In this document: piece by piece, positions 1-64,000 of the stretch
Numbering within the stretch: the first letter of the stretch is position 1
Layout of the letters: each line of letters starts with the position of its first letter
IMG/VR virus record: IMGVR_UViG_3300046463_000548
Span: 1-64,000 of that record
Source: a virus
Strand: one strand, 5' to 3'
DNA: 64,000 nucleotides
Made by a program: the position numbers and the translations under genes
The notes under the pieces: generated by a model
What the model was told of the DNA's origin: nothing
Seen by the model: only the letters and a program-made list of their open reading frames with translations
The model's database searches: none

Positions 1-20
1 GGCTCAACAATAAGGCGATC

Positions 21-491
21 ATGGAACTCAATGCAGGCTCCCGGCTGATCGAAGCCGCAACAGAGAAGCGACTTATTGGCGAGTACGTGACGAAGAACGG
101 GGAACCGGCAATCACGATCTATCAGGAAATCAATGATAAGGGTCGTGTTCAGTATCGCCCCGACATCATGCACGACAAGTTCAGTTGCCCGCCGTTTCAT
201 GACCGTTCCGACTATCGCGAAGTCTATACGAAGGTTACTGAGGAACTGAAGCGCAAGCGCGGCTGGAAGGCAGTCAAGCCGCTGCCCGAACACGAGCCGT
301 CAACGCACGTGGAGCCCACACGCTACGAATTCCACGTAGAGTTTCTGGACGAGAATGGGCGTTCGGGCAAGCTCGATCACGAGGTGAAGGCCCGTAATCG
401 TTTTGATGCCTTCACCGAATTGCTTCAGGGACTGAAACGCAGCGGTGGTATGGACGTGGTGCACCGCATCACCTGCACCGAGCACAAATAG
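21..491 (+). CDS. motif-tagged small protein 1 (unknown function)
   Basis: A 156-residue protein, first of ten adjacent genes sharing an N-terminal tag; here the tag reads MELNAGSRLIEAA. The body has two parts: residues 15-85, charged and containing a Ser-Cys-Pro-Pro stretch, and residues 100-156, which look like a small alpha/beta domain (YEFHVEFLDENG, then a basic helix). I do not recognise a family. The ATG is chosen because the tag starts there and AAGGCG lies just upstream. The end of an upstream gene (stop at 11-13) lies 7 bases before it. The tag suggests shared targeting or processing with its neighbours; that is inference. Confidence 0.8.
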   Translation: MELNAGSRLIEAATEKRLIGEYVTKNGEPAITIYQEINDKGRVQYRPDIMHDKFSCPPFHDRSDYREVYTKVTEELKRKRGWKAVKPLPEHEPSTHVEPTRYEFHVEFLDENGRSGKLDHEVKARNRFDAFTELLQGLKRSGGMDVVHRITCTEHK

Positions 492-499
492 AGGAAATC

Positions 500-811
500 A
501 TGAGCATCAAGATCAATGCTGCTGCGCGTCTGCTCGGTGCTTGGGATTTGTTCGAAGAGGTCAAACGCAAGAAGGCCGCGCGTGAATCACTAGCCGACAA
601 GCTGGTAAAGGAGTACGGCACGCACGGCTCTGTGGCGTTCAATCACCCTAGTGGACGTACGGCACTCGCCGGTCCTGATGCGTCGAAGCATGGTGGGTAC
701 CGTATCACCTGGTTCGATCATAGTGGACACCCAATCGGCCACGGCGAAAGACCAAACCTGCGTGAGGCTATCCTTGAGGCACTCAAGGAAGGATTCACAC
801 CCCAACATTAA
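500..811 (+). CDS. motif-tagged small protein 2 (unknown function)
   Basis: A 103-residue protein beginning MSIKINAAARLLGA, the tag shifted by two residues. A lysine-rich helix follows (residues 18-38), then a compact beta-rich part with YRITWFDHSGHPIG and a C-terminal helix. It starts 8 bases after the previous stop, with GAGGAAATC as ribosome binding site, so it is probably cotranscribed with the genes on both sides. Family not recognised. Confidence 0.8.
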   Translation: MSIKINAAARLLGAWDLFEEVKRKKAARESLADKLVKEYGTHGSVAFNHPSGRTALAGPDASKHGGYRITWFDHSGHPIGHGERPNLREAILEALKEGFTPQH

Positions 812-821
812 AGGAATTGTC

Positions 822-1142
822 ATGAACACGAAAATCAACGCAGCACAACGACTCACCGCCGCAGAGGATCACGTCGAAGCAATCAAGCAACTGGTCACCG
901 GCTACTTCGGTCCCAAGCACGTCGCAGGCGTTGAAGCAACCCACGGAACCGTGGTCACGGTGTATCTGAAAATGGGTGTGACCGTGAACGATCTGCAATG
1001 GCTTCTCCGGGAGTGCGGTGCACATACAGCCGGTGGAGTCGAAGTCCGACCGTCGCAACATTCAGGCACGGTTGCGATACTGGTGGATGCCGCGCACTAT
1101 CAGGCACCGAAGCACAACACGGGCCGCGAAGACCATCCTTAA
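822..1142 (+). CDS. motif-tagged small protein 3 (unknown function)
   Basis: A 106-residue protein beginning MNTKINAAQRLTAAE. The reading frame is open upstream to 651, but the ATG at 822 has AAAGGA in front and restores the tag to the N-terminus, so it is the preferred start. The body alternates strands and helices (VVTVYLKMGVTVNDLQWLL, then TVAILVDAAHY), a ferredoxin-like pattern. No family recognised. Confidence 0.78.
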   Translation: MNTKINAAQRLTAAEDHVEAIKQLVTGYFGPKHVAGVEATHGTVVTVYLKMGVTVNDLQWLLRECGAHTAGGVEVRPSQHSGTVAILVDAAHYQAPKHNTGREDHP

Positions 1143-1155
1143 TTCGGGGCTAGCC

Positions 1156-1440
1156 ATGGAACTTAATGCGAGCACGCGATTGTACGCGGCAAACCTCACA
1201 GAGAAGGCAGCGGAATTCCGCGCACTGTTGAAACAGAAGGGTCTCAAGGTGCGGACCCGCGTCGCACCGGGTGGCGGTCAGGTGCAGGTGATCGCGCCGT
1301 CCTACGCAGAGCCGTTCACCGACGAGCAGAAGCTGACCATCAACCAGTTGGCCGTAGACCTCGGATATGTTGGTGTTAGGGGCACTCCTATCAACGTGCA
1401 CGGTGGCGATTCCCATCAACTCAATTTCTATCCGGGCTGA
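1156..1440 (+). CDS. motif-tagged small protein 4 (unknown function)
   Basis: A 94-residue protein beginning MELNASTRLYAA. The frame is open upstream to 1018, overlapping gene 3, but the tag and a GGGG-containing leader place the start at 1156. The body predicts helix-strand-strand-helix-strand (FRALLKQKGLKV, GGQVQVIAP, DEQKLTINQLAVDLGY), a small alpha/beta fold. Function unknown. Confidence 0.78.
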   Translation: MELNASTRLYAANLTEKAAEFRALLKQKGLKVRTRVAPGGGQVQVIAPSYAEPFTDEQKLTINQLAVDLGYVGVRGTPINVHGGDSHQLNFYPG

Positions 1441-1448
1441 GTAACCAC

Positions 1449-1910
1449 ATGTCACCACTCGAAAACGTAAAGCGCCTGTATCTCGATTATCTCAATGCAG
1501 GGTTCAAGAAGGACGTGATCGCGCGAAAGCTGAAAAGTCAGTTTCCGGGTGCGAAGTTCACGTTCAAGGGTGCAACGCTGTACGTTGCATTTGGCCTCAA
1601 TCCGGAGCAGAAGGTGTTAGGTATGGAACTCAACGCAGCGCAGCGCTTGCAAGTCACAGCCTCCGACTACCATAAGCTGAAAGAACTCGCGAAAAAGTTC
1701 GAGCAGCAATTGAAGAAGGAGGGCGCTCCGGGCGTAGAAGTGACGTTCATCAGCGATGATGAAATCAACATCTTCAGCGAAGACAAGCACGCATTTGACA
1801 AGGCGAAGCAAGTCCTCAAGAAGGTGCCGGGTCTAACCTTCAGCAAGGAAGACGTGGACAACGATCCGGACTTTGACGGCCCGCAATATCACGCCTGGTA
1901 CAAGTTCTGA
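1449..1910 (+). CDS. motif-tagged protein 5 with internal tag (possible two-part protein)
   Basis: The frame encodes 153 residues from the ATG at 1449, but the family tag MELNAAQRLQVTA is internal, at residues 59-71 (codon at 1623). The first 58 residues (MSPLENVKRLYLDYL, then KFTFKGATLYVAFG) resemble a real small domain. The part after the tag has a lysine-rich helix and a strand-helix unit (VEVTFISDDEINIF). Either this is a 153-residue precursor whose tag marks an internal processing point, or translation begins at 1623 (AGGT directly upstream) and the upstream segment is a fused relic. Both starts are plausible. Confidence 0.65.
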   Translation: MSPLENVKRLYLDYLNAGFKKDVIARKLKSQFPGAKFTFKGATLYVAFGLNPEQKVLGMELNAAQRLQVTASDYHKLKELAKKFEQQLKKEGAPGVEVTFISDDEINIFSEDKHAFDKAKQVLKKVPGLTFSKEDVDNDPDFDGPQYHAWYKF

Positions 1911-1914
1911 TCAC

Positions 1915-1942
1915 TTGCACAATACGTCAATAGGAGTAAAAT
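1915..1942 (+). promoter_or_regulatory. sigma70-type promoter, inverted 16-bp element
   Basis: TTGCAC (1915-1920), a 16-base spacer and TAAAAT (1937-1942). The -35 region is the recurrent element in inverted orientation (TTGCACAATACGTCAA). It precedes the gene at 1979, so the tag cluster has an internal promoter. Confidence 0.7.
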
Positions 1943-1978
1943 ACTTCTGTTGACGGATAATTCATTGCGGAGAAGAAA

Positions 1979-2263
1979 ATGGAACTAAACGCAGCGCAAC
2001 GTCTGGTTGCTTCCGATGAAGGTGTTGCAGACCGCGCTTACACAGAAAAGAAGATCATGGACGGCACGTACAAGATCGTTGAGGGCAGGGGCCAGCGGTG
2101 GATGGCCGCACAAGTGCCGAATGGTCGTTTCGTCGTGCTCGACATGGAACGTGAAGGAAGCAATCTCTTGGCCACGGGTCTGGATCGCGATGCTGCAGTG
2201 AGTGCCGTCAAGATCGCAAACAAGACCGGCCAGTGGCACCCGACCCTGACGATGAAGCGTTGA
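1979..2263 (+). CDS. motif-tagged small protein 6 (unknown function)
   Basis: A 94-residue protein with the cleanest form of the tag, MELNAAQRLVAS. The body is a predicted beta-rich domain (YKIVEGRGQRWMAAQV, RFVVLDMEREGSNLLATGLD) ending in a helix. It is the first gene after the promoter at 1915 and is preceded by GGAGAAGAAA. Family not recognised. Confidence 0.82.
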   Translation: MELNAAQRLVASDEGVADRAYTEKKIMDGTYKIVEGRGQRWMAAQVPNGRFVVLDMEREGSNLLATGLDRDAAVSAVKIANKTGQWHPTLTMKR

Positions 2264-2273
2264 GGTAAAGGAT

Positions 2274-2465
2274 ATGGAACTCAACGCAGCCACACGACTG
2301 CTTGCACTGAGCTATGACGGCAACATCGGAATGATGGAGATGGTCAAGTTCTATAAGGTGGCGACACCGGAGCAGAAGAGCCTGATGCAATCCTTCCTCA
2401 GTAGCAAACAGTTTGCCAAGGGTTGGGAACTGCTCCAGGACGTGACCGGTGTCAAACTCAAATAA
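2274..2465 (+). CDS. motif-tagged small protein 7 (unknown function)
   Basis: A 63-residue protein, MELNAATRLLA followed by a mainly helical body (MMEMVKFYKVATPEQKSLMQSFLSS). The start lies 10 bases after the previous stop with GAGGTAAAGG upstream. The smallest member of the cluster; the tag is about a sixth of its length. Confidence 0.8.
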   Translation: MELNAATRLLALSYDGNIGMMEMVKFYKVATPEQKSLMQSFLSSKQFAKGWELLQDVTGVKLK

Positions 2466-2486
2466 CCTCAAACACTGTACCAATCT

Positions 2487-2762
2487 ATGACGACACTTAA
2501 CGCATCATCTCGACTGACTGCGGGTGCCCCTCACGACCGGCACCTGGAGAAGATCGTCAACGCGATCAACCACAGCGGCATCAAGGCCGCACACATCAAT
2601 TCGGAGGGTCAGGAAGTCGTGGTGAGTACCATGAAACCCTTCAACGTTCACATGCTTGGGAAGTTCGCTGAGCAAATGCACGTCGATCCGCAGCACATCA
2701 GCATTGAACTCGGTCACGGTGTCATCGAACTCCGTATTCCTGAGTTCGTAATCGGCAAGTAG
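2487..2762 (+). CDS. motif-tagged small protein 8 (unknown function)
   Basis: A 91-residue protein with tag MTTLNASSRLTAG. The body reads as alternating helices and strands (KIVNAINHSGIKAAHIN, EVVVSTMKPF, FAEQMHVDPQHISIEL, VIELRIPEF), consistent with a small ferredoxin-like fold. The ribosome binding site is weak; the start is set by the tag. Confidence 0.78.
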   Translation: MTTLNASSRLTAGAPHDRHLEKIVNAINHSGIKAAHINSEGQEVVVSTMKPFNVHMLGKFAEQMHVDPQHISIELGHGVIELRIPEFVIGK

Positions 2763-2770
2763 GTAGAAGA

Positions 2771-3022
2771 ATGACGGGACTCAACGCAGCCACCCGCCTC
2801 GTGGCATCCGAGCCACGACTGACGCGTCAGGAACTGTTTAAACGGGCCCGCGATAAGGGGTACAAGGTGACGGATAGGGGAACGCGTGTTTTCGTTACCC
2901 TGAACCGGTACACGTCGCTTGTGTTCTACGAAGACGGTTCGATCTTCTTCGCAGACATGGACCTATCGGCAGCAAAGAAAATCCCGCTGAAAGAAGCCTT
3001 TCGGATTTTGAAACTCCTGTGA
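2771..3022 (+). CDS. motif-tagged small protein 9 (unknown function)
   Basis: An 83-residue protein with tag MTGLNAATRLVAS. The body begins with a basic helix (LTRQELFKRARDKGYKV) followed by strands and a terminal helix, a layout seen in small nucleic-acid-binding domains, though no family is recognised. GTAGAAGA precedes the ATG, 8 bases after the previous stop. Confidence 0.8.
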   Translation: MTGLNAATRLVASEPRLTRQELFKRARDKGYKVTDRGTRVFVTLNRYTSLVFYEDGSIFFADMDLSAAKKIPLKEAFRILKLL

Positions 3023-3029
3023 GAAACCC

Positions 3030-3257
3030 ATGACTGAACTCAACGCAGCCACCCGCCTCGTGGCGACGGAAACCGAAAAGCCAGGTCATGGCGAAGTCGG
3101 CTCGCACGAGTATGAGAACTACGGCAAATACTTTCGTAGAGGTGATCTGGTAAAAGATAACTACGGCAAGTTACATACAGTGCGGGAGCATCGCGGCCCA
3201 CAAGTATTTTTTCAGGACGGGGGCTACGCCCACCCGTCGAAACTGCATCTAGCATGA
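3030..3257 (+). CDS. motif-tagged small protein 10, SH3/KOW-like body
   Basis: A 75-residue protein with tag MTELNAATRLVAT. The C-terminal part (FRRGDLVKDNYGKLHTV, then VFFQDGGYAHPSKL) resembles small SH3- or KOW-like barrels found in phage proteins; this is a resemblance, not a proven family. Last gene of the cluster, followed at once by a terminator. Confidence 0.8.
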   Translation: MTELNAATRLVATETEKPGHGEVGSHEYENYGKYFRRGDLVKDNYGKLHTVREHRGPQVFFQDGGYAHPSKLHLA

Positions 3258-3297
3258 AAGAAGCCCCGTTGAGAAATCTTCGGGGCTTTTTTTGTTT
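3258..3297 (+). terminator. rho-independent terminator after the tagged cluster
   Basis: Hairpin with arms AAGCCCCG and CGGGGCTT around a roughly 12-base loop, followed by a run of seven or more T. It closes the first transcription unit. Confidence 0.9.
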
Positions 3298-3304
3298 CTG
3301 GTGC

Positions 3305-3332
3305 TTGCACAAATCGTCAATACCTGTATAAT
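3305..3332 (+). promoter_or_regulatory. sigma70-type promoter, inverted 16-bp element
   Basis: TTGCAC (3305-3310), 16-base spacer, TATAAT (3327-3332). The element appears as TTGCACAAATCGTCAA. The leader contains TGTTGGATTCGAAACGAACC, nearly repeated after the promoter at 5368. Confidence 0.8.
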
Positions 3333-3369
3333 TGGTCATGTTGGATTCGAAACGAACCAGGAGCAGGAA

Positions 3370-3645
3370 ATGAACGACCTTGACATCATGCTTGAAGTGA
3401 ACACGATGACACAGGCAAAGACCGCACGGCTCACCGCTGACTTCACGCGAGCAGCGGGCGCGGCACCCATTCTCATGAACGTACGGATGATCAGCCCCGC
3501 TCTCGATATGACGGTCGGCTTTGATTCTGAACTCGCAGCCTTCAAGCTCGCATACTACTTTCGCGAACACGCTCAATCCCGCGTTCGCGTGGAGGAAGCG
3601 AGCGTACCAGGCGTTTTTCTCGTGATTCTGACTCCGAAGGCTTAA
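3370..3645 (+). CDS. small accessory protein, unknown
   Basis: A 91-residue protein starting at the ATG at 3370 behind AGGAGCAGGAA; the frame is open further upstream but that part is leader. The body has a serine/alanine-rich middle and a C-terminal helix-strand unit (ELAAFKLAYYFREH, PGVFLVILTPKA). First gene of its transcript. Function unknown. Confidence 0.72.
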   Translation: MNDLDIMLEVNTMTQAKTARLTADFTRAAGAAPILMNVRMISPALDMTVGFDSELAAFKLAYYFREHAQSRVRVEEASVPGVFLVILTPKA

Positions 3646-3649
3646 AACA

Positions 3650-4009
3650 ATGAACAGCGAACGAATTGCGCAGATCGCGCGTGAACTCAAACCCGCTTAC
3701 GAGCCGGTGCTCGCTGCGTGGCGTGCTATCGACTCGAACGCGGGCTCAGGCGTCGAGCAGATGCAGGCGCTCGCTAACGCGTGCGCAGCGTACAACGCGA
3801 AGTATCTGGAGCAAGTGCCGGTGCTCGCGTCGGTTACGCCCAACAGCGAGCAGACGTTGCGCCAGGCGTTCTACCCGAAGGACGAATATTCGACGTACCC
3901 AACGCCTGAATTTCTGATGAACGTCGCGAATTACAACTCGTTCAACGACAAGCTCTGGCGCAAGGGTTCGGGATTCCTCCGCGAACCGTCGAACAACTTC
4001 ACTTTCTAG
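3650..4009 (+). CDS. small accessory protein, unknown
   Basis: A 119-residue protein, helical in its first half (IAQIARELKPAYEPVLAAWRAID) and rich in Tyr, Asn and Phe near the end. It follows the previous gene by 4 bases. No motif recognised. Confidence 0.72.
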   Translation: MNSERIAQIARELKPAYEPVLAAWRAIDSNAGSGVEQMQALANACAAYNAKYLEQVPVLASVTPNSEQTLRQAFYPKDEYSTYPTPEFLMNVANYNSFNDKLWRKGSGFLREPSNNFTF

Positions 4010-4017
4010 GGAGCTTT

Positions 4018-4215
4018 ATGGGCATACGGGCAAACAAGAATTCACCGCTGACCGTCCCAGAAGGGTACCGTGTGTATCAAACACTGGTAGGAACATGGCG
4101 ATGGTCGAAGGGCGTGTTCGGCACCTCAAACTGGACTGATGGCGAGAATCTCCCGAACGAAGATGCGGCCATCCGCGACGCAATTCGAGATGCGTCGGCC
4201 AAAGATACTTATTGA
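4018..4215 (+). CDS. small accessory protein, unknown
   Basis: A 65-residue protein beginning MGIRANKNSPLTVPEGYRVYQ, with several tryptophans (TWRWSKGVFGTSNW). Its stop codon lies inside the -35 box of the next promoter, so transcription units are packed without a gap. Function unknown. Confidence 0.68.
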   Translation: MGIRANKNSPLTVPEGYRVYQTLVGTWRWSKGVFGTSNWTDGENLPNEDAAIRDAIRDASAKDTY

Positions 4216-4239
4216 CGTTTTGTGCCGCCCCCGTATAAT
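4212..4239 (+). promoter_or_regulatory. sigma70-type promoter with the 16-bp element
   Basis: TTGACG (4212-4217), 16-base spacer beginning TTTTGTGC, TATAAT (4234-4239). The transcribed leader has CTTGTGGTTGAGAC, repeated after the promoter at 7696. Confidence 0.85.
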
Positions 4240-4279
4240 GAGTCTTGTGGTTGAGACGAAAACGATACGGGGGTTTGAT

Positions 4280-4522
4280 ATGAACGCAGCGCAACTGTTC
4301 CAGGACATCGAGACTGGTGCTCTCACGGAGGTGGTGGAAGCAGCAAACACCTTCTACCATGAAGTACGCGGACTGAACGCGCGTCAACAGTTCTTCATCT
4401 ACCCGGACGGCCTTATTTACGCGCTCACCTGCTGTGATGCCAGCTATGAGGTCGTGCGGCTGGTGGACGATAATGAAGCGATTTTCATGCATCGCTACCC
4501 GCAATATTTCGAACAGGTCTGA
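4280..4522 (+). CDS. small accessory protein, unknown
   Basis: An 80-residue protein from the ATG at 4280 (GGGGGTTTGAT upstream), beginning MNAAQLFQDIETGAL, which only faintly recalls the N-terminal tag and lacks the R-L pair. The rest is a compact alpha/beta stretch (FFIYPDGLIYALTCC, YEVVRLVDDNEAIF). Function unknown. Confidence 0.7.
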   Translation: MNAAQLFQDIETGALTEVVEAANTFYHEVRGLNARQQFFIYPDGLIYALTCCDASYEVVRLVDDNEAIFMHRYPQYFEQV

Positions 4523-4524
4523 TC

Positions 4525-4740
4525 ATGACAAAGTATTTTGTTGAGAACGAAAACACGCTGGTCTATCTGATTGAAAACGGTAGCTATGGCATTCTTCGCG
4601 GCAGTGTACTGCGAGGCGGCCGTAACGATCTGGATGGCTGGTTTCCTGGCGCATGCGTCGGTGCTTTGCGCCCTGCAACGCGGGGGGATTTCGACACGTA
4701 CCGCGTGATGCTTCCACGCGATTTCGTAGACCCTGCGTGA
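4525..4740 (+). CDS. small accessory protein, unknown
   Basis: A 71-residue protein that looks like a small beta barrel (MTKYFVENENTLVYLIENGSYGILRG). It follows the previous stop by 2 bases and ends just before another promoter cassette. Confidence 0.68.
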   Translation: MTKYFVENENTLVYLIENGSYGILRGSVLRGGRNDLDGWFPGACVGALRPATRGDFDTYRVMLPRDFVDPA

Positions 4741-4748
4741 GATAGTTG

Positions 4749-4776
4749 TTGACGTTTTGTGCAGAAGGAGTACAAT
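4749..4776 (+). promoter_or_regulatory. sigma70-type promoter with the 16-bp element
   Basis: TTGACG (4749-4754), 16-base spacer with TTTTGTGC, TACAAT (4771-4776). It drives the toxin-antitoxin pair. The leader contains the inverted repeat ATCGTTTCT / AGAAACGAT just before the start codon, a possible operator or translational control hairpin. Confidence 0.82.
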
Positions 4777-4805
4777 CGTTTCTGTGACTGGGAGAAACGA
4801 TTGTG

Positions 4806-5090
4806 ATGACCTTGACTGTTACTGCTGAGTTTGATGCCTGGCTCCTTCGGGTGCGGGATCGGCAAGCGGCGATGGCTGTGGTCGGTCGGCTCAACAGGGC
4901 ACGGGCAGGAAACCTCGGTTTGTGGAGAGGTGTTGGTGGTGGCGTGGCTGAAATGAAGATCGACATCGGCCAAGGCTACCGGGTTTATTTCGTGCAACGT
5001 GGCGAACAGGTTTTCGTGCTTTGCGGTGGCAACAAGGCTACCCAAGCAGCAGACATTCGGCGGGCTCAAGTGCTCGCGCGTGAGGTGTGA
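4806..5090 (+). CDS. RelE/HigB-like toxin (addiction module killer protein)
   Basis: A 94-residue protein matching the killer-protein type of the RelE/ParE superfamily: an early helix pair (FDAWLLRVRDRQAAMAVVGRLNRARAGN), then the strand block DIGQGYRVYFVQRG and VFVLCGGNKATQAADIRRA, the family's usual C-terminal signature. Members act as mRNA interferases or growth inhibitors. The gene order, toxin first and a dedicated antidote 7-10 bases downstream, is typical. The ATG at 4806 is preferred over the GTG at 4803. It probably stabilises the element in its host or modulates host translation. Confidence 0.85.
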   Translation: MTLTVTAEFDAWLLRVRDRQAAMAVVGRLNRARAGNLGLWRGVGGGVAEMKIDIGQGYRVYFVQRGEQVFVLCGGNKATQAADIRRAQVLAREV

Positions 5091-5100
5091 GGTGGAGATG

Positions 5101-5364
5101 ATGGAATTCGACGCTGCTAGATACTTGAATGACGAGAACGATTGCCGTCTCTACCTCAATCAAGCTTTGGAGAACGGTGATCCACTCGAAATTCAAACGG
5201 CACTCGCGGATATTGCGCGGGCACAATGCACCAAGGCAAACATTGACAGCGCGGTGCAGCAGGCGCTCGCTCAGGGCGCTGCAGACTTCACGACCGTCAT
5301 AGCCGTGATCAACGCATTAGGCATGCGACTCACGGTCCAAGAGAATGCGAGCAAGGAAGAATAG
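5101..5364 (+). CDS. antidote protein of the RelE/HigB-like module
   Basis: An 87-residue protein whose N-terminal half matches addiction-module antidotes (FDAARYLNDENDCRLYLNQALENGD, then ADIARAQ) and whose end keeps the family pattern FTTVIAVINALGMRLTV. The middle, where relatives carry a helix-turn-helix with an SREALY-like recognition helix, reads CTKANIDSAVQQALAQG and lacks that signature, so DNA binding may be weak or altered. ATG codons at 5098 and 5101 are both possible. It presumably neutralises the protein encoded just upstream. Confidence 0.78.
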   Translation: MEFDAARYLNDENDCRLYLNQALENGDPLEIQTALADIARAQCTKANIDSAVQQALAQGAADFTTVIAVINALGMRLTVQENASKEE

Positions 5365-5367
5365 TTG

Positions 5368-5396
5368 TTGACGGTTTGTGCGTCGATCTGTACAAT
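5368..5396 (+). promoter_or_regulatory. sigma70-type promoter with the 16-bp element
   Basis: TTGACG (5368-5373), 17-base spacer starting GTTTGTGC, TACAAT (5391-5396), followed by the leader TTCTGTTGGATGTGAAACG. Confidence 0.82.
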
Positions 5397-5433
5397 GGGT
5401 TCTGTTGGATGTGAAACGAACCAGGAGAAGAAA

Positions 5434-5634
5434 ATGAGCCAGCAGCAAAAGCCGATGAGCAAGAGCGCGATCCTCCGGGGCCTTCGGGTTCAAGAACGTG
5501 AGAACGGTTACTTCCACGTCGAGATTGGTGCGGGCGCTACCTACAAGAGCTATGGCCTGAGCCTGAGCGAAAAGGGCGCGCGTGAACTCCGGACAACGAT
5601 CCGCAAGCAACCTGGCCAATTCGGCATCCAGTAA
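5434..5634 (+). CDS. small accessory protein, unknown
   Basis: A 66-residue basic protein from the ATG at 5434 (CAGGAGAAGAAA upstream). The core ILRGLRVQERENGYFHVEIG and a glycine-rich beta pair suggest a small barrel. Function unknown. Confidence 0.7.
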   Translation: MSQQQKPMSKSAILRGLRVQERENGYFHVEIGAGATYKSYGLSLSEKGARELRTTIRKQPGQFGIQ

Positions 5635-5668
5635 AACGCCAAATAACAGAATTCCTAAGGGGTAGATC

Positions 5669-6022
5669 ATGGGTTTGACCATTAATGTTTATCGCAATGC
5701 CGGTCGGGGCGGGGATTGCACGCTCGGCGGAATCTCCAGCCGCTTCACCACGTTGTGCGTTGTGAATGTTGGCGGCCCTTTCGAACCGGACGACGAGTGT
5801 CCCCCTGTCATCCTGGACGTTCGGAAGATCAGCGGTCAAAGCGTCCTGCGCCTCATACCTGCCGAGAAGGTTGGCGATACCTACGCGCCGGTCAAGTCGT
5901 CGGTCATGATGGGCGGCAACTACGGTGCAACGTCCGACTCCCGTTTTTCCGAGAAGTGCGAACAACTGACAGGCCACATGTTTTACGGTGCTGTCGCCAT
6001 TCACGACCGGATTGAATCGTGA
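5669..6022 (+). CDS. small accessory protein, unknown
   Basis: A 117-residue protein beginning MGLTINVYRNAGRGGDCTLGG, predominantly beta with several glycines and four cysteines. AAGGGGTAGATC precedes the ATG. Its end overlaps the next start by 4 bases, indicating translational coupling. The fold may be a phage-specific single domain; no relative recognised. Confidence 0.74.
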   Translation: MGLTINVYRNAGRGGDCTLGGISSRFTTLCVVNVGGPFEPDDECPPVILDVRKISGQSVLRLIPAEKVGDTYAPVKSSVMMGGNYGATSDSRFSEKCEQLTGHMFYGAVAIHDRIES

Positions 6023-6249
6023 GCGATGCGCAGATTGAACTGCTGCTCCGTCTGATCCGGGCAGATCAGCAGTACCACGAGAAGAAAGAGGCTGGTGAGC
6101 CAGTCTCTCGTGACTATCGTGGTGTTGAGGTCGGACCGATCAACGGCGTGAATATGCGCACTGCTCAATGGCTGTGCGAACAGGGACTGGCCGAAATGAT
6201 CGATCTGTTCGGCAACGGACGTAGCTGGATTTTTCTGGGGAAATATTGA
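6019..6249 (+). CDS. small accessory protein, unknown
   Basis: A 76-residue protein starting at GTG within the GTGA overlap with the previous stop. A helical first half (IELLLRLIRADQQYHEKKEAG) is followed by a short alpha/beta end (MRTAQWLCEQGLAEMIDLF). Function unknown. Confidence 0.7.
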   Translation: MSDAQIELLLRLIRADQQYHEKKEAGEPVSRDYRGVEVGPINGVNMRTAQWLCEQGLAEMIDLFGNGRSWIFLGKY

Positions 6250-6254
6250 GGACC

Positions 6255-6467
6255 ATGAGCAGCACCGACCTGAAATATAGAAATGCCGCAGACGCGGTCG
6301 ATGCGCTGGATGCGTATCTGGACGCACGTGCGGAGTACGACGCGGCCAAGGCCCAGTGCGAAGAGAATCACGGCGTCGTGATCTACGATGTCATTCACAA
6401 GGAACAGGACGCGAAAGATGACGCGCGTGCGCGTCTGTACTACGCCCTGCGTGCCGTTCAAGGATAA
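6255..6467 (+). CDS. small acidic helical protein, unknown
   Basis: A 70-residue, Ala- and Asp-rich helical protein (AADAVDALDAYLDARAEYDAAKAQ). The ATG at 6255 is preferred to the TTG at 6246 because GAGGACC then serves as its ribosome binding site. Confidence 0.7.
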   Translation: MSSTDLKYRNAADAVDALDAYLDARAEYDAAKAQCEENHGVVIYDVIHKEQDAKDDARARLYYALRAVQG

Positions 6468-6472
6468 GAACC

Positions 6473-6838
6473 ATGGCTGAAGTGATTGGACCCTGCAGCA
6501 CACTGCCTGGCGCGTTGCATAAGGTACCGGCAGGCACGATGTGCGATAAGCATCACGATGTCCCAGCTACGCACCGGGTGCAGGGCGAAACTGATTCGTT
6601 TGGTGCTGAACTGAACGACAAGTGCCAAGCCTGCTACGACAAGTACAGGGCTGCGGTTGATGCGCACAAGGCCGAAGCCGCCACCGGCACCTGTGACTGG
6701 TGCCGAAGCCACGCAACCGATCTGCGCCCGCGCAGAGACTTCGAGGAAGGCATGTACGGGCGCGTGTACGATGTATGCGGGGCATGCGTCAAGAAAGAAA
6801 ATGAGCGGCTCCAAGACGAGCTAGACGACGATTACTGA
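6473..6838 (+). CDS. small zinc-finger-like protein
   Basis: A 121-residue protein with several Cys/His pairs typical of zinc ribbons: MCDKHH near residue 24, CQACY near 51, CDWCRSH near 74 and CGAC near 103. These could bind two zinc ions. The end is acidic. It follows the previous gene by 5 bases and is last before a terminator. A regulatory or protein-binding role is possible but not shown. Confidence 0.74.
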   Translation: MAEVIGPCSTLPGALHKVPAGTMCDKHHDVPATHRVQGETDSFGAELNDKCQACYDKYRAAVDAHKAEAATGTCDWCRSHATDLRPRRDFEEGMYGRVYDVCGACVKKENERLQDELDDDY

Positions 6839-6865
6839 TCAAGAGTTGTACGCGGTAAGCTGCAC

Positions 6866-6902
6866 CCCAAGTTAAGCCCACTATTTGTGGGCTCTTTTTC
6901 GT
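6866..6902 (+). terminator. rho-independent terminator
   Basis: Hairpin AGCCCAC / GTGGGCT around ATTT, followed by CTTTTTCGTT. Confidence 0.85.
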
Positions 6903-6909
6903 TCTGTTG

Positions 6910-6937
6910 TTGACGCTTTGTGCGGACGGGGTATAAT
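6910..6937 (+). promoter_or_regulatory. sigma70-type promoter with the 16-bp element
   Basis: TTGACG (6910-6915), 16-base spacer starting CTTTGTGC, TATAAT (6932-6937). The leader starts TTTTGTGGCAGGAC. Confidence 0.85.
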
Positions 6938-6974
6938 CGGTTTTGTGGCAGGACAAACGTAACGGGAGCGAAAA

Positions 6975-7181
6975 ATGACCATCAACAGAGTGACCCTGGA
7001 AAACGGCAACGTTCAGTTCGAAGACTACGCAGCGAGTTCCGCTGCTCCGTTTGTAGGCATGGCGATGGAACTGCCGATGTGCGCGAGCGGTTGGACCGTG
7101 GGGCGCTTTGAAGTGATCGGCGTGTCTCCGCACCCCGTGGACGCAAACATGGTGGTAGCGGAAGCGAGGCGGGTGGCGTGA
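6975..7181 (+). CDS. small accessory protein, unknown
   Basis: A 68-residue protein, MTINRVTLENGNVQFEDYAAS, with two short beta segments and an alanine-rich end. Preceded by GGGAGCGAAAA. Unknown function. Confidence 0.68.
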   Translation: MTINRVTLENGNVQFEDYAASSAAPFVGMAMELPMCASGWTVGRFEVIGVSPHPVDANMVVAEARRVA

Positions 7182-7372
7182 TGCGCTACAGTGTGCGCGC
7201 GTACGAAAGTAGAGCGGCGGGTGAATCCGGCCGCTTTACGCCCCTTGACCGGTTCCAGACGGGCGATAGCCGAACGGCTGAACACGGAGCGCGTCAATTA
7301 GCAGATGGCTACGGCGCGGCTGTTATCGAAGATACTGAGACCGGCAGTCGAACCTGGCTTACTCGGAGGTAG
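7181..7372 (+). CDS. small accessory protein, unknown
   Basis: A 63-residue protein starting at the ATG that overlaps the previous stop (TGATG), so it is translationally coupled. The sequence (MRYSVRAYESRAAGESGRF, ending TGSRTWLTRR) is basic and short; no family recognised. Confidence 0.66.
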   Translation: MRYSVRAYESRAAGESGRFTPLDRFQTGDSRTAEHGARQLADGYGAAVIEDTETGSRTWLTRR

Positions 7373-7373
7373 C

Positions 7374-7649
7374 ATGGAAATAAAGGCATTCTGGCAGTTC
7401 AACAAGGCCCTGGAGCAGGGGCCGTACGCGTGGCCCGGTGGCTACCCTACGTATTTCCTTTGTCGTGATGGTGAGGCGCTGTCTTTCAAGGCAGCACAGG
7501 ATAACGCGGGGCTGATACGCGATGCGCTGATCACGAACGACCGCAACTCAGAGTGGTTCGTTGTCGCGTTCGACGTGAACTGGGAAGACACCGATCTGAT
7601 CTGCTCGCATACCGGCGAGAAAATTGAGTTTGCGTACGGCAACGATTGA
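7374..7649 (+). CDS. small accessory protein, unknown
   Basis: A 91-residue alpha/beta protein from the ATG at 7374 (GAGGTAGC upstream), beginning MEIKAFWQFNKALEQGPYAWPGG and containing EWFVVAFDVNWEDTD and a C-x-H near the end. Last gene before a terminator. Function unknown. Confidence 0.72.
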   Translation: MEIKAFWQFNKALEQGPYAWPGGYPTYFLCRDGEALSFKAAQDNAGLIRDALITNDRNSEWFVVAFDVNWEDTDLICSHTGEKIEFAYGND

Positions 7650-7654
7650 TAGTT

Positions 7655-7690
7655 TGGTAAGAAGGGGGCCGAAAGGCCCTTTTCTTCTGT
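7655..7690 (+). terminator. rho-independent terminator
   Basis: Hairpin GAAGGGGGCC / GGCCCTTTTC around GAAA, ending in a T-rich tract. Confidence 0.82.
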
Positions 7691-7695
7691 TTATG

Positions 7696-7724
7696 TTGAC
7701 GCTTTGTGCACAGGTCCGTATAAT
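7696..7724 (+). promoter_or_regulatory. sigma70-type promoter with the 16-bp element
   Basis: TTGACG (7696-7701), 17-base spacer starting CTTTGTGCA, TATAAT (7719-7724). The leader TTCTTGTGGTTGAGAC matches the one at 4212. Confidence 0.85.
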
Positions 7725-7758
7725 CGTTCTTGTGGTTGAGACTTTCCTGGAGAACGCG

Positions 7759-7980
7759 ATGGACCGTTTCGTTGTGTTGGTTTTCGTTGGTGCTAGCGCT
7801 ACCGTGATCGATGGGGAGCCGCTGATCTGCGACGGCTGCAGCGATGAGGTAGAACTCGAAAACTGGGCTGTTGAGAAGTTCGCTAACGGCCGGGAAGTCT
7901 TCAACGTGGTTTGCGTTGCTAGCGAGCGGAACGCAATGGCGTACATCGCGCGGTTTGGCTACGAGTTTGTTGCGGAGTGA
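7759..7980 (+). CDS. small accessory protein, unknown
   Basis: A 73-residue protein from the ATG at 7759, with hydrophobic strands (FVVLVFVGASATVID), a CDGC pair and a final alpha/beta unit. Unknown function. Confidence 0.7.
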   Translation: MDRFVVLVFVGASATVIDGEPLICDGCSDEVELENWAVEKFANGREVFNVVCVASERNAMAYIARFGYEFVAE

Positions 7981-7986
7981 AAAATC

Positions 7987-8193
7987 ATGGCACGTAAAGA
8001 GCCCCTGATGGTGCAGGTTAGCAGCAACGGTCAGGTGATCGGCAAGCTGACGACTCAAGAATTCATGGACTACGCGAAGAAGAACTTCGGCATCGGTAGC
8101 CAACGTTTCCTGGGCGACTACGTGAAGTGTTTCAACGAGGGCAAGGCACGGATAGGTGAGCCGGAACGCGTTGAACTGATCCTCAACAAGTGA
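7987..8193 (+). CDS. small accessory protein, unknown
   Basis: A 68-residue lysine-rich protein (MARKEPLMVQVSSNGQVIG, FMDYAKKNFGIGSQRFLGDY). The helix-turn spacing is suggestive but does not match a known DNA-binding motif. Starts 6 bases after the previous stop. Confidence 0.7.
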   Translation: MARKEPLMVQVSSNGQVIGKLTTQEFMDYAKKNFGIGSQRFLGDYVKCFNEGKARIGEPERVELILNK

Positions 8194-8211
8194 GCAGGTT
8201 CGGAGAACGAA

Positions 8212-8412
8212 GTGATCAAGCGTCCTGTTGGCGTTAGAAAGGCTCCTGAGCCGATCATGTGGTCGGTTGAGCATTTCGGCTACTTCCCGCCTGAGTATGG
8301 CCGTGAGGTGGCGGTGTTCTGGGACCAAGCTGCGGCCTATGCGTGCAGCGAAGAGCGCAACAAGTTTAACTACTGCACAGACGTTCAGGTCTATGCGTAT
8401 GCGGATGAATAG
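8212..8412 (+). CDS. small accessory protein, unknown
   Basis: A 66-residue protein with a GTG start behind CGGAGAACGAA. The sequence is Tyr- and Phe-rich (HFGYFPPEYGREVAVFWDQAA). Unknown function. Confidence 0.66.
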   Translation: MIKRPVGVRKAPEPIMWSVEHFGYFPPEYGREVAVFWDQAAAYACSEERNKFNYCTDVQVYAYADE

Positions 8413-8458
8413 CGGACGTGTGTCGCGCTAACGATGATGAAAAAGGAAAGGGTGGGCG

Positions 8459-8665
8459 ATGGCACTAAAGGACGGCAATTATCTAGCCACGTGCAAGGAG
8501 AGGAACCCGTTGGCCGCTGCGGTGAACGGGCACCACCGCGTGTGGCCTAATGCTACGTGTGTGGTCAAGAGAGGATTCGCGAGATTCAAGCGCGACGGTG
8601 ACGAAGTCTGGAGTTGCAACGCGACTTACGCGGAAGCGCACTTCAAGCTCGAACCACTCGACTGA
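8459..8665 (+). CDS. small accessory protein, unknown
   Basis: A 68-residue basic protein (GNYLATCKERNPLAAAVNGH, FARFKRDGDEVWSCNATY). Preceded by AAAGGGTGGGCG. Unknown function. Confidence 0.68.
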   Translation: MALKDGNYLATCKERNPLAAAVNGHHRVWPNATCVVKRGFARFKRDGDEVWSCNATYAEAHFKLEPLD

Positions 8666-8672
8666 TTTACTG

Positions 8673-8701
8673 TTGACGTTTTGTGCGTCGTTCTGTACAA
8701 T
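8673..8701 (+). promoter_or_regulatory. sigma70-type promoter with the 16-bp element
   Basis: TTGACG (8673-8678), 17-base spacer TTTTGTGCG..., TACAAT (8696-8701). The leader begins GGGTTCTGTGG. Confidence 0.84.
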
Positions 8702-8738
8702 GGGTTCTGTGGTGATCAGAAACGGACTGGAGAACGAG

Positions 8739-8942
8739 ATGGCACTGACGGCAACTCAAACGACTGGCGGGAGGGCTCTTCCTCAGTTCGTGCTTGAAAT
8801 CCTGGCAACGAGATTTTCCCCGGCTGAAATCAGCATCGTTGATCAGAACTGGAACCGATACAGCCAGATGTCTTTCAGCAATTCGTGTGCTGACGAATTC
8901 CTTCTCCAAGGCGACATCATACTGATGCTTGAAAGGACTTGA
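8739..8942 (+). CDS. small accessory protein, unknown
   Basis: A 67-residue protein from the ATG at 8739 (CTGGAGAACGAG upstream), helical in the middle (LPQFVLEILATRFSPAEISIV). Function unknown. Confidence 0.68.
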   Translation: MALTATQTTGGRALPQFVLEILATRFSPAEISIVDQNWNRYSQMSFSNSCADEFLLQGDIILMLERT

Positions 8943-8944
8943 TC

Positions 8945-9172
8945 ATGACAGCGACTATTATTTTCCGGAATGGACAAGGCGGATTTGTTGAGGCGTTCGA
9001 GGCAATTCGCCTTGGCTACGACTACGACGGCTATAACCTGTACGCTGGTGGCATCCGCCGTAACCCCATCGAAGTGGTGGAATGCACGGCTGGTGAGGTA
9101 GCTGAGTCGTCCATTGACGGTGTGAGTTTCTTCCGTACAGAGACCGGCCGTGTGTACAAGACAATCCAGTGA
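8945..9172 (+). CDS. small accessory protein, unknown
   Basis: A 75-residue protein, mainly beta (MTATIIFRNGQGGFVEAFEAI, VEVVECTAGEVAES-type stretch). The ATG at 8945 is chosen over the upstream TTG at 8939. Last gene of the plus-strand accessory block. Confidence 0.7.
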   Translation: MTATIIFRNGQGGFVEAFEAIRLGYDYDGYNLYAGGIRRNPIEVVECTAGEVAESSIDGVSFFRTETGRVYKTIQ

Positions 9173-9187
9173 GTGGTGACAGAGCCA

Positions 9188-9223
9188 AGAAAAAGCCCGG
9201 AATCCCGGGCTTTGCTTTTTGGT
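9188..9223 (+). terminator. terminator, usable on both strands
   Basis: Hairpin AGCCCGGGA / TCCCGGGCT inside an A-tract and a T-tract. It separates the plus-strand block from the converging minus-strand toxin-antitoxin operon. Confidence 0.9.
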
Positions 9224-9226
9224 GAC

Positions 9227-9409
9227 CTACTGCGTTGCGTGCCAGTCAGCCGCTGTCAGTGACGGGCTCTCACCCGCGTCGAATTCACGGCGGAACCAAT
9301 CCTCGTTGTCGTAGGGAACGTGCTTGGCTTCAAGCATGTCAATACCAAGCTTGGTCAGTTCGTGTGACACGGCCGATGCCCAATCATCAAAAGTGCGGTG
9401 TGCCGCCAT
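9227..9409 (-). CDS. third gene of the ParDE-like operon, unknown
   Basis: A 60-residue protein just downstream of the toxin, in the same direction (MAAHRTFDDWASAVSHELTK, ending SLTAADWHATQ). It is acidic and has no recognised family. It may be an accessory gene or a remnant. Confidence 0.62.
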   Translation of the reverse strand: MAAHRTFDDWASAVSHELTKLGIDMLEAKHVPYDNEDWFRREFDAGESPSLTAADWHATQ

Positions 9410-9425
9410 ACGGGAGTCCTCCGGT

Positions 9426-9749
9426 CTATCGGTCTTGGCGAGTGTCCCAGACGCGCAAAAGAGCTATCGCAGTCGGTTCCTCAGAGTACGGGGGTAGAAC
9501 TTCATAGTGCAATTCATAGCGCCCCGCCAGACATACCCAGCGATGAACTTCGCGTGCGGGAGGTCCATCGTAGCCGTCAAGCTCTTCACCCAGTCGGTGG
9601 AAGTGATCTTGTCCAAGCCGATCTGCTTCATCGAGTAGAGCATTGACGATACGTCGGGCCGCTGCTCCATCGTTGAATTTTTTCACGTGGTCAGCGATCA
9701 GCGCCAGGTCGGACATGGCTTTAGAAGTAGGTAGGACCTTGACCTTCAC
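9426..9749 (-). CDS. ParE/RelE-family toxin
   Basis: A 107-residue protein with the ParE/RelE plan: a first strand KVKVLPTSKAMSDL, two helices (ADHVKKFNDGAAARRIVNALLDEADRLG), then ELDGYDGPPAREVHRWVCLAGRYELHYEVL and a last strand AIALLRVWDTRQDR. ParE toxins typically target gyrase. It starts at GTG overlapping the antitoxin stop by four bases (GTGA), giving tight coupling. Together with the upstream gene it forms a plasmid-type addiction module. Confidence 0.88.
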   Translation of the reverse strand: MKVKVLPTSKAMSDLALIADHVKKFNDGAAARRIVNALLDEADRLGQDHFHRLGEELDGYDGPPAREVHRWVCLAGRYELHYEVLPPYSEEPTAIALLRVWDTRQDR

Positions 9750-10015
9750 GCTTCGGGCACCGGCTGTTCGTTATCGGTTCCAACGCTGTCGGCCCAGGCG
9801 CGTGCCTGCTCCATCGGGACGAATCGGCCCGCAGTCACATCGTCCAGTCCTTCCTGAATCAATCGACGCTTCTCCGCTTCTCGTGAGAGAAACTGGACCA
9901 GCGCTTTCTTGACGATCCACTGACGCGGCCGGTCAAGCAGCGCGGAGAGGGCGTCCACTTCCTGCGCTAGTTCGACCGGCACCTGAGCCGTGAGGGTTCG
10001 AGTTTCAGCAGTCAC
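9746..10015 (-). CDS. ribbon-helix-helix antitoxin (ParD/CopG-like)
   Basis: An 89-residue protein. Residues 5-45 form the ribbon-helix-helix: a strand (TRTLTAQVPVELAQEV), helix A (DALSALLDRPR) and helix B (QWIVKKALVQFLSREAEK), the CopG/ParD arrangement that binds its own promoter. The C-terminal part, including MEQARAWADSV, would wrap the toxin. The GTG start follows AGGAGG. The upstream AT-rich stretch holds the likely autoregulated promoter (TTTACAATAG around 10045-10055). Confidence 0.88.
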   Translation of the reverse strand: MTAETRTLTAQVPVELAQEVDALSALLDRPRQWIVKKALVQFLSREAEKRRLIQEGLDDVTAGRFVPMEQARAWADSVGTDNEQPVPEA

Positions 10016-10100
10016 AGGGGCCTCCTATTGAAAACTAACTGAGTCTATTGTAAATCAATAAACCCGTCACTTCAAGGAGACGCCACACGTATTTGAGGGC

Positions 10101-10694
10101 TCAGGCCGCGCTCTGTTGGCACGAACTGAGTTCCGCCTCCAGGGTTAAGAGTCGTTTTGATCGAGCTTTGAGCCGCTTCACGGGCGTCCCGAAATACATA
10201 CCCCAAGGATCGAGAGACTTCGTCACCAACGACATCGCACCAACGGACGACCCTTCACCGATCCGACAGCCAGGCAGGATGACAGTGCCCGATCCGACAA
10301 TGACGTGTCGTCCCAATCGGACCGGCGCAACCTTCACATTCAAATACTGACGCGGTACGGTCGGGTTCGTGAGCGCCGCGCCAGAGTAATCGTCCGACAC
10401 GCTATAGACACGCACACCCTGAGACAATCCACAGAAGTCCTCCAGTTCGATGCCTCCACCACCGGCCATAAAGCACATACCTCCGATGTGCACGTATGAG
10501 CCGATGCGTATATGGCCGCTCGAAGCAGACAGGACACTGGGTCCGTCGATACGCACGTTACTCCCGAACGTCATGTTTTCGATGCCGACGACCGTACAGT
10601 TTTTCGCGACCCGAACGTTGCTGCCCACGGAGGGCGAGCCGAACTGTTTCAATTCTTCTTCTGTCCAGTAGCCTGGATTGAGCGGGTTTTGCAT
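10101..10694 (-). CDS. left-handed beta-helix (hexapeptide) acyltransferase
   Basis: A 197-residue protein with repeated hexapeptide turns (VGSNVRVAKNCTVVGIENM, IRIGSYVHIGGMC, VRLGRHVIVGSGTVILPGC, IGEGSSVGAMSLVTKSL) and the terminal WGMYFGTPVKRLKARSKR, characteristic of sugar O-acetyltransferases of the NodL/LacA/CysE-like superfamily. Such enzymes move an acetyl group from acetyl-CoA to a sugar in the cytoplasm, often during surface polysaccharide synthesis. In a phage-plasmid it could alter the host surface (lysogenic conversion), but the substrate cannot be read from sequence. It stands alone between two minus-strand units. Confidence 0.85.
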   Translation of the reverse strand: MQNPLNPGYWTEEELKQFGSPSVGSNVRVAKNCTVVGIENMTFGSNVRIDGPSVLSASSGHIRIGSYVHIGGMCFMAGGGGIELEDFCGLSQGVRVYSVSDDYSGAALTNPTVPRQYLNVKVAPVRLGRHVIVGSGTVILPGCRIGEGSSVGAMSLVTKSLDPWGMYFGTPVKRLKARSKRLLTLEAELSSCQQSAA

Positions 10695-10811
10695 GTGAGT
10701 CCCTCGCGCGCCGGGGCGAGCTAAAAAGTGGATTTGCCTTCAGGCCGCCCGCAAACGACGACCCGATGCATCGCCTATACTAGCCAGTGAGGCGAGGAAC
10801 GGTTTTCGCGA

Positions 10812-10861
10812 ACAAAAGCAAAAAGCCGCGCCAATTCGATGCTTTGAATGAGCGCGGCAAG
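10812..10861 (-). terminator. rho-independent terminator (minus strand)
   Basis: On the minus strand, arms GCCGCGC and GCGCGGC enclose about 26 bases and are followed by TTTTTGCTTTTG. It would end the transcript of the genes from 12728 down to 10890. Confidence 0.75.
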
Positions 10862-10889
10862 TCAGTGTTCGGCAAAACAGGCGGTACGG

Positions 10890-11186
10890 CTATTCAGCAC
10901 TTAACGGCGGGCGGGCCGCCAACTCGCTCTCAAGTCGCGAGATTTCCTCATCCACTGTGGGTGGCGTAGGCAGACCGAGTTTTTTGCGTTCAGCGTCCAC
11001 TGTCGGTCCGGTTCTTTCGTAGCCACCCAGCTTGATTTTGTGGCGCACAGCGCGCCCGTCAGGGAGCCACCCGTTGAACGCCCAATCGCTGCCATTGATG
11101 CGCCCATGCTTGCACAGGAATTCGTGCACCGCGAAAACGAGCTTCTCAAGCTCACGACTTTCACTTTCCGTGAAGCTGTCGAACAT
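10890..11186 (-). CDS. small protein, unknown
   Basis: A 98-residue protein starting at MFDSFTESESRELEK, where GAGGGAG lies 6 bases upstream; the frame is open to 11210 but that start is weaker. An acidic N-terminal helix is followed by a short beta part (NGSDWAFNGWLPDGRAVRHK) and an acidic C-terminal helix. Function unknown. Confidence 0.68.
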   Translation of the reverse strand: MFDSFTESESRELEKLVFAVHEFLCKHGRINGSDWAFNGWLPDGRAVRHKIKLGGYERTGPTVDAERKKLGLPTPPTVDEEISRLESELAARPPLSAE

Positions 11187-11343
11187 TGATGACTCCCTCA
11201 GATTTGACATAAATCAAATTATCAACAATTGAACGAGCGTTCACTTTTCCAATTGCGACGTGCTATTTGGTTTGCGTGACAATGCACTAAGCGGTATCTC
11301 GCGCAGTTCGAATAGCGCTGACGCGTCCAGCCCGTTGGATTGC

Positions 11344-11655
11344 TCATCGCGTGTTAGCCGATTCCCCGGCTGGCGTCCAGCGCGGAGCCAACTGATCTTC
11401 GATGCGGGGGCGCTCTGTGAATCCGAGCCGAACCAAAAACTCGCGAACCTGTTCTTCGGTCTCGAACGGCCTAAAGTGTTGGGTGCCTGCGCTAAACCCC
11501 GGCTGGCAAATTTCGACCACTGGATAAGTACCAGACATCGCTTTGCGGCCGAACCGAAAAACTGCACCGGGTGCCGCGCGCTTGCCGACCTCGTCATTCA
11601 TCGCGATCATCCAGCCGTCGATGGGTTCTGCAATAACCTTGGGACTGTCTTCCAT
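11344..11655 (-). CDS. small protein, unknown
   Basis: A 103-residue protein (MEDSPKVIAEPIDGWMIAM, GAVFRFGRKAMSGTYPVVEI, FETEEQVREFLVRLGF). It looks like a compact alpha/beta domain. GGAGAACTAACGA precedes the ATG. An overlapping minus-strand frame at 11241-11597 is treated as a shadow because this frame has the better start and composition. Confidence 0.66.
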   Translation of the reverse strand: MEDSPKVIAEPIDGWMIAMNDEVGKRAAPGAVFRFGRKAMSGTYPVVEICQPGFSAGTQHFRPFETEEQVREFLVRLGFTERPRIEDQLAPRWTPAGESANTR

Positions 11656-11689
11656 TCGTTAGTTCTCCACAATGTCGATGACTGGTTGA

Positions 11690-11881
11690 TTAGAGTTTGC
11701 CGCCGACCGGGGAATCGAGGATGGCGTTGACGTTTTCGATATCGCCAAGGCCCGACAACTTGATCAGCCTGGTGAGGTTTTGATACGAGACACTGATCGT
11801 CTGAGCTTCAACATCAATCTCGTTTTCGGCCACGATGTCTAGCACCAGTTCCTGCAGATCGGTTCTTCGCGGTGTGCTCAC
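11690..11881 (-). CDS. small helical protein, unknown
   Basis: A 63-residue acidic protein with GTG start behind GAGGACTTAAC (LQELVLDIVAENEIDVEA, LIKLSGLGDIENVNAIL). Possibly a small protein-binding domain; unknown function. Confidence 0.68.
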   Translation of the reverse strand: MSTPRRTDLQELVLDIVAENEIDVEAQTISVSYQNLTRLIKLSGLGDIENVNAILDSPVGGKL

Positions 11882-11937
11882 GTTAAGTCCTCATCAATGT
11901 AAATGTCTGGCTTCTGCGTTTCGCCTGCAGCCGCCTG

Positions 11938-12165
11938 TTATTTCTTTTTGCCGTGCAGAATGAAAATACCGGGCGCTAGGTGCGTGATGTCCGGATCGGC
12001 CGGACCCTTTGCATAGCAGTGACCCTTTTGCGTGTCGAAGATAGCCCAGCGCCGACCGCTCGAATAAGCATCGGCCCACCGAAGCGCCGAATCGTAGTCC
12101 GTGAAAGTGTCCAAGCTGTCCAGGCATTCACCCGTACTCTCGTAAATCTTGACCTCGTAACCCAT
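11938..12165 (-). CDS. small protein, unknown
   Basis: A 75-residue protein from MGYEVKIYESTGECLDS; AGGAGTGGGGCGGTT sits upstream, so the start at 12195 is rejected. The beta strands and SSGRRWAIFDTQKGHCYAKG suggest a small barrel. Unknown function. Confidence 0.7.
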   Translation of the reverse strand: MGYEVKIYESTGECLDSLDTFTDYDSALRWADAYSSGRRWAIFDTQKGHCYAKGPADPDITHLAPGIFILHGKKK

Positions 12166-12178
12166 AACCGCCCCACTC

Positions 12179-12481
12179 CTAACTGTTCTGTACATCGTCT
12201 AGCGCTTGGACCGCATCGCTGAGGTCCGTCAGGTCCTCAATCTCATCGAGCGCTACGATTGCTGTATCGAGACTATCAACCGCAGCTTCCGCTGTCTCCC
12301 CTCGCTGCCCTGCCCTCAAACTTTCCGGCATGTTATCGAGTGCTTCCTGCTCTTCATCTCGCACCGCTTCGAGTGTGGTTCGGATACTTTCGCCCTCCGC
12401 TTTCAGTTCTTCGATCAGCACCTTCAACGCTTCAAGACGCGAACGCTGCGTCTGGATGATTTTTCGTCTAGTGCCGTTCAT
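12179..12481 (-). CDS. coiled-coil protein, unknown
   Basis: A 100-residue, almost fully helical acidic protein (RSRLEALKVLIEELKAEGES, AVRDEEQEALDNMPESLRAG, then AAVDSLDTAIVALDEIEDL). Proteins of this style are common in phages and plasmids without a known role. Coiled-coil dimerisation is likely. Confidence 0.74.
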   Translation of the reverse strand: MNGTRRKIIQTQRSRLEALKVLIEELKAEGESIRTTLEAVRDEEQEALDNMPESLRAGQRGETAEAAVDSLDTAIVALDEIEDLTDLSDAVQALDDVQNS

Positions 12482-12485
12482 AGGA

Positions 12486-12728
12486 TTAGAGTTGAGCGCG
12501 TCCGGAATCCGTCAAGCGCACGGCTCTATACATGAGCCCCTGCCCTTTGGCGATAAAACAGCTAGGCGCGCTTGACTGCACCTCTTCGTCGCTCACGAGT
12601 TCAGCGAGCCCCTTCGCCATGAGCGCATCGAGCGCCGATCCGTAGCACCCTCCATACGGGCTGAATGGTGCCTCTCCTAGCCACTGTAGCAACCGGCGTT
12701 CTGTGCTGTTCAGTTCGATCTGTGTCAT
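12486..12728 (-). CDS. small protein, possible winged-helix
   Basis: An 80-residue protein from MTQIELNSTERRLLQWLGEAP, with GGAGG just upstream; the frame to 12809 is leader. The pattern of one helix, a short turn, a second helix (SALDALMAKGLAELVSDEEV) and two strands (LMYRAVRLTDSGRAQL) recalls a winged helix, so a small DNA-binding regulator is possible. It is the first gene of the minus-strand run that ends near 10812 and is divergent from parA. Confidence 0.66.
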   Translation of the reverse strand: MTQIELNSTERRLLQWLGEAPFSPYGGCYGSALDALMAKGLAELVSDEEVQSSAPSCFIAKGQGLMYRAVRLTDSGRAQL

Positions 12729-13087
12729 CCGGCCTCCGCTTATGCACAGGGTTGTGCACCGAAATTGTGGACAACCTCCCTCCCCTCTGCAAGCCGATTT
12801 TCTCTGCATTTGTGTGCGCGGTCGCGGGGCAGACAGTTAGTTGTGTTTTGCGGCAGTCCCTGAAAATTTCCCCAGCGCCCTGCCCTCCCCTACCGTCGAT
12901 CCTTCATCCTAGTTCTAGCTTTCTCCCGGAAACCCAGGCTGGATAAGGCTTACCCAGGGAAAAGTTAACTTGCAGAAGATGAGTTAACCGTATACATTCC
13001 GACCAATTCGCCATTTTACGGAAGTTGCAGCGAAAAATGGCGACCACTTCAGTAAATAACCACACTGCCAATGAAGGGGAGTCCAAG
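12729..13087 (+). promoter_or_regulatory. divergent control region upstream of parA
   Basis: No gene of plausible length. It contains two GTTAAC palindromes 14 bases apart (about 12964-12988), an inverted repeat CGCCATTTT (13009-13017) / AAAATGGCG (13034-13042), and AGTAAATAA at 13051. The same half-site is found before rep (15565-15582). A TATACATT box near 12991 could be a -10 element. Confidence 0.6.
13009..13042. repeat. inverted repeat, candidate operator of parA
   Basis: Nine-base arms CGCCATTTT and AAAATGGCG separated by 16 bases. The repeat lies between the candidate -10 box and the parA start, a normal place for ParA or ParB autorepression. Confidence 0.6.
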
Positions 13088-14308
13088 ATGCTCGTTGCCA
13101 AACCAATCGTATCTATCGAACACTCTGTCAAGCACACTCCGAATCGTGTGGCCCTAGACGACATTGAGTTCATCGCACAGAACGCGAGCGAGATGCTGAT
13201 GAATGTGCGTGAGAGCATGCTTGCTCCGCATCCGCGAAAACACGCGCCTGTGTTCACAACCTCACAACTCGCGTCGCTCTGCCAGGTGGATCGCAAGAAG
13301 ATCAACTATTACTGGGAGAAGCCTGAACTCGGCCTGCCCCAAGGCACAGTGCTGCCGCGTACGCGCGAATTCACGCTGGTCGAAGCGCGCGAATGGGTCA
13401 AGAAAGTTGGCCCGTACCTGAAGCGGCCGGACGGTGTTAAGGGCAAAAAGATTGCAATCGGAAACTTCAAAGGGGGCGTCTCCAAAACTACAACAGCGAT
13501 GACTCTGGCTCAGGGCCTGTCGCTGCGCGGTCGGCGCGTGCTGATAATTGATCTTGATCCGCAAGCATCGCTCACCGCATTGAACGGAATCTTGGCTGAC
13601 AGCGAAGTCAATGAAGACCAAACGATTCTGCCCCTCATTTACGGTGAAGCGGACTCGCTCGAATACGCGATCCAGCCGACGTACTGGGATGGTATCGACC
13701 TCATTGCGGGCAGTCAGTCTTTGTTCAGCGCTGAATTTTACCTTCCCTTCAAGCAATCACGCGAACGGGAATTTCGTTTTTGGGAAGTGCTAGAAAAGGG
13801 CTTGGAACCTCTGCTCGATCAGTACGACATGATCATCATCGACACGCCCCCTGCCCTCTCCTACGTTACGATCAACGCGTTCATGGCCGCAGACGGCCTG
13901 ATTGTTCCGACTCCGCCGAACGCACTGGACTATGCATCGTCCACGCAGTTCTGGTCGCTGTTCACGGACTTCGCACGGAGCATGAAACAGATCGTGCCGG
14001 ACCTGAACAAGCACTTCGATTTCATCCACGTCCTGCTCGCTAAAGTCGATCAATCGCAGGCAGCAACGTTCGCCGTGCGCGAGTGGATTAACCGCACGTA
14101 CGAGCGTCATGTGCTGCCGGTTGAGATTCCCACGACGACCGTGACATCGAGCGCATCGACCGAGTTCGGGACCGTCTACGATATCTCGAAGTACGACGGC
14201 AGCAATAAAACCTACCAGCGGGCGCGTGAAGCATACGACCGATTTGCAGAGATGATCGACCAGGAGATTTTCGCGCTGTGGACCTCTGAACTGGAGGTCG
14301 CAGCATGA
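13088..14308 (+). CDS. parA: ParA-type partition ATPase
   Basis: A 406-residue Walker-type ATPase of plasmid partition. An N-terminal DNA-binding part with MerR-like features lies around residues 57-105 (FTTSQLASLCQVDRKKINYYW to EFTLVEAREWVKK). The deviant Walker A box KGGVSKTT is at 128-135, then LIIDLDPQASLT, and IIIDTPPAL later. Large plasmid ParA proteins with an N-terminal HTH bind DNA and repress their own operon. The ATG at 13088 (GAAGGGGAG upstream) is preferred to the TTG at 13025. It overlaps parB by 4 bases. It probably moves genome copies to daughter cells when the element is a plasmid. Confidence 0.93.
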   Translation: MLVAKPIVSIEHSVKHTPNRVALDDIEFIAQNASEMLMNVRESMLAPHPRKHAPVFTTSQLASLCQVDRKKINYYWEKPELGLPQGTVLPRTREFTLVEAREWVKKVGPYLKRPDGVKGKKIAIGNFKGGVSKTTTAMTLAQGLSLRGRRVLIIDLDPQASLTALNGILADSEVNEDQTILPLIYGEADSLEYAIQPTYWDGIDLIAGSQSLFSAEFYLPFKQSREREFRFWEVLEKGLEPLLDQYDMIIIDTPPALSYVTINAFMAADGLIVPTPPNALDYASSTQFWSLFTDFARSMKQIVPDLNKHFDFIHVLLAKVDQSQAATFAVREWINRTYERHVLPVEIPTTTVTSSASTEFGTVYDISKYDGSNKTYQRAREAYDRFAEMIDQEIFALWTSELEVAA

Positions 14309-15336
14309 GCATTAAGGAGAAAATGGCGGCCCGAACTGCGGCGATTGCAAGCCCCAGCGGTAACCGGCCAGTCGAACCGCTAGCTCGCCCGAAAACTGGT
14401 CCAGGTCAGTTTCTGGCCGCAATGCCGATCCTTGCAGAGAAAGAGGAAGAACTGGAAAAGGCGAACGCTGAGAATGCAAGTTTGCGCGAGCAACTTGAGC
14501 AGGCGTTGGCGAATGGAAATCCATTGGGCTCCGCCGTTGAGGTTCCGCTCGATCAACTTCATGAGGTCCCTGGGCGTCGGCGCTACATGCCTCGCGAAAA
14601 GTACATCGAACTTCGCGACAACCTGAAAACCACCGATTTGATTCATGCGGTGGTCGTCCTGCCACGTGAATCAGGTGGCTACGAAATCTGGTCCGGACAC
14701 CATCGGGTGGACGCGTATCGCGAGCTTGGCCGCACCACGATCATGTGCGTCATGGGCAAGGCTGAAAAGGCTTCTGTCAGCGCCGGGGCGTTCTACGCAA
14801 ACCTGATGCAGTCGGACCTGACCGATTTCGAAAAGTACCAGGGCTTCAAACGAATTCAGGAAGAAAACCCGGGTATCACGCAAGCGCAGATGGCGGAGCG
14901 TGCGGGCGTAGCAACCTCCGTCCTTTCCCGGTTGATGTCATTTGAGCAGCTACCGGAACCAGTCCTGCAGATGCTGAACGAGCGCCCTGCTTTGCTTGGT
15001 GCGACCTCTGGCAGCGCACTCTCCGGACTGGCCGCAGAGGGGAAGGCTGAACGTGTAATTGAAGCTGTGCAGAAACTGGCGAAGGGCGAAATTGACCAGA
15101 CACAGGCCGTGAAGCTGGCGAGCACGGAACCGGCAAAGCCCAAAGAAACGAAGAAGGCAGAGCGGGTAAAAGTTCGCGTTGGCAAAGCCGTGTATTGCAG
15201 TATGAGCACGGCACGCAACGTTGTGCGGATGGAATTTCAGTCGGAAGAGGAAGCCGCAGCAGCTAGGGAAGGGCTAACGGCATTTCTGGAAGCACGGGCC
15301 AAAGAATTACGGGCGCACGCACAGGACGAAAAGTGA
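14305..15336 (+). CDS. parB: ParB-type partition protein
   Basis: A 343-residue protein with a ParB/Srx-like N-terminal domain (VPLDQLHEVPGRRRYMPR, YEIWSGHHRVDAYRELG) and a helix-turn-helix (TQAQMAERAGVATSVLSRLM). The conserved R-box normally reads GERR; here it is SGHHR, a change close to the CTP-binding motif. The last 60 residues (RVKVRVGKAVYCSMSTARNV) form a basic dimerisation and DNA-binding end. It starts in the ATGA overlap with parA and should bind the element's centromere. Confidence 0.92.
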   Translation: MSIKEKMAARTAAIASPSGNRPVEPLARPKTGPGQFLAAMPILAEKEEELEKANAENASLREQLEQALANGNPLGSAVEVPLDQLHEVPGRRRYMPREKYIELRDNLKTTDLIHAVVVLPRESGGYEIWSGHHRVDAYRELGRTTIMCVMGKAEKASVSAGAFYANLMQSDLTDFEKYQGFKRIQEENPGITQAQMAERAGVATSVLSRLMSFEQLPEPVLQMLNERPALLGATSGSALSGLAAEGKAERVIEAVQKLAKGEIDQTQAVKLASTEPAKPKETKKAERVKVRVGKAVYCSMSTARNVVRMEFQSEEEAAAAREGLTAFLEARAKELRAHAQDEK

Positions 15337-15412
15337 AAATCCTTTTTGAATCAAGGACTTCCAAGTTGGAACTTCTGAGGAACACGCTATGAAGTGATTC
15401 TGAGGCGGGAAA

Positions 15413-15448
15413 AGAAAAAGCCCTCGGCTGGAACCGAAGGCTTTTTGC
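15413..15448 (+). terminator. rho-independent terminator after parB
   Basis: AAAAAGCCCTCGG / CCGAAGGCTTTTT hairpin with the loop CTGGAA. The loop region includes the first copy of the CTCGGCTGGAA repeat. Confidence 0.85.
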
Positions 15449-15540
15449 ATAAAAGGGCTCGGCTGGAAATCCGTTCCCCGCACTACACTCACCGACTGGA
15501 AATCGGCAAGGACCTCAACAATCCCGAGTGTAGCGGAACG
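15423..15540. repeat. iteron-like repeats and inverted repeat upstream of rep
   Basis: CTCGGCTGGAA occurs at 15423 and 15458, and CCGACTGGAA at 15492, spaced 33-35 bases (about three helical turns). A second structure has arms CGTTCC plus CTACACTC (15472-15490) against GAGTGTAG plus CGGAACG (15526-15540). These are candidates for initiator binding sites or an origin. Confidence 0.5.
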
Positions 15541-15564
15541 AGATTGACAGTCAAGTGAATTCAG

Positions 15565-15582
15565 CCATTTTCTGAAAAATGG
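15565..15582. promoter_or_regulatory. operator-like palindrome before rep
   Basis: CCATTTT-CTGA-AAAATGG. The half-site equals that of the inverted repeat before parA, suggesting one protein controls both genes. Confidence 0.6.
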
Positions 15583-15592
15583 ACTGCACAGC

Positions 15593-16828
15593 ATGTCAAT
15601 CGCGCAACACTCCGTTGCTGGCGAGGGTGAAGCTCGCCCCCAGCAGTCCGTACCCGCCGAAGTCTCAAACGATGCAGCCGCCCTTGCCGCGTTTCGCTGC
15701 GATTCGATCAACCTTCCGTGGGTTATCTTTCGCGCTGCATTCCGCGCAAACCAGATCGAACAACTGCCAGCACGCGCACGTTCTGTTCTCGCTGCCCTAG
15801 CCCGTACAGTTGACGCTAATCGCCCGTTCGCTGCGATCTTTGCCCGCCGTGAGTTATTGACCGGCCGCGCAATGCAATCGATGCGCACGTTCTATCGCAG
15901 CCTGGACGACCTAGAAGCCGCAGAACTCATCGAACGTCGTCCGCAATCCCGCTACGTTGAAGTCGGTCGATTCGGCCGTGCGAATTTGCATCTCACAGAG
16001 CGCGCAGCGCTTCTTCTTGGCTTGGTTGAGGTGCAGGCTGAGCAACTCCCTACAGCGCCCGCAGAAGCGGCTCAGACGCCCTCACATGCCGTCCGGATGC
16101 AGAGCGCTGAGCCCAGCCTTCCTTCATTTATCCGCCCGACTGCCAACGTGGCAGACGGTGCTATATATGGTGATCTTTACCCTGCTTCTTCTCAAAAGAG
16201 ACAACCGGGGCAACTGCCTGCGGACCTTCAACGTCTGCGGTCCCTGGGTTTCATTGATTTCCTGATCTTCAAACTCATGAAGGAAGCGCGAGAGAATCGC
16301 AAACGGCTCTCCGACGTTGTTGAAGCTACGTGGGAACATCTGAAGGCTGCGAAGCGACCGATCAACTATCTGCGTGCGCTGCTTCGTAGCCCTGTCGATT
16401 TCGCTCATCAATTGCGAAGCAAGGCCGAAGCTCGACACGCGGCACAACGTCAAATCGAATGCGCAGCGAACGCGGAACTCATTGCACAACGGTGTGCAGG
16501 ACAGACGTTTATCGACACTGACGGCCAGCGCAAGTACGTGCTCGATACGGACGGCCAGTCCATGACTGTGTACGTTCGTGGCGAAGGGGTGGGACGGCAG
16601 GCTGCAGGCTGGAAGGAGCAGTTCGCAGAGGCGCTTGAGAAGGGACGCATTCGTCGTGCTGCGCTCGATAACTTGGAGGCGTTCGGTCCGGCACCCGCAC
16701 AAGTGGCAACGCAGTCAGCAGCAGGGGAGGGGCCCACGTCGAACATGAAGCCCCCGGTTACCGCTCAGGTCCGTAGCCACATCGCTGGGTTGCGCGCGAT
16801 TCTTCGGACACGGCAAAATATTATGTAA
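15593..16828 (+). CDS. probable plasmid replication initiator
   Basis: A 411-residue protein with a winged-helix-like N-terminal region (about residues 45-145: NLPWVIFRAAFRANQIEQLP, FARRELLTGRAMQSMRTFYR, LDDLEAAELIERRPQSRYVE) and a second helical domain (about 220-310, with FLIFKLMKEARENRKRLSDV). The gene order parA-parB-rep, plus iteron-like repeats in front, is that of low-copy plasmids in beta-proteobacteria. It probably binds origin repeats and recruits the replication machinery. I do not name the Rep family, and a transcription regulator is an alternative. Confidence 0.7.
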   Translation: MSIAQHSVAGEGEARPQQSVPAEVSNDAAALAAFRCDSINLPWVIFRAAFRANQIEQLPARARSVLAALARTVDANRPFAAIFARRELLTGRAMQSMRTFYRSLDDLEAAELIERRPQSRYVEVGRFGRANLHLTERAALLLGLVEVQAEQLPTAPAEAAQTPSHAVRMQSAEPSLPSFIRPTANVADGAIYGDLYPASSQKRQPGQLPADLQRLRSLGFIDFLIFKLMKEARENRKRLSDVVEATWEHLKAAKRPINYLRALLRSPVDFAHQLRSKAEARHAAQRQIECAANAELIAQRCAGQTFIDTDGQRKYVLDTDGQSMTVYVRGEGVGRQAAGWKEQFAEALEKGRIRRAALDNLEAFGPAPAQVATQSAAGEGPTSNMKPPVTAQVRSHIAGLRAILRTRQNIM

Positions 16829-17122
16829 GGAGTACATACTACATTAGACGAACGCTGCGCTTGGGTGTCGTGTTGATGGTTTGTGATTCCGTGAAACACT
16901 TCGGGACCTAGCTGAAAACGGGCAAACGTTTGGCTATTCAGCGACTTGGCGCTAGGTCCTCAGTTTGTTTCACGGATTTGTCAGGAAATCCCTACGCGGA
17001 TCGAGCAAAACGGCTCGTTTTCTGGCCCAGCGCACGCGGAGCACAGCATTCGCTGGAAACTGTAGTGAATGCTACGTATTTTGTAATGACGAAATTCTCG
17101 GCCACCACTCGCGGAAAACGTA
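16829..17122. other. non-coding region between rep and the next cassette
   Basis: About 290 bases without a convincing gene. It holds the nested inverted repeat at 16888-16976 and, at 16873, a degenerate copy of the promoter element (TTGATGGTTTGTGATT) without a fitting -10 box. The stretch 17040-17120 shows nothing recognisable. Confidence 0.6.
16888..16976. repeat. nested inverted repeat with parS-like half-sites
   Basis: Outer arms of 11 bases, TCCGTGAAACA (16888-16898) and TGTTTCACGGA (16966-16976); second arms GGACCTAGC (16904-16912) and GCTAGGTCC (16951-16959); then GCTGAA / TTCAGC and the 10-base palindrome CAAACGTTTG (16923-16932). GTGAAACA and TGTTTCAC are the half-sites of the widespread parS sequence, here in everted order. 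It may be the centromere, part of an origin or a structured RNA. Confidence 0.6.
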
Positions 17123-17150
17123 TTGACGTTTTGTGCAGACGGCGTAAAAT
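17123..17150 (+). promoter_or_regulatory. sigma70-type promoter with the 16-bp element
   Basis: TTGACG (17123-17128), 16-base spacer with TTTTGTGCA, TAAAAT (17145-17150). The leader contains TTTGTCGGATGTGAACG. Confidence 0.82.
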
Positions 17151-17188
17151 CGGGTTTGTCGGATGTGAACGAACCGGAGCAAGAATAA

Positions 17189-17362
17189 ATGGCCTCAAAC
17201 GAAAAGGTGTACTTCATCGAAACCGATGACCTAGCTAAGCTGGATCGTCTAGCCGACCGGATGATGGGCGGCACTGATCAGGAACGCGATTTCGGTCACA
17301 CGCTCTGGTACGTCCTGGGCCGGGTACGCAAGAACGAGCTTGACGCGAGCGTGTTGAAGTAA
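17189..17362 (+). CDS. small protein, unknown (57 aa)
   Basis: A 57-residue protein (MASNEKVYFIETDDLAKLDR, ADRMMGGTDQERDFGHTLWY, ending ELDASVLK). It starts just after CCGGAGCAAGAATAA and is the first gene of the promoter at 17123. Short helical proteins like this occur in many phages; function unknown. Confidence 0.74.
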   Translation: MASNEKVYFIETDDLAKLDRLADRMMGGTDQERDFGHTLWYVLGRVRKNELDASVLK

Positions 17363-17401
17363 CGCGGCACCGGCAGTTTCTGAAACTATGTGGAGTGCAT
17401 C

Positions 17402-17671
17402 ATGTGTGTAGCTCAAATCAGCAGCGCCCAAGACGAACTGATGGCCCTGATCCGCAAAGCTCAGTCGCGCGGCCTGAACGTAGTGAATATCGAATTCGAG
17501 GAAAGGGCTCTGGCGGAAGAGGGCGCGTTCATCATCGACACCGTGCAGGTTGCAAGCAAAGGTTTCGGACCGTATCCGCTTGGACATATCGCGGCACGAG
17601 AGCGTATTGCCGAATGGCTGTGGAAGCAGTCGCCCGCGTACAAGGCTCCGTCCTTCCTCGGTCGTATCTGA
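17402..17671 (+). CDS. small protein, unknown
   Basis: An 89-residue protein starting MCVAQISSAQDELMALIRKA (GGAG upstream). An alpha/beta body has a ERALAEEGAFIIDTV segment. Its stop overlaps the next start (TGATG). Confidence 0.72.
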   Translation: MCVAQISSAQDELMALIRKAQSRGLNVVNIEFEERALAEEGAFIIDTVQVASKGFGPYPLGHIAARERIAEWLWKQSPAYKAPSFLGRI

Positions 17672-17859
17672 TGGACGAGCCGACATTCGACGTACCTCTG
17701 ACGGAGGGCGAAATCATCATAATCCGCGAAGCCCTTCGCAAGTTTCCGCGTTCGCACGAAATGGCAACCCCGTACGATGCGGAAATTATGAGCGCAGATC
17801 GCAAGATGACTGAGTTCCTGGCCGCGTCATTCGATCAGCAGATGGGCCTCAAAAAGTAA
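17671..17859 (+). CDS. small protein, unknown
   Basis: A 62-residue protein (MDEPTFDVPLTEGEIIIIRE, ending FDQQMGLKK) coupled to the upstream gene by a TGATG overlap. Acidic and helical; no family recognised. Confidence 0.7.
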   Translation: MDEPTFDVPLTEGEIIIIREALRKFPRSHEMATPYDAEIMSADRKMTEFLAASFDQQMGLKK

Positions 17860-17880
17860 TTTCAAACCTAAACGGAAAGC

Positions 17881-18474
17881 ATGGAAAAAGTAATTGCGTT
17901 AGACGGGGATGGGGTGGTGTTCGATTACCGCAAGGCGTACCCAGGAGTCTGGAAAGCCGCCTTCGGCACCGACATCATTATGGTGGAACCGAATGCCTAC
18001 CACGCGCATACGGCGCACGGTGTCCAGTTCGAGAGCGCGGAGCAGGAAGCGCAATTCTTCGAACACTTCGGTGAAGATGCGTGGGCAACGATGCCGCTTA
18101 TGGATGGTGCTGACGAGGCGTGTTCGCTGCTCGTCGGCTGTGGCTACAAGCTTGTGATCGTCTCGTCAATGAATCCGAAATTCGAAGCCGCGCGTTTGAG
18201 CAACTGCAAGCTGCATGGCCTGCCCATCTCTGAGGTCTACGCAGTGAAGCGGGCAGGGGAGGGCAATCCAAAATTGCAGGTGCTGCACGATCTGCAGCCG
18301 GTCGCTCTGGTTGACGATCTGGTGGACAACTTCGAGGGGCTGAACCAGTCGATTCACTCAGCGTTCATCAACTACCAACGCTTCGACTGTCCTAGCATCG
18401 GCCGCACGTTGCTGTCAGATAGCGTGCACGGATCGCTTCTGGAGTTCGCGAAGTTCTGGACCTATCCGAAGTAG
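17881..18474 (+). CDS. HAD-superfamily phosphatase
   Basis: A 197-residue protein with the HAD motif I LDGDGVVFDY (nucleophile Asp8, general acid Asp10), motif II near LVIVSSMNPKF, a lysine region VKRAGEGNPK and motif III ALVDDLVDNFEG. The layout fits small phosphatases such as 5'(3')-deoxynucleotidases. Phages use related enzymes in nucleotide salvage or DNA end repair, but the substrate is not readable here. The preceding gene ends 21 bases upstream. Confidence 0.82.
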   Translation: MEKVIALDGDGVVFDYRKAYPGVWKAAFGTDIIMVEPNAYHAHTAHGVQFESAEQEAQFFEHFGEDAWATMPLMDGADEACSLLVGCGYKLVIVSSMNPKFEAARLSNCKLHGLPISEVYAVKRAGEGNPKLQVLHDLQPVALVDDLVDNFEGLNQSIHSAFINYQRFDCPSIGRTLLSDSVHGSLLEFAKFWTYPK

Positions 18475-18503
18475 TTGCACAAAACGTCAACATCCCATAT
18501 ACT
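18475..18503 (+). promoter_or_regulatory. sigma70-type promoter, inverted 16-bp element
   Basis: TTGCAC (18475-18480), 17-base spacer, TATACT (18498-18503). The element is the exact inverse, TTGCACAAAACGTCAA, of TTGACGTTTTGTGCAA. It begins at the base after the previous stop codon. Confidence 0.82.
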
Positions 18504-18532
18504 GAATCTGTGGGTTCACCAGGGGATGCAAA

Positions 18533-18694
18533 ATGTCTGAGTTAGCGAGGCACCTTCGATTTAACGTACTGGTAGCCAGGCGCGCTTTTCCGGACAATCC
18601 CGCGTGGACCGAAGAAGCAGCGTTCATAGCTGGCTTGCTGATCGCGGGTGAGTACGACCGCGATCTTTTCGAAGAAATGCTGGAGGCACTCTGA
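18533..18694 (+). CDS. small protein, unknown (53 aa)
   Basis: A 53-residue protein (MSELARHLRFNVLVARRAFP, then AAFIAGLLIAGEYDRDLFEE). It lies between AGGGGATGCAAA and the next gene. One hydrophobic stretch is too short for a convincing membrane segment. Unknown. Confidence 0.7.
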   Translation: MSELARHLRFNVLVARRAFPDNPAWTEEAAFIAGLLIAGEYDRDLFEEMLEAL

Positions 18695-18695
18695 C

Positions 18696-18908
18696 ATGGC
18701 GCTTACCATCAAAAAGGAAAGCCTGATTGACTGGTTTGTCGAAGACGACAGCAAGCCGCCTGCTACTCGTGTTGTTGCCCGCATCACGAAGACGACCCAG
18801 GGGTACCATGTGGCGCTCCGACTGTTCGATTTCAAAGAGCCGTACTTCTTCCAGTACTTTAAGGAAGCAAAGGCATGTGCGCTCGATCCTGCTTCGCAAC
18901 CCGACTGA
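18696..18908 (+). CDS. small protein, unknown
   Basis: A 70-residue protein (MALTIKKESLIDWFVEDDSK, YHVALRLFDFKEPYFFQYFK). One base separates it from the previous stop, so it is coupled. Alpha/beta; function unknown. Confidence 0.7.
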   Translation: MALTIKKESLIDWFVEDDSKPPATRVVARITKTTQGYHVALRLFDFKEPYFFQYFKEAKACALDPASQPD

Positions 18909-18926
18909 CTCTCACAGAGGGAACAA

Positions 18927-19154
18927 ATGAATAAGATTGCAGTGTTTGACCAGATCGACGCGGCATTGATTGCAGGTGAGCTTCCGCCGAAATGCGCTAA
19001 TGCTTGGATGGCGGCTGGCGACAACGCCACCGGTACGGAAGGGTCAGACGAGTTCAAGATTTCGGCCGTCGAATCGTTGTCGCTGACCGCACCGTTTCAA
19101 GAAAACGAGTCGGTTCGTGAATACTTCGATACCAAGTTCGGCTACCAGTGGTAA
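18927..19154 (+). CDS. small acidic protein, unknown
   Basis: A 75-residue acidic protein (MNKIAVFDQIDAALIAGELP, ending REYFDTKFGYQW). GAGGGAACAA precedes the start. No family recognised. Confidence 0.7.
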   Translation: MNKIAVFDQIDAALIAGELPPKCANAWMAAGDNATGTEGSDEFKISAVESLSLTAPFQENESVREYFDTKFGYQW

Positions 19155-19186
19155 CCGCCGACACCTCTCATCAAGACCAAACTGCC

Positions 19187-19534
19187 ATGACCAGCCATAA
19201 ACTCTTCGTACCACCGATGCTAGGAAAGCCAGAGCCGGTGGCGTATCTCACTTACGAGGGGGAGACCTTCGAAATCGAATACACCCTCATGCACTGGCTA
19301 GCTGGCTGGGTACGTATGGGCGCTTCACAATCCAGCGTTGGTATCGGCATCGTGCAGAACACAACGGCGGCCTTCGATCACGTGGCGGCGGCAATGTGTT
19401 GGGATGCGAATCCGCCACCGGAAGATGAGCATACGAAAATGCTGCGACGTGTCGGACACAAGGTTGCGCGGCCGGTGTTCGAGCTTCCGAATCCTAGTCT
19501 CACAGTCACCGCAAAGGCGCAATCATGTTCGTAG
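19187..19534 (+). CDS. small protein, unknown
   Basis: A 115-residue protein from MTSHKLFVPPMLGKPEPVAY; a GTG at 19148 would overlap the previous gene and is less likely. It contains a long hydrophobic-polar alternation (FEIEYTLMHWLAGWVRMGAS). It overlaps the next start by ten bases. Unknown function. Confidence 0.66.
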   Translation: MTSHKLFVPPMLGKPEPVAYLTYEGETFEIEYTLMHWLAGWVRMGASQSSVGIGIVQNTTAAFDHVAAAMCWDANPPPEDEHTKMLRRVGHKVARPVFELPNPSLTVTAKAQSCS

Positions 19535-19734
19535 TCCACTATCACTCAAAGAACGGCGGCTACTTTCTTTACGGAGAAGGTGATCAACCCCAAAACTACG
19601 GAGGTACCCATAAATTCTCGGAAGCCGCCAAATTCACAACCAAAAAGAGGGCCCAGGAGATGGGCGAAGCCTACCTGCGTATGAGTCGTAGTAACCCGGA
19701 GACCTCAGGGATGGTAGTCCTCAAGCCCGCCTAA
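19525..19734 (+). CDS. small protein, unknown
   Basis: A 69-residue protein (MFVVHYHSKNGGYFLYGEGD, FTTKKRAQEMGEAYLRMSRS): a beta hairpin followed by a basic helix. Starts inside the end of the previous gene. Unknown function. Confidence 0.7.
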   Translation: MFVVHYHSKNGGYFLYGEGDQPQNYGGTHKFSEAAKFTTKKRAQEMGEAYLRMSRSNPETSGMVVLKPA

Positions 19735-19744
19735 TTCTGTGGAA

Positions 19745-20119
19745 ATGAGACAATTCAGTAATCTCAAAAAGCCCAAATCTGGCGAAGCCTGTAACGGCTG
19801 CGGATACTGTTGTACCGTGGAGCCGTGCATGCTCGCGCAAGATTTCCTGCACAGCAGCAGCGGGCCGTGCGTTGCGCTGGAAACTGTGGAGGGCAGATTC
19901 ATGTGCGGGCTCGTGCGTAACCCACTAGGGTACCTGTTCAAAGCAGCGCACCCGGAAATGGAGGTCCCTGTCCTAGAAGCTCCCCCAGCGGTGAAGGAAG
20001 GGTACCAGCTATCCGTCAACTTCGCAGCGGCCTTGGGCATCGGCATGGGCTGCGATGCGGACGACGATGAGAAGTCGGCCGCTTGGGCTCAAGCCTTCTA
20101 CCCACGACCTTCCGAATAG
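19745..20119 (+). CDS. YkgJ-type CxxCxxCC metal-binding protein
   Basis: A 124-residue protein with CNGCGYCC near residue 17 and further cysteines at VEPCML, GPCVAL, FMCGLV and MGCDAD, the hallmark of the YkgJ/UPF0153 family that binds zinc or iron. Family members are common in bacteria and appear in phages, with no settled role; links to modification of translation components have been proposed. GTG at 19739 is an alternative start. Last plus-strand gene before the replication block. Confidence 0.8.
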   Translation: MRQFSNLKKPKSGEACNGCGYCCTVEPCMLAQDFLHSSSGPCVALETVEGRFMCGLVRNPLGYLFKAAHPEMEVPVLEAPPAVKEGYQLSVNFAAALGIGMGCDADDDEKSAAWAQAFYPRPSE

Positions 20120-20121
20120 AC

Positions 20122-20166
20122 GAAAAAAGCCCCGCAACCTGATCTAAGTTTGCGGGGCTTTTGCTT
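20122..20166. terminator. bidirectional terminator
   Basis: AAAAAAGCCCCGCAA / TTTGCGGGGCTTTTG hairpin separating two converging transcription units. Confidence 0.9.
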
Positions 20167-21558
20167 TTACTCAGCGTGTACCAGAAGCTTATGCGCCACC
20201 GGTTGCTGCTGCTGCTGCACGTGCGTCAAATGCTCGTCTGACTGTAGCTTTTCGAGCGCGGCCTGAATACAAACCTCCTGCCACTGGCTAGGAGTCCAAG
20301 CGACGCTCTGATCAGCGTGCTCGCGCATCAACTGTTCGATGATATCGGGCCAGTCCTTCAGGATTTTCTGCGCCATCCGTAGTCTGTTTTCCTGATTGAT
20401 GTACCCGACCTCGATCACCGAATCGACACGGCCAGGGCGAGTCGAAATGCCGGAACCTTCTTCCTTGACAACACCCAGCGCCGGGTCTATCTGCTCGATA
20501 TGGTTTGTCGTGATGATCAAGAAAACACCGTTCAGCGACGACACTCCAGAAATCTGATTGAGCACACAGTCGAAGCTCAGCGACTTGTGCTCCGTCTGGT
20601 TCTCGCGTCCGTGGAACACGTTATCGAAGTCTTCGAATAGCGCGATACAGGGAACGTTCATCGACTCCCAGTGCTCAATGAACTCCTGATCGGACAGTGT
20701 GGCCAGATAGAAGTGGTTGATCGGGATTCCAAGATTCTGGGCCACGGCTTTGGCTATGCTCGATTTACCAGTCCCTCCCGGACCATGCAGCAGCCAACCA
20801 CGACGCCACGGAATCTGGCGATCCAGATACCAGTCACCCATCTGGAGCCAGCGCGAAGCCTGCTCGAAATACTTCAAGATGCGAGGCTCAAAGAAGAGCC
20901 CGTTCAGCGCATCTTCGTCATCCCGGATCGCGTAGGTATCCGGCGCATACTTGAATGAGCGATCAAGCGTCAGATCAGGACGCAGCAACGAGCTTCCGCT
21001 GACTGTGTTACCCACCGGGGACGTCTCATCAATATAACCAGAATCGGCCTGCTTCCGCTTATAGTTGGTGAGGGCAGCGCCCATACCCTTCTCTGATCCT
21101 ATGATCTTGCGCACCCAGAAACGAGAATCGCGCTTCTTGCTGTTCAGCTTCAGGTGCTCATCCCAGGAGTCGAGAGCGTCCGACGTGAGCTTGTCGAAGT
21201 TGATCAGCCCGCGAATCGCCCGGATTTGAAGCTGGCTCGAATCCGCGTTCACGACCATGAATGCGCGCTTGCCTACGTACACCGAAATGGGAGCCGGGAG
21301 CCGGAATGGGACAAGGACTGCGTCCTTGCGTCCGCGCATGGTTGTGACTCGATGCGAAACGTAGTTAAGCAGGCCAGACGGCAGCGGTTTGTAGTTGCGC
21401 TTCAGGTAGGCGTAAACAACCGGCGACAGGTCGTGATCGAAGCTTGCCTTGATCAGCACAAAGCTCGAAACGTAGCCCATAGCATTCCTAATCTGCTGCC
21501 ATCCGGCCGTCAGTGCCGCAGCCAACCCACCTAGTCCAAGAGTCGTCAGGTTGATCAT
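20167..21558 (-). CDS. BCS1-like membrane-anchored AAA+ ATPase
   Basis: A 463-residue protein. Residues 3-20 (NLTTLGLGGLAAALTAGW) form a likely membrane anchor. A middle region (about 40-200) takes the place of the BCS1-specific domain. The AAA+ module has Walker A GPGGTGKSS (259-267), Walker B IALFEDFDN (305-313), sensor TTN (350-352) and RPGRVD (374-379), the arrangement of BCS1-type ATPases. The C-terminus contains a run of glutamines. Eukaryotic BCS1 moves a folded protein across the mitochondrial inner membrane; a phage role is unknown. The ATG overlaps the previous stop. It is the last gene of the 23410 operon. Confidence 0.78.
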   Translation of the reverse strand: MINLTTLGLGGLAAALTAGWQQIRNAMGYVSSFVLIKASFDHDLSPVVYAYLKRNYKPLPSGLLNYVSHRVTTMRGRKDAVLVPFRLPAPISVYVGKRAFMVVNADSSQLQIRAIRGLINFDKLTSDALDSWDEHLKLNSKKRDSRFWVRKIIGSEKGMGAALTNYKRKQADSGYIDETSPVGNTVSGSSLLRPDLTLDRSFKYAPDTYAIRDDEDALNGLFFEPRILKYFEQASRWLQMGDWYLDRQIPWRRGWLLHGPGGTGKSSIAKAVAQNLGIPINHFYLATLSDQEFIEHWESMNVPCIALFEDFDNVFHGRENQTEHKSLSFDCVLNQISGVSSLNGVFLIITTNHIEQIDPALGVVKEEGSGISTRPGRVDSVIEVGYINQENRLRMAQKILKDWPDIIEQLMREHADQSVAWTPSQWQEVCIQAALEKLQSDEHLTHVQQQQQPVAHKLLVHAE

Positions 21559-22046
21559 GTGGCGGCACCCCACGCCCAGGAGTTCGCTGCGTCATCAGGA
21601 TGAAACATCGCTTGGCAGATTACTTCGGCCTTGTCCCGGTCCACGATGATGTAGCGCCGTTCGTGGTTGGCGAAGCGCGCGTGTGCGTACGCATGCTCCA
21701 GCGCATCGGCGTAGGAATCAGCCGATGCGATCAGGTGCGTTGTGTCCTCTTCCACCGTATTCGTGTACACCAAGAATTTACGGTAACCATCGGTTGTTAG
21801 GTCTCGCACAGGAAAGTCAAAACCATGCGCCGTAAGCGAGGACGGAATCAGACGACCCACAAACTGATCACCGTATTTAAACGGTGCCCAATCTGGAGCC
21901 TCCACCACTTTGATCATCTGCGAACCCGCAAACTCGCCTGAAATCACGGGACCACACAACTGCCCGTAGAACAGAATGGTGGGCCAGAACTCGCGCGTTA
22001 AGGCGTGGTCGGTGTTGGCTACGTAGAAACGAATGTCACTGTTCAT
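21555..22046 (-). CDS. unknown protein upstream of the BCS1-like ATPase
   Basis: A 163-residue protein (MNSDIRFYVANTDHALTREF, then FADYGDQF-type beta strands and TTHLIASADSYADALEHAYA). Overlaps by one base with the helicase gene upstream and by 4 bases with the ATPase gene downstream, so all three are tightly coupled. It could be a partner of either. No family recognised. Confidence 0.75.
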   Translation of the reverse strand: MNSDIRFYVANTDHALTREFWPTILFYGQLCGPVISGEFAGSQMIKVVEAPDWAPFKYGDQFVGRLIPSSLTAHGFDFPVRDLTTDGYRKFLVYTNTVEEDTTHLIASADSYADALEHAYAHARFANHERRYIIVDRDKAEVICQAMFHPDDAANSWAWGAAT

Positions 22047-23410
22047 TAGATGTCGGCAGCAAGGTTAGGGAGGTTTTTACGTTTAGGCTTGATTGATCCG
22101 TCTTTGGCGGCCTTTCCATCTTTCGCGCCGGATTCTGGTATCGAGCCTAGTGCGTCATCGTTCGGCGCGGACTCAACACGCATACGTGCGTAGTCCATAC
22201 GAACCTTGAACTTGAAGCGTCGTGAGTTACGCGACTTCGGCTGATCAATCTCCATGATCCCGGTCTCTTTGTTATCTTCCGTTGCGACCCAAATCCATGA
22301 ATTGTTCGAGTGTTCGGAGATAGCGCGGGAATACCGAATCTTGCCGGTCTCGTCCACCTGGCAGAGCAGAATGTTCAGCCGGTCTTCAGCACCTGCGTTG
22401 ATCTTGCCGTAGCGTGCTGTTGACGACAGTGCACGCCACATATCATCGCCATCGGTGCCCTTGAGCAGCGAGATATAGTCCACAATCGTCGCATCGTAGT
22501 CAAACGCAGATGTCGCGGCGTAGACCTCTTCCAAGGTCATGTCCTCTTCTGGTTTGTAGATGGTGTAGCGCCCCCCGGCTTCCCGCACCTGACGCATCCA
22601 CCGCTTCATCCGCTTCTCTGCGAGCGCCTTCTCTCCGGTCGCTAGCCCCTGAGTCAGAATCGACGTTAGATCGTAGCCCGTGATGTTAGCCATCGCGCGG
22701 CACGTCATTTCGTCTTCAGTCATTTCGAGAGGAACGACGAGGACGCGGTAACCGCGCATAGCCATACCCAGAGCCATCGCATTTGCCATCAGCGATTTAC
22801 CACCGCCTGAGTTCGCGCCGATTGTCACGAGCGACCCGCGCGTGAACCCCTTCGCTACTTCGTCAAAGGCTTCGATGGTTGAGGGGATAATCTGCTCTGA
22901 CCGATCATCGTAGAGAATCGACTTGATGCGGCCCAACGAATTGTTGTTCACACCGAAGTGAACGAACGATTGCTTGCTGGACTTTCTCGAACGTGCGTCG
23001 CTTAAGCTCAGCGAAGTCTGTTCGAGCAGTTGATCAATATCTACTTTGGAGGCTTGCATCGAATCATTAATCGATGCAGCGATGTTGAAAAGACTACGCG
23101 CCTGTCTATACTTATTTAACGACGCTACAGCTTTATTCGCTTCGGGGATCGTTGTGACTACAGCTTCTGAATCCCGCAAGTGCTGACGTGCACCCTCGCT
23201 TAGCCCCGGGTCGTCAATCATCAATCTGTAGGTCGGGGATTCGCCAGTGTCCTTCATGTGCTTGCGAATCGCGTGGTACACCTCTACAGATTCGGGGAAG
23301 TGGAAATACGATTCGTCAATCTGACCCAAGATCGTACCGGCGATTCGCTTATCCCTGTTGCAGGCTCCCCGAAGCACTGCCAGTTCAACTGACGGTCTAG
23401 CCAGCTTCAT
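22046..23410 (-). CDS. DnaB-type replicative helicase (T4 gp41-like)
   Basis: A 454-residue helicase. The N-terminal part (1-150) is a helical domain as in DnaB primase-binding regions. The RecA-like core has Walker A GANSGGGKS (198-206), catalytic Glu in VVPLEMTEDE (about 229), Walker B ATIVDYISLL and the later LCQVDETG/SRAISEHSNNSW. It unwinds DNA ahead of the phage fork as a hexamer. The AGTAAATA promoter motif lies 29 bases upstream, at the stop of the preceding gene. A probable loader gene is in the neighbouring operon. Confidence 0.9.
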   Translation of the reverse strand: MKLARPSVELAVLRGACNRDKRIAGTILGQIDESYFHFPESVEVYHAIRKHMKDTGESPTYRLMIDDPGLSEGARQHLRDSEAVVTTIPEANKAVASLNKYRQARSLFNIAASINDSMQASKVDIDQLLEQTSLSLSDARSRKSSKQSFVHFGVNNNSLGRIKSILYDDRSEQIIPSTIEAFDEVAKGFTRGSLVTIGANSGGGKSLMANAMALGMAMRGYRVLVVPLEMTEDEMTCRAMANITGYDLTSILTQGLATGEKALAEKRMKRWMRQVREAGGRYTIYKPEEDMTLEEVYAATSAFDYDATIVDYISLLKGTDGDDMWRALSSTARYGKINAGAEDRLNILLCQVDETGKIRYSRAISEHSNNSWIWVATEDNKETGIMEIDQPKSRNSRRFKFKVRMDYARMRVESAPNDDALGSIPESGAKDGKAAKDGSIKPKRKNLPNLAADI

Positions 23411-23438
23411 GCATACCTCTTGTGAACAAGTCTATATT

Positions 23439-23449
23439 CTTTATTTACT
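23439..23449 (-). promoter_or_regulatory. AGTAAATAAAG promoter motif
   Basis: Minus-strand AGTAAATAAAG, 29 bases before the helicase start. It includes the stop codon of the upstream gene (Ser-Lys-stop). Confidence 0.6.
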
Positions 23450-23932
23450 GCCGCACGCGGGTTCGTCGCAAACCACGACATATCGACCGGACGGAGACAT
23501 CAGGTGCATGCCCCAGATGTCATATCTGTAGTGAACGTGTCCCGCGTGTCCCGAAAGGCAGAGGAACACATCAACGTTCAGGTTCCTGTCCACGATGTCG
23601 GACGCAGTGTTATTTGACGCGTCACACACGATCAGGAAGTCATACAGTTTGCGTTGGTTCTGGAAACTCAAACAAACATCCCTCATCTCGAAGATGATAG
23701 TTTTGCGTGTTATGTCGTCGTTCAGGTCGTAGCGGCGGGCGTCGTAGACTTGCTTCAGTAGCTCCGGAAGTTCGAGGTCTGGGACCGGAGGGAGAACCGC
23801 AGCGACAGGGGGTTTTTCTGGTGGCAGCACAAACGGTGCCGCCTTGAGTGACGCAACCTGCGCTGATACTTTGAGCGACGCAGCGGCAGCGGGAATAGCA
23901 GCCAGCATCTGGATAAATGATCGGCGTTTCAT
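23441..23932 (-). CDS. Tat-signal protein resembling the tail-sheath C-terminal domain
   Basis: A 163-residue protein. The N-terminus MKRRSFIQMLAAIPAAAAS has a twin-arginine RRxF motif and a hydrophobic stretch, as in Tat export signals. After a proline-rich linker, residues 75-140 (ITRKTIIFEMRDVCLSFQNQ, LYDFLIVCDASNNTASDIVD, NLNVDVFLCL) resemble the C-terminal domain of contractile-tail sheath proteins, in which a (V)CDExNNTP motif precedes a (V)DIY strand. It is much too short to be a sheath. The combination is odd and the role unknown. The frame is open upstream to 24256 but no suitable start exists there. Confidence 0.6.
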   Translation of the reverse strand: MKRRSFIQMLAAIPAAAASLKVSAQVASLKAAPFVLPPEKPPVAAVLPPVPDLELPELLKQVYDARRYDLNDDITRKTIIFEMRDVCLSFQNQRKLYDFLIVCDASNNTASDIVDRNLNVDVFLCLSGHAGHVHYRYDIWGMHLMSPSGRYVVVCDEPACGSK

Positions 23933-24207
23933 TAGTGTTCCTTGTTTATGTACGCGTCGAGAAGCGGTGTCACGACCTGGGCATCTACAAGCTTTGCGAA
24001 GTTCGACACAGAGGGGGTGTCGGGCGCAGAGCTTAAGAAGAACCGCGACAGTCCGAACTCCTTTGCCAATAGAGCGTTGAACCACTCGTTGTAGGCTTTG
24101 ACCGCGTGGTTGAATGCTGAAATCGCTACTGCAGCAGCCGACCAGCCACGACCGACACTGCGCTTCAGGCGCGTGAGGTTGCGCCTCTTGATTGACCGAA
24201 CGTTCAT
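23932..24207 (-). CDS. small helical protein, unknown
   Basis: A 91-residue protein (MNVRSIKRRNLTRLKRSVGR, a very basic start, then a helix AAAVAISAFNHAVKAYNEWF). It starts in a TGATG overlap with the previous gene and ends exactly where the next begins. A basic start and helical body would suit DNA or helicase binding. Not recognised. Confidence 0.7.
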   Translation of the reverse strand: MNVRSIKRRNLTRLKRSVGRGWSAAAVAISAFNHAVKAYNEWFNALLAKEFGLSRFFLSSAPDTPSVSNFAKLVDAQVVTPLLDAYINKEH

Positions 24208-24956
24208 CAAATAATCTCCACGCGTCGGCGTAGCAGAGCCTCGCTGAAGTAGGCAAGCGCGTTGATTGGTGTGTACAGCTTCGTGCTGTGGAACGAGATG
24301 GGGTCTTCCCCGGCAGAAACGACGATGCGCGGAATCTTTTGGAAGCGCTCGATCAGATCGCGCGCCTTGTCGAGCTTCACGGTCGTAGCGTTGGGCGTCA
24401 GATTCGAGATGACGAGGATGGTTGGGTCCCGTTCTTCGTCACCGTGCTCCTTGTCGTACTTCCGCATGATCGGGTTTTCGAATCCGCCGTACAGAGTCGC
24501 CCATTCGATACGCGCGTCTTTCACCTTCGCTAGATGGATCGACAACAGATACGCGGCAAACAGCTTGGCTTTGGTGTCGTCCGGAGCACCTGACACCCCG
24601 TAGATCATCGGGGCGGCCGGGTCTTCCATGAACAGAGACAGCGAGTCGTTCTGAACTCGCGCCTCGATCACCTTTTCGTTCAGCTTCTCCGATTCCAGAC
24701 CGAACGGAGTAGGGTCCCATTTGAAGGCAGGAATTGCCCACACGTGACCCGGAACGCAGCGGCGCAGTGTTTCGGTTTGCTTAACTGCAATTCGCGTTGG
24801 CAGTTGCGTATCAGAAACCTCTACAGCGGGTTGCGGCTTCTTGGTTGAGGTGTCGATAACCGCCTCATCCTCCGGGCGGTAGGCAGGAGCTTTTGACGGG
24901 GCCTTGCGGCCTTGGTACACGCGGCGCTGCGGTGCGCCCCCTTTAACTTCGTTCAT
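24207..24956 (-). CDS. possible helicase loader with degenerate ATPase core
   Basis: A 249-residue protein with a disordered, basic N-terminus (to about residue 55). The rest follows the outline of DnaC-like AAA+ ATPases: APMIYGVSGAPDDTKAKLFAAYLL in the Walker A position without a GKT box, TILVISNLTP as Walker B-like strand, and RIVVSAGEDPISFHS as sensor-like strand. It sits near a DnaB-type helicase. I infer a loader or regulator that has lost ATP binding; other functions are possible. Confidence 0.5.
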   Translation of the reverse strand: MNEVKGGAPQRRVYQGRKAPSKAPAYRPEDEAVIDTSTKKPQPAVEVSDTQLPTRIAVKQTETLRRCVPGHVWAIPAFKWDPTPFGLESEKLNEKVIEARVQNDSLSLFMEDPAAPMIYGVSGAPDDTKAKLFAAYLLSIHLAKVKDARIEWATLYGGFENPIMRKYDKEHGDEERDPTILVISNLTPNATTVKLDKARDLIERFQKIPRIVVSAGEDPISFHSTKLYTPINALAYFSEALLRRRVEII

Positions 24957-25780
24957 GGTTCAATGGTCAGGATGACGGACTCATCCAAGTAGAAGTGCGG
25001 TTTGACGAGCGCCTCGGAAAATCTGGAAAGCTGCGGATAAGCAAAGGTCGCGGTGTCTAGGAGCAAGTTGAGCAGTTCCGGTCTATCCGACGATACGGTC
25101 CACAACGTCGGCGTATCTCTATGCAGCCGGATGCCGACAGATATCTCTTGGTTGTAAGAGAAGCTATTGAACGTCAACGACATCTGTACGTACTCTTCCG
25201 GTGCCAACACCTTGAGGTCGCTCAAGCGAGGCAAACGACCCTTACGACTCGAACGGAGGTCTGCCAGTGGTGCGTACAGGTGTCGGCACAAAGCGATTTG
25301 CTGTTCAGACTCGATACCGTCAAAGGTGTGCTGTCGCGTCTCGATCAAGTCTCGGACGGCCCACGACACGATGCTCAGCGTCTTCATCAGGATGTAGGTC
25401 AGGGGAATCGTCGGGTAGGGCGAGTACCCCGACCGCGTGACGAGGTTTTCCCCGTAGACTCGAAAACCGTAGTCTGCAAACCGCGAGAGCGCGATCACGT
25501 TGTAACCAAGGTCTCGTGCATCATCTATAGCGCCCATCGTCAGTTCACGCGTATCCGGGAAAATCTGCCGAACCACGTCACTCATTGAATAATGGTGGCT
25601 GAGGGGCGATTCGTCGTCGTAGTACAGATAAAGGAACTTCGACAGAGAACGTATCGAATGAGCGTGCTTTGACGGGATGAAAAAGTTGATGCCTGGCTTG
25701 GCTCGCTCTGTCGGTTGAACGTTTACGACGTTGGCAACAGATGGCACGCCCGGATACTGCGGACTGATGAGGTCGAGCAT
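24953..25780 (-). CDS. unknown protein, possible sheath-like relative
   Basis: A 275-residue protein. The stretch ARDLGYNVIALSRFADYGFR followed by VYGENLVTRSG and a helical block (LTYILMKTLSIVSWAVRDLIET) recalls the part of sheath proteins where an isolated (V)WG(A)RTL strand precedes an R-helix. The match is weak. The end is beta-rich (SLTFNSFSYNQEISVGIRLH). AGTAAATA lies 24 bases upstream of the ATG. Alternatively a replication accessory protein. Confidence 0.45.
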   Translation of the reverse strand: MLDLISPQYPGVPSVANVVNVQPTERAKPGINFFIPSKHAHSIRSLSKFLYLYYDDESPLSHHYSMSDVVRQIFPDTRELTMGAIDDARDLGYNVIALSRFADYGFRVYGENLVTRSGYSPYPTIPLTYILMKTLSIVSWAVRDLIETRQHTFDGIESEQQIALCRHLYAPLADLRSSRKGRLPRLSDLKVLAPEEYVQMSLTFNSFSYNQEISVGIRLHRDTPTLWTVSSDRPELLNLLLDTATFAYPQLSRFSEALVKPHFYLDESVILTIEP

Positions 25781-25796
25781 TAGAATCTCCAGTTGT

Positions 25797-25985
25797 CTAC
25801 TTACTATTTACTCGTGCCAACTGGATTAATTGCCAGATTCCGTCGTTGACGCTAGACCCCTTACTCAGGGCCCTGAGAAACTGCTGCTCGTCGTCGGAGA
25901 GGTACACCGCCACCCGCTTCCTGCCTAGCTCATCCTGTTTCTGCTTCCACGCGGCTGCTTTTCGTTGACTGTGGGTTAATCCCAT
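25797..25985 (-). CDS. small basic protein, possible ribbon-helix-helix
   Basis: A 62-residue protein from MGLTHSQRKAAAWKQKQDEL: a basic helix, a strand RKRVAVYLSDDE and two short helices (FLRALSKGSSVNDGIWQLI). The layout resembles ribbon-helix-helix proteins. It starts inside the end of the UvsW-like gene (ATGGGATTAA), giving coupled translation. Confidence 0.62.
   Translation of the reverse strand: MGLTHSQRKAAAWKQKQDELGRKRVAVYLSDDEQQFLRALSKGSSVNDGIWQLIQLARVNSK
25804..25812 (-). promoter_or_regulatory. AGTAAATAG promoter motif
   Basis: Minus-strand AGTAAATAG, about 24 bases before the ATG at 25780 and within the last codons of the upstream gene. Confidence 0.55.
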
Positions 25986-27496
25986 CCTGCGGTTTCCTGT
26001 TGATCCTTTGACCGGAAATACGAATTCAGTACCTCCGTATCTGAGTCGGATATGATCGGCTTGAACTTCGGCCGCACCACCTGATACCACTCCATCTGAA
26101 GACACCTACGGCGCACGGGCATGTCGTCCAGGAAATAGCGTGTGAGCGGATCAGGCTTGTCATCCCAAGGTGTCAGGACACGCGCCGTACGCTGCTCGCA
26201 GTTTTCCTTATTTGAGGACAACGAAACATCGTACAGACAAGAAGCGCGGGGGATGTTGGTGCCGGTCGATAGCAGCTTGAATGAGCCAACGAGCACCTTG
26301 ATCTTGTAGGTACGTGCCCACTCAAGAAAATCATCCCGGTCCTTCTTCTTCAGCGAACCAATAAACGGCTTCGCTATCTCCTTGCCCGCAATCTTGTTGA
26401 TTGCCAAGACCAGCGCCTTGATTGGCTTGATCTGAGCCATCGGTATCAGGATCATGTGGCCGTTCTTTGCGTCTCGAACTGCCCACTCTGCAATCAGCTT
26501 CAGACGTTCGGGGTTATTCTCCAAGTTCGAAACCAGACGAACCCACGGAACCATACCTTTGGCCTTGAACTGGTACTTCGTTCTGACAAGCCGCACCCGG
26601 GGTCGCAGGCGTTCAACCTTGGCCTCAAATATGATGGGACCGACCAGGTTGCGCATGATCACGTAGCGGCCATCCTTACGCGAGGGTGTGCCCGATAGAC
26701 CGATCAGGTAGCGCACGTTCATCGAAGAAATCACTTTCGCGTACTTCGGCGCGGCTCCAGTGTGAATCTCGTCAATGATCATCACCGTGAACATGTCGCG
26801 GATTTCGCGCAGCAGTTTTTGTCCCTTCTCCGACAGGAACGTCTGCGGAGTCACGAGACACACGTCGTATTTCTCGAACTCTTCGAGGGTCTTGCAGAAC
26901 CCGATTTGCGAAGGCTCGCACGAGGTCAGCGCCTTCTGTGTGTTCGATCCGACGAAGGTTTCCCGGAATCCGTTTAGCCACTCGCGCTGGCTCGCAACGA
27001 TGATCGTCTTCGACGCCAGATCGCAGGTTGCGGCGGCTCCAATCACGGTCTTGCCCGAACGGGGAGGGGCCTTGATAACCCCGCGCATCTTTTCGAAGAT
27101 CGCATCAACCGCGTCATCCTGAAACGGCTTGAGCGTGCCCGTGAACTTGAACGGGCGCTTCATCGGAATGTCGGGAGTGTGATTCTTGATCTTGAACTGA
27201 AGCCCGTTGCGCTTCAGCAGCTTCAGGAAGTTGGGCTTGTCACCGGCCGGTGCCTTGATGTACTTCTTGCCCCTGATTTCGACGCTGGACGCCAGATCGG
27301 CACCGCCAAGAAATGCAGCACAGTTGTCGCACGTATCGCAGTGTCGATCCGGAAGAAATTCACAGTTTTGACAGGCTTTTTCCTCGTAGAACCGGAAGCT
27401 ATATTTCGCTTGAATCTCTTTTCGTACATCTACAGGTAGGAGGTCTCTGCGCACGAGCAGAGACTCACGGTGATGCACGGTAATCGGGTCGCTCAT
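25976..27496 (-). CDS. UvsW-like superfamily 2 DNA helicase
   Basis: A 506-residue DEAH-type helicase. Cysteines at 42, 45, 53, 56 and 59 form a likely zinc site. Motif I APPRSGKT is at 143-150, followed by IIVASQREWL, the DEIH box in VMIIDEIHTGAAPKYA, motif III SGTPSRKDG, and a second RecA-like lobe with VGSFKLLSTGTNIPR and QRTARVLTPW. T4 UvsW reshapes forks and drives recombination-dependent replication. The zinc-site N-terminal extension is unlike T4 UvsW. Preceding and following genes overlap it by a few bases. Confidence 0.87.
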   Translation of the reverse strand: MSDPITVHHRESLLVRRDLLPVDVRKEIQAKYSFRFYEEKACQNCEFLPDRHCDTCDNCAAFLGGADLASSVEIRGKKYIKAPAGDKPNFLKLLKRNGLQFKIKNHTPDIPMKRPFKFTGTLKPFQDDAVDAIFEKMRGVIKAPPRSGKTVIGAAATCDLASKTIIVASQREWLNGFRETFVGSNTQKALTSCEPSQIGFCKTLEEFEKYDVCLVTPQTFLSEKGQKLLREIRDMFTVMIIDEIHTGAAPKYAKVISSMNVRYLIGLSGTPSRKDGRYVIMRNLVGPIIFEAKVERLRPRVRLVRTKYQFKAKGMVPWVRLVSNLENNPERLKLIAEWAVRDAKNGHMILIPMAQIKPIKALVLAINKIAGKEIAKPFIGSLKKKDRDDFLEWARTYKIKVLVGSFKLLSTGTNIPRASCLYDVSLSSNKENCEQRTARVLTPWDDKPDPLTRYFLDDMPVRRRCLQMEWYQVVRPKFKPIISDSDTEVLNSYFRSKDQQETAGWD

Positions 27497-28317
27497 AGTA
27501 CGAGAATAGGCGCAGGTTTGGTTCTGAAGCCTGCACCGGGTACGGGCTTCATTTTTGTTTGATTTGGCTCATATCCAGCAACACGGTTTCCTTTATCATC
27601 CATCACCAGGATGACGTAGCGATAACCCGCACGGCGTGCTGAATATGTCTTCAGGAGATTCCGCACGCGATCACGCTCGAACGTGTACGTAGATTTAACC
27701 TCTATGATCAGATTTTCTTTCGGTACCCATAGGTCGGGATAATGTTTCCGGCCGTTCCAGTTGATGACCGGGGTTCGCCCCGCTGGGTCCATGCTGAATA
27801 CAATGTCTTCGGGCGCGATGCCTTTATGTTCGACAAGGTAATTCGCGGCGTATAGCTCGTAGCCTTGATATCGAATCTCCCGTCCGTGCCAGTTGCTGCA
27901 TCTGTAGCCGTGCTTCTGACGTGCGACTGCGCAACCCCTACATCCCTTCCCCGCAAGGTGGTCCTGCCGCGCCTGTAAGAATTCGCCGTGGTTCGGACAA
28001 ACTATAGGCACCTTGAAAGGAAGCCTCCCTGTCGGGACTTTTGAGTAGTCGTACCTGCTGCCGTGCACCCCCGACGCCCGCTCAATGAACTGTGCTCTGG
28101 TGTGTCTCGTGTGTGCCGTGGTGAGGTCTGACGCGCAGCGTTTGCATCCTGCACGGCCCTTCATGTGGTGCTCTGCGCGCTGCGTAAACATGCCGTGCTG
28201 AGGACATCGCACAGTAACCTTTTTGCACACGCCAACAAACTTTGTTTGCGAGTAGTCGAACTGTAGCGACTGATTTTGTTTCGAAATTCTTAGGAAGTCG
28301 GCGTGCGAGTAGACCAT
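27493..28317 (-). CDS. PD-(D/E)XK endonuclease with CxxHG/CxxC zinc repeats
   Basis: A 274-residue protein with two zinc-type repeats: CPQHG...CKRC (38-61) and CPNHG...CRGC (107-129), each a short treble-clef-like unit. The C-terminal part has a nuclease core: HYPDLWVP (Asp195) and LIIEVKST (Glu206, Lys208), flanked by strands, as in PD-(D/E)XK enzymes. Similar zinc-repeat nucleases are found in phages as mobile or homing endonucleases. It sits inside the replication operon between two hypothetical genes, which fits either mobility or a replication role. Confidence 0.78.
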   Translation of the reverse strand: MVYSHADFLRISKQNQSLQFDYSQTKFVGVCKKVTVRCPQHGMFTQRAEHHMKGRAGCKRCASDLTTAHTRHTRAQFIERASGVHGSRYDYSKVPTGRLPFKVPIVCPNHGEFLQARQDHLAGKGCRGCAVARQKHGYRCSNWHGREIRYQGYELYAANYLVEHKGIAPEDIVFSMDPAGRTPVINWNGRKHYPDLWVPKENLIIEVKSTYTFERDRVRNLLKTYSARRAGYRYVILVMDDKGNRVAGYEPNQTKMKPVPGAGFRTKPAPILVL

Positions 28318-28318
28318 T

Positions 28319-28789
28319 TCATTTTGCAGAAATCGTTAGCGTGATAGATGACGCGTTCGTTATGTTCTTGATGCCTTGGAGATTGGCACCTGTGAAACGG
28401 ACCTTCACGGGAGCCTGTGCGTTGGTCAGTGTTGAGTCCGCTACAGCCTCAAGCGTGAAGTTGAGCGAAGTCCAGCCCTGTACGATTCGCTCCTGAGTGG
28501 ATGCAACATTTGCGGCCAGCGCCAGAGCCAGGACCAGCGCATCATTACCAGTCGCCACGATGTTTTCGCCCTTGTACTGCTTGGCTAGGGCCTTGACGAA
28601 CGACAGAAGCGCACCCAGATCGTCGGTTGACTGAAGGTCTGAGTTCAGCGACAGCACATACACGCTGGTCTTTTTGTTGACTTCAATTGACCCGACGAAC
28701 GACGCGTTACCTGTGTTCATCAACGCGTAGTAACGCGAAGAGCTTGGGTCAACTGCCAGAGCAGGGCCCGAAAGAATGGAATAGTTCAC
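28319..28789 (-). CDS. unknown protein, beta-rich
   Basis: A 156-residue protein (MNYSILSGPALAVDPSSSRY, VYVLSLNSDLQSTDDLGALL, FTGANLQGIKNITNASSITL). It has serine-, threonine- and valine-rich beta strands, closer to a virion or scaffold protein than to an enzyme. Overlaps the upstream gene by 4 bases. Confidence 0.72.
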   Translation of the reverse strand: MNYSILSGPALAVDPSSSRYYALMNTGNASFVGSIEVNKKTSVYVLSLNSDLQSTDDLGALLSFVKALAKQYKGENIVATGNDALVLALALAANVASTQERIVQGWTSLNFTLEAVADSTLTNAQAPVKVRFTGANLQGIKNITNASSITLTISAK

Positions 28790-29253
28790 GATGTCACCTT
28801 GGGATTACGTGAGAAACGCACTTTGTTGACTCGCGATTTCTCGACTTCTTTTGAGTTGCCGAACCTGTCAATCTTCTCCAGGGTGCCGGTTGCAGTCACC
28901 GACTCCACTTCAAAGTGACCTTTCGGTTCGAGCGTCACAATTGCCTGATAGGAGTTGCCGTGCAGTCGAACTTCGATCTGCTCGTGCTCTGCCAGGTAGT
29001 ACGGCGCAAAGTAGTACAGCAGGTAGGACATGTGCTGGTACAGACGCTGCTCCTGTGTATCGATAACCAGCAGTGAGTATTCGGCGGGGCCTTGAGCCGA
29101 TGGCGACTCGATGATCATGGCCGATGAGAACAATGCCAGTTCGCGCCGATAGCCGAACTTGGTTTCGTACTCTGTGTACTTCCATAGGTGCGACGTGGTC
29201 TGATCCGCGTGCTCCAGGAAGTGGTTGAAGAAGTTTCGTAGGTTCACTGACAT
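28786..29253 (-). CDS. unknown protein
   Basis: A 155-residue protein (MSVNLRNFFNHFLEHADQTT, then a strand-rich core with YQAIVTLEPKGHFEVESVTA). AGGTGCTCTAAATG-type leader. No family recognised. Confidence 0.72.
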   Translation of the reverse strand: MSVNLRNFFNHFLEHADQTTSHLWKYTEYETKFGYRRELALFSSAMIIESPSAQGPAEYSLLVIDTQEQRLYQHMSYLLYYFAPYYLAEHEQIEVRLHGNSYQAIVTLEPKGHFEVESVTATGTLEKIDRFGNSKEVEKSRVNKVRFSRNPKVTS

Positions 29254-29269
29254 TTAGAGCACCTATAGG

Positions 29270-29863
29270 TCAACGTGTGTTGCCATACTGATTTCCGTCC
29301 AACGCCACATCAGGCGCGAGCACGTGCTGCAACATAGCTTCCGCTTCGTCGGCATTGAGCAGGTTCGTGCCTGAGCGTGGAAACGGGTATGCCGGGTTCG
29401 TGGCACATTGATCTGCCGCGACCGTTTGTGGCAGGGGCCACGAGAGAAAGCGATTCACTAGCAACTTGAGACCACTCTGCGCTGACGCACGGAATAGATC
29501 GCTCAAGACTCGCCAGCGCTTACCCTCAACTCCCTCAATAGGCTTGCCCAGAGCCTCAACATGCGCCCGTCCTGCCGCCCACTCGATAGCCCCCCGCTGC
29601 TCATCTGTCAGCCCAACCTGCGGTGCTTCCTCGCGGGCAGCGGCGCGGTTGTTCCAATGAAGAAGAGCATCGTCGCGGGATTCGCCCAGTACGGAAGCGT
29701 CGCAACCGCCTGAAGGTGCTGTGCAATGCGCGCCCCATACAGACCGAGATGTCGTGAGCGGGTAAAGAAAATCCGGGTCGTCCATTTCAGGCTGAAACCC
29801 GCAAAACGGGCACGGCTTCAGTTCCACACACTGCGCGGTAGATTGGGATTGGGTCGTGGTCAT
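29270..29863 (-). CDS. Lar-like restriction-alleviation domain protein
   Basis: A 197-residue protein. Residues 12-73 match the Lar-type zinc domain found in phage and prophage proteins: ELKPCPFCGFQPEMDD, an HCTAPSGGCDASVLGES segment and the ending DDALLHWNNRAA. Lambdoid Lar/Ral proteins relieve type I restriction; many phages have the domain without tested activity. The rest (75-197) is helical and of unknown function. It starts in a TGATG overlap with the upstream gene. Confidence 0.72.
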   Translation of the reverse strand: MTTTQSQSTAQCVELKPCPFCGFQPEMDDPDFLYPLTTSRSVWGAHCTAPSGGCDASVLGESRDDALLHWNNRAAAREEAPQVGLTDEQRGAIEWAAGRAHVEALGKPIEGVEGKRWRVLSDLFRASAQSGLKLLVNRFLSWPLPQTVAADQCATNPAYPFPRSGTNLLNADEAEAMLQHVLAPDVALDGNQYGNTR

Positions 29864-30420
29864 CAAATCACCTTGGAGCCTTTCGAACCGTCCAACATGA
29901 CAATCATTTGAGTCATGTTGGACATGTGGTAGGAAGCCTTGTCTATGTCGTTCACGATCTGATCAAGCATGTCGATCAGGGCGGTGGCTTCTGTGGTAAT
30001 GGAGCGTGCTGACTTCTGTACCCGCTCGATTAGCGCGTTGCGTGACTCAGCGTTTGAGAACGCGCGCATCTCTTCCATGTACGTCGTCAGTACGTGGTTC
30101 TTCAGTGCCTTGCACGCGTCCTCCAGGCTATCCAGATGGACTTTGCAACGCACCCGTATTTCCACAAGACGTGCGCGACTGGACATGTCGTTCGCTGCGG
30201 CTTCCAACATGATCTTTGGGCTGAACTGCTTCTTGCCGTGAATCTGCCGAGACAGCCGGTTCATCATCAGAGCCAGCGCCTCTTCGCGATACTGTTCGAT
30301 CTTGAGGTAGGTGCGGGCCGTCTTAACGATGTTTCGGAACGTCGAAAAAGCATCGTCTTGGCGTATGGTGTCGAACAGCGAATCCAGATCGAAATCTTCG
30401 TTTCTAGAACTGCGTGCCAT
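29863..30420 (-). CDS. helical protein, unknown
   Basis: A 185-residue, largely helical protein (FDLDSLFDTIRQDDAFSTFR, TYLKIEQYREEALALMMNRL, ATALIDMLDQIVNDIDKASY). Coiled-coil packing is likely. A replication accessory role is possible from location; no motif recognised. Confidence 0.7.
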   Translation of the reverse strand: MARSSRNEDFDLDSLFDTIRQDDAFSTFRNIVKTARTYLKIEQYREEALALMMNRLSRQIHGKKQFSPKIMLEAAANDMSSRARLVEIRVRCKVHLDSLEDACKALKNHVLTTYMEEMRAFSNAESRNALIERVQKSARSITTEATALIDMLDQIVNDIDKASYHMSNMTQMIVMLDGSKGSKVI

Positions 30421-30423
30421 TAA

Positions 30424-30801
30424 TCACTGCTCCGAAAATATTAGGTTGAGCGCATCGGACACGCGGGGCGACACGATGAGCGAACCCTTGCCCGGGTAGT
30501 TGTAGACGACTAGCACCTTGTCGATCTTCAGAACTACCTCCACGGCGGTCGCTGCCCCGCGCTTCGATTCGAGGAACGTCGCGACGTAGCCACCTTGATT
30601 CAGCGTCTGGAACTCTGACTGAAAGAAATACCCAACGCGCTCGTCACCTACCAACAGCCAGTTAGCAGTGAACATGCAAGCCAGCGGAATCCTCGGTCCG
30701 ATTTCGATGGTCGTGCGCTTCGGTACCGGCCGCGTAAAAAGGGAAAAACCCCCATTTGCTTCATAGAACAGATGGGGGTCCAAGTCGTTGTTGAATAACA
30801 T
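30424..30801 (-). CDS. unknown protein
   Basis: A 125-residue beta-rich protein (MLFNNDLDPHLFYEANGGFS, VPKRTTIEIGPRIPLACMF, VVLKIDKVLVVYNYPGKGSL). Four bases separate it from the sliding-clamp gene. No family recognised. Confidence 0.68.
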   Translation of the reverse strand: MLFNNDLDPHLFYEANGGFSLFTRPVPKRTTIEIGPRIPLACMFTANWLLVGDERVGYFFQSEFQTLNQGGYVATFLESKRGAATAVEVVLKIDKVLVVYNYPGKGSLIVSPRVSDALNLIFSEQ

Positions 30802-30804
30802 TTC

Positions 30805-31869
30805 CTATTCCTGATTCAACGCGATGAGCGAGTAGGCGTCTGCTGTCTTTAGGACAAGAAAAGATTCGGCATACTTGATTTGAACCGAGTCACCTGACTT
30901 GCGAACGGCCTCTTCAAAGTATTCGGCATCGATCCTGAACTCTGCATCGAGCTTGGTTGTTGCTGGCAGCTTGCTTTTTGCTGTCCCCAGCGTGGTCTTA
31001 ACCGTGAGAGTGACGAATCCGGGCTCACACTTCACCTGGACTTCAGAGCGCGATTTGTCGGAGACCGAACGCGCGTTGCTGAGGAAGCCCTGAACCTCTG
31101 ACTTCTTCACTTCGATAGACTGCGCGTCAACCTTGAGCGACTCCTGCGCCTTTTCCCGGAGCATGTCGATCCCGATCACCGAATCGTCGTCCGTTGCAGG
31201 GAGCGCCAGCGACACATCAACCAGCTTGTTCTTAACGTGCAGCGCTGACCCAGTGAGCAGCATCTTGCATTGCACCTTGTTGAACGTATCGAGGACGGCC
31301 GTCAGCGTGTCAATCGGCAACGTGAATTCCATGTCGCCAGTGATTTCCTTGGTGCGCGTGAACATCATGTGATTCGCGTCGGCGCACGCGACGAACGCAG
31401 ACCGATCCGATAACTGAACCGACACGGGCATGAACGATGTGATGTTCTGAGTTGGCTTCAGGTAGACGGCAGCAACCGCATTCTTCAGCCACGTTAGCTG
31501 CTCGATACTCACGACCCACGGCTTGCCCGTCACGTCTTCACGCTCAACAGCAATCGCGTCCAGTGTCGTTAGCTGCACCCGGTAGCGGCTGCTCTTGATC
31601 GTGAGCAACGATCCATCGAAATCGAACGTCAGTTCCTTGCGGCCTGAAATCGCATCCTTCAACGCCGTTGCTGGAATCGCGAACGTCGTGTCCTCGCCGT
31701 CAACTGGGGCAGGGATCAAGATCGAGCAGCGGCTCAGTGCGTCCACGGAATGCAGGTAAATCTGGTTGTCCGAAATCTCGAAGGTGAAGTTGCCGGTGAT
31801 GGGCGGGGCGAGGCGAAGTGCTACACGAATCGCCTCGTTGACGATGTCAGAATCAATAGAAAAACGCAT
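30805..31869 (-). CDS. sliding clamp (DnaN/beta-type)
   Basis: A 354-residue protein with the three-domain beta-clamp plan: IVNEAIRVALRLAPPITGNF in domain 1, VSIEQLTWLKNAVAAVYLKP in domain 2 and FRIDAEYFEEAVRKSGDSVQ in domain 3. The length is typical of DnaN (about 365). Clamps tether the polymerase to DNA. The AGTAAATA motif stands 32 bases upstream, so this is the first gene of its operon. The sequence is diverged from cellular DnaN; PCNA-type trimeric clamps are shorter. Confidence 0.85.
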   Translation of the reverse strand: MRFSIDSDIVNEAIRVALRLAPPITGNFTFEISDNQIYLHSVDALSRCSILIPAPVDGEDTTFAIPATALKDAISGRKELTFDFDGSLLTIKSSRYRVQLTTLDAIAVEREDVTGKPWVVSIEQLTWLKNAVAAVYLKPTQNITSFMPVSVQLSDRSAFVACADANHMMFTRTKEITGDMEFTLPIDTLTAVLDTFNKVQCKMLLTGSALHVKNKLVDVSLALPATDDDSVIGIDMLREKAQESLKVDAQSIEVKKSEVQGFLSNARSVSDKSRSEVQVKCEPGFVTLTVKTTLGTAKSKLPATTKLDAEFRIDAEYFEEAVRKSGDSVQIKYAESFLVLKTADAYSLIALNQE

Positions 31870-31900
31870 TGGGAAGGGGTCAGTTTGTTGGCTTATTTAT

Positions 31901-31908
31901 TATTTACT
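31901..31908 (-). promoter_or_regulatory. AGTAAATA promoter motif
   Basis: Minus-strand AGTAAATA followed by ATAAATA, 32 bases before the sliding-clamp ATG, immediately after the end of the gene upstream. Confidence 0.6.
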
Positions 31909-31912
31909 GGCG

Positions 31913-32758
31913 TCAAACCACAGTCAGGTTTAGCGTTGCAGGTGTTGAAGTCACGACACCGTTTGTGTTCATGGTGACCAAGAACGAAAAGGTGTAGGTT
32001 CCTGCGGGCGGGTCTTGCAAACGCAGAATCCGGATCGTGTCGAACACGGCACCGCCACCGGCCGAAATCGTTTGACCGCCTTGACCCGTCACCACCGAAG
32101 CCTTGAAGTAACCGCCTGCGGGATTCGACTGAATGCTGATCGACTGCGGCACAACAAAGTTGCCCGTGTTCTGCGTGTTCGTATCCGGGTTGAATTTCGC
32201 ATTGAACAGGGTGGTCCACGAGAAATCGAAGAACGCGCAGTTCGGGTCAAACGCGGCCATGTCGATGCTGGTTGCCCAGCGCAGCGCTTGAGGTGTCGTC
32301 ACTTGCGGATTCCCTGGAGAAGCGGCCGATGGGTTAACGAAGTCTGCGAGGCTGAACTTCAAAGAGTCCAGATACACGCCACGGCCGAAGAAGTTGATCA
32401 TCTTCGTCGGGGTCAGCGCCCAACGTGAGTAGAAGCCGAGAGTGTTCGGGACGCTCGAATACACGAGTTCGGTGTAGCCGAGCCACGGAGTCAGACCGTC
32501 TTCCACCTCAGGCCACTGCGCTGCCATGAATTGTTCAACGCGTTGCTCATCGTTGACGTTGGTCAGATTCTTCGGGGCCAGCGTCACTGTCGTGATCGGC
32601 ACAGAGCCGTCAGCCAGGACGAACGATTTCTCGGTGCCAGCGAAGGTCGTGCTCGCGATAGGGAAGAAGCCGACCACGTTTCCGGAGGTCGTAAGAACCG
32701 GAAGCACGGTCTGTGTTGAGGGTGCTGCCAGCGGCAGACCATACTGATTTTGTGACAT
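31913..32758 (-). CDS. unknown beta-rich protein, virion-like
   Basis: A 281-residue protein from MSQNQYGLPLAAPSTQTVLP (AAGGAACACCAA upstream; the frame to 32833 is leader). Rich in Thr, Ser, Ala and beta strands (FPIASTTFAGTEKSFVLADG, then a terminal YTFSFLVTMNTNGVV). This composition is that of phage surface or decoration proteins, though it sits in the replication block. No family recognised. Confidence 0.68.
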   Translation of the reverse strand: MSQNQYGLPLAAPSTQTVLPVLTTSGNVVGFFPIASTTFAGTEKSFVLADGSVPITTVTLAPKNLTNVNDEQRVEQFMAAQWPEVEDGLTPWLGYTELVYSSVPNTLGFYSRWALTPTKMINFFGRGVYLDSLKFSLADFVNPSAASPGNPQVTTPQALRWATSIDMAAFDPNCAFFDFSWTTLFNAKFNPDTNTQNTGNFVVPQSISIQSNPAGGYFKASVVTGQGGQTISAGGGAVFDTIRILRLQDPPAGTYTFSFLVTMNTNGVVTSTPATLNLTVV

Positions 32759-32769
32759 TTGGTGTTCCT

Positions 32770-33153
32770 TTATTGAGCGACGTTCTGTACCTTCACAAAA
32801 CTGAGATTCGTACCCTGGCAAGTCACGCCGCACACACAGGTACCGCCTGACGGGTCGGTCTGAGTGATCAGTTCTTCATTCGGGAATAGCTCGGTACCCA
32901 CGGGCTCTCGCCAACACACTCGAAGTTCTTGCTGCTGCGTGTTGGACAGATCGAGAGGGCCGTCTGTGATCGGCGCATAGGCGAAAGGCGTGAATGCTGA
33001 CGTGACGGGTGCACCTACGAGCGTCACAGTTGGCGCTGCCTGCACGGGCAGGAACGCGCCATCTGAGAGAACGAGGTCGGTCGTATCAACATCGATCACC
33101 TGTTGCGGTTGGCCGTTGACAGGTACCAGATACAAGCGAATGAAAGAGGGCAT
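32770..33153 (-). CDS. unknown beta-rich protein, virion-like
   Basis: A 127-residue protein (MPSFIRLYLVPVNGQPQQVI, GAPVTSAFTPFAYAPITDGP) with a short C-terminal cysteine cluster (CVCGVTC). It precedes the larger virion-like gene by 11 bases. Function unknown. Confidence 0.68.
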   Translation of the reverse strand: MPSFIRLYLVPVNGQPQQVIDVDTTDLVLSDGAFLPVQAAPTVTLVGAPVTSAFTPFAYAPITDGPLDLSNTQQQELRVCWREPVGTELFPNEELITQTDPSGGTCVCGVTCQGTNLSFVKVQNVAQ

Positions 33154-33195
33154 GGTTGCTAAGACTCCAGGGAAATGAGGGAATGCCCTATCAAA

Positions 33196-33960
33196 TTACT
33201 GCTTGTTTTTGGCTTCCTTTATGCGAGCCACGGCCATTGGGTAATATTTGTCGTCCTTCTCGATGCCGATGAAATTTCGGCCCGTGTTCGCACAAGCGAC
33301 ACCGGTCGTACCCGAACCCATGCAGTTATCTAATACCGTGTCACCCTCTTGGGTATAGGTGTTGATTAGATACTCCATCAACTGAACCGGCTTCTGCGTG
33401 GGATGCATGTGCCCTTTGCCGGACGGATTTGAAATCTTCACGACTGAGCGAGGAACCCGCTTACCATCGCTCTTTCCGAGATAGCCTTTCATGCCACCGC
33501 TTGTGACCCGCTTACCGCCCGTAGCGAAACCTCTGTCCCATGGCTCACCCGCCTCGAATTGCGGGTGATACCGCATAGGGTCTTTCGAACCCTGCGCAGC
33601 AGGAGCCTTACTGAATACGCATATGTCTTCGTGCACTTTCAAGGGTTGATACTTGGTGTGAACGAAATTACTGCCCTTGGTCTTCTCCCACACCCAGCAG
33701 TACTTGAATAACTTAATATTGCTGGCTATGAGCGTGGTCGTGAACGGCTGAGAGGCGGTCAGCACGATTGCAGCGTTGCGTTTTGTTATACGCAGATAGT
33801 GCTCCCAGAGAGGGGCGAATGCGATTATCGAGTCCCATTTGCAGGCAGTGGTTCCGTACGGTAGGTCACACAAAATAAGATCAACAGATTGGTCTTCTAT
33901 CTTGTACATTTTGTCCAGACAGTCGCCATGCATAACCCATGTCCAAGGTACTTTACTCAT
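33196..33960 (-). CDS. N6-adenine/N4-cytosine DNA methyltransferase
   Basis: A 254-residue enzyme of the amino-methyltransferase type. The catalytic motif DLPYG is at 32-36 (DPPY class) and the S-adenosylmethionine site (D)NCMGSGTTG is near 212-221, so the order is that of the beta subgroup. It also has HPTQKPVQLMEYLI, common in phage enzymes. It may protect phage DNA from host restriction. Overlaps the upstream gene by 4 bases. Recognition sequence cannot be read. Confidence 0.87.
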   Translation of the reverse strand: MSKVPWTWVMHGDCLDKMYKIEDQSVDLILCDLPYGTTACKWDSIIAFAPLWEHYLRITKRNAAIVLTASQPFTTTLIASNIKLFKYCWVWEKTKGSNFVHTKYQPLKVHEDICVFSKAPAAQGSKDPMRYHPQFEAGEPWDRGFATGGKRVTSGGMKGYLGKSDGKRVPRSVVKISNPSGKGHMHPTQKPVQLMEYLINTYTQEGDTVLDNCMGSGTTGVACANTGRNFIGIEKDDKYYPMAVARIKEAKNKQ

Positions 33961-34673
33961 TGATTCTGACTCGCTGACTTGATCACGTACATGATCTCGA
34001 ACTGCTCAACGCCGAATTCCTTGCACACCTGTTCCACTGGTTTGCTGTTGGTTGCCTTGATCGCTTCGCGCAGATTCAGCGCTTTGTCTGAGTCCATCAT
34101 CGAGAGCAGATCGTTGAACTTCAGGCTCGATTTGAGGATCGTTTTGACCTTGGCGAGGGGCACCATCCCCGCGAGATACTGGATGCACAGCTTCTGCACT
34201 TCCTTGCGCTTCGGGTACGGCGTGATGCGGTAAATCGAACCTTGGATCAGGTTGAGGAAGGCAGGCTTCGAGGCAATCAGTACGTAGTCAGATAGTGAAG
34301 GCTCGTTGACCGTCAGCGACCAGCTTGCCTCCGCGTCCAACGCGTGAACCAGCGCATCTTTTATCGAGTCCTCAAGAGACTTCGTGCGGCGCTCAGGCCA
34401 CAGCATCTGACTGACGTTGGACTGTCCGAGAGCGGTGCGCGCATCGCACACAAAGTAGATGAGGGGTGACCGCTTCGTCTTGATCTTCGGAATCGTTTTC
34501 AGCTTGTCGATCACGACAGGCCACGCTGGCTGCGCCGCAGATAAGCCGTCAATCGTCACGGCCATCGTGCGGATAAATCCCCCGACTACGGAATGGCTCA
34601 ACTGGAAGCGTTTCAGAATTTCTGACGCTTCGATAGGTGAGCAATCCACCAGGCCATAGGCGTTTAAAATCAT
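33957..34673 (-). CDS. unknown protein
   Basis: A 238-residue protein (MILNAYGLVDCSPIEASEIL, PLIYFVCDARTALGQSNVSQ, KSLEDSIKDALVHALDAEAS). The end holds several basic helices. It lies between the Rad50-like and methyltransferase genes with 4-base overlaps on both sides. The place is one where T4-like phages may have recombination partners, but I see no nuclease motif. Confidence 0.66.
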   Translation of the reverse strand: MILNAYGLVDCSPIEASEILKRFQLSHSVVGGFIRTMAVTIDGLSAAQPAWPVVIDKLKTIPKIKTKRSPLIYFVCDARTALGQSNVSQMLWPERRTKSLEDSIKDALVHALDAEASWSLTVNEPSLSDYVLIASKPAFLNLIQGSIYRITPYPKRKEVQKLCIQYLAGMVPLAKVKTILKSSLKFNDLLSMMDSDKALNLREAIKATNSKPVEQVCKEFGVEQFEIMYVIKSASQNQ

Positions 34674-36925
34674 TTGATTACCTTCTGTTGGTTCGGGAAG
34701 CCCTCAACGATTTGTGAGACACCTTTGTTTTTTACGACTGTGTAGACGTGTGCCCCTTCGATGATTTCCATCTTGGGGCTGAGGATGACGATTGACGGGA
34801 TCAGCGTGTTCATGATGCGCACGAGCTTCACGAACACCTGCGTCATCTCATCCGACAGACGCGCGGTCGGCTCGTCCAGGATCAGGACCGAGCTACGCTT
34901 CTTCGAGGGAACGAACGCGAGCAAAGCACACACCAGAATCAGCGTGAACAGCGTGGACTCAGCGCCCGACAAACGACGCACGTCGATGGGCTCCTTCGAT
35001 TCCGGCCGGTGGCACAGAATCTTGATGTCGGATTCCCACTTGAACTCGAACGTGAACTGTTCCGGTAGGATCATCGCCGCGTACTTATTCACGAGTGCCA
35101 TCAGCCGCTGACTGATCGCTTCAATGATCATCTTCTTGATGTTCTTGTCCTGGAACCCTTGGACCAGCAACTTCAGCGGCTCTTCGTCCTTCAGTTCCTC
35201 GCGCATCTCACGGAGCCGTGTGCGCATATCTGCCAGACGTTCCGACAGTGTTTCCTGCACTTCGAGCTTCGCCTGAAATCGTGCACACTTGTCTTGAAGC
35301 TCGTTCATCTGCAAAGCCAGATCGTGAGATTCGGCTGCTTCCTTGATCTGCTCCTTCGTCAGCTTCTGGAAGTCGATCACTGAATCCAGATGCGGTTCCA
35401 TGTATCGGAGCAGAGAACGGCGCTCGTTCAACTCTTCGATCATCTTTTTCAGGACGACCGTCTGAAGCTTCTTGCCCACGAACGGTTCGGGGCGCTCCGG
35501 GAGCTTGCACAGTTCCTCGTGCGCGTCTTCCCACTTGCTCAAACGATCTTCCTCAGCGCGCTCCTTTTCAAGCTCCGCCTTAAGCGTGAGAATGTCTGCC
35601 TTGTCCTTCCGGCGCTGATTGAGCGCTTCTTTGTATTCGCGGTACGCTTCGTGGTCCAGAAGCTTCTGCTTGATCGTCTTAATCTTCTTTTGGACCAAGG
35701 CGGGGTCTTTGATTTTGACCGGCTGTCCGCATGTTTCGCACTTGCCGTCTTCGAACTGTTCGGCGTGTTCTAGATGGTGTTTGTACACGCGCAGCAGCGT
35801 TTGCAGATCGCCTTCATCTTCTTCGGGTTTCTCCACGCGCGGTGGGAGTTCGACCCTAAGTCGGTCGCGCACCACGCGGTACGCATGGTCGGCGGCCTGC
35901 ACATTGACCGACTGATGCATCCGTAGCTCAGCCTGCGGGCCAGTCTTCTTGAACACGTCATCGCCGTATTTGTTCAGGAGCTTCGCGGCAAACGGCGAGA
36001 GCTTTTCGAGCATCCGCATGTACCGCTCGTTGTCGCGCTTGTACTGTTCCCAGCGCTCCGCGTCTTCGAGTTCGGCTCTACACTTTTTTAGCTCCCACGC
36101 GTTGTCCGATTGCAGGCGCTCGAATTCCTTGTGCGTGATTTCGCCTTCGGCCGTGGCATCCGCCAGAATCTGTATAGACTCCTTGGCGCTGTCGGCAAAT
36201 TGCATGAGTCGCAGAGTATCCTGCACGCCCGTGAACCGGTCCTGAAGCGTTTTAAGCTGCTTCCTGAGCCTTTTCACACGAGCTTCTAACTTCTCTCTTT
36301 CTTCTGTCGGTAGGATGTCTGCGCGTAGCTTGTCGGCTTGGGCCCGGAGTTCATCGTAGGCAGCGCGTACGCGTTTGAGGTTCGAGAGTTCGGCTGAATA
36401 CAGTTTCCGCTCAGCGTCGATCTTCGTTATGTTGAAAAATTCGGTGAAGAAACGCAAACGTTCCGCAGACTTGCCCATGACAAGCGGATGCGGAACGCGA
36501 GAATCGATTGCTACGTACGTGTCGTACTCTTCATCGGTCAGGGGCCACGCCTTTTCGATGTACGACTTGGCGATGGTTGGGGTCCGGAATTCCTTGTCAA
36601 CCCCGTCCTCCACGATCTTGATTTTTTCGCCGCGCCCCTTGGCTTGACGCTCAACCAAGATACGCTTGCCTGCGTAATTCGTGAATTCGAGAGACCGCGT
36701 ACCATGACGCACGCGGTCGGACTTCTCTCCAACGGACGGCGAGTCGTACACAATCTCGCGAGGCGCTCCGCCCAAGAACGACTTACCCACACCATTCGAG
36801 TTTTTCGAGTTTCGACCTCCAGCCCGGTTCAGGCCGTAGATCATCGAAATGCCGGGTTTGATGTCGAACTTCAAATCCTTAAACGGCCCCGTATTTTGAA
36901 GCCCAATACTGTGTAGATAATTCAT
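34670..36925 (-). CDS. Rad50/SbcC-like ATPase (T4 gp46-like)
   Basis: A 751-residue SMC-type ATPase. The P-loop is expanded: YGLNRAGGRNSKNSNGVGKSF (30-50), where relatives have a compact NGxGKS. Long coiled coils flank a zinc hook CETCGQPV near residue 397; the signature RLSGAES is near 650 and Walker B VLILDEP near 680. Gp46 works with gp47 (Mre11-like nuclease) in DNA end processing and recombination-dependent replication. No Mre11-like gene is in this window. The AGTAAATA motif is 36 bases upstream. Confidence 0.9.
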   Translation of the reverse strand: MNYLHSIGLQNTGPFKDLKFDIKPGISMIYGLNRAGGRNSKNSNGVGKSFLGGAPREIVYDSPSVGEKSDRVRHGTRSLEFTNYAGKRILVERQAKGRGEKIKIVEDGVDKEFRTPTIAKSYIEKAWPLTDEEYDTYVAIDSRVPHPLVMGKSAERLRFFTEFFNITKIDAERKLYSAELSNLKRVRAAYDELRAQADKLRADILPTEEREKLEARVKRLRKQLKTLQDRFTGVQDTLRLMQFADSAKESIQILADATAEGEITHKEFERLQSDNAWELKKCRAELEDAERWEQYKRDNERYMRMLEKLSPFAAKLLNKYGDDVFKKTGPQAELRMHQSVNVQAADHAYRVVRDRLRVELPPRVEKPEEDEGDLQTLLRVYKHHLEHAEQFEDGKCETCGQPVKIKDPALVQKKIKTIKQKLLDHEAYREYKEALNQRRKDKADILTLKAELEKERAEEDRLSKWEDAHEELCKLPERPEPFVGKKLQTVVLKKMIEELNERRSLLRYMEPHLDSVIDFQKLTKEQIKEAAESHDLALQMNELQDKCARFQAKLEVQETLSERLADMRTRLREMREELKDEEPLKLLVQGFQDKNIKKMIIEAISQRLMALVNKYAAMILPEQFTFEFKWESDIKILCHRPESKEPIDVRRLSGAESTLFTLILVCALLAFVPSKKRSSVLILDEPTARLSDEMTQVFVKLVRIMNTLIPSIVILSPKMEIIEGAHVYTVVKNKGVSQIVEGFPNQQKVIK

Positions 36926-36960
36926 TCGCTGGTTCAGGAGAGAAGTGTTGTTTACACCAT

Positions 36961-36969
36961 TTATTTACT
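36961..36969 (-). promoter_or_regulatory. AGTAAATAA promoter motif
   Basis: Minus-strand AGTAAATAA, 36 bases before the Rad50-like ATG, at the stop codon of the upstream gene. Confidence 0.6.
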
Positions 36970-37276
36970 GCGGTATGGGCAAAATGTGCGGTCGGTAGGC
37001 TTCGAGCCCTGACGCCTCCCTCCCCGATATCAAGCAATCGGACAGCGACATGATCACGTGGCCCTTTGGCATGCTGTACCACGTGTCATCGAGTATGTAT
37101 TCCACCTCGAACAGCAGCCACGGACCGGTCAGGATCATGAATTCATTCAGTTCGCGCAGCAGTAAATAATCGGAGACGCGGAAATCTCGATCATTTACCC
37201 TGAACTCGAATTTCTTCCGGCCATCTACCAGCGCGGGGAAGTGCATTGCTGCAACCTTTAGATCATGGATTCGCAT
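36965..37276 (-). CDS. DUF3850/ASCH-like small protein
   Basis: A 103-residue protein (MRIHDLKVAAMHFPALVDGR, KKFEFRVNDRDFRVSDYLLL, EVEYILDD) matching the DUF3850 version of the ASCH/PUA-like fold with its KxFE-R-NDRDFxVxD signature. ASCH domains bind RNA or other nucleic acids and are frequent in phages. Its end overlaps the promoter motif of the next operon, and it overlaps the upstream gene by 14 bases. Confidence 0.8.
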   Translation of the reverse strand: MRIHDLKVAAMHFPALVDGRKKFEFRVNDRDFRVSDYLLLRELNEFMILTGPWLLFEVEYILDDTWYSMPKGHVIMSLSDCLISGREASGLEAYRPHILPIPQ

Positions 37277-37466
37277 CGCGTACCTCCGTGATGATCGATG
37301 GGCTTAGCAACACCGTGGCAACGCTCGCGGGAAGCCATTCATCACTAATGCAGTAATCACCCCGGCCAGTTATCCACGCACGCCACTCCTTTTGAAGTAA
37401 CCACGGATTCTCTTTCGCGAATTCGCTACTTGGGTCTATACGAATGAATACATATTTAACCGTCAT
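37263..37466 (-). CDS. small protein, unknown
   Basis: A 67-residue protein starting MTVKYVFIRIDPSSEFAKEN (GGGAGCGAAA upstream). Tryptophan-rich middle (WLLQKEWRAWITGRGDY). It overlaps both neighbours by a few bases. Confidence 0.66.
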   Translation of the reverse strand: MTVKYVFIRIDPSSEFAKENPWLLQKEWRAWITGRGDYCISDEWLPASVATVLLSPSIITEVRDANP

Positions 37467-37603
37467 TTTCGCTCCCGTTTCTGCTGACAGTGCGATACGC
37501 ACGCCATGATCATGAGAAGGGCGATGAGACCAACAATCGCCCAGTTCCTCAGAAATATCGAAACGCCGATTACGGCCAGCCCGCCAGCTAGCGCAGCCTT
37601 CAT
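37463..37603 (-). CDS. small membrane protein (46 aa)
   Basis: A 46-residue protein, MKAALAGGLAVIGVSIFLRN followed by WAIVGLIALLMIMACVSHCQ and a basic tail QKRERK. It has two short hydrophobic stretches; IMAC before a cysteine resembles a lipobox. It starts in an ATGA overlap with the clamp loader stop and ends over the start of the next gene, which is good evidence for a real gene. Role unknown. Confidence 0.68.
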   Translation of the reverse strand: MKAALAGGLAVIGVSIFLRNWAIVGLIALLMIMACVSHCQQKRERK

Positions 37604-38739
37604 TTGCTCATCTCCTTGATGAGCGTGTACGCCTCAGCCGACAGCAGATCGGTTGCCGGAACTTGAAAGCTCATGGCTTCGGCCGCAATCTTGGTGATGC
37701 GTGAGTTGACCAGCGCGAGCGTTGACAGAGTCGGCTGGAACTCCTTGACCGCAGCGCTCAGTTTCTTGTTCGACTCGTTCCACCACACCTTGCGATGTTT
37801 CTCACCCTTCAGGACCTTGACGTTCAACAGGAGCTGAGCGCCCCACGTCACTTTCTTCATGAACTGGAAGGGATCGGACACGTCCATCAACGCGCGGTGA
37901 GCGGGTCCGAATTGCCCTGCGTACAGCGCGATGAGGAAATCGACGGCCAGCTTGTCGTCACTTGATTCCAACGACGACAGAACGTCACCGAGCGCTTCGA
38001 TAGACAGAAGGGCGGGCTTCTTGCCTTCCACGCCGTCGTAGTACTGCTGCAGGCCCTGGATCATGTTCGCGAGCGTACGCATAGAACTTTCCGACGCACG
38101 AGCTACCTGACGGAGAAGATCGCGATCTTCGTCCAACAGATACGTCAGCTTCTCGCCCTTTGCGACGCGGATCGCATACTTCAGCATGTCGTCTTCTGAC
38201 GGTGCCTGAAGGTGAAAGACCGTGCAGCGTGAGAGCAGGGCGCGGCCATGATTCGATGAGTTGAATTTCTCAGGCTCCGACGAGCCGAAAATCCACGTCG
38301 TGTGCGAACTGGGCTCTTCGACCGGCTTCAGCAGACCCTGAGCAGCCGTTGCGTTCGACATGAACTGCTGCGCTTCGTCCACGAGAATGAAACGGCGCTT
38401 GGAACCCATCGGCTTGAATTTCGACACACGCTCCAGATCGCGTACGTCCTCGATTGAGCGCTGAGTTGCAGCGTTCAGTTCCTTGTAGTCCTGCTGCTCT
38501 GCAACCGGCTTTTCATTCACAGCAGCCGCCAGACAGCGGGCGAGTGTTGTCTTGCCCGCTGAGAACGGACCGAAGATCGCAATAGCGTTCGGAATCTTGC
38601 CGGTGTTGACCATGCCGCGCATCCGCGTAACGGCTGCTTCCTGACCGATCACCCGATCTAGTGTCTGCGGCCGGTACTTGCGGTGAAGCGCGTTTTCTTC
38701 AGGGTCGGGAACTGCTGCTGCAGGTTTCTTGGTTGCCAT
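37600..38739 (-). CDS. clamp loader ATPase (T4 gp44/DnaX-like)
   Basis: A 379-residue AAA+ protein. KYRPQTLDRVIGQEAAV is the RFC-box entry; Walker A GPFSAGKTT is at 57-65; Walker B ILVDEAQQF at 118-126; the SRC motif (Arg finger) at 170-172. T4 gp44 is 319 residues, so this is longer, with an extra helical C-terminal part. It loads the sliding clamp encoded at 30805-31869. No separate gp62-like subunit is recognised. Confidence 0.9.
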   Translation of the reverse strand: MATKKPAAAVPDPEENALHRKYRPQTLDRVIGQEAAVTRMRGMVNTGKIPNAIAIFGPFSAGKTTLARCLAAAVNEKPVAEQQDYKELNAATQRSIEDVRDLERVSKFKPMGSKRRFILVDEAQQFMSNATAAQGLLKPVEEPSSHTTWIFGSSEPEKFNSSNHGRALLSRCTVFHLQAPSEDDMLKYAIRVAKGEKLTYLLDEDRDLLRQVARASESSMRTLANMIQGLQQYYDGVEGKKPALLSIEALGDVLSSLESSDDKLAVDFLIALYAGQFGPAHRALMDVSDPFQFMKKVTWGAQLLLNVKVLKGEKHRKVWWNESNKKLSAAVKEFQPTLSTLALVNSRITKIAAEAMSFQVPATDLLSAEAYTLIKEMSK

Positions 38740-38742
38740 GTT

Positions 38743-38991
38743 TTATTCGTCTGAGTCGTTCGTCGGTTCGTAGCGTTTGATTTCGCGGTCGATTGCATCC
38801 TCCACCGCGTTCCCGATGCGCTTCGGAATCACCCTTCTGTACATATCCATATCGGCACCGGGCGGCACGCTGTACGTCTCAGTAATGCCCATGCTCACCG
38901 GTTCGAATTTCGGTACCTGCACCGTTTTGTGGATCGTTATCGTTATCGAATCCGGTGTCGGGATCGGCGTAGATTTGGTGGAAGTCACCAT
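38743..38991 (-). CDS. small protein overlapping its upstream neighbour
   Basis: An 82-residue protein (MVTSTKSTPIPTPDSITITI, then KTVQVPKFEPVSMGITETYS and DAIDREIKRYEPTNDSDE). The terminal half looks genuinely protein-like. The frame is open to 39075 and shares about 110 bases with the next upstream gene in another frame. The start is uncertain; a later Met at MGITETYS is also possible. Confidence 0.5.
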   Translation of the reverse strand: MVTSTKSTPIPTPDSITITIHKTVQVPKFEPVSMGITETYSVPPGADMDMYRRVIPKRIGNAVEDAIDREIKRYEPTNDSDE

Positions 38992-39118
38992 AGAGTTCTG
39001 CCCATTCTGTGGACGGTCTAAACATCGTCCGTTGCTTACGTTTGCGCTGGCGTTCGTAGTCTGCCTGGAAGTCATCCAGTAGCTGTTTGCGCAGCGCTAC
39101 CCATTCACTTAGCTGCAT
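38879..39118 (-). CDS. small basic protein, unknown
   Basis: A 79-residue protein (MQLSEWVALRKQLLDDFQAD, YERQRKRKQR, then FHQIYADPDTGFDNDN). GAAGGATGCAG start context; it follows the AGTAAATA-like motif at 39130. Basic, probably nucleic-acid-binding; not recognised. Confidence 0.6.
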   Translation of the reverse strand: MQLSEWVALRKQLLDDFQADYERQRKRKQRTMFRPSTEWAELYGDFHQIYADPDTGFDNDNDPQNGAGTEIRTGEHGHY

Positions 39119-40007
39119 CCTTCAACTCTCTATTTACGAAAGCCCTCAGAGGCAGGTGATCGGACTGCTTGCCCAACCGGTACGCCTGCTTGAGTTGGTT
39201 GTACAGAACCTCGTCGTCCTTCTTGCAGACCGAGCACATGTCATTCGTGCACTTGTCGTATTCGAGCAGTGCCTTCACGTCGCTCCATGTCTCCGCATCC
39301 AGTGCGTCGTTGTGCGCGCGTCGATACCGTTTGATCCGGCGCAATACCTCTTCCCGTTTCGTATCGGTCAGAAGCCGTGCATACACGGGCGGTTCAACGC
39401 TGGGGTTGTCACGGAGAATGAACGCGTCCATGAATCCTTCGATCTTCTTTCCATACTGAATTTCGAAGAGGACTGCATAGACCTCGATCTGTTCGATATA
39501 GGCGGCACCCGGATTAGTCTTTTTGTTGGGCGCGGCCTTCACTGATGTCGTTTTGAAATCGAGAATCCACAACTTCCCTTTCTCATCTACGTACACCGCG
39601 TCGATGTGTCCCTTCATCCCCTTCGTGTCGATCCGCACCTCGTGATACTTCGTCGGAAATCCGCAGCACTCGTGCTTCAGTGACAGGCGGTGCCACTTCC
39701 CGCATTCGAGGCAGTGGTAGTCAGCGAGAAACCGGCCGCTCGCCGCGAGATACGACTGCATAACGTCGTGCACCACTGTTCCAACGCGCGTGTAGAAAGC
39801 GGTGCGCATCGACTGCGGTCGGTTCAAGCCGTATGAGGCGTGAGTAATGAAAAATTCGCGAGGACAAAAGGGGAGTTGTGAGGCGCGCAGCGAGAGGATT
39901 CGCATCGGTTCAACGCGCTCCATCATCACCGTGTTTTCAAGCGCGTTCGAATAAACGCGAAAGAAATCTTTGGCTATAGAAACAGATGTTAGGGGCCTCA
40001 CGCGCAT
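39105..40007 (-). CDS. Cas4/RecB-like PD-(D/E)XK exonuclease
   Basis: A 300-residue nuclease. Core motifs: His80 (VGTVVHDVMQSYL), Asp136 in GHIDAVYV, Asp150-x-Lys152 in LWILDFKTTS, and QIEVY. Cysteines CPREFF (48) plus CTNDMCSVC (about 252-260) match the three-plus-one cysteine layout that binds an iron-sulfur cluster in Cas4, AddB and related enzymes; extra cysteines (99, 102, 114, 115) may add a zinc site. It would resect DNA ends in phage recombination. No cas1/cas2 or CRISPR array is nearby. Starts at MRVRPLTSV; an AGTAAATAAAG motif lies upstream. Confidence 0.85.
   Translation of the reverse strand: MRVRPLTSVSIAKDFFRVYSNALENTVMMERVEPMRILSLRASQLPFCPREFFITHASYGLNRPQSMRTAFYTRVGTVVHDVMQSYLAASGRFLADYHCLECGKWHRLSLKHECCGFPTKYHEVRIDTKGMKGHIDAVYVDEKGKLWILDFKTTSVKAAPNKKTNPGAAYIEQIEVYAVLFEIQYGKKIEGFMDAFILRDNPSVEPPVYARLLTDTKREEVLRRIKRYRRAHNDALDAETWSDVKALLEYDKCTNDMCSVCKKDDEVLYNQLKQAYRLGKQSDHLPLRAFVNRELKDAAK
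39130..39138 (-). promoter_or_regulatory. CGTAAATAG promoter motif
   Basis: Minus-strand variant CGTAAATAG, 12 bases before the ATG at 39118, inside the end of the exonuclease gene. The first base differs from the consensus. Confidence 0.4.
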
Positions 40008-40058
40008 ATAAAACCTTCAATTTTAGTGAACCAGTAATCAAATTCCCCTGTTTCTATA

Positions 40059-40069
40059 CTTTATTTACT
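40059..40069 (-). promoter_or_regulatory. AGTAAATAAAG promoter motif
   Basis: Minus-strand AGTAAATAAAGTATAG, 52 bases upstream of the exonuclease ATG. It lies between divergent minus- and plus-strand transcription units; no matching plus-strand promoter is obvious for the fibre gene at 40080. Confidence 0.55.
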
Positions 40070-40079
40070 AGAGGCTTCT

Positions 40080-42608
40080 ATGATCGTGCAACTGACTGCT
40101 GCAGGGCAGGCGCTGCTAGAAGGCAATACGGGGCCAGTGACCGTCACGAGTTTCCAGCTTGGTTCGGCATACGGATACGTGCCCGAAGCATCAGACACAG
40201 GCATTCACGGAACCCTGGTATATACGGGCGTCCCATCAGCACCTCTCGCAGTTTCAGCAAACCTTGTTGCGTACTCGTCGTATCTCGATTACGACTTGGG
40301 ACCGTTCGAGTTCGGAGAAATCGGACTGTACGTCGGCTCAACGCTGTTTGCTCTGGCAACGGGCTCCGCTCCGATTTCGAAGAGCGCACCGGCCGCCAAC
40401 ACCTCAGGCAACTCGATACGAATTGATGCGTATGTATCGGTCGTCGGAACGAACTATCAAATGTGGTTGAACCTGGCTGAGTCCAGCAACGCTTTCCAGA
40501 TGGCGGTGCTTACCTCGCCCGATCTGTTGCCGCAGTCTCATCAAGCTGTCCCGAACGCGTACATAATTTCGGGCGTAGTAAATAGTCAGTCAGCGTTTCT
40601 TGCGTACACGGATAAGTTTGGTCTGTGGAACTTCGACGCGTATCAGTACGGGTACCAGACGCATGCGAATGTAGTTACGTCGGATTCGCAGTCGGTAACG
40701 ATAGCGTTGGACCAGTTTGTGTCGCAAATGCAGCCGCAGTATTTCGGCCAAGTGATTCTTGAGTTCACGAGCGGCGCTCTGTACTCAGTGTGTCGATACG
40801 TTGAGACAGCGATTGTGTCCGGCAACTTCGTGACGCTCGGTTTCGACTCACCTATCGCAATGCAGCCTGCGGCGGGCGATACGTTCGCGACGTTTGTTCG
40901 AGTGGCCGATTCGGAAATTCCGCAGTTCCCAGCGGCAACGACCTCCGAACTCGGTGGCGTTATTGTTGGCGAGTATCTAACGGTGCAGCCGAACGGGCTG
41001 CTCGCGGTGGATGCCGCAGCGCTCCCATACCCGGTGACTTCGGTCAATGGGCTGACCGGCGCGGTGGTTGTGCAAGCGACGAATAACAATGCTGCTTCAG
41101 GCGTGTCGTTGATTTCGAACTCAGGCGCAACGACAGGCGTTATCAGGCTGAAGACTATCGTTGCGGGCACGAACATCACAATAGCGCCGGACTCAAACGG
41201 CAACCTGCTGATTTCGGATACGTATGCACTTCCGATTGCGAGCCTCACTACACTTGGTGGAGTGAAAGCGCCTAGCGACGGCAACATCACGATTTCGGCA
41301 ACGGGCGTTATCGATCTGGGATTCACGCCCGTCACGTCGGTTGATGGGATGAGTGGCGCTGTCACTTTGCCGTTGGCTACGGCTGCTGCTCCTGGACTCA
41401 TGCAGGTTGGTACCGGCCTGTCAGTTACCAACGGAGTCGTTTCACTGAGCGCTAGCTCTCTCGTTACATCGGTGTCGGGCCAGACTGGTGACGTTGTTGT
41501 GCAGGCGACTAACAACAATTCAGCAACAGGCGTTTCGCTGATCACTAACAGTGGATCGACTACGGGCAACATCAAGCTGAAAACGATAGTGGCAGGCACG
41601 AACATCACGCTTGCGACGGATGCGAATGGCAATTTGCAAATCAACGGTACAGCCTCTCCCTACACGCTGCCGGTAGCTACCTCAACAGTCCTTGGGGGTG
41701 TGAAGCAAGGGGCTGGTGTGAGTATCGCAGGCGACGGGACCATTTCGGTTTCCGGGGTCGTGACTTCGGTATCGGGGCAGAGCGGGACAGTGACCGTGCA
41801 GGCGTCAGATAACAATGCTGCTACGGGCACGTCACTCATTGCTAACAGCGGAGCGACGACGGCTAACATCAAGCTGAAGACTATCGTTGCGGGCTCCAAC
41901 ATCACGTTGGCGGCTGACGGGAACGGTAATCTGCAAATCAACAGCGCTGCAGCACCCTACACATTGCCTGTAGCCACCTCATCTGTGTTGGGTGGTGTCA
42001 AGCAAGGCGCGAACGTCACCATTGCGGGCGACGGCACGATCAGTGTTGCGGCCTCACCGGTCACGTCTGTAAATGGGCAGACGGGTGCAGTAACTATCCA
42101 AGCGGCCGATACGTCAACAGCATCGGGAACAACGCTGATTTCCGATAACGGTACGGGCACAGGAACCATCAAGCTGCGTCGCATAGTGGCGGGTGCGGGC
42201 ATCGCCGTAGCTGTGGATGGTAACGGCAACCTTCAGGTTAGTGTGGCCAGCCAGTACTACGACGTGCCACTTGGCATCGCAGGAATTCCGGGTGCCAGCC
42301 AGATTGTCGGTCAGTTCGTCGCAGTGCGAACGATGAACTTCGCATCTAACTTTGTTGGGTCCGCTGGTTTCGCGACAGCTTCCGCCACGGCAAGCACGAC
42401 GTTCACCATCAACCGTATTCGCTCAGGCGCAACAACGGCAATCGGTACTGTGGTTTATGCAGCCTCAGGCACTGCACCTACGTTCACGACGACGGGCAGC
42501 GCAACGCAGCAGCTAATAGCCGGTGACATTCTGCAAGCTGTGGCTCCTGCAACAGCGGATGCGACGTTGGCCAACGCGACATTCACTCTTCTCGCTACGG
42601 CGGCTTAA
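40080..42608 (+). CDS. tail fibre with collar-type N-terminus and tandem repeats
   Basis: An 842-residue fibre. Residues 1-270 (MIVQLTAAGQALLEGNTGPV, LGSAYGYVPE, DYDLGPFEFGEIGLYVGS) resemble phage tail-collar fibre domains. Then come about five repeats of a unit with TSVNGQTGAV, NNNAASG, SGATTGNIKL, IVAGTNITLA and PVATSSVLGGVKQGA, likely a triple-stranded beta shaft. The last 100 residues probably form a receptor-binding tip. The N-terminus is paralogous to the protein at 44193-46607. AGAGGC precedes the ATG. Confidence 0.87.
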   Translation: MIVQLTAAGQALLEGNTGPVTVTSFQLGSAYGYVPEASDTGIHGTLVYTGVPSAPLAVSANLVAYSSYLDYDLGPFEFGEIGLYVGSTLFALATGSAPISKSAPAANTSGNSIRIDAYVSVVGTNYQMWLNLAESSNAFQMAVLTSPDLLPQSHQAVPNAYIISGVVNSQSAFLAYTDKFGLWNFDAYQYGYQTHANVVTSDSQSVTIALDQFVSQMQPQYFGQVILEFTSGALYSVCRYVETAIVSGNFVTLGFDSPIAMQPAAGDTFATFVRVADSEIPQFPAATTSELGGVIVGEYLTVQPNGLLAVDAAALPYPVTSVNGLTGAVVVQATNNNAASGVSLISNSGATTGVIRLKTIVAGTNITIAPDSNGNLLISDTYALPIASLTTLGGVKAPSDGNITISATGVIDLGFTPVTSVDGMSGAVTLPLATAAAPGLMQVGTGLSVTNGVVSLSASSLVTSVSGQTGDVVVQATNNNSATGVSLITNSGSTTGNIKLKTIVAGTNITLATDANGNLQINGTASPYTLPVATSTVLGGVKQGAGVSIAGDGTISVSGVVTSVSGQSGTVTVQASDNNAATGTSLIANSGATTANIKLKTIVAGSNITLAADGNGNLQINSAAAPYTLPVATSSVLGGVKQGANVTIAGDGTISVAASPVTSVNGQTGAVTIQAADTSTASGTTLISDNGTGTGTIKLRRIVAGAGIAVAVDGNGNLQVSVASQYYDVPLGIAGIPGASQIVGQFVAVRTMNFASNFVGSAGFATASATASTTFTINRIRSGATTAIGTVVYAASGTAPTFTTTGSATQQLIAGDILQAVAPATADATLANATFTLLATAA

Positions 42609-42609
42609 T

Positions 42610-43542
42610 ATGTTTGCAATGAACTCTATGTGGTGGGGATCGGGGAAACCCCCGTTTCCTGCCTATAGCACGGGCGTGGGCATCTTCGGATCGAAGTTTG
42701 ACGCGATGATGAAATACGCGTTCACCAATAACGCGGTAGCCAATGGCACTGCGTTGGTATCCAACACCTTTGATGCTTCGGGCACTAGCACTCCGTCACT
42801 AGCGCTGTTTGCGGGCGGGCAAGATTCAGCCAACACAAAGATCGCAACGTCCTCGGTGTTGACGTTCGCTAGTGATTCGGTTTCTACGGGTGGCAACCTC
42901 AGGGTCTCGCGTGCACTGCCGAACAGTGTCGGCAACGCAACGATAGGCTACTTCGCAGGCGGTGATATTGGAACGGGCGGCTCATTCACTGGGTCTACGG
43001 CCGTTGACATCTACACGTATTCCAGTAACACATCAGCCTCAGGGACGGCACTGTCGCTGGGAATCAACGCATCAGCAACTTACGGCACTGCGACTATCGG
43101 TTACTTCTCAGGCGGTCAGGCATCCTCAGCTAGTCCCGCGTGGCAGGGTGCTACACAGAAATACACATACTCCAATAATTCGGCCACAACAGGAACCGCG
43201 CTGTCCGCAGTCAAGTCGTGGTGTGCAGGTATGAGTAACACCAGCCTAGGGATTATTGCGGGTGGTGGTAATTCGACGGGCGCGCTGGCGGTCACTGAGA
43301 AATACACCTTCGCTGGCGACGTTCGCACGCTTGGCACCAATCTTATGCAACCGCAATGGGGCGGAGCCGCTGCCGGAATAGCCTCGCTCGGTGTTGTAGC
43401 AGGGGGCGGTGCAACTGTAGGCAATGCCGCTGCCAAGACTTCGATCTATACCTATGCCGGTGACACTGTGGTCGGCGGTACTAATCTTCCCGCAGCCATT
43501 ACTTCCGCAACAGGTGTTTCGTCTACTCCGGGGCACTTCTAA
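42610..43542 (+). CDS. kelch-like beta-propeller repeat protein (virion surface)
   Basis: A 310-residue Gly/Ser/Thr/Ala-rich protein with five or six repeats of about 50 residues, each holding IYTYSSNTSASGTAL-like and ATIGYFSGG-like segments. The pattern suggests a kelch or beta-propeller surface protein, perhaps a fibre tip or receptor binder. The ATG follows the fibre stop directly. Confidence 0.72.
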   Translation: MFAMNSMWWGSGKPPFPAYSTGVGIFGSKFDAMMKYAFTNNAVANGTALVSNTFDASGTSTPSLALFAGGQDSANTKIATSSVLTFASDSVSTGGNLRVSRALPNSVGNATIGYFAGGDIGTGGSFTGSTAVDIYTYSSNTSASGTALSLGINASATYGTATIGYFSGGQASSASPAWQGATQKYTYSNNSATTGTALSAVKSWCAGMSNTSLGIIAGGGNSTGALAVTEKYTFAGDVRTLGTNLMQPQWGGAAAGIASLGVVAGGGATVGNAAAKTSIYTYAGDTVVGGTNLPAAITSATGVSSTPGHF

Positions 43543-43544
43543 TC

Positions 43545-44171
43545 ATGCACTATAAAACCAATCGACAGAACCATGATTTTCAGTTGGCATACTTTGTTGC
43601 CGGTTCGTGTAAAACACCCGATGCCGCTTGGTCTCTTCTATGCGACCTAAGGGATGATCGACAGGACGCGCTGAACCTGGCGAAGGCTGATTCGTTGCGC
43701 ACAGAAGCAAAGCGCATGCGTGCGCAAGCGATAGTGGACAGGAATGGTGTGACTGAAGCGGACAAGCTCGAAGCGCAAGCTGAATTGCTGGAAATTAACG
43801 GGTCGGCACAAACGACGCAGAAGAACATAGCGGCTGCTGAAGCCGAGCTTGCAATGATTCACAAGTTGCAGGAGCGTCTGCAACCGCTGCGTAAGTATGC
43901 ACACCTTCCGGACGCAGAAGCGCACGAGGCAGCGCAGGCTGAGGAATGGAAGCTCGAACTGATGTATCGAGCCGAGAATTTCATGTTGATGCAGGGTTCC
44001 ATACCGGTGGATCAGTTCGACACCATGCGTATGCACCCAGCGTTCACGACGGAGATTCTGCCGTTCCTGAACGAAATCCGTGCGCAGCTAGTTAATGTTC
44101 AAGGCGATCTGACGAAGCTCAAGTTTCTGACGCCAGCACTCGATATTCCGAAGCTGCTAGGCCACGCCTGA
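43545..44171 (+). CDS. helical protein, possible fibre chaperone
   Basis: A 208-residue protein. The middle is a long charged helix (DALNLAKADSLRTEAKRMRA, then EAQAELLEINGSAQTTQKNI), ending with a helical part (FTTEILPFLNEIRAQLVNVQ). It lies between two fibre genes and 2 bases after the kelch-like gene, so a fibre assembly chaperone or a hinge protein is possible. Not recognised. Confidence 0.66.
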   Translation: MHYKTNRQNHDFQLAYFVAGSCKTPDAAWSLLCDLRDDRQDALNLAKADSLRTEAKRMRAQAIVDRNGVTEADKLEAQAELLEINGSAQTTQKNIAAAEAELAMIHKLQERLQPLRKYAHLPDAEAHEAAQAEEWKLELMYRAENFMLMQGSIPVDQFDTMRMHPAFTTEILPFLNEIRAQLVNVQGDLTKLKFLTPALDIPKLLGHA

Positions 44172-44192
44172 ACAATCTAAAGGGGAATAATT

Positions 44193-46607
44193 TTGCTCGT
44201 TCAAATCACGAACGCGGGCGCAGCTTTGCTCGCAGCAAACTCAGGACCGATTGAACTGTCAACGTTCAAGCTGGGTTCTGCATACGGGTATATCCCGGAA
44301 TCAACAGACACGGATATTCACGGTACGCTCGTCAATACCGGTGCCCCTTCATCGTTCCAGGTGATTAACGCGAATGTCTTCAAATATTCCGTTTATCTGG
44401 ATTACGATCTTGGACCGTTTCAGTTTGGTGAGCTTGGACTCTTCACGACGGACGGTGTGCTGTTTGCGCTGGGTTCAAACTCGGTGCTCCTGAACAAGCA
44501 ACCCGAATCGGCGGGTGTGTTTTCGGGTAACTCGATTCGTCTCGATATCTATCTGTCGATTGTGGGTCAGAATTACGCGATGTGGTTGGACTATGCATCG
44601 TCATCCAACAATTTTCAGATGGCAGTCTTGCAATCAGTGGACAGCCTGCCGCCACCGCAGAGCGCAACGCCAAACGCCTACATCATCACGGGCGCGTCTT
44701 CGAGTCAGTCATCGTTTATGGCGTACACGTCGCAGACGGGACTCTGGAATTTCGACTGCTATCAGTACGCTAATCAGGCGGCTGCGACGGTCACGGCATT
44801 CACTCCCAATTCGATCACGATTTCGCAATCTCAGTATGTACCGGGAATGTCCCCAGCGTATCCGGGTGCGACGATCATCGAGTTTTCGAGCGGTGCGCTG
44901 TACGGGATTTGTCGCTACGTAGCGAACGTGACGTTGAGCGGCGGTAACGCAGTGCTCACGTTCGATACCCCGCTGATGCTGACACCGAAAGTAGGGGACA
45001 CGGTACTAGCGTTCGGGCGTCAGGCGCTGAGCACCACAATCCCTAACCTTCCGATTGCAACAACGTCATCGCTTGGTGCCGTGGTTGTTGGGGATACGCT
45101 GACGGTCACTTCAGGAGGTCTGCTGAACGTTAAGCCTACCTCTTATCCAGTGCTGTCGGTGAACGGTATGACGGGTGACGTTGTGCTGCAAGCCACCGAC
45201 ATTTCGGGCTTGGCGACTGTCGCAACGACCGGTTTGTATTCATCGCTTATCGGGACCCCGGCTCCGTACGCGTTGCCGGTCGCGACATCGTCAACGCTCG
45301 GAGGTGTGAAGGCTCCTTCAGATGGCAACCTGACGATTGGCCCCACCGGGATCATCGATCTTGGGTTCTCGCCCGTCAAGACTGTGAACGGCGGGTCTCC
45401 GGACGCGGCCGGAAATGTGGCGGTCGTGTTACCCGCTCCCGTGGGACTCGTTAACCCAACGGCCATTGATGCAGGCACCGACTTCAACACACTGAAAACG
45501 TGCGGCTTGTACTTCGGTCTGGATGCGAACGCTGCATCGTTTGTGAATGCGCCTTCGACAGCGGCGGGAGGCACGCTGGACATCGAGCCGTTCACAACAT
45601 CCGCAACTGGCGGTGACGTGATTCAGCGTTACCAGATGTCCAATGCGCTGTTTTTCCGGCGCTACACGCAAGCGTCAAACACGTGGTCAACCTGGACTCA
45701 GGTGTCAACGAGTTCTGCGCTTCCGATTGCGTCAGCTTCGACACTGGGTGGTGTCATGGTTGGGGCAGGACTGTCTGTTACAGGGGCGGGTGTGCTCTCG
45801 GCAAATGTTAAGAGCATCAACGGACAAACAGGAATCGTGGTGTTGGACGCGAGTTCAGTCGGTGCTCTTCCTTCAGATGTTGTGAACATTCCGGGCGGAG
45901 TGCCCTCGCTCGATATCAATACCGGGACTTCAAACCCCGATACCGACGCATACACGTATGGCCGGTTGCCGTTCTATCAGAACACCTTGGGCGACTGGTT
46001 CAATGCAGGGAAGTGGGATGCGTCAGCGAACCACGTGATCCAGTCACACACGGGCAACACGACAGCGGACACGAACACGTCACTGGTTTCCGGTGGACTG
46101 CAGACGATTGACATATCGTACAACGGCAAGGGTGTTACGGGTCTTTCCAATCCAGACTACGAGGCGGTCAACGCTGAGGGCATGGTCTATGAGGTGAGCG
46201 TCGCTGGAACCACAGCGCTGGATGGAATTAGCACGTGGAATGTGGGCGATTTGGCGGTGTGTATAAACGGCGCGTGGACTCGGATTCAGTCGGGCGCGGC
46301 TGCAAATTCGCTGACATCGAATAGCAGTTGGTATCGCACGAACCCGGACGGAACCTTGGAGATTGGTGGTCACCATGTAATGACGGCGGGTAGTACGACG
46401 ACGACTATAACGCTGCCTGTCACTATCGGTACCTATCTCAGCGGCTTGGTCACAGATATCGGCTCGGCCTGCTTCTCTGGAGGAATTGCGCCACTCAGTT
46501 CGACGCAAATCACGCTTTACGCACCTGCGTACTGGCTGGATAACACAGGGACTGCCGTTGCCCGTGGCGACTTCGATATGCAATGGCGCATCCTGGCTAA
46601 ACCTTAA
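44193..46607 (+). CDS. second tail fibre, paralogous N-terminus
   Basis: An 804-residue fibre starting at TTG. The start is supported by homology: MLVQITNAGAALLAANSGPI aligns with the start of the fibre at 40080, and AAAGGGG lies upstream. Residues 1-250 are collar-type (LGSAYGYIPE, DYDLGPFQFGELGLF). Repeats are fewer than in the first fibre; a C-terminal stretch (about 530-804) includes LNGISTWNVGDLAVCINGAW-type domains also found in the 51867 fibre. The two proteins may form different tips on one organelle. Confidence 0.85.
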   Translation: MLVQITNAGAALLAANSGPIELSTFKLGSAYGYIPESTDTDIHGTLVNTGAPSSFQVINANVFKYSVYLDYDLGPFQFGELGLFTTDGVLFALGSNSVLLNKQPESAGVFSGNSIRLDIYLSIVGQNYAMWLDYASSSNNFQMAVLQSVDSLPPPQSATPNAYIITGASSSQSSFMAYTSQTGLWNFDCYQYANQAAATVTAFTPNSITISQSQYVPGMSPAYPGATIIEFSSGALYGICRYVANVTLSGGNAVLTFDTPLMLTPKVGDTVLAFGRQALSTTIPNLPIATTSSLGAVVVGDTLTVTSGGLLNVKPTSYPVLSVNGMTGDVVLQATDISGLATVATTGLYSSLIGTPAPYALPVATSSTLGGVKAPSDGNLTIGPTGIIDLGFSPVKTVNGGSPDAAGNVAVVLPAPVGLVNPTAIDAGTDFNTLKTCGLYFGLDANAASFVNAPSTAAGGTLDIEPFTTSATGGDVIQRYQMSNALFFRRYTQASNTWSTWTQVSTSSALPIASASTLGGVMVGAGLSVTGAGVLSANVKSINGQTGIVVLDASSVGALPSDVVNIPGGVPSLDINTGTSNPDTDAYTYGRLPFYQNTLGDWFNAGKWDASANHVIQSHTGNTTADTNTSLVSGGLQTIDISYNGKGVTGLSNPDYEAVNAEGMVYEVSVAGTTALDGISTWNVGDLAVCINGAWTRIQSGAAANSLTSNSSWYRTNPDGTLEIGGHHVMTAGSTTTTITLPVTIGTYLSGLVTDIGSACFSGGIAPLSSTQITLYAPAYWLDNTGTAVARGDFDMQWRILAKP

Positions 46608-46625
46608 TTCAAAACGGGGATTGAG

Positions 46626-46994
46626 ATGAGCAGACTGAAGTTGATAGCGCTGTGGTTTCTGGTCACGCTGTTCATGCCACTGTTCAGTGTTGTCATGCTG
46701 ATCCAAGCGGTAGTCGGATCGCATAGCAGAGCCAAAAATATGGCGTTAGCTCAAGACGAATGTGGAAACTCGATGTTCGGGGGACCTTCAACACAGACGA
46801 TGTCCTCGCGAGTTGGGGACGGTCTGATAGAAGGTAAAAGATGGGCCAAGATCATCGCTCCTGTTATCGATTTTTTATTCGGAGCCGGACATTGTTTGTC
46901 GAACGTCGATCTTGCGGCCGGTCTACTGACTGAGGCACAGGTGTCGGAAGTAGATGCAGCAGATAAAGAGCAGGGACTCCCCGCTCAATACTAA
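46626..46994 (+). CDS. membrane protein of a widespread phage family
   Basis: A 122-residue protein. Residues 4-30 (LKLIALWFLVTLFMPLFSVV) are a membrane segment. The remainder (ALAQDECGNSMFGGPSTQTM, SSRVGDGLIEG, then FLFGAGHC) matches a family common in phages and prophages with the pattern D-x-x-x-N-x-x-x-GG-x-x-x-x-T-SSR. It is often located near lysis genes, but its role is not known. Confidence 0.72.
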   Translation: MSRLKLIALWFLVTLFMPLFSVVMLIQAVVGSHSRAKNMALAQDECGNSMFGGPSTQTMSSRVGDGLIEGKRWAKIIAPVIDFLFGAGHCLSNVDLAAGLLTEAQVSEVDAADKEQGLPAQY

Positions 46995-46995
46995 A

Positions 46996-47033
46996 ACGAA
47001 GGCCCCAAGCAATCCTCTGCTTGGGGCCTTTGT
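46996..47033. terminator. bidirectional terminator
   Basis: AAGGCCCCAAGCA / TGCTTGGGGCCTT hairpin between converging genes. Confidence 0.9.
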
Positions 47034-47035
47034 CT

Positions 47036-47950
47036 TTAACGAAAGAGTCCTTTGGTCTTCGGGTACATGACGCTGTGCAGATCGTGGTAAGGGCCGGGGA
47101 GTGAAATTACCGGCTTCTCCTTGTACAGCTTCCACTCATCTACGTCTGAGGGTGGTGCGCACGTATCCACAAGTTGCACGAGCTTGCGATTGCGGCGGAA
47201 TAGTTCGAGATTCTCTTGAATGAATCTGCGCTCCTTGCCGGTCGATTGCTTATACCAAGCCTGCAGCGTGCCGTGCTCTTCAAGCAGCTTCTTTGCAGTT
47301 ACAGGGCCGTAGCCCTTGATCGCAGGTATCGAGTCGCCCTTGTCGCCTATCAGCGTCTGGTAGTCCACCATCTGATCGACTCTGACGCCCTTGCGCGCTT
47401 CCGCGTCAGCCACCGTAATGAATCGCGGAGCCGCTTCTTTGGTTTGGGGGTCCTTGTACGAAGAGTCGTATAGCGAAACGTATTCGGTCAGGTACTGGTA
47501 TGCATCCTTGTCGGAGGTTCCGCAGATGACTCTGTATCTGTCTCCGTACTTGCGGGCTATCGAACACAGTACGTCGTCCGCTTCGTATTTCTTCGGTTGG
47601 TAGAAGCCCATACCGATTTGCGAGAACAGTTGGTAGATGGGATCAAGGAAATCGTACACGTCGAGTTCCGAGGCTGAACTGCGGTACCCATCGTCCACCG
47701 GTTCCGCGTGAGCCTTTCCGCTGCGTTCCCCCTTATATAGCGGATAAACCTTGTAGCGGAAAACGTCTGGGCCGTCGAACGCGCAGCACACGTAGTTTGC
47801 ACGTACCGCCAACGCGTCCTTGCAGATCATGCTCAACAGGCGGTAGGGAATGACTTCGGTCAACGGCCGGTTGGTCTTGGTCGTGAAGAAAATTCGGTGC
47901 AGATACCACGGACCGTCAGGGACAAAAATCGTCTCTCGTTTGCTTCTCAT
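47036..47950 (-). CDS. FEN/RNase H-type 5' to 3' exonuclease (T4 rnh-like)
   Basis: A 304-residue flap-type nuclease. Conserved features: AFDGPDVFRYKVYPLYKGER, EADDVLCSIARKYGD (acidic site), ICGTSDKDAYQYL, and the helix-hairpin-helix region LIGDKGDSIPAIKGYGPVTA. T4 RNase H removes RNA primers and flaps. It overlaps the upstream gene by 4 bases and forms a two-gene minus-strand operon among the plus-strand lysis genes. Confidence 0.88.
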   Translation of the reverse strand: MRSKRETIFVPDGPWYLHRIFFTTKTNRPLTEVIPYRLLSMICKDALAVRANYVCCAFDGPDVFRYKVYPLYKGERSGKAHAEPVDDGYRSSASELDVYDFLDPIYQLFSQIGMGFYQPKKYEADDVLCSIARKYGDRYRVICGTSDKDAYQYLTEYVSLYDSSYKDPQTKEAAPRFITVADAEARKGVRVDQMVDYQTLIGDKGDSIPAIKGYGPVTAKKLLEEHGTLQAWYKQSTGKERRFIQENLELFRRNRKLVQLVDTCAPPSDVDEWKLYKEKPVISLPGPYHDLHSVMYPKTKGLFR

Positions 47951-48234
47951 TGCTCACCATGAAATGTGGATTCAACCACGATCTTGACGTGGGTGGTCGT
48001 CGCGTAGTCGGATTCGTCGGCTGTGTGGGCGTCGATAGCGCGCACCCGAAGATATGGATGAAACCTGGACTGGACCTCTGCCTGAAGCGCAGGGACCAGT
48101 TCTGCGTAGTCGTCGGCCGCGATGCCCGCTCCGCTCTGCTTCAGGAACGCGTGCATGAACAACAGAACTTCGCGTTCGTTTTCAACAATCGCACGTGATG
48201 CGCGCTGCGACGAAAGACCTAAAAGCTTCTGCAT
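47947..48234 (-). CDS. small protein, unknown
   Basis: A 95-residue protein (MQKLLGLSSQRASRAIVENE, REVLLFMHAFLKQSGAGIAA) with a helical first half and strand-rich end. First gene of the nuclease operon, with an AGTAAATAAAG motif upstream. Not recognised. Confidence 0.68.
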   Translation of the reverse strand: MQKLLGLSSQRASRAIVENEREVLLFMHAFLKQSGAGIAADDYAELVPALQAEVQSRFHPYLRVRAIDAHTADESDYATTTHVKIVVESTFHGEQ

Positions 48235-48250
48235 AGGTACACCCCCAATT

Positions 48251-48261
48251 CTTTATTTACT
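48251..48261 (-). promoter_or_regulatory. AGTAAATAAAG promoter motif
   Basis: Minus-strand AGTAAATAAAG, 17 bases before the ATG at 48234. Confidence 0.6.
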
Positions 48262-48336
48262 GCACACCGTGAAATTGCTGTGTGCAATGCATCGGGCATC
48301 AATTTCATCTCGGTAGTTCAGAAAAACGGAGCCTCT

Positions 48337-48744
48337 ATGCAGTTTGACCAAAAAGACCCATTTGGGTACCCGCTTGGCACCTATCTATGGGTGTTTGGGG
48401 TCGCGCTAATCGGGGGCGCAGTCAAGTACTTGAATCACAGTTCGAAATTCTCGTTCTATATCTTGTTTCGCGATCTTGTCACCGCGTGCTTCGCTGGGCT
48501 CTTGACCTTCTGGCTTTGCGAGTGGACCAACATCAACGGCCCGTTGTCCGCTGTGCTTATCTCGATAGCCGGATTGATGGGCACGCGTGCCTTGAGGGAA
48601 ATCGAAAATCTGTATCGGTTACGCATGGGTCTTCCTCCGGAATCTGACGAGGAACGGGAGCATCCCCAGAAGGTGGAAATTGACTTGAGGGTCAACGGGG
48701 GTGTTCAACAACGTCAAGGACGCACGGAGCACGAAGGGGATTAA
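48337..48744 (+). CDS. phage holin, LydA-like
   Basis: A 135-residue protein with three hydrophobic segments: YLWVFGVALIGGAVKY (16-31), LVTACFAGLLTFWLC (46-60) and ISIAGLMGTRALREI (73-88), then a charged tail. The pattern fits LydA/phage holin superfamily members that make inner-membrane holes timing lysis. The ATG at 48337 is preferred to the ORF extension to 48280. Endolysin follows two genes later. Confidence 0.8.
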   Translation: MQFDQKDPFGYPLGTYLWVFGVALIGGAVKYLNHSSKFSFYILFRDLVTACFAGLLTFWLCEWTNINGPLSAVLISIAGLMGTRALREIENLYRLRMGLPPESDEEREHPQKVEIDLRVNGGVQQRQGRTEHEGD

Positions 48745-48746
48745 AA

Positions 48747-49208
48747 GTGATTCTGACCAAAGAACATCTTTCGCTCAGGAGTATCCGGCGCGCTGCCGAT
48801 CATTTTCTGGCATTGTCCTCGCCGTTTGTCCTGGCAGCTTTAGTTGGTGTTGGGGGCGTGTGGTCGGTGGAACGTGCGCCCGCGCAGACCATTGTCGATA
48901 CGTCTACCTACTTCCAGGTTCGGGCGGGGCAGAGCCTGAACCTGGATGTCCCAGTGATCGTTCAGACGCAGGCACAGCGTGAGATGTATCGCACGTGGTT
49001 GACCGACGCGTCTGGGAACGTGGCCTACCGGTTCCCAGATCAAATGGTTCAGGACACAACGCGTCTGGACCTATCCAAACGACAGCTAACTGTTCCTACG
49101 TTCATCAAGAGCGGTGTGTACGTACTGCACGTAGAAGTGATCTATCCGTTCAATCCATTGAAGAACGGAACGATCCTGATGAGCGTTGCGACGCTGTACA
49201 TAGATTGA
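48747..49208 (+). CDS. membrane-anchored periplasmic protein in the lysis cassette
   Basis: A 153-residue protein with GTG start behind GAAGGGG. Residues 22-38 (LSSPFVLAALVGVGGVW) are a signal-anchor. The rest is a beta-rich periplasmic domain (YFQVRAGQSLNLDVPVIVQT, then VYVLHVEVIYPF). Its place between holin and endolysin suggests a lysis helper such as a spanin, but its length and beta content are unlike known spanins. Confidence 0.65.
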   Translation: MILTKEHLSLRSIRRAADHFLALSSPFVLAALVGVGGVWSVERAPAQTIVDTSTYFQVRAGQSLNLDVPVIVQTQAQREMYRTWLTDASGNVAYRFPDQMVQDTTRLDLSKRQLTVPTFIKSGVYVLHVEVIYPFNPLKNGTILMSVATLYID

Positions 49209-49216
49209 GTATAGAA

Positions 49217-49909
49217 ATGTCTACACCATCGAGCTATTCCATAAAAGCGGCTCAGCTTTCCGCATTCTGTCCGGCACTTCCACAAGCAACAGTATCGATC
49301 CTTGTTGATTCGATTAACGCGGCAATGGCGCGCTTCCAGATTGATCAGAGTCCGCGCCGGGTGCGTTATTTCATGGCACAGACGTGTTTTGAAACGGCGA
49401 GATACACCTCGTTTTCAGAAAACCTGATGTACACAACGGCTCAGCGACTGGTTGCGGTTTGGCCTACGCGGTTCACACTGCAGGCTCCGCTTCAGCCGAG
49501 CGTTAGCTATGTCCAAACGGGCCTGGCCTACGCCCCGAACTACATAAACAACCCGGAAGCGTTAGCGAACCTCGTGTACGCGAATCGCATGGGTAACGGG
49601 AGTGTTGAGTCGGGTGACGGTTGGCTGTTTCATGGCCGGGGTGCCATCCAGCTAACCGGGCGTGCTGCGTATGCAGCTTATGACAAGGCGGTGTACGGCG
49701 ATGGCCGCATTCTTGCCAACCCGAATCTCGTATCAAACATCAAAGACGCAATGCTGTCCGCTGCGTGGTTCTGGAGTTCCAACGGACTCAATGCGCAGGC
49801 GGATGCCGATGCGTTCACGCGCGCCACGCAAATCATCAATGGTTCGACGGTCACTGTTGCTCAGCGACTTCCTGTCTTGAATCTCGCGAATTCGACATTC
49901 GTCTGGTGA
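49217..49909 (+). CDS. endolysin, GH19 chitinase-like
   Basis: A 230-residue protein matching glycoside hydrolase family 19 lysins: the catalytic Glu is in RRVRYFMAQTCFETARYTSF, with YANRMGNGS and FHGRGAIQLTGRAAYAAYDK, and the helix DAMLSAAWFW. The enzyme cuts peptidoglycan glycans. It lacks a signal peptide, so holin release is expected. The ATG at 49217 is chosen; the preceding TTG frame is leader. Confidence 0.88.
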   Translation: MSTPSSYSIKAAQLSAFCPALPQATVSILVDSINAAMARFQIDQSPRRVRYFMAQTCFETARYTSFSENLMYTTAQRLVAVWPTRFTLQAPLQPSVSYVQTGLAYAPNYINNPEALANLVYANRMGNGSVESGDGWLFHGRGAIQLTGRAAYAAYDKAVYGDGRILANPNLVSNIKDAMLSAAWFWSSNGLNAQADADAFTRATQIINGSTVTVAQRLPVLNLANSTFVW

Positions 49910-49927
49910 GGAACGCGCTTGATTTAC

Positions 49928-49984
49928 CCAAGTTACTGGAATCGAGATGATTCACGACCACACGTCGGGGAGTAAGTAACTTGG
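49928..49984. repeat. inverted repeat between lysis and fibre genes
   Basis: Ten-base arms CCAAGTTACT (49928-49937) and AGTAACTTGG (49975-49984) around 37 bases. It is directly upstream of the promoter-like AAATAAATACT. It lacks a T-run and could be an mRNA processing hairpin or operator. Confidence 0.55.
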
Positions 49985-49992
49985 TCTCTACC

Positions 49993-50003
49993 AAATAAAT
50001 ACT
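49993..50003 (+). promoter_or_regulatory. T4-late-like -10 sequence
   Basis: AAATAAATACT, containing ATAAATA, close to the T4 late consensus TATAAATA. It lies 22 bases before the fibre gene at 50025. Confidence 0.55.
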
Positions 50004-50024
50004 GGCGCGATAAGAGGCAACCTA

Positions 50025-51851
50025 ATGGAAAGCGTATTTTATTATCCAGTGACCCTGCACAGGGGCGCTGTAGCTACACCTGTAGTCGCGGCGTGGGCCC
50101 AGTCACTTCCTAACAGCAACGATATTCAGAGTTTGGTGCTGGTGCTGTCCAGTTCGGAGGGCACGCAAGAGCCTGGTATGTATCTGTGGGATGGATCGCG
50201 TTGGCGTCTGACTATCCCATACCAGAACGTGGCCTATGCCATCATCAACGGCGCGCAACTCGATCTGTATTTTAGTTTGTCCGCACCCGTGCAAACACCC
50301 GCGACGGGAACGGTTGATGTTTGGCGAAACGCCATTGAATTCCCGACCACTTCACTCGCAAGCGAAAACAATCTCGTGTGGGGTGTTTCCTACGTGCCCG
50401 CTGTGGGCGCGGGTGCGGGGACGGTAACGTCGGTCAACAACGTGGGTCCTGACGGTACCGGGAACGTCTCAATCGCAATCTCGAACATTCCGGGCCTGCA
50501 GGCAGCGCTCGCGAATGCTGGTTCGGTCAAGACGGTGGATGGTCAATCACCCGACGCGAACGGCAACATTGTCGTTAGAGCGCAGGATAACAACGCAGCA
50601 TCAGGCGTGTCGCTTATCGCTGATTCGGGTGCGACCACAGGCAACATAAAGCTAACACGCCTAGTAGCGGGTTCAGGTATCACGCTCGCAGCGGATGCTA
50701 ACGGCAACCTGAAGATCAACGGTTCGTCACAGGGCGTAACGCAAGTTACCTCTGAAGGCACGGGGACTTCGTTGATCGGAAATGACGGGACGACGGGTGG
50801 TATCGCCATTCTCAAGTCGCTAGCTGCCGGTTCGAACATCACGATCACACCAGATGCACAGAACCAGACGCTGACCATTACTGCGAATCAGACTATCACT
50901 CCAGCTACAACCTCAGCGCTTGGTGGCGTTATCGTCAAGGCCGGTTTGTCTGTGGATGGTTCGGGCAATCTGTCTTTGGCCGCACCTACGGGTGTGAATC
51001 TCGGTGGCGTGAAAGCTGGTACCGGTATTTCGATAGCAGCAGACGGCACAATCTCAGCTTCCGGCGCGGTGACTTCAGTATCTGGACAGACGGGTGCGGT
51101 TGTAGTCCAAGCATCGGACACGTCAACTGCTTCGGGTACCTCACTAATTAGTGACTCAGGTGCTACGACTGGAAACATCAAGATCAAGCGCGTTGTTGCA
51201 GGCTCCAACATTACGTTGGCGGCTGACGGTAATGGCAACCTGCGGATCAATTCGACGTTGACCTCTGCGGTGACCTCGTTTGCAACGGGCACGTCAGGTC
51301 AGTTGGTTGGTGACATCGTATTTGCTGCGGGTCAGGCGATTTCACTGTCGAACACGGGCAACACGATTCAAATCAACGGTACAGGCGTTCCTGAGGCTCC
51401 CAACGACGGCGGCCTATACGGTCGTCAGAACCAGGGGTGGACGGCGATTCCTGCCACTTCGAATCCGATTGTTGAGGTCAACGGGCAAACGGGTACGGGG
51501 GCTGTGTTGTTGGTTGAGGCATCGCCTCCAGCTAATACCGCTGTCATCAAATCGCTGGTCGCTGGTGCCAACGTCTCGATCACCGATAACTCCGGGCTCA
51601 TCACGATCACTGCGTCGATACCTGGAGGCACGGTCGCTACTGTCAACAGCAAAGGACCCGATGGTTCGGGCAACGTGACGCTTGCTGCCTCTGATGTGTC
51701 TGCGCTTCCTATCGTAGGCGGAACTATGGGCGGGGCCATCAACATGAACTCATTCAAGGTCACGGGGCTACCTACGCCAACTGTTGGGAGTGATGCCGTT
51801 CCTCTCTCGCTCATCACGGGATTGGTAATTGACGGCGGCGTGATTGGTTAA
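50025..51851 (+). CDS. tail fibre, long repeat shaft
   Basis: A 608-residue fibre with a different N-terminal domain (MESVFYYPVTLHRGAVATPV, LWDGSRWRLTIPYQNVAYAI) and the same repeat shaft as the 40080 fibre (TSVSGQTGAVVVQASDTSTA, SGATTGNIKIKRVVAGSNIT). The C-terminus ends SLITGLVIDGGVIG. GATAAGAGGC lies upstream. A side fibre or additional shaft component. Confidence 0.82.
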   Translation: MESVFYYPVTLHRGAVATPVVAAWAQSLPNSNDIQSLVLVLSSSEGTQEPGMYLWDGSRWRLTIPYQNVAYAIINGAQLDLYFSLSAPVQTPATGTVDVWRNAIEFPTTSLASENNLVWGVSYVPAVGAGAGTVTSVNNVGPDGTGNVSIAISNIPGLQAALANAGSVKTVDGQSPDANGNIVVRAQDNNAASGVSLIADSGATTGNIKLTRLVAGSGITLAADANGNLKINGSSQGVTQVTSEGTGTSLIGNDGTTGGIAILKSLAAGSNITITPDAQNQTLTITANQTITPATTSALGGVIVKAGLSVDGSGNLSLAAPTGVNLGGVKAGTGISIAADGTISASGAVTSVSGQTGAVVVQASDTSTASGTSLISDSGATTGNIKIKRVVAGSNITLAADGNGNLRINSTLTSAVTSFATGTSGQLVGDIVFAAGQAISLSNTGNTIQINGTGVPEAPNDGGLYGRQNQGWTAIPATSNPIVEVNGQTGTGAVLLVEASPPANTAVIKSLVAGANVSITDNSGLITITASIPGGTVATVNSKGPDGSGNVTLAASDVSALPIVGGTMGGAINMNSFKVTGLPTPTVGSDAVPLSLITGLVIDGGVIG

Positions 51852-51866
51852 TGAGGGAAAAAGATA

Positions 51867-53141
51867 ATGAACGTTAATATTCCAGTCGCGCTCCCAAGGA
51901 TACTCACGGCGGGAGTAAAGCCGACAGCAGCGCAGCTTCTTCAGGGGCAATTGTCGATTAATCTGGTGGACCGCAAGCTGTTCACACTCGATAACACTGG
52001 GGCAATCCAACAGATCGGAGTGGCTTTATCGGACCTGTCTGCAGTCGCCGCCACGGGTAGCTATAACGACCTGAAAGACAAGCCAAACATCAGTGGATCG
52101 TATGTGCTGCCCGCTGCGACAGCTACTGTCTTGGGCGGTGTGTTGATCCCTACGGCGGCCGGGTTGTCAGTAGCCGCCAACGGGACACTTACCAATACGG
52201 GTGTGCTGTCCGTCAACTCGCGCACGGGAGCAATCACACTCACAGCTACTGACGTGGGACTGCCTACCGATCTTTTGTCGGGGCCTTCCACAACTGTGGC
52301 ATCGAAGTATCTACCGGCGTCGCTCGGTGGTGCGCTGACGTATCAGACGACGTGGAACGCATCAACGAACACACCTGCTCTCGCTTCGGGTGTTGGCACC
52401 AAGGGCTTCTACTACGTGGTGTCCGTGGCGGGTACCACCAATCTGAATGGGATAAGCACGTGGGGCGTAGGTGATTGGGCTATCTATGATGGCACAGCTT
52501 GGGGGCGCTTGGCTAACTCAAGCTCAGCCGTAGCGTCCGTCAATAGCAAGACGGGTGCGGTCACGCTTACCGCTGCGGACATTACAGGCTTCGCTGCGGT
52601 GGCAACGTCAGGCAACTACAACGACCTGTCGAATAAGCCAACGCCGTACTCGCTGCCCGTAGCGACTACCGCAGCAATCGGCGGTGTGATGCTGACAACC
52701 GCTGCACAGCAAGCGGGTAATTCCGCGACAGGCAAATTGGCGTCGGTTGCGACATCGGGCTCGTACAACGATCTTCTGAATCTGCCTGCAAATCCGAGCG
52801 TCGCGCGACTTCCGGTGAACGTGCAGGGAAATCCGAACGTCATCACCGAAGTGTTTTATGACTTCTCGCAAGCCTGCCAGTTTCCGCAAAACTTTGCGGG
52901 TTCGGTAATCACGGCGAAGCTCATATCAGGGACTACGGCCACCATTCGCATCATGCAATACAACACGGCCAATCCGTCAGGTGTGCAGGTGGGCACGATC
53001 AACGTCGATACGGTCAACGGCACGACGTTTAGTTCAGTGGGTTCCGTCACGTCCTACGCAATCGGGGATGAACTGTCATATCAGTTCGTGACTACGAACA
53101 TCTCGCGTTTCACCGTGACCCTTCAGGGCACGTGGCAGTAG
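51867..53141 (+). CDS. tail fibre with shaft repeats and tip domain
   Basis: A 424-residue protein. It starts MNVNIPVALPRILTAGVKPT with a short adaptor (LQGQLSINLVDRKLFTLDNT, common at the N-termini of fibre parts), continues with NSRTGAITLTATDVG-type shaft units and a GISTWGVGDWAIYDGTAWGR domain shared with the 44193 fibre, and ends with a beta-sandwich-like tip (SGTTATIRIMQYNTAN to RFTVTLQGTWQ). Confidence 0.8.
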   Translation: MNVNIPVALPRILTAGVKPTAAQLLQGQLSINLVDRKLFTLDNTGAIQQIGVALSDLSAVAATGSYNDLKDKPNISGSYVLPAATATVLGGVLIPTAAGLSVAANGTLTNTGVLSVNSRTGAITLTATDVGLPTDLLSGPSTTVASKYLPASLGGALTYQTTWNASTNTPALASGVGTKGFYYVVSVAGTTNLNGISTWGVGDWAIYDGTAWGRLANSSSAVASVNSKTGAVTLTAADITGFAAVATSGNYNDLSNKPTPYSLPVATTAAIGGVMLTTAAQQAGNSATGKLASVATSGSYNDLLNLPANPSVARLPVNVQGNPNVITEVFYDFSQACQFPQNFAGSVITAKLISGTTATIRIMQYNTANPSGVQVGTINVDTVNGTTFSSVGSVTSYAIGDELSYQFVTTNISRFTVTLQGTWQ

Positions 53142-53163
53142 TAATCGCCAAGGAGAATAAAAA

Positions 53164-54309
53164 ATGGCTGTTCCGCAATTCATAGCAGCGCAAGAAGGTT
53201 TCGACATCTATCCGAATGGTGCCCTAGCTGCTAATTACCCGTGGTTCGTGACGAACGCCGCGCAGCAAGGCCAGATAAATTCGACGGCAGGTGCATTCGG
53301 TGGGTGTGCTTTGACGTTCCCGACTTCAGGTGCGGGATCAACGCTGGTATCGGGATTCGAGTATCAGTTCCCGTCCACCATGAGCATGATTCGAGGCAAC
53401 ACTGCGACGGCAGGTAAAGGGTCGTTTGCTATCAGTGGTTGGCTGAACATCAGCACTATGTCGGCAGGTTCAGGTACGTTGCTCGGCTTAGGTACGGCAG
53501 GTGTTCCGGGCTCGTTCTATCCGTTGCTCAACGTATCTAACAGCACTGCGGGTGGTACGAATCTCCAGTTCATAACAAACATCAACAGCCCGACATCATC
53601 ACCGTACAACTTCAACATTCAGTTGAACACGTACTACTGGGTGCAACTGCAATTCTCGTACTACAGCGCGACGAGCACCGCGTCATCAGCAGTCCTGCAA
53701 GCCACGTACACGATCAACGGTGCTGCTGTACAAACGGACATTCCAGTCACGTGGACCGCTGACGTGTTCTCTGGTGCTCAGATTGCCAATCGGTTGAAGT
53801 TCTACGCATCGAATTTCGTGTCCTATTTCTGGGACGATCTGATGATCCAGGCGGTGAGTGGTGCAGACACGAACTGGCCGTTGGGTGCTGGCGTTAACCC
53901 CACGCCGGAAACCGTACCGTCGATCAGTGCTCGACGCATCTATGCGCTGGCTGCAACCGGCAACGGTTCGCTGACACAGATGACGCCGTCTGGGGCTCAG
54001 CCGAACTGGCAGTCCGCTACAGATACGACAGGTGCCAACTACGTGCTTGCCACCGCCATAGGACAGACGGATACGTACAAGTGGAATGCCCCAGCAATGT
54101 CAGATGTGCGCGCAGTGTCGATTCGCGGCAATTCGAATCGCTACCAGAACTTGAATGGCTCGTTCAAGACATCAGCGGGCGGCACGCTGACACAGATGGC
54201 GACAAATAACGGGGCATCGCGCTACATCGGTATTGCAGAAACCGATGGGACGAATGCATGGACGACTGCGTCGATCAACGCTGCCGAGTTCGGCCAGAGT
54301 TCCAAGTAA
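53164..54309 (+). CDS. virion surface protein with lectin-like fold
   Basis: A 381-residue protein whose first 230 residues look like a concanavalin-type lectin sandwich (GFDIYPNGALAANYPWFV, KGSFAISGWLNISTM, YWVQLQFSYYSATSTASSAV, FWDDLMIQAVSG). The C-terminal 130 residues (ARRIYALAATGNGSLTQMTP, ADTYKWNAP-type) form a second beta domain shared with the next protein. Glycan binding at the tail tip is plausible. Confidence 0.7.
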   Translation: MAVPQFIAAQEGFDIYPNGALAANYPWFVTNAAQQGQINSTAGAFGGCALTFPTSGAGSTLVSGFEYQFPSTMSMIRGNTATAGKGSFAISGWLNISTMSAGSGTLLGLGTAGVPGSFYPLLNVSNSTAGGTNLQFITNINSPTSSPYNFNIQLNTYYWVQLQFSYYSATSTASSAVLQATYTINGAAVQTDIPVTWTADVFSGAQIANRLKFYASNFVSYFWDDLMIQAVSGADTNWPLGAGVNPTPETVPSISARRIYALAATGNGSLTQMTPSGAQPNWQSATDTTGANYVLATAIGQTDTYKWNAPAMSDVRAVSIRGNSNRYQNLNGSFKTSAGGTLTQMATNNGASRYIGIAETDGTNAWTTASINAAEFGQSSK

Positions 54310-54322
54310 GGAGTATCTAACA

Positions 54323-56542
54323 ATGACCCTCAAGTACATGCAAGGATTCGAGACGATAGTCGATGATTCCGATCTTCGCGCTCAAGGTTGGGCACCCAAT
54401 CCGGCCAAGGCTTCGGCACGCAACGTACTAACGATTCCCTCGGTTAGCGGAGTATCCGGCTTCAGCTTGCGGCCTATGGGACCTTACAACAACCCCCTTT
54501 CAAGTACGCTATGGGGGTCGGCTTCAGCTAATGACTTTGGCTATTTCAATACGGGCATCACTGTTAATCAGGCGTGGCTCGCAGGAGGCGTGACGTTTGG
54601 ATTTGGCATCAAGTTCAACAGCGGCACGCAGGCAAACTACGGAGCGGGATCAACACTAAACAGTAACCAGGCGTGCTTTGACGGCACACGATACTGGGCG
54701 CTACGCCGTATAGGTAGTTCGACCAATGTCGCTTTTTCGACCGACCTGGTTAACTGGACAGTAGCGCAGAATCAGCCGCCCATTAGTATGGACAGCACCA
54801 CTACCCTAGCGTACATGGGCGGCGGTGTGGTAGCCGTTACAGGCACGGGAGCCGCGAGTACCACTAGCCAAGTGGTTTACTACATTTCGAATCCTACAGG
54901 ATCGTGGTCTACAGTTACGCTAAGAGGTTCTCTGGGTAGTGCAGTGGTTACGGGATGCGCTGGACAGACAGGCAACGCCACCTACCCGCATGTAGTTAGC
55001 ATTGCTTCGGCTGCTGCAGGAACTCTTGGGTCCGTGTTTGTAGGCTCGCTAGGTGGTGCAATGTCCAGCGTCGTTACATTTACTACAACTATCTCTGCGC
55101 AGGCAACCGCGCGAATACGCGTATGCGGTACGATTGTTGTGGCGGCATCTACTAGTCTTCTTGCATCAGCAGACAACACGAGTGGGTCCTTCAATACGGC
55201 AGGTGCATGGACTACGTGTACTCCGTCAAGTTTCAATGGTTATGTGAATGATGTAGCCTACCATCCGACTTCGAATCAATGGATCATCGTCACATCTGCT
55301 GGTATCTACACCATACCAAACAGTGGGGGAAGTGCGGGTACACCTGCGGTACTGCCCTCTGCACCGGCAGCTACTGTTCGGTACTCCACGGTAGGTATGC
55401 TCAATGTGCATCTGGTTGGGACTACATTGATTGCCACCGGCCAGCAAGGTCACATTGTGATCTCGGCTGACGGAGGTAACACGTGGACAGAAAGTGGCGG
55501 TCATCTTTTGCCTGTCGGTACTTCAGGCATTGACTGGCGCACTACTATCTATGATGGTTCACGCTATGTGCTGTTCTCAGACACAACCAGCGGCGTTATA
55601 GCCACGACACCTGATCTGCAGACAAACTATATAGCTCAGTACGCTCAAGAGCCTGCCGAGGTTACTCAAGCTACAGGTAGTACTTTGCTGGGGACTGGAT
55701 TGATTCCGGGAAATGTGCCTTCCGCTACTACGGGGCAGTGGGCAATGGCCAATAGTAGCAATCCGGCGATGCTTCAAATCGGTCCAGTGTCTAGTGGGAG
55801 CCGCAACTACGTCCTTGACGCGTTCAACACGGGGCTTCCGCTGCTCACAGGCACGATCCCAACGACGACGCAGCTATATCATTACATAGAAATTAAGATG
55901 ATAAAGGCTGCGGCCACTGCTAACACCTTCACCGTAGCATTGTATATAGACGGGTTGTTGGCCGGGACATCGGCTTCTATTGCCTATGCGGGTGCGTCGG
56001 ACACAACGGCATTGCTGATTATGGTGTTCCAACGCAACGGCGTGTTTACGGCCATTGATGATATATACGTCACGCTAGACGATGGAGTGGCAGGTACGCT
56101 GCAGGGGCCGCTGGGTATCGTCAACATCGTAGCCCAACGGGGTGAAACCGATACGCAAGCGCAGTGGGTTAAGACGGGCTCGGCAGCATCGAATTCGTTG
56201 TCGGTGAACCAACCAGCGCTGTCCTCGTCTTCTGCTAACTACGTCACGTCGGCTAATGCGGGCGACAAAGACATTTATGGGTCAATCGATGCACTGCCAG
56301 CGGGTTACTCACCCAAGGCTATTCAGAACGAAGCGTACTTCACCAAGACCTCAGGAACTGCGCCGGTCGTTAATATCGGCTCGCTCAGCGGCTCTACCGA
56401 GAGTGACAGTGCCAACGCAACGATCAGCGGTGCGGGTACTACGTACGTGTCGCAGATTCTGGAGAAAGATCCGAACGGGAACGTTGCTTTGACTCCCGCT
56501 GCCGTGAACGCGATGAAGTTCGTGCTGAATCACATAAGCTAA
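54323..56542 (+). CDS. virion surface protein: lectin domain with inserted propeller
   Basis: A 739-residue protein paralogous at both ends to its upstream neighbour. Between the two halves of the lectin-like domain a repeat region (about residues 110-430) contains sialidase-type elements such as FDGTRYWALRRIGSSTNVAF, STDLVNWTV, VISADGGNTWTESGG and YDGSRYVLFSD, pointing to an inserted BNR-like beta-propeller. C-terminus (RGETDTQAQWVKTGSAAS to LNHIS) matches the neighbour's second domain. AAGGAG precedes the ATG. Confidence 0.75.
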   Translation: MTLKYMQGFETIVDDSDLRAQGWAPNPAKASARNVLTIPSVSGVSGFSLRPMGPYNNPLSSTLWGSASANDFGYFNTGITVNQAWLAGGVTFGFGIKFNSGTQANYGAGSTLNSNQACFDGTRYWALRRIGSSTNVAFSTDLVNWTVAQNQPPISMDSTTTLAYMGGGVVAVTGTGAASTTSQVVYYISNPTGSWSTVTLRGSLGSAVVTGCAGQTGNATYPHVVSIASAAAGTLGSVFVGSLGGAMSSVVTFTTTISAQATARIRVCGTIVVAASTSLLASADNTSGSFNTAGAWTTCTPSSFNGYVNDVAYHPTSNQWIIVTSAGIYTIPNSGGSAGTPAVLPSAPAATVRYSTVGMLNVHLVGTTLIATGQQGHIVISADGGNTWTESGGHLLPVGTSGIDWRTTIYDGSRYVLFSDTTSGVIATTPDLQTNYIAQYAQEPAEVTQATGSTLLGTGLIPGNVPSATTGQWAMANSSNPAMLQIGPVSSGSRNYVLDAFNTGLPLLTGTIPTTTQLYHYIEIKMIKAAATANTFTVALYIDGLLAGTSASIAYAGASDTTALLIMVFQRNGVFTAIDDIYVTLDDGVAGTLQGPLGIVNIVAQRGETDTQAQWVKTGSAASNSLSVNQPALSSSSANYVTSANAGDKDIYGSIDALPAGYSPKAIQNEAYFTKTSGTAPVVNIGSLSGSTESDSANATISGAGTTYVSQILEKDPNGNVALTPAAVNAMKFVLNHIS

Positions 56543-56554
56543 CGGGAGGCTTGA

Positions 56555-56917
56555 ATGGCTAATCCCGTAAAGGCTCAGGCTGTAGCTCGGCAGGTGCTAG
56601 TGCAGGCGAACCCTGTCGCCAAAGCTCAGGCAGTGGCCCGGCAGGTGCTGCTAACTCAGGGCACCTCGGTCAAAGCCTATGCCGTGGCTCGACAGGTGCT
56701 GGCGACGCCACCTACGAATACGCAAGATTCTAGTGTAGTAGTCGAGGCGGCTGCCTCAGGTTTCATTCCTGCACGAGATTCAGGTGTGGTCGTGGAAGTT
56801 TCGGCGGCTCTTCCGTATCAAGCCAACGACTCTGGCGTGGTGCTGGAGGTCGCTGCGGCTTCGACCGTAACGCCAGCGAAGCCAATGCAGCGCATCGTGT
56901 GGTTCACACCTAGCTAG
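56555..56917 (+). CDS. short tandem-repeat protein
   Basis: A 120-residue protein made of two sets of repeats: VKAQAVARQVL three times in residues 5-50, and DSGVVVEVAAA-like three times in residues 58-105. No domain is recognised. The first set is basic and helical, the second acidic-hydrophobic. It lies within the virion gene block. Confidence 0.72.
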   Translation: MANPVKAQAVARQVLVQANPVAKAQAVARQVLLTQGTSVKAYAVARQVLATPPTNTQDSSVVVEAAASGFIPARDSGVVVEVSAALPYQANDSGVVLEVAAASTVTPAKPMQRIVWFTPS

Positions 56918-56926
56918 GAGATGACT

Positions 56927-57232
56927 ATGTCTGATGTTCAACCCAGCATGAATTTGATCGTAGACGATGCGCGCCAGATGGTTCAGGTCTATGACTTCAA
57001 TCAGACTGACTGGAACGCCAACACGGTTTCGATTCCCGACGAATACACGATCCAGTTTCAGCCGTCAGTGGATCAGGGCGTATTGGACGGCATCGCAAAT
57101 GGTCGCGAGGTTTCGTACGCGACGCAGATGGCGTACGCGAATCGCCCGTTCGGCACCGGTTACATAACCGAGTCGTATACGGTGTCGCTGCAGCAGTTGC
57201 TTCCAAAAGACAGCACTACAACGACGGCATAA
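56927..57232 (+). CDS. small virion-region protein, unknown
   Basis: A 101-residue protein (MSDVQPSMNLIVDDARQMVQ, NAMTVSIP-type strands, ending QQLLPKDSTTTTA). The ATG at 56927 is preferred to the one at 56921 because AGGAG then has 7-base spacing. Function unknown. Confidence 0.7.
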   Translation: MSDVQPSMNLIVDDARQMVQVYDFNQTDWNANTVSIPDEYTIQFQPSVDQGVLDGIANGREVSYATQMAYANRPFGTGYITESYTVSLQQLLPKDSTTTTA

Positions 57233-57313
57233 CAGCTAAAGAGTTGGGTACGTGAACTCGATTGAGAAAGCGTACCCAACGACATAGGAAGGTCAATTGA
57301 AGAAGGGGGTACC

Positions 57314-57598
57314 GTGAGAGTCGAAGCTGCAAACCGACTTGCCGCAGACGTACTGATGAACAATGAAAACGTGACTGTTGGATTTGATGAAAGCCGGGTA
57401 GGGCAGGTGCATGAGCTAGAGGGTTCCTCTGAACTGCCGATCTATCCGCTTCCTCAGGGACACAATCTGGACGACGGTGTGCTGAAGACGGGCATCGACT
57501 GTGATCCGGAGATGGCACCTATCGAACCCGTGAGCGATCCGGGAGTGCCTGAGCTAAACGCAGCGGCCCGCTTGGCAGCAGCGACACCGAATATCTAA
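57314..57598 (+). CDS. protein with the family tag at both ends
   Basis: A 94-residue protein with GTG start behind GAAGGGGG. The N-terminus MRVEAANRLAAD is a version of the tag seen in genes 1-10, and the C-terminus PELNAAARLAAATPNI holds an almost perfect copy. Between them is an acidic, proline-rich linker (GSSELPIYPLPQGHNL). It lies among virion genes, which fits an association of the tag with virion assembly. No other function is evident. Confidence 0.72.
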   Translation: MRVEAANRLAADVLMNNENVTVGFDESRVGQVHELEGSSELPIYPLPQGHNLDDGVLKTGIDCDPEMAPIEPVSDPGVPELNAAARLAAATPNI

Positions 57599-57696
57599 AT
57601 ACGTACTGTTCCCCAACACAATTTGATATATGCAGGGACTTTGCGGCAAGTAACGACCTTTACTTGCGTATCAATTTGGGCACGGGGAATACAGTT

Positions 57697-57909
57697 ATGG
57701 ACAAGGTGGACGAGGCTCAAGGGCTGATTGAAGACGTGAGGGAGGACCATATTTCGCACATTCGCTCACGCGTAGGCAAGTCGCTAATCTTCAGCGGCTT
57801 CTGTTACTACTGCTATGAGGGTGTGCGCTCGCCTCATATATTTTGTGATCTTGATTGTCGGGATGACTACGAACGCGAGCAGAGAATGAACAGAATAGAA
57901 GGCCGATAG
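57697..57909 (+). CDS. TraR/DksA-type zinc finger protein
   Basis: A 70-residue protein from MDKVDEAQGLIEDVREDHIS (GGGGAATACAGTT upstream). The zinc finger CYYC...CDLDC is near residues 36-55, and the N-terminal helix with acidic residues fits TraR-like proteins. TraR and related phage proteins bind the RNA polymerase secondary channel. The upstream frame to 57664 is leader. Confidence 0.76.
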   Translation: MDKVDEAQGLIEDVREDHISHIRSRVGKSLIFSGFCYYCYEGVRSPHIFCDLDCRDDYEREQRMNRIEGR

Positions 57910-57913
57910 AGCA

Positions 57914-57962
57914 GAAGCCTCAAGAGCCCCGATCCCACAACGCAAGGGATCGGGGCTTTTTT
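57914..57962 (+). terminator. rho-independent terminator
   Basis: AGCCCCGATCCC / GGGATCGGGGCT hairpin with a long T-run. Confidence 0.88.
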
Positions 57963-58004
57963 ATTGCAGTTTTATCCAAACTTGCAGAGCTAAGGAGTAA
58001 ATAG

Positions 58005-58397
58005 ATGTCCACAGTCATAGGAAATTGCACGGACTGTATCGTATCGCTTCCGGCGCAACCGACGCATGCGGTAAACCTTCGAGTCCAGACATCAGTGTCG
58101 GACAATATGGTGATCCGCGAGACCGGCGCGTACCAGCAGTCGTATGCGAACGAACAATCATCCGATCTGGTGGTGCAGATCGCAAAGTCGGGGAATTACG
58201 CGCTTCCGTCCGGGACCCAATTCCTCTTCTTGCGTGTGTCCGCGCCGGTCTCAGTGACGGCTGTCGCGGGTGGCGTGTCGATGACGTTCAACGTTGCAGG
58301 ATTTCTCATTCTGGATACGCCGTACTCCGCGATCCAAATTTCGAATCCGAGCGCAACAGCTACAGTAAATATGAATCTGACGTACATCCCAGCCTGA
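58005..58397 (+). CDS. small beta-rich protein, virion surface
   Basis: A 130-residue protein (MSTVIGNCTDCIVSLPAQPT, LVVQIAKSGNYALPSGTQFL, TFNVAGFLILDTPYSAIQIS). Composition typical of a phage decoration protein. AGTAAATAG overlaps the ribosome binding site AAGGAG directly before the ATG. Function unknown. Confidence 0.7.
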   Translation: MSTVIGNCTDCIVSLPAQPTHAVNLRVQTSVSDNMVIRETGAYQQSYANEQSSDLVVQIAKSGNYALPSGTQFLFLRVSAPVSVTAVAGGVSMTFNVAGFLILDTPYSAIQISNPSATATVNMNLTYIPA

Positions 58398-58399
58398 AG

Positions 58400-58437
58400 G
58401 TAAAGCCCCGCGCCTAAAAAGCCCGGGGCTTTTTCGT
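58400..58437 (+). terminator. rho-independent terminator
   Basis: AAGCCCCG / CGGGGCTTTTTCG hairpin, ending the virion-gene unit. Confidence 0.85.
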
Positions 58438-58447
58438 TGACTTTATA

Positions 58448-58476
58448 TTGACGAAATGTGCGGACGCTGCTAAATT
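58448..58476 (+). promoter_or_regulatory. sigma70-type promoter, variant 16-bp element
   Basis: TTGACG (58448-58453), 17-base spacer with AAATGTGCG, TAAATT (58471-58476). AGTAAATAG follows at 58490, so this site has both promoter types. Confidence 0.65.
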
Positions 58477-58489
58477 TCGGGTAGGGTCT

Positions 58490-58498
58490 AGTAAATAG
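58490..58498 (+). promoter_or_regulatory. AGTAAATAG promoter motif
   Basis: Plus-strand AGTAAATAG, 33 bases before the ATG at 58531 (6 bases before a GTG at 58504). Confidence 0.5.
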
Positions 58499-58530
58499 GG
58501 TGTGTGACTGACTCCAACGAGAAAAGAGAA

Positions 58531-59022
58531 ATGGTACACACCGAACAAGAACTGTTTGACAAAGTTGTGGGGCACCTCGCGCAACAGAAGGTGAAGAGCG
58601 CGCTGTTTAACGAACCTACCGCGCTCGATTCGGAGGGCAACTGGTCCTGCCTTTATCGCGGGCCGAACAACACGCAGTGTGCGTTTGGTGTACTCATTCC
58701 TGATGCGGCTTATACGCCCTTCTTGGAGGGCTTCACGTGCAGAACGCTTCTAAATGAGGCGGAGCGAAAGGTTGCGGGAGAGGCTTTGGATGAATACCTT
58801 TTCACTTTGAATGAATATCGACTTAAAGAGGCGATGACTACCGCATTCGTGGACGCAATGATTCCGTTGATTCCGCACAAGGAACTTTTGCGAGGGCTAC
58901 AGGCCGTCCACGATTCAGACTCTGGCCCGGATTCGTGGGGCTGGCGGCTCGAAACACTCGCAAAACACTGCGGTCTGGAATTCGACCGTGCCGCGTTCGA
59001 ACAAAAAATGAAGGGTGAATAG
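58531..59022 (+). CDS. unknown protein
   Basis: A 163-residue protein from MVHTEQELFDKVVGHLAQQK (a GTG at 58504 would give 172). The middle has SLYRGPNNTQCAFGVLIPDA, the rest is helical. GAGAAAAGAGAA precedes the ATG. First gene of a seven-gene overlapping operon. No family recognised. Confidence 0.7.
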   Translation: MVHTEQELFDKVVGHLAQQKVKSALFNEPTALDSEGNWSCLYRGPNNTQCAFGVLIPDAAYTPFLEGFTCRTLLNEAERKVAGEALDEYLFTLNEYRLKEAMTTAFVDAMIPLIPHKELLRGLQAVHDSDSGPDSWGWRLETLAKHCGLEFDRAAFEQKMKGE

Positions 59023-59462
59023 TGAATCTCGCTAGAGAAAAAATCCTCGAAGTTCTGGACCAGCACGGGCCCCAAACTCGTTACGCTGATGCGTGGACAG
59101 ACGAACACCACATAGCGTTCGCTCAAGGGATTCTTGAAGCGGCCAGCGCGCAGCGTCCGGACATTTCGGAGTTTGAAGAACTGCTGGATGATCTGGCGGG
59201 TGCGGTTGCCGAGACGGCAGTATTCAACGTAACTCAGCGCTCGATGACCGTTCGTATGGTTCGGCCGCGCCGGATAGCCGTCCTGAAGTTCGTATCTGAT
59301 TTGGTGGCACGCGTTTCAAACAGGCAGCAAGCCGGTTACGTGATGAAACACAAGACGGGTCCTGCTCGTGGTTTTTCGTGGGATGCAAACGACAAGCAGT
59401 TCAGTGCCGACTGGATTCGAATCCCCGCATTTATCGAACAAAATGAACAAGACAAAAATTGA
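59022..59462 (+). CDS. unknown protein
   Basis: A 146-residue protein with GTG start in the overlap with the previous stop. Helical (NLAREKILEVLDQHG, then ELLDDLAGAVAETAVFNVTQ). Not recognised. Overlaps the next gene by 20 bases. Confidence 0.7.
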   Translation: MNLAREKILEVLDQHGPQTRYADAWTDEHHIAFAQGILEAASAQRPDISEFEELLDDLAGAVAETAVFNVTQRSMTVRMVRPRRIAVLKFVSDLVARVSNRQQAGYVMKHKTGPARGFSWDANDKQFSADWIRIPAFIEQNEQDKN

Positions 59463-60273
59463 AGCATTGCGCAACGAGCTACTGCAGGAAGCGGAACGGC
59501 TCAACCGGCCGACAGGCCAACTGGGGCGTATTGCGCGCAAATTGACTGCGATTCTTGAAGAGGAATTGACGCCAGAACAGGCTGGGAGTACTCCGGCTAA
59601 CAGATGGGCCAAAGAGGGCGAAGCGGACCCGCACGGCACGTCCTATGACTGCGAGCGGGCATCTTTGACGCTGGGCCAATACACGGATGACGAATTGGCG
59701 AACGGGGTTTTCCTGAACGCCGATCAGCCGATGAACATAGAGCGCATCCTAGCTCGCGATCCGAACTATCACGCGCCGATTGCCTGGCTCACTGCAGCGA
59801 AGGACCGTATCCGTTGGCTGTCACGTGCGCTCGTGCGCGCGGAGGGGGCGTCGCTTCCGTCGATCAATATCCGGTGCGAGACAACCTGCGACGGAGTCAT
59901 GGGAACAACGACGCTCAACGTGGTTCGGGTCGAGCGAGAGGATGACGGCAGCCTAACGGCAGTCACAGACTACTGGCCGAACGCCCACAGCCAGAAAGCG
60001 TTTCTTCGGGAGTTGATTCCGCAGCTTGCGGCTCTCTACCCAGAGAACGTCGGATGGGACTCTGGCTGGCGGTCAGCGTGCACGCGTGTTCTCAATGAGT
60101 TGGAAAAACGGGATACGTCGGCAACCATGACTTCCGCTCCGAGCGCGGGGATTTCGCTGACGCCTGCTCAGTGGGCTGACGTTTATTACTTCGCTCGCGC
60201 GTCTGAAATCGGTGAATTTTTGGGGCGTGCCGAGGAAGTTTTTAACGCCTCACTTGGGGAGAAGCGCCAATGA
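59443..60273 (+). CDS. mosaic phage protein, unknown
   Basis: A 276-residue protein from MNKTKIEALRNELLQEAERL. It has segments met in mosaic phage proteins of the early region: HGTSYDCERASLTLGQYTDD, FLNADQPMNIERILARDPNY and a C-terminal PAQWADVYYFARASE. No enzymatic motif seen. Confidence 0.7.
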   Translation: MNKTKIEALRNELLQEAERLNRPTGQLGRIARKLTAILEEELTPEQAGSTPANRWAKEGEADPHGTSYDCERASLTLGQYTDDELANGVFLNADQPMNIERILARDPNYHAPIAWLTAAKDRIRWLSRALVRAEGASLPSINIRCETTCDGVMGTTTLNVVRVEREDDGSLTAVTDYWPNAHSQKAFLRELIPQLAALYPENVGWDSGWRSACTRVLNELEKRDTSATMTSAPSAGISLTPAQWADVYYFARASEIGEFLGRAEEVFNASLGEKRQ

Positions 60274-60719
60274 ATCGAGAGTGCCTGTACAAGCTGATTC
60301 GAAGTTTCGGTTACACCACCGCTCCGCAGACAGACGAACTGGTTGGCGCGATTTTCTCAGCCATGCCCCCGTCAGAACCAGTCTATGAGGCGATGGCCAC
60401 GGACGAGGATCACATCGAAAACGGTCCGAAAGACATCTGGATGGATTGTGAACGCGTGTTCTTTGACCAGATGCAGGCACGTGAGGATATGCGAACGTGC
60501 ATCCTGTACACGGCACCACCATCAGACAAGTTCGTGAGCATCGAACTGCTCAAGGAGAAGGTTGAGAAGATGAAGGAGCCGCTCGATTCCAGCGTGACGC
60601 AGGAGCGGAGTAGCGGGTGGCGAGCGGCAGTGGAAAGCTTCGAGATTGAGTTCATTCCGGAGGCTAGAGAAGCGCACGCTGCGTTCTGGCGAGCGGCTGC
60701 GAAAGGGAGCAAATCATGA
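60270..60719 (+). CDS. mosaic phage protein, unknown
   Basis: A 149-residue protein (MNRECLYKLIRSFGYTTAPQ, EDHIENGPKDIWMDCERVFF). Starts in the ATGA overlap with the previous gene. The short motifs fit modular early phage proteins; function unknown. Confidence 0.7.
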   Translation: MNRECLYKLIRSFGYTTAPQTDELVGAIFSAMPPSEPVYEAMATDEDHIENGPKDIWMDCERVFFDQMQAREDMRTCILYTAPPSDKFVSIELLKEKVEKMKEPLDSSVTQERSSGWRAAVESFEIEFIPEAREAHAAFWRAAAKGSKS

Positions 60720-60958
60720 GAGGCGAGCAGCGGGAAGAGCAGCGCGCGCTGTTCGAGGAACGGGCGTTCAATCAGCGTTTCCTGATGTCGATCCGGAAAG
60801 TGGGCCAGGGCTGCATGACATTTCAGGCGGTAGGGTGCCCGACCAAGGCTGAATTTGTGAAGCGTCAAGCTGATGGCTCGTACGAGGACCAGACCCTCAA
60901 TGCAATGTGGTGGGCGTGGTGCGAAGCGGTCAGACTCAACAGAGGGGCGGAGGAATGA
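60716..60958 (+). CDS. small protein, unknown
   Basis: An 80-residue protein (MRGEQREEQRALFEERAFNQ, FLMSIRKVGQGCMTFQAVG, MWWAWCEAVRLNRGAEE). Coupled to both neighbours by ATGA-type overlaps. Confidence 0.7.
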   Translation: MRGEQREEQRALFEERAFNQRFLMSIRKVGQGCMTFQAVGCPTKAEFVKRQADGSYEDQTLNAMWWAWCEAVRLNRGAEE

Positions 60959-61299
60959 AGACGCTTAGTGGCAACCAAAAGGCGCTCGCCTTGAACCTGG
61001 CCAGGCACGCAGAGGAATCACACATTCTTGCGGGCAACGAGGTTTGTGCTGAACTCATGAAGCAGTGTGGGAGGACAATCCGCGAACTACTGGGGACTCG
61101 CATCGAACTGGACGATCTGGTGAAGGACGCTAGTGATCACCGACTGTCAGACGATCTGATAGGCAAGCGTTTTCGCATGCTCTTGAGTGATCCCACCTGC
61201 ACATGCGGCGTGCCCGTCGAAACGCCGCACGCTGAAGACTGCCCGATAACGTCACACGTGCGAGCGCTGTTCGCACAGTCCGGAGAGTACCCGTCATGA
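60955..61299 (+). CDS. small protein, unknown
   Basis: A 114-residue protein from MKTLSGNQKALALNLARHAE, with a short cysteine-histidine unit near the end (CTCGVPVETPHAEDCPITSH) that may bind zinc. The start is in the ATGA overlap with the previous gene. Confidence 0.7.
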   Translation: MKTLSGNQKALALNLARHAEESHILAGNEVCAELMKQCGRTIRELLGTRIELDDLVKDASDHRLSDDLIGKRFRMLLSDPTCTCGVPVETPHAEDCPITSHVRALFAQSGEYPS

Positions 61300-61655
61300 G
61301 CGTCACACAAATAACGAACGAGCGGATTATCGAACTGCTGAACGAGGCAGATCGCGAAACGATTGAGTCCGAAGACAGTCAGGCGTTTTACATCCGGTTC
61401 GCGCGGAAGATTGAACAGGAGATGTCCCCGACGAAGGACGCGGAAGACGGAGCTTTGTTCCGTCATCTGGTTGAGCACGCGTGGGTATTCAAGACATCCT
61501 TCGACAAGGCCGGTCAGCCGACCCGGATCAAGGCTGACTTCAAAATCACGACGCTGACTAGCGACAGCATGGGCGACAGTATCCGTTCGCTGGTTCGTGA
61601 CTTCGGAAAAAACGCGGAAGCGCTAAGCGAGAAACTCAAAAATGACAACGACTGA
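61296..61655 (+). CDS. small protein, unknown
   Basis: A 119-residue protein (MSVTQITNERIIELLNEADR, HAWVFKTSFDKAGQPTRIKA). Mixed alpha/beta, no motif recognised; overlaps both neighbours. Confidence 0.7.
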   Translation: MSVTQITNERIIELLNEADRETIESEDSQAFYIRFARKIEQEMSPTKDAEDGALFRHLVEHAWVFKTSFDKAGQPTRIKADFKITTLTSDSMGDSIRSLVRDFGKNAEALSEKLKNDND

Positions 61656-63123
61656 ATGCGCGGTTGGTGGTTGCTCGAAGATCGGCTGCGAGGGCGGAAT
61701 CTACTGCTTCAACGCAGACGGCACGCGCAAGGAAGTGAGCGAGAGACAGAAGGAGCAGTTGCGGGACGCGTTCGCAGAGTACGCGGCGCGCGGCGCGGAG
61801 CAGCAGCCGGGGCAACCGGCCGTGAATCACCACGATTTGCTAAGCCGAGCGGCGCATCATCTGCGCGAGCACGGGAGTGAGTACGGCCACCCCATGCAGA
61901 CTGAGCTAATCGCGGAGCTTGAGGCTGCAGCAGCCCAGCCCACTGTGGGTCAAACGCAGACCGACGCGCCAGGTGATCTGGTCGTGTTGACAAACGACGA
62001 ATTAAACGCCCTGACGAAACAGCGCTTCGGGAACATGCATCAACAGTATGCAGAAGGATTCCGCCGCCTTATGCGGAGCGCCATCGAGGCAAATGCCGAG
62101 AAGGTGCGGGCTGCACCATCCGCCAGGGTCACCGAAACGCGAGTCTGCGGCGAGCGTGAGCATTGCATCAATTGCGGCACCTTTGCAGACCCACGTTGTG
62201 GATGTGAGCGGGGACGAAAGCTTGCCGCGTACTATCGAACTCCTGAGAATGCAGTGCCGCCGTCGTCCACGGCAGCGACGAGTTCAACGGACCGCTGCTA
62301 TGCACCCGCATGCGGCCAGTGGGACGGCAATGATTCGTGCACGTGCCAGCGAGTTACGGCAACAGAAGCGCAGCTTGAGAATTTTGACGTGGCAGTCCAC
62401 AAGTTGGCGACAACGCACGCACTGGATCGGACCGGCTCCGGTGGATGGATTTTTGAAAACCACAAGCTGTTCATTTTCGCACACGAGCTAGGCCCAAAGT
62501 ATTCGGCCGCAGGAAAGGATGTGTCGCTGACTGACGATGCGCGCGAATGCCTGATGGATGTCGTTAGCCATCACCATGACTTTCGGACTGCCTGCATCGA
62601 GGTGAAAGCATCCAATGAAACGACGCGCAGTGATGAGTCATATTGGCAAAAGCAAATCGAGGTGCTGGACCGCATGAGAGCGCAAGCGGAACGCGCGCTA
62701 GCTGCACGCGGACAGATTACGACGAAGCGTGACGAGCCCCGGCTAGATAAGCCCGCTCAGGTTGGGGGAACCCGATTTCATGCGGGAGTGAAGTGGTCCA
62801 CGGTAATCGCAGCCACGCAACGACACTTCGAATACATGCAGACCCCTGAGAAAGAGGCTGAACGGATCGAGAAAGGCAAGGCGCTTGTTGAGTATCTTTT
62901 GAGCGGGCAGGCCGCGTCACCGGAAGCAGCGGAGAACGAGGCACTGCTCAAAGCGCTAGCTGAATGCCGCGAGGCGTTCCCTGTGCCAGAGGCGGGCTCG
63001 ACGCTGGATGGCTATTGGGTGTCTGCGGTCGGTGACCCCTTCGAAGTTCCGGCTTACATACGCGCCGCGCTCGCTGCGCAAAAAGTTGCCGAGAACACGC
63101 AAAAACCAAACGTTAAAGGATAA
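61642..63123 (+). CDS. large mosaic phage protein with zinc-type clusters
   Basis: A 493-residue protein with several Cys pairs (CSKIGCEGGIYC near residue 10, then CINCGTFADPRCGCERG near 178) and helical modules such as LVVLTNDELNALTKQRFG and WSTVIAATQRHFEYMQT. It ends with a long alpha region. Such proteins are assembled from modules shared among phage early genes; no catalytic motif is visible. It begins inside the previous gene. Confidence 0.72.
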   Translation: MTTTECAVGGCSKIGCEGGIYCFNADGTRKEVSERQKEQLRDAFAEYAARGAEQQPGQPAVNHHDLLSRAAHHLREHGSEYGHPMQTELIAELEAAAAQPTVGQTQTDAPGDLVVLTNDELNALTKQRFGNMHQQYAEGFRRLMRSAIEANAEKVRAAPSARVTETRVCGEREHCINCGTFADPRCGCERGRKLAAYYRTPENAVPPSSTAATSSTDRCYAPACGQWDGNDSCTCQRVTATEAQLENFDVAVHKLATTHALDRTGSGGWIFENHKLFIFAHELGPKYSAAGKDVSLTDDARECLMDVVSHHHDFRTACIEVKASNETTRSDESYWQKQIEVLDRMRAQAERALAARGQITTKRDEPRLDKPAQVGGTRFHAGVKWSTVIAATQRHFEYMQTPEKEAERIEKGKALVEYLLSGQAASPEAAENEALLKALAECREAFPVPEAGSTLDGYWVSAVGDPFEVPAYIRAALAAQKVAENTQKPNVKG

Positions 63124-63127
63124 TTAC

Positions 63128-63493
63128 ATGACATCCAAAGTCACGACGGTAACCGACGTGCTGATGGCGCGCATCGTTAGCGGACAGTACGTCCACGTTC
63201 TGCCCCCTCAGGATAAGTTGTCGCTTAACCTTAAGGTCAGTCGGACATCGGTGCGCGAAGCAGTCTCCAAGCTCGAAGTCTGGAATGTTGTCGCGGTTCG
63301 TCCCAAGACAGGCACGAAAATCAATCCGCCCAAAGACTGGTCTATGGTCAGTCTGCCGGTGGTAAAGTACCGGTTGATGTCAGAGGGACGCGGACTGAGT
63401 GTCGAAACGATAGACAGCCTGCTGGAAGAAATACGCGCCACTCTGCTGGAGGTTGTGACACCTAGCGCCGCCCCAGACACGGATGGTCGATAA
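63128..63493 (+). CDS. GntR-like winged-helix regulator
   Basis: A 121-residue protein whose first 75 residues match a GntR-type winged helix: VTDVLMARIVSGQYVHVLPP, then LSLNLKVSRTSVREAVSKLE (recognition helix), and VVAVRPKTGTKIN as wing. The C-terminal effector domain is very short, with a single helix. It could act as a repressor of a phage promoter, for example the 16-bp element family; this is inference. The ATG at 63128 follows AAAGGATAATTAC. Confidence 0.78.
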   Translation: MTSKVTTVTDVLMARIVSGQYVHVLPPQDKLSLNLKVSRTSVREAVSKLEVWNVVAVRPKTGTKINPPKDWSMVSLPVVKYRLMSEGRGLSVETIDSLLEEIRATLLEVVTPSAAPDTDGR

Positions 63494-63504
63494 AAGGCAA
63501 AGAG

Positions 63505-63732
63505 ATGAGTCCGAGGATCGACAGGCTCAAAGCAGGCCAGCGCGTGAGACTGGCTAACGGAGGACACGCGGTGATCCGCCAGCAGGATAGGGCGATGAAG
63601 CTGGTGACCGGCACGTCAGAGTACGGCGACCAATCGTTCATCTGGACGTATGACGGGGCCGCCGTTTCGTGTTTTTCCGTTTGCGTGCGTCAGCGTATGC
63701 CAACCCTTGACATCGTTGAAGTGTTGACCTGA
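63505..63732 (+). CDS. small basic protein, unknown
   Basis: A 75-residue protein (MSPRIDRLKAGQRVRLANGG, IWTYDGAAVSCFSVCVRQRM) resembling a small beta barrel. Follows the GntR-like gene by 11 bases; last gene before a terminator. Confidence 0.7.
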   Translation: MSPRIDRLKAGQRVRLANGGHAVIRQQDRAMKLVTGTSEYGDQSFIWTYDGAAVSCFSVCVRQRMPTLDIVEVLT

Positions 63733-63749
63733 TTTTCGCGTATCTGGTA

Positions 63750-63780
63750 CGACCCGCTTCGGCGGGTTTTCTTTTTTCTA
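63750..63780 (+). terminator. rho-independent terminator
   Basis: ACCCGC / GCGGGT around TTCG, followed by TTTCTTTTTT. Confidence 0.88.
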
Positions 63781-63784
63781 GTTG

Positions 63785-63813
63785 TTGACGGTCTGTGCAA
63801 AGTCACTTAGAAT
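63785..63813 (+). promoter_or_regulatory. sigma70-type promoter with the 16-bp element
   Basis: TTGACG (63785-63790), 17-base spacer starting GTCTGTGCAA, TAGAAT (63808-63813). The leader GACTTGTTGGTTGAGTG resembles those at 4212 and 7696. Confidence 0.8.
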
Positions 63814-63851
63814 GGACTTGTTGGTTGAGTGAACGACTGAGGGGAACGAAA

Positions 63852-64000
63852 ATGGCGGGTCAATATCTTGCACTTTGTCAGCGATGCAACGGCACCGGCC
63901 GGTATGATCGCGGTGCCTGTTTTGGTTGCCGCCCCTTCGGATCGTTGGGTTGGGTCCGGCGTGTGACCCGGGCGCGGGACGGTGCACAGGTTACCGCGAT
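63852..64000 (+). CDS. partial small zinc-finger protein (cut by window end)
   Basis: Open to the edge of the window. It starts MAGQYLALCQRCNGTGRYDR, with CQRCNGTG and CFGC, a DnaJ-type CxxCxGxG cluster. GGGGAACGAAA precedes the ATG. First gene of the promoter at 63785; the remainder is outside the window. Confidence 0.65.
   Translation, partial: MAGQYLALCQRCNGTGRYDRGACFGCRPFGSLGWVRRVTRARDGAQVTA

What the first reader, a model, noticed from the sequence alone, without database searches (positions are those of the whole stretch)
21..3257. Ten consecutive small proteins share an N-terminal tag in front of unrelated bodies
Each of ten adjacent genes encodes L/I-N-A-(A/G/S)-x-R-L near residue 2-12, while the rest of each protein differs in length (63-156 residues) and apparent fold. 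A conserved N-terminus on unrelated bodies points to targeting or processing. T4 internal proteins use a short capsid-targeting sequence cleaved by the prohead protease, and are injected with DNA to counter host defences. A comparable signal would make this a set of packaged effector proteins. Other readings: a localisation signal within the infected cell, or repeated duplication of one gene start.
Basis: partly seen in the sequence, partly recalled or inferred. Interest (0 to 1): 0.87.

Follow-up and report, generated by a model that had tools for sequence, protein, structure and literature searches.

The report
Shared cargo tag on jumbo-phage proteins
Ten neighbouring small phage proteins, and about 180 others in related giant phages, start with the same short peptide in front of unrelated proteins (many of them enzymes of the kind phages use to take over a host), which is best explained as an address label that gets them packed into the virus head and delivered with its DNA.

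Summary
All ten genes at 21-3257 begin with [LI]-N-A-[AGS]-x-R-L. In six-frame translation of the 153.7-kb contig the strict motif occurs once more, at the C-terminus of an ORF at 57314-57598. Bodies are unrelated, and codons in the tag vary, so the peptide is what is conserved. The contig is a relative of Burkholderia phages BcepSaruman/BcepSauron and Achromobacter phage Motura. I collected 189 non-redundant N-terminally tagged proteins (179 outside the window) from these and uncultivated relatives. The consensus is [KQE]-[IL]-[NEQ]-A-A-x-R-L-x-A-[AST]. Tagged genes cluster on the strand of the major capsid gene, in or beside the head/tail module. They are absent from more diverged relatives. 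Recognisable bodies are host-takeover enzymes: an Alt/VIP2-type ADP-ribosyltransferase, Nudix hydrolases, kinase and GNAT matches, an RMF-like protein. AlphaFold models of two window proteins show the tag disordered before a folded body. Best reading: a capsid-targeting peptide, analogous to but not homologous with the T4 CTS, probably cut after RLxA by the prohead protease. Packaging, cleavage and injection are inferred, not shown. I found no description of this tag in the searchable literature.

The parts
21..491 (+). Gene 1, 156 aa, tag MELNAGSRLIEAA (motif 27-53); starts at the contig edge
500..811 (+). Gene 2, 103 aa, tag MSIKINAAARLLGA (motif 512-538)
822..1142 (+). Gene 3, 106 aa, tag MNTKINAAQRLTAAE; 37% identical relative in G002 keeps 7 of 9 tag residues
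1156..1440 (+). Gene 4, 94 aa, tag MELNASTRLYAAN
1623..1910 (+). Gene 5, 95 aa, tag MELNAAQRLQVTAS; 79% identical relative in G002. AlphaFold: residues 1-13 pLDDT<50, folded body H-E-E-H-E-E from residue 13
1979..2263 (+). Gene 6, 94 aa, tag MELNAAQRLVASD; 44% identical relative in G002. AlphaFold: residues 1-14 pLDDT<50, different fold behind
2274..2465 (+). Gene 7, 63 aa, tag MELNAATRLLALS; 76% identical relative in G002
2487..2762 (+). Gene 8, 91 aa, tag MTTLNASSRLTAG
2771..3022 (+). Gene 9, 83 aa, tag MTGLNAATRLVASE; body matches phrog_12911 (unknown function, E 6.8e-5)
3030..3257 (+). Gene 10, 75 aa, tag MTELNAATRLVATE; body weakly like DUF4222 (E 0.0034, below Pfam cut-off)
3261..3293 (+). 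Likely intrinsic terminator closing the cassette: AAGCCCCG ... CGGGGCTT then T-run, loop of 12, read by eye; the terminator scan did not list it because it allows loops of 3-8 only
   Evidence: sequence; scan
1915..1949 (+). Promoter-like element (TTGCAC-N17-TAAAAT) between genes 5 and 6, of a family repeated in the window
   Evidence: not found by the generic sigma-70 scan
57314..57598 (+). 94-aa ORF (GTG start) with a tag-like sequence at both ends: MRVEAANRLAAD... and ...ELNAAARLAAATPNI*; positional counterpart of BcepSaruman gp275, which also has both

Best explanation
The tag [KQE]-[IL]-[NEQ]-A-A-x-R-L-x-A-[AST] is a capsid-targeting peptide of this jumbo-phage clade. It is a short, flexible extension that binds the scaffold or the inside of the immature capsid and draws otherwise unrelated cargo proteins into the head. 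It is probably cut after RLxA by the phage's prohead protease, which frees the cargo, and the cargo then enters the cell with the DNA to modify host functions or block defence. Shown by computation: the tag, its distribution, its separation from the folded body, its link to the head/tail gene block, and the enzyme types behind it. Inferred: binding partner, packaging, cleavage, injection, and the individual functions of the ten window proteins.
For: Ten of ten window genes carry it, with variable codons and unrelated bodies. 189 non-redundant tagged proteins in BcepSaruman/Sauron, Motura and uncultivated relatives; Ala at RLxA in 136/189 versus 7.8% in bodies, followed by S/T/A/G in 89/136 versus 26.5%. 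Genome-wide DNA pattern: 85 hits on the capsid-gene strand, 2 on the other, 6 control hits in 14 tagged records; 1 hit versus 3 control hits in 8 diverged records. Unbiased search finds it as the commonest N-terminal pattern (up to 12 of 27-30 genes in 20 kb; internal control 2-3) and nothing comparable in diverged relatives. G002, a close relative, places the homologous cassette just downstream of capsid, sheath and tail-tube genes. Tagged bodies: ADPrib_exo_Tox 2e-28 with an Alt-like PHROG match, Nudix 1e-14, SprT-like, GNAT, DUF3175, a host-transcription-inhibitor kinase PHROG 2e-21, RMF-like 1.7e-5. In the genes inspected, sheath, tube and capsid proteins lack the canonical tag. Capsid propeptide boundaries read VFA|S, VTA|A, ITA|S, and the capsid N-terminus is tag-like. 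T4 CTS precedent, including Alt processed at both ends (PMC9026906); ARTs and Nudix are inferred to be head-packaged in myophages (PMC9503650).
Against: No virion proteomics exists for any of these phages in what I could search. The cleavage site is inferred from composition and from one capsid alignment to phage G, and Ala/Ser sites are common. The tag also occurs at C-termini and internally, which a simple N-terminal prepeptide model does not need. Some tagged proteins (gp077, gp075 and gp094 types) may be minor structural proteins rather than effectors. Genes 6-10 have a promoter-like element shared with the small-gene region downstream, so expression timing is uncertain. A tagged saccharopine-dehydrogenase-like enzyme is not an obvious injected effector.
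Confidence: 0.7

Rival explanations
1. The tag is a docking peptide for a site inside the infected cell (replication or assembly centre, membrane patch, or a phage-encoded hub), and the proteins act during infection without being packaged.
For: A linear motif that works at the N-terminus, the C-terminus and internally is typical of docking peptides. A promoter-like element before gene 6 resembles those of the neighbouring small-gene region.
Against: Tagged genes are tied to the capsid-gene strand and the head/tail block in 14 of 14 tagged records, and G002 puts the cassette at the end of the structural block. Tagged enzyme types match known or predicted injected classes.
Confidence: 0.15
2. 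The tag is an assembly motif of minor virion structural proteins (head core, neck or head-tail joint) that stay in the particle and are not effectors.
For: Several tagged genes sit beside tube, sheath, connector and portal genes (gp077, gp092, gp094, gp251). Some tagged proteins have long acidic, probably disordered stretches and two tags (gp094).
Against: Cassette content differs strongly between phages and the bodies include ART, Nudix, kinase and GNAT matches and an RMF-like protein, which is not how structural parts behave.
Confidence: 0.1
3. Repeated duplication of one gene start carried the same first codons onto different genes, with no function of the peptide itself.
For: Genes 9 and 10 share almost identical tag DNA (CTCAACGCAGCCACCCGCCTCGTGGC), so some recent copying of starts happened.
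Against: Most tags differ at synonymous sites and in flanking residues. In diverged orthologues the tag keeps 7 of 9 residues while the whole proteins are 37-44% identical. The same positions are kept across many phages.
Confidence: 0.03
4. The tag acts at translation or stability (start-region coding preference, degron or chaperone docking) rather than on location.
For: It is usually at the very start of the gene, rich in Ala and Lys.
Against: Amino acids, not codons, are conserved; it is also found at C-termini and internally; it marks a subset of genes tied to the head/tail block.
Confidence: 0.02

Closest known systems
T4 capsid-targeting sequence (CTS) of internal proteins IPI, IPII, IPIII and Alt
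   Same: Short N-terminal peptide of about 10-13 residues shared by unrelated bodies; small proteins plus an ADP-ribosyltransferase; encoded by a phage with a prohead protease; T4 Alt is processed at both ends and some proteins here are tagged at both ends (PMC9026906).
   Different: Different sequence; the end of the tag is RLxA plus a small residue, not L/I-x-E; occurs also at C-termini and internally; on many more proteins (up to about 12 genes in 20 kb); packaging untested.
Cleaved head and ejected proteins of Salmonella phage SPN3US (AxE motif)
   Same: Jumbo myophage; proteolytic maturation of head cargo by a prohead protease (PMC10052503).
   Different: Cleavage after A-x-E in propeptides; no short tag shared across a cassette of unrelated small proteins is described in the passages read.
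Head-packaged ARTs and Nudix proteins of myophages (Alt/VIP2 families, MuF and portal fusions)
   Same: Same enzyme families encoded beside head genes, predicted to be packaged and injected (PMC9503650).
   Different: There packaging is inferred from fusion to head proteins or gene position; here each enzyme carries a short portable tag instead.
Capsid protein N-terminal region of the same clade
   Same: N-terminus M..K[VI][KQ][VI][RQ]A[SA][KR]TPxVAASE[FY] resembles the tag; likely propeptide boundary [VIL]xA|[SA] resembles RLxA|[STA].
   Different: Conserved TPxVA in place of RLxA; about 68-residue propeptide; relation could be chance or convergence.

Membership tests
T4-type capsid-targeting sequence | Short conserved N-terminal peptide on unrelated protein bodies | tested here: met
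   10/10 window genes, unrelated bodies; 189 tagged proteins in the clade
T4-type capsid-targeting sequence | Peptide separate from the folded cargo domain | tested here: met
   AlphaFold of genes 5 and 6: residues 1-13 and 1-14 below pLDDT 50, folded body behind
T4-type capsid-targeting sequence | Ends in a prohead protease site of the T4 type (L/I-x-E) | tested here: not met
   Conserved end is RLxA[AST]; Glu at that position in 9/189; gene 1 (RLIE) is an exception
T4-type capsid-targeting sequence | Ends in the cleavage site of the phage's own prohead protease | tested here: inconclusive
   Inferred capsid propeptide boundaries share P3 V/I/L, P1 Ala, P1' Ser/Ala with the tag; no cleavage data
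T4-type capsid-targeting sequence | Phage encodes a prohead maturation protease | tested here: met
   Annotated in BcepSaruman gp085 and Motura gp185, homologue in G001; that part of the genome lies off the window's contig
T4-type capsid-targeting sequence | Proteins found in the head and ejected into the host | not testable with these tools
   Needs virion proteomics and delivery assays
Alt/VIP2-family ADP-ribosyltransferases (one tagged body in G001) | Sequence membership of the ART exoenzyme family | tested here: met
   PF03496 E 2e-28; PHROG Alt-like RNAP ART 2.4e-7. None of the ten window proteins matches it

The most novel reading that the evidence does not exclude
The tag is a general capsid-loading code of this phage clade: a linear motif read by the scaffold or capsid interior at either end of a protein, possibly derived from or mimicking the capsid protein's own N-terminal arm. 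A phage can then add any new effector to its injected set by gaining about ten codons.
Probability: 0.3. Interest if true: 0.87.

Novelty: new variant of a known kind. Interest (0 to 1): 0.77.

Why it matters
If true, the proteins a giant phage carries in its head and injects can be read directly from sequence in this clade, including in uncultivated phages. About 180 candidate injected proteins, most of unknown function, become a defined list to test for anti-defence and host-takeover activity. It would give a second, independently evolved example of a capsid-targeting tag beside T4's, and a way to ask what the head interior recognises.

Tried and rejected
Pfam, PHROGs and NCBIfam gave no confident family for any of the ten window bodies. 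Near-identity DNA search and tblastn of all ten proteins against annotated phages found no convincing relatives. A single-protein scan with gene 9 found nothing. Foldseek of the gene 5 and gene 6 models gave no match at E<=0.001. More diverged phages (PaBG, Lu11, Peetri, Yoloswag, PhiXhv-12, GR7B) show neither this tag nor, in the roughly 31 kb around the capsid gene that was searched for other shared starts, another one (PhiXhv-12 was not). Motura gp174, gp175 and gp177 look like ADP-ribosyltransferases by eye (LYR, SFS, E-x-E), but no family model confirmed it, so they are not counted as evidence. Motura gp162 matches the rifampin-ART family only at E 0.18, although the match begins right after the tag. 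The resemblance of LNA|SSRLA to the herpesvirus assemblin maturation site is from memory and was treated as a lead only. An apparent split of terminase and DNA polymerase at 100 and 120 kb of the contig was an artefact of the piece boundaries I fetched.
Full report
What was checked. The window is bases 1-64000 of a 153,706-base virus contig. All ten ORFs at 21-3257 carry [LI]NA[AGS]xRL from residue 3-5. A profile of the tag scores 25-33 on these and 24 on one further site, the C-terminus of an ORF at 57314-57598, with reversed proteins reaching 12 at most. Bodies are mutually unrelated by blastp (best E 0.33) and tag codons differ synonymously, so selection acts on the peptide. Gene 5 should start at 1623: its 79%-identical relative in G002 starts at the tag.

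Which phage. The portal region matches Burkholderia phages BcepSaruman and BcepSauron, then Achromobacter phage Motura. By blastp the contig is largely syntenic with BcepSaruman from about 100 to 210 kb. The block with capsid, sheath, tail tube and prohead protease (BcepSaruman 30-56 kb) is off the contig. G002, an IMG/VR contig of 32.7 kb and close relative, bridges the gap. Its order is scaffold, virion protein, capsid, sheath, tagged gp077 homologue, tail tube, tagged gp075 homologue, gp074 homologue, then a cassette of tagged genes. Four of these are orthologues of window genes 6, 7, 3 and 5; genes matching the window downstream of the cassette follow. The window cassette therefore most likely closes the structural block.

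How far the tag reaches. In BcepSaruman the tag is on gp077, gp092, gp094, gp251, gp275 and, with the start Met as first residue, on the Nudix protein gp100. Motura has a dozen or more in 113-145 kb. G001, a 215-kb uncultivated phage, has about twelve in 41-65 kb. A capsid-protein scan of viral contigs returned 69 loci, 40 with N-terminal hits to a loose regular expression. On the capsid strand there were 106 such hits against 12 on the other strand, and those 12 mostly do not look like tags. At DNA level, 14 tagged records have 85 hits on the capsid strand, 2 on the other and 6 in the control, while 8 records with more diverged capsid proteins have 1 hit and 3 control hits. An unbiased search for shared four-residue N-terminal patterns recovers the tag in tagged phages (up to 12 genes in 20 kb; internal control 2-3) and finds nothing in diverged ones. 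Some contigs are close relatives of each other, so these counts are not all independent. Several of the fetched regions were chosen because they had pattern hits; the pattern used for that choice included the Ala of RLxA, so the 72% below may be somewhat inflated.

Anatomy. Over 189 non-redundant N-terminal cases the consensus is [KQE][IL][NEQ]AAxRLxA[AST]. Ala at RLxA is present in 72% (7.8% in bodies), followed by a small residue in 65% of those (26.5% in bodies). In AlphaFold models of genes 5 and 6 the first 13-14 residues are unstructured and a compact body follows, with a different arrangement of helices and strands in each. In orthologues the tag keeps 7 of 9 residues while whole proteins 3 and 6 are 37% and 44% identical. 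Some proteins carry the tag at the C-terminus, at both ends or internally: window 57314-57598, BcepSaruman gp275, gp094 and gp077, Motura gp172.

What is behind the tag. Scans of 128 tagged proteins, plus individual scans, found: DUF3175, six in the batch and two in BcepSaruman (1.8e-14 at best); Nudix, four in the batch and one in BcepSaruman (1e-14); SprT-like, three (2e-11); GNAT, three (9e-5); saccharopine-dehydrogenase-like, two (1e-23); ADPrib_exo_Tox, one (2e-28, with Alt-like PHROG match); a PHROG of kinases that inhibit host transcription, three (2e-21); Ser/Thr kinase, two; and one RMF-like protein in Motura (1.7e-5, just under the Pfam cut-off). Most tagged proteins, and all ten in the window, have no confident family. 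In the genes inspected, sheath, tube and capsid proteins do not carry the canonical tag.

Mechanism. T4 provides the model: CTS peptides bring unrelated proteins into the prohead core and are removed by gp21; fusing a CTS to foreign proteins packages them; Alt is cut at both ends (PMC9026906). ARTs and Nudix proteins are inferred to be packaged in myophage heads (PMC9503650). The jumbo-phage prohead protease is placed in the SH superfamily of serine peptidases (PMC7824862), which as far as I know includes the herpesvirus protease. In this clade the likely capsid propeptide boundary reads VFA|S, VTA|A, ITA|S or similar, fitting the phage G capsid chain, whose residue 5 aligns with Motura residue 73. 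This matches RLxA|[STA], so cleavage after RLxA is my working proposal at about 0.5. Targeting into the head, cleaved or not, I put at 0.7.

Known or new. The principle is known from T4. The tag fails the T4 cleavage-motif feature and I see no sequence relation to it, so it works like a CTS but is not filed as a member. I found no description of it in the library searched; most subscription papers are not held there.

Noticed in passing
window 1915, 3305 (+); 4210-4227, 4747-4764, 5366-5383, 6908-6925, 7694-7711, 8671-8688, 17121-17138 (read on +): A repeated phage promoter-like element, TTGACGnTTTGTGC then GTATAAT with a similar leader before the next ATG; 13 matches with up to 3 mismatches against 0.21 expected. 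The copies at 1915 and 3305 carry the inverted version.
   Followed up: partly
window 1449-1622: 58 in-frame codons directly upstream of gene 5 (MSPLENVKRLYLDYLNAGF...); either a separate small gene fused by loss of a stop, or an alternative start that would make the tag internal. No counterpart was seen upstream of the G002 homologue.
   Followed up: partly
window 40080-46607: Two ORFs (40080-42608 and 44193-46607) both match the same BcepSaruman tail-fibre gene gp287, with a kelch-protein-like ORF and a gp109-like ORF between them: a possible duplicated or exchangeable receptor-binding module.
   Followed up: no
L036:758-1240, L036:6690-7433, L011:32569-34296, L037:10406-11470, L042:1456-2583: A second shared element follows the tag in several proteins, W[FW]xxLSxxxQxxYLxxHPxSKYA (BcepSaruman gp075, the tagged ART of G001, Motura gp172), and also occurs untagged in PhiXhv-12 (L020:23896-24276). 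It may be another packaging or head-binding module.
   Followed up: no
L117:12380-13792, L120:3461-4897: Tagged saccharopine-dehydrogenase-type enzymes, possibly homospermidine synthase: a polyamine enzyme carrying a head-targeting tag would be unexpected.
   Followed up: partly
L019-L024, capsid and scaffold genes: In untagged relatives the capsid propeptide boundary and the scaffold C-terminal region share a V-x-T-A-S site (Lu11 QVATASS in both; Peetri QVETASA and QVTTASF; GR7B scaffold QVATASL), a candidate prohead-protease specificity.
   Followed up: partly
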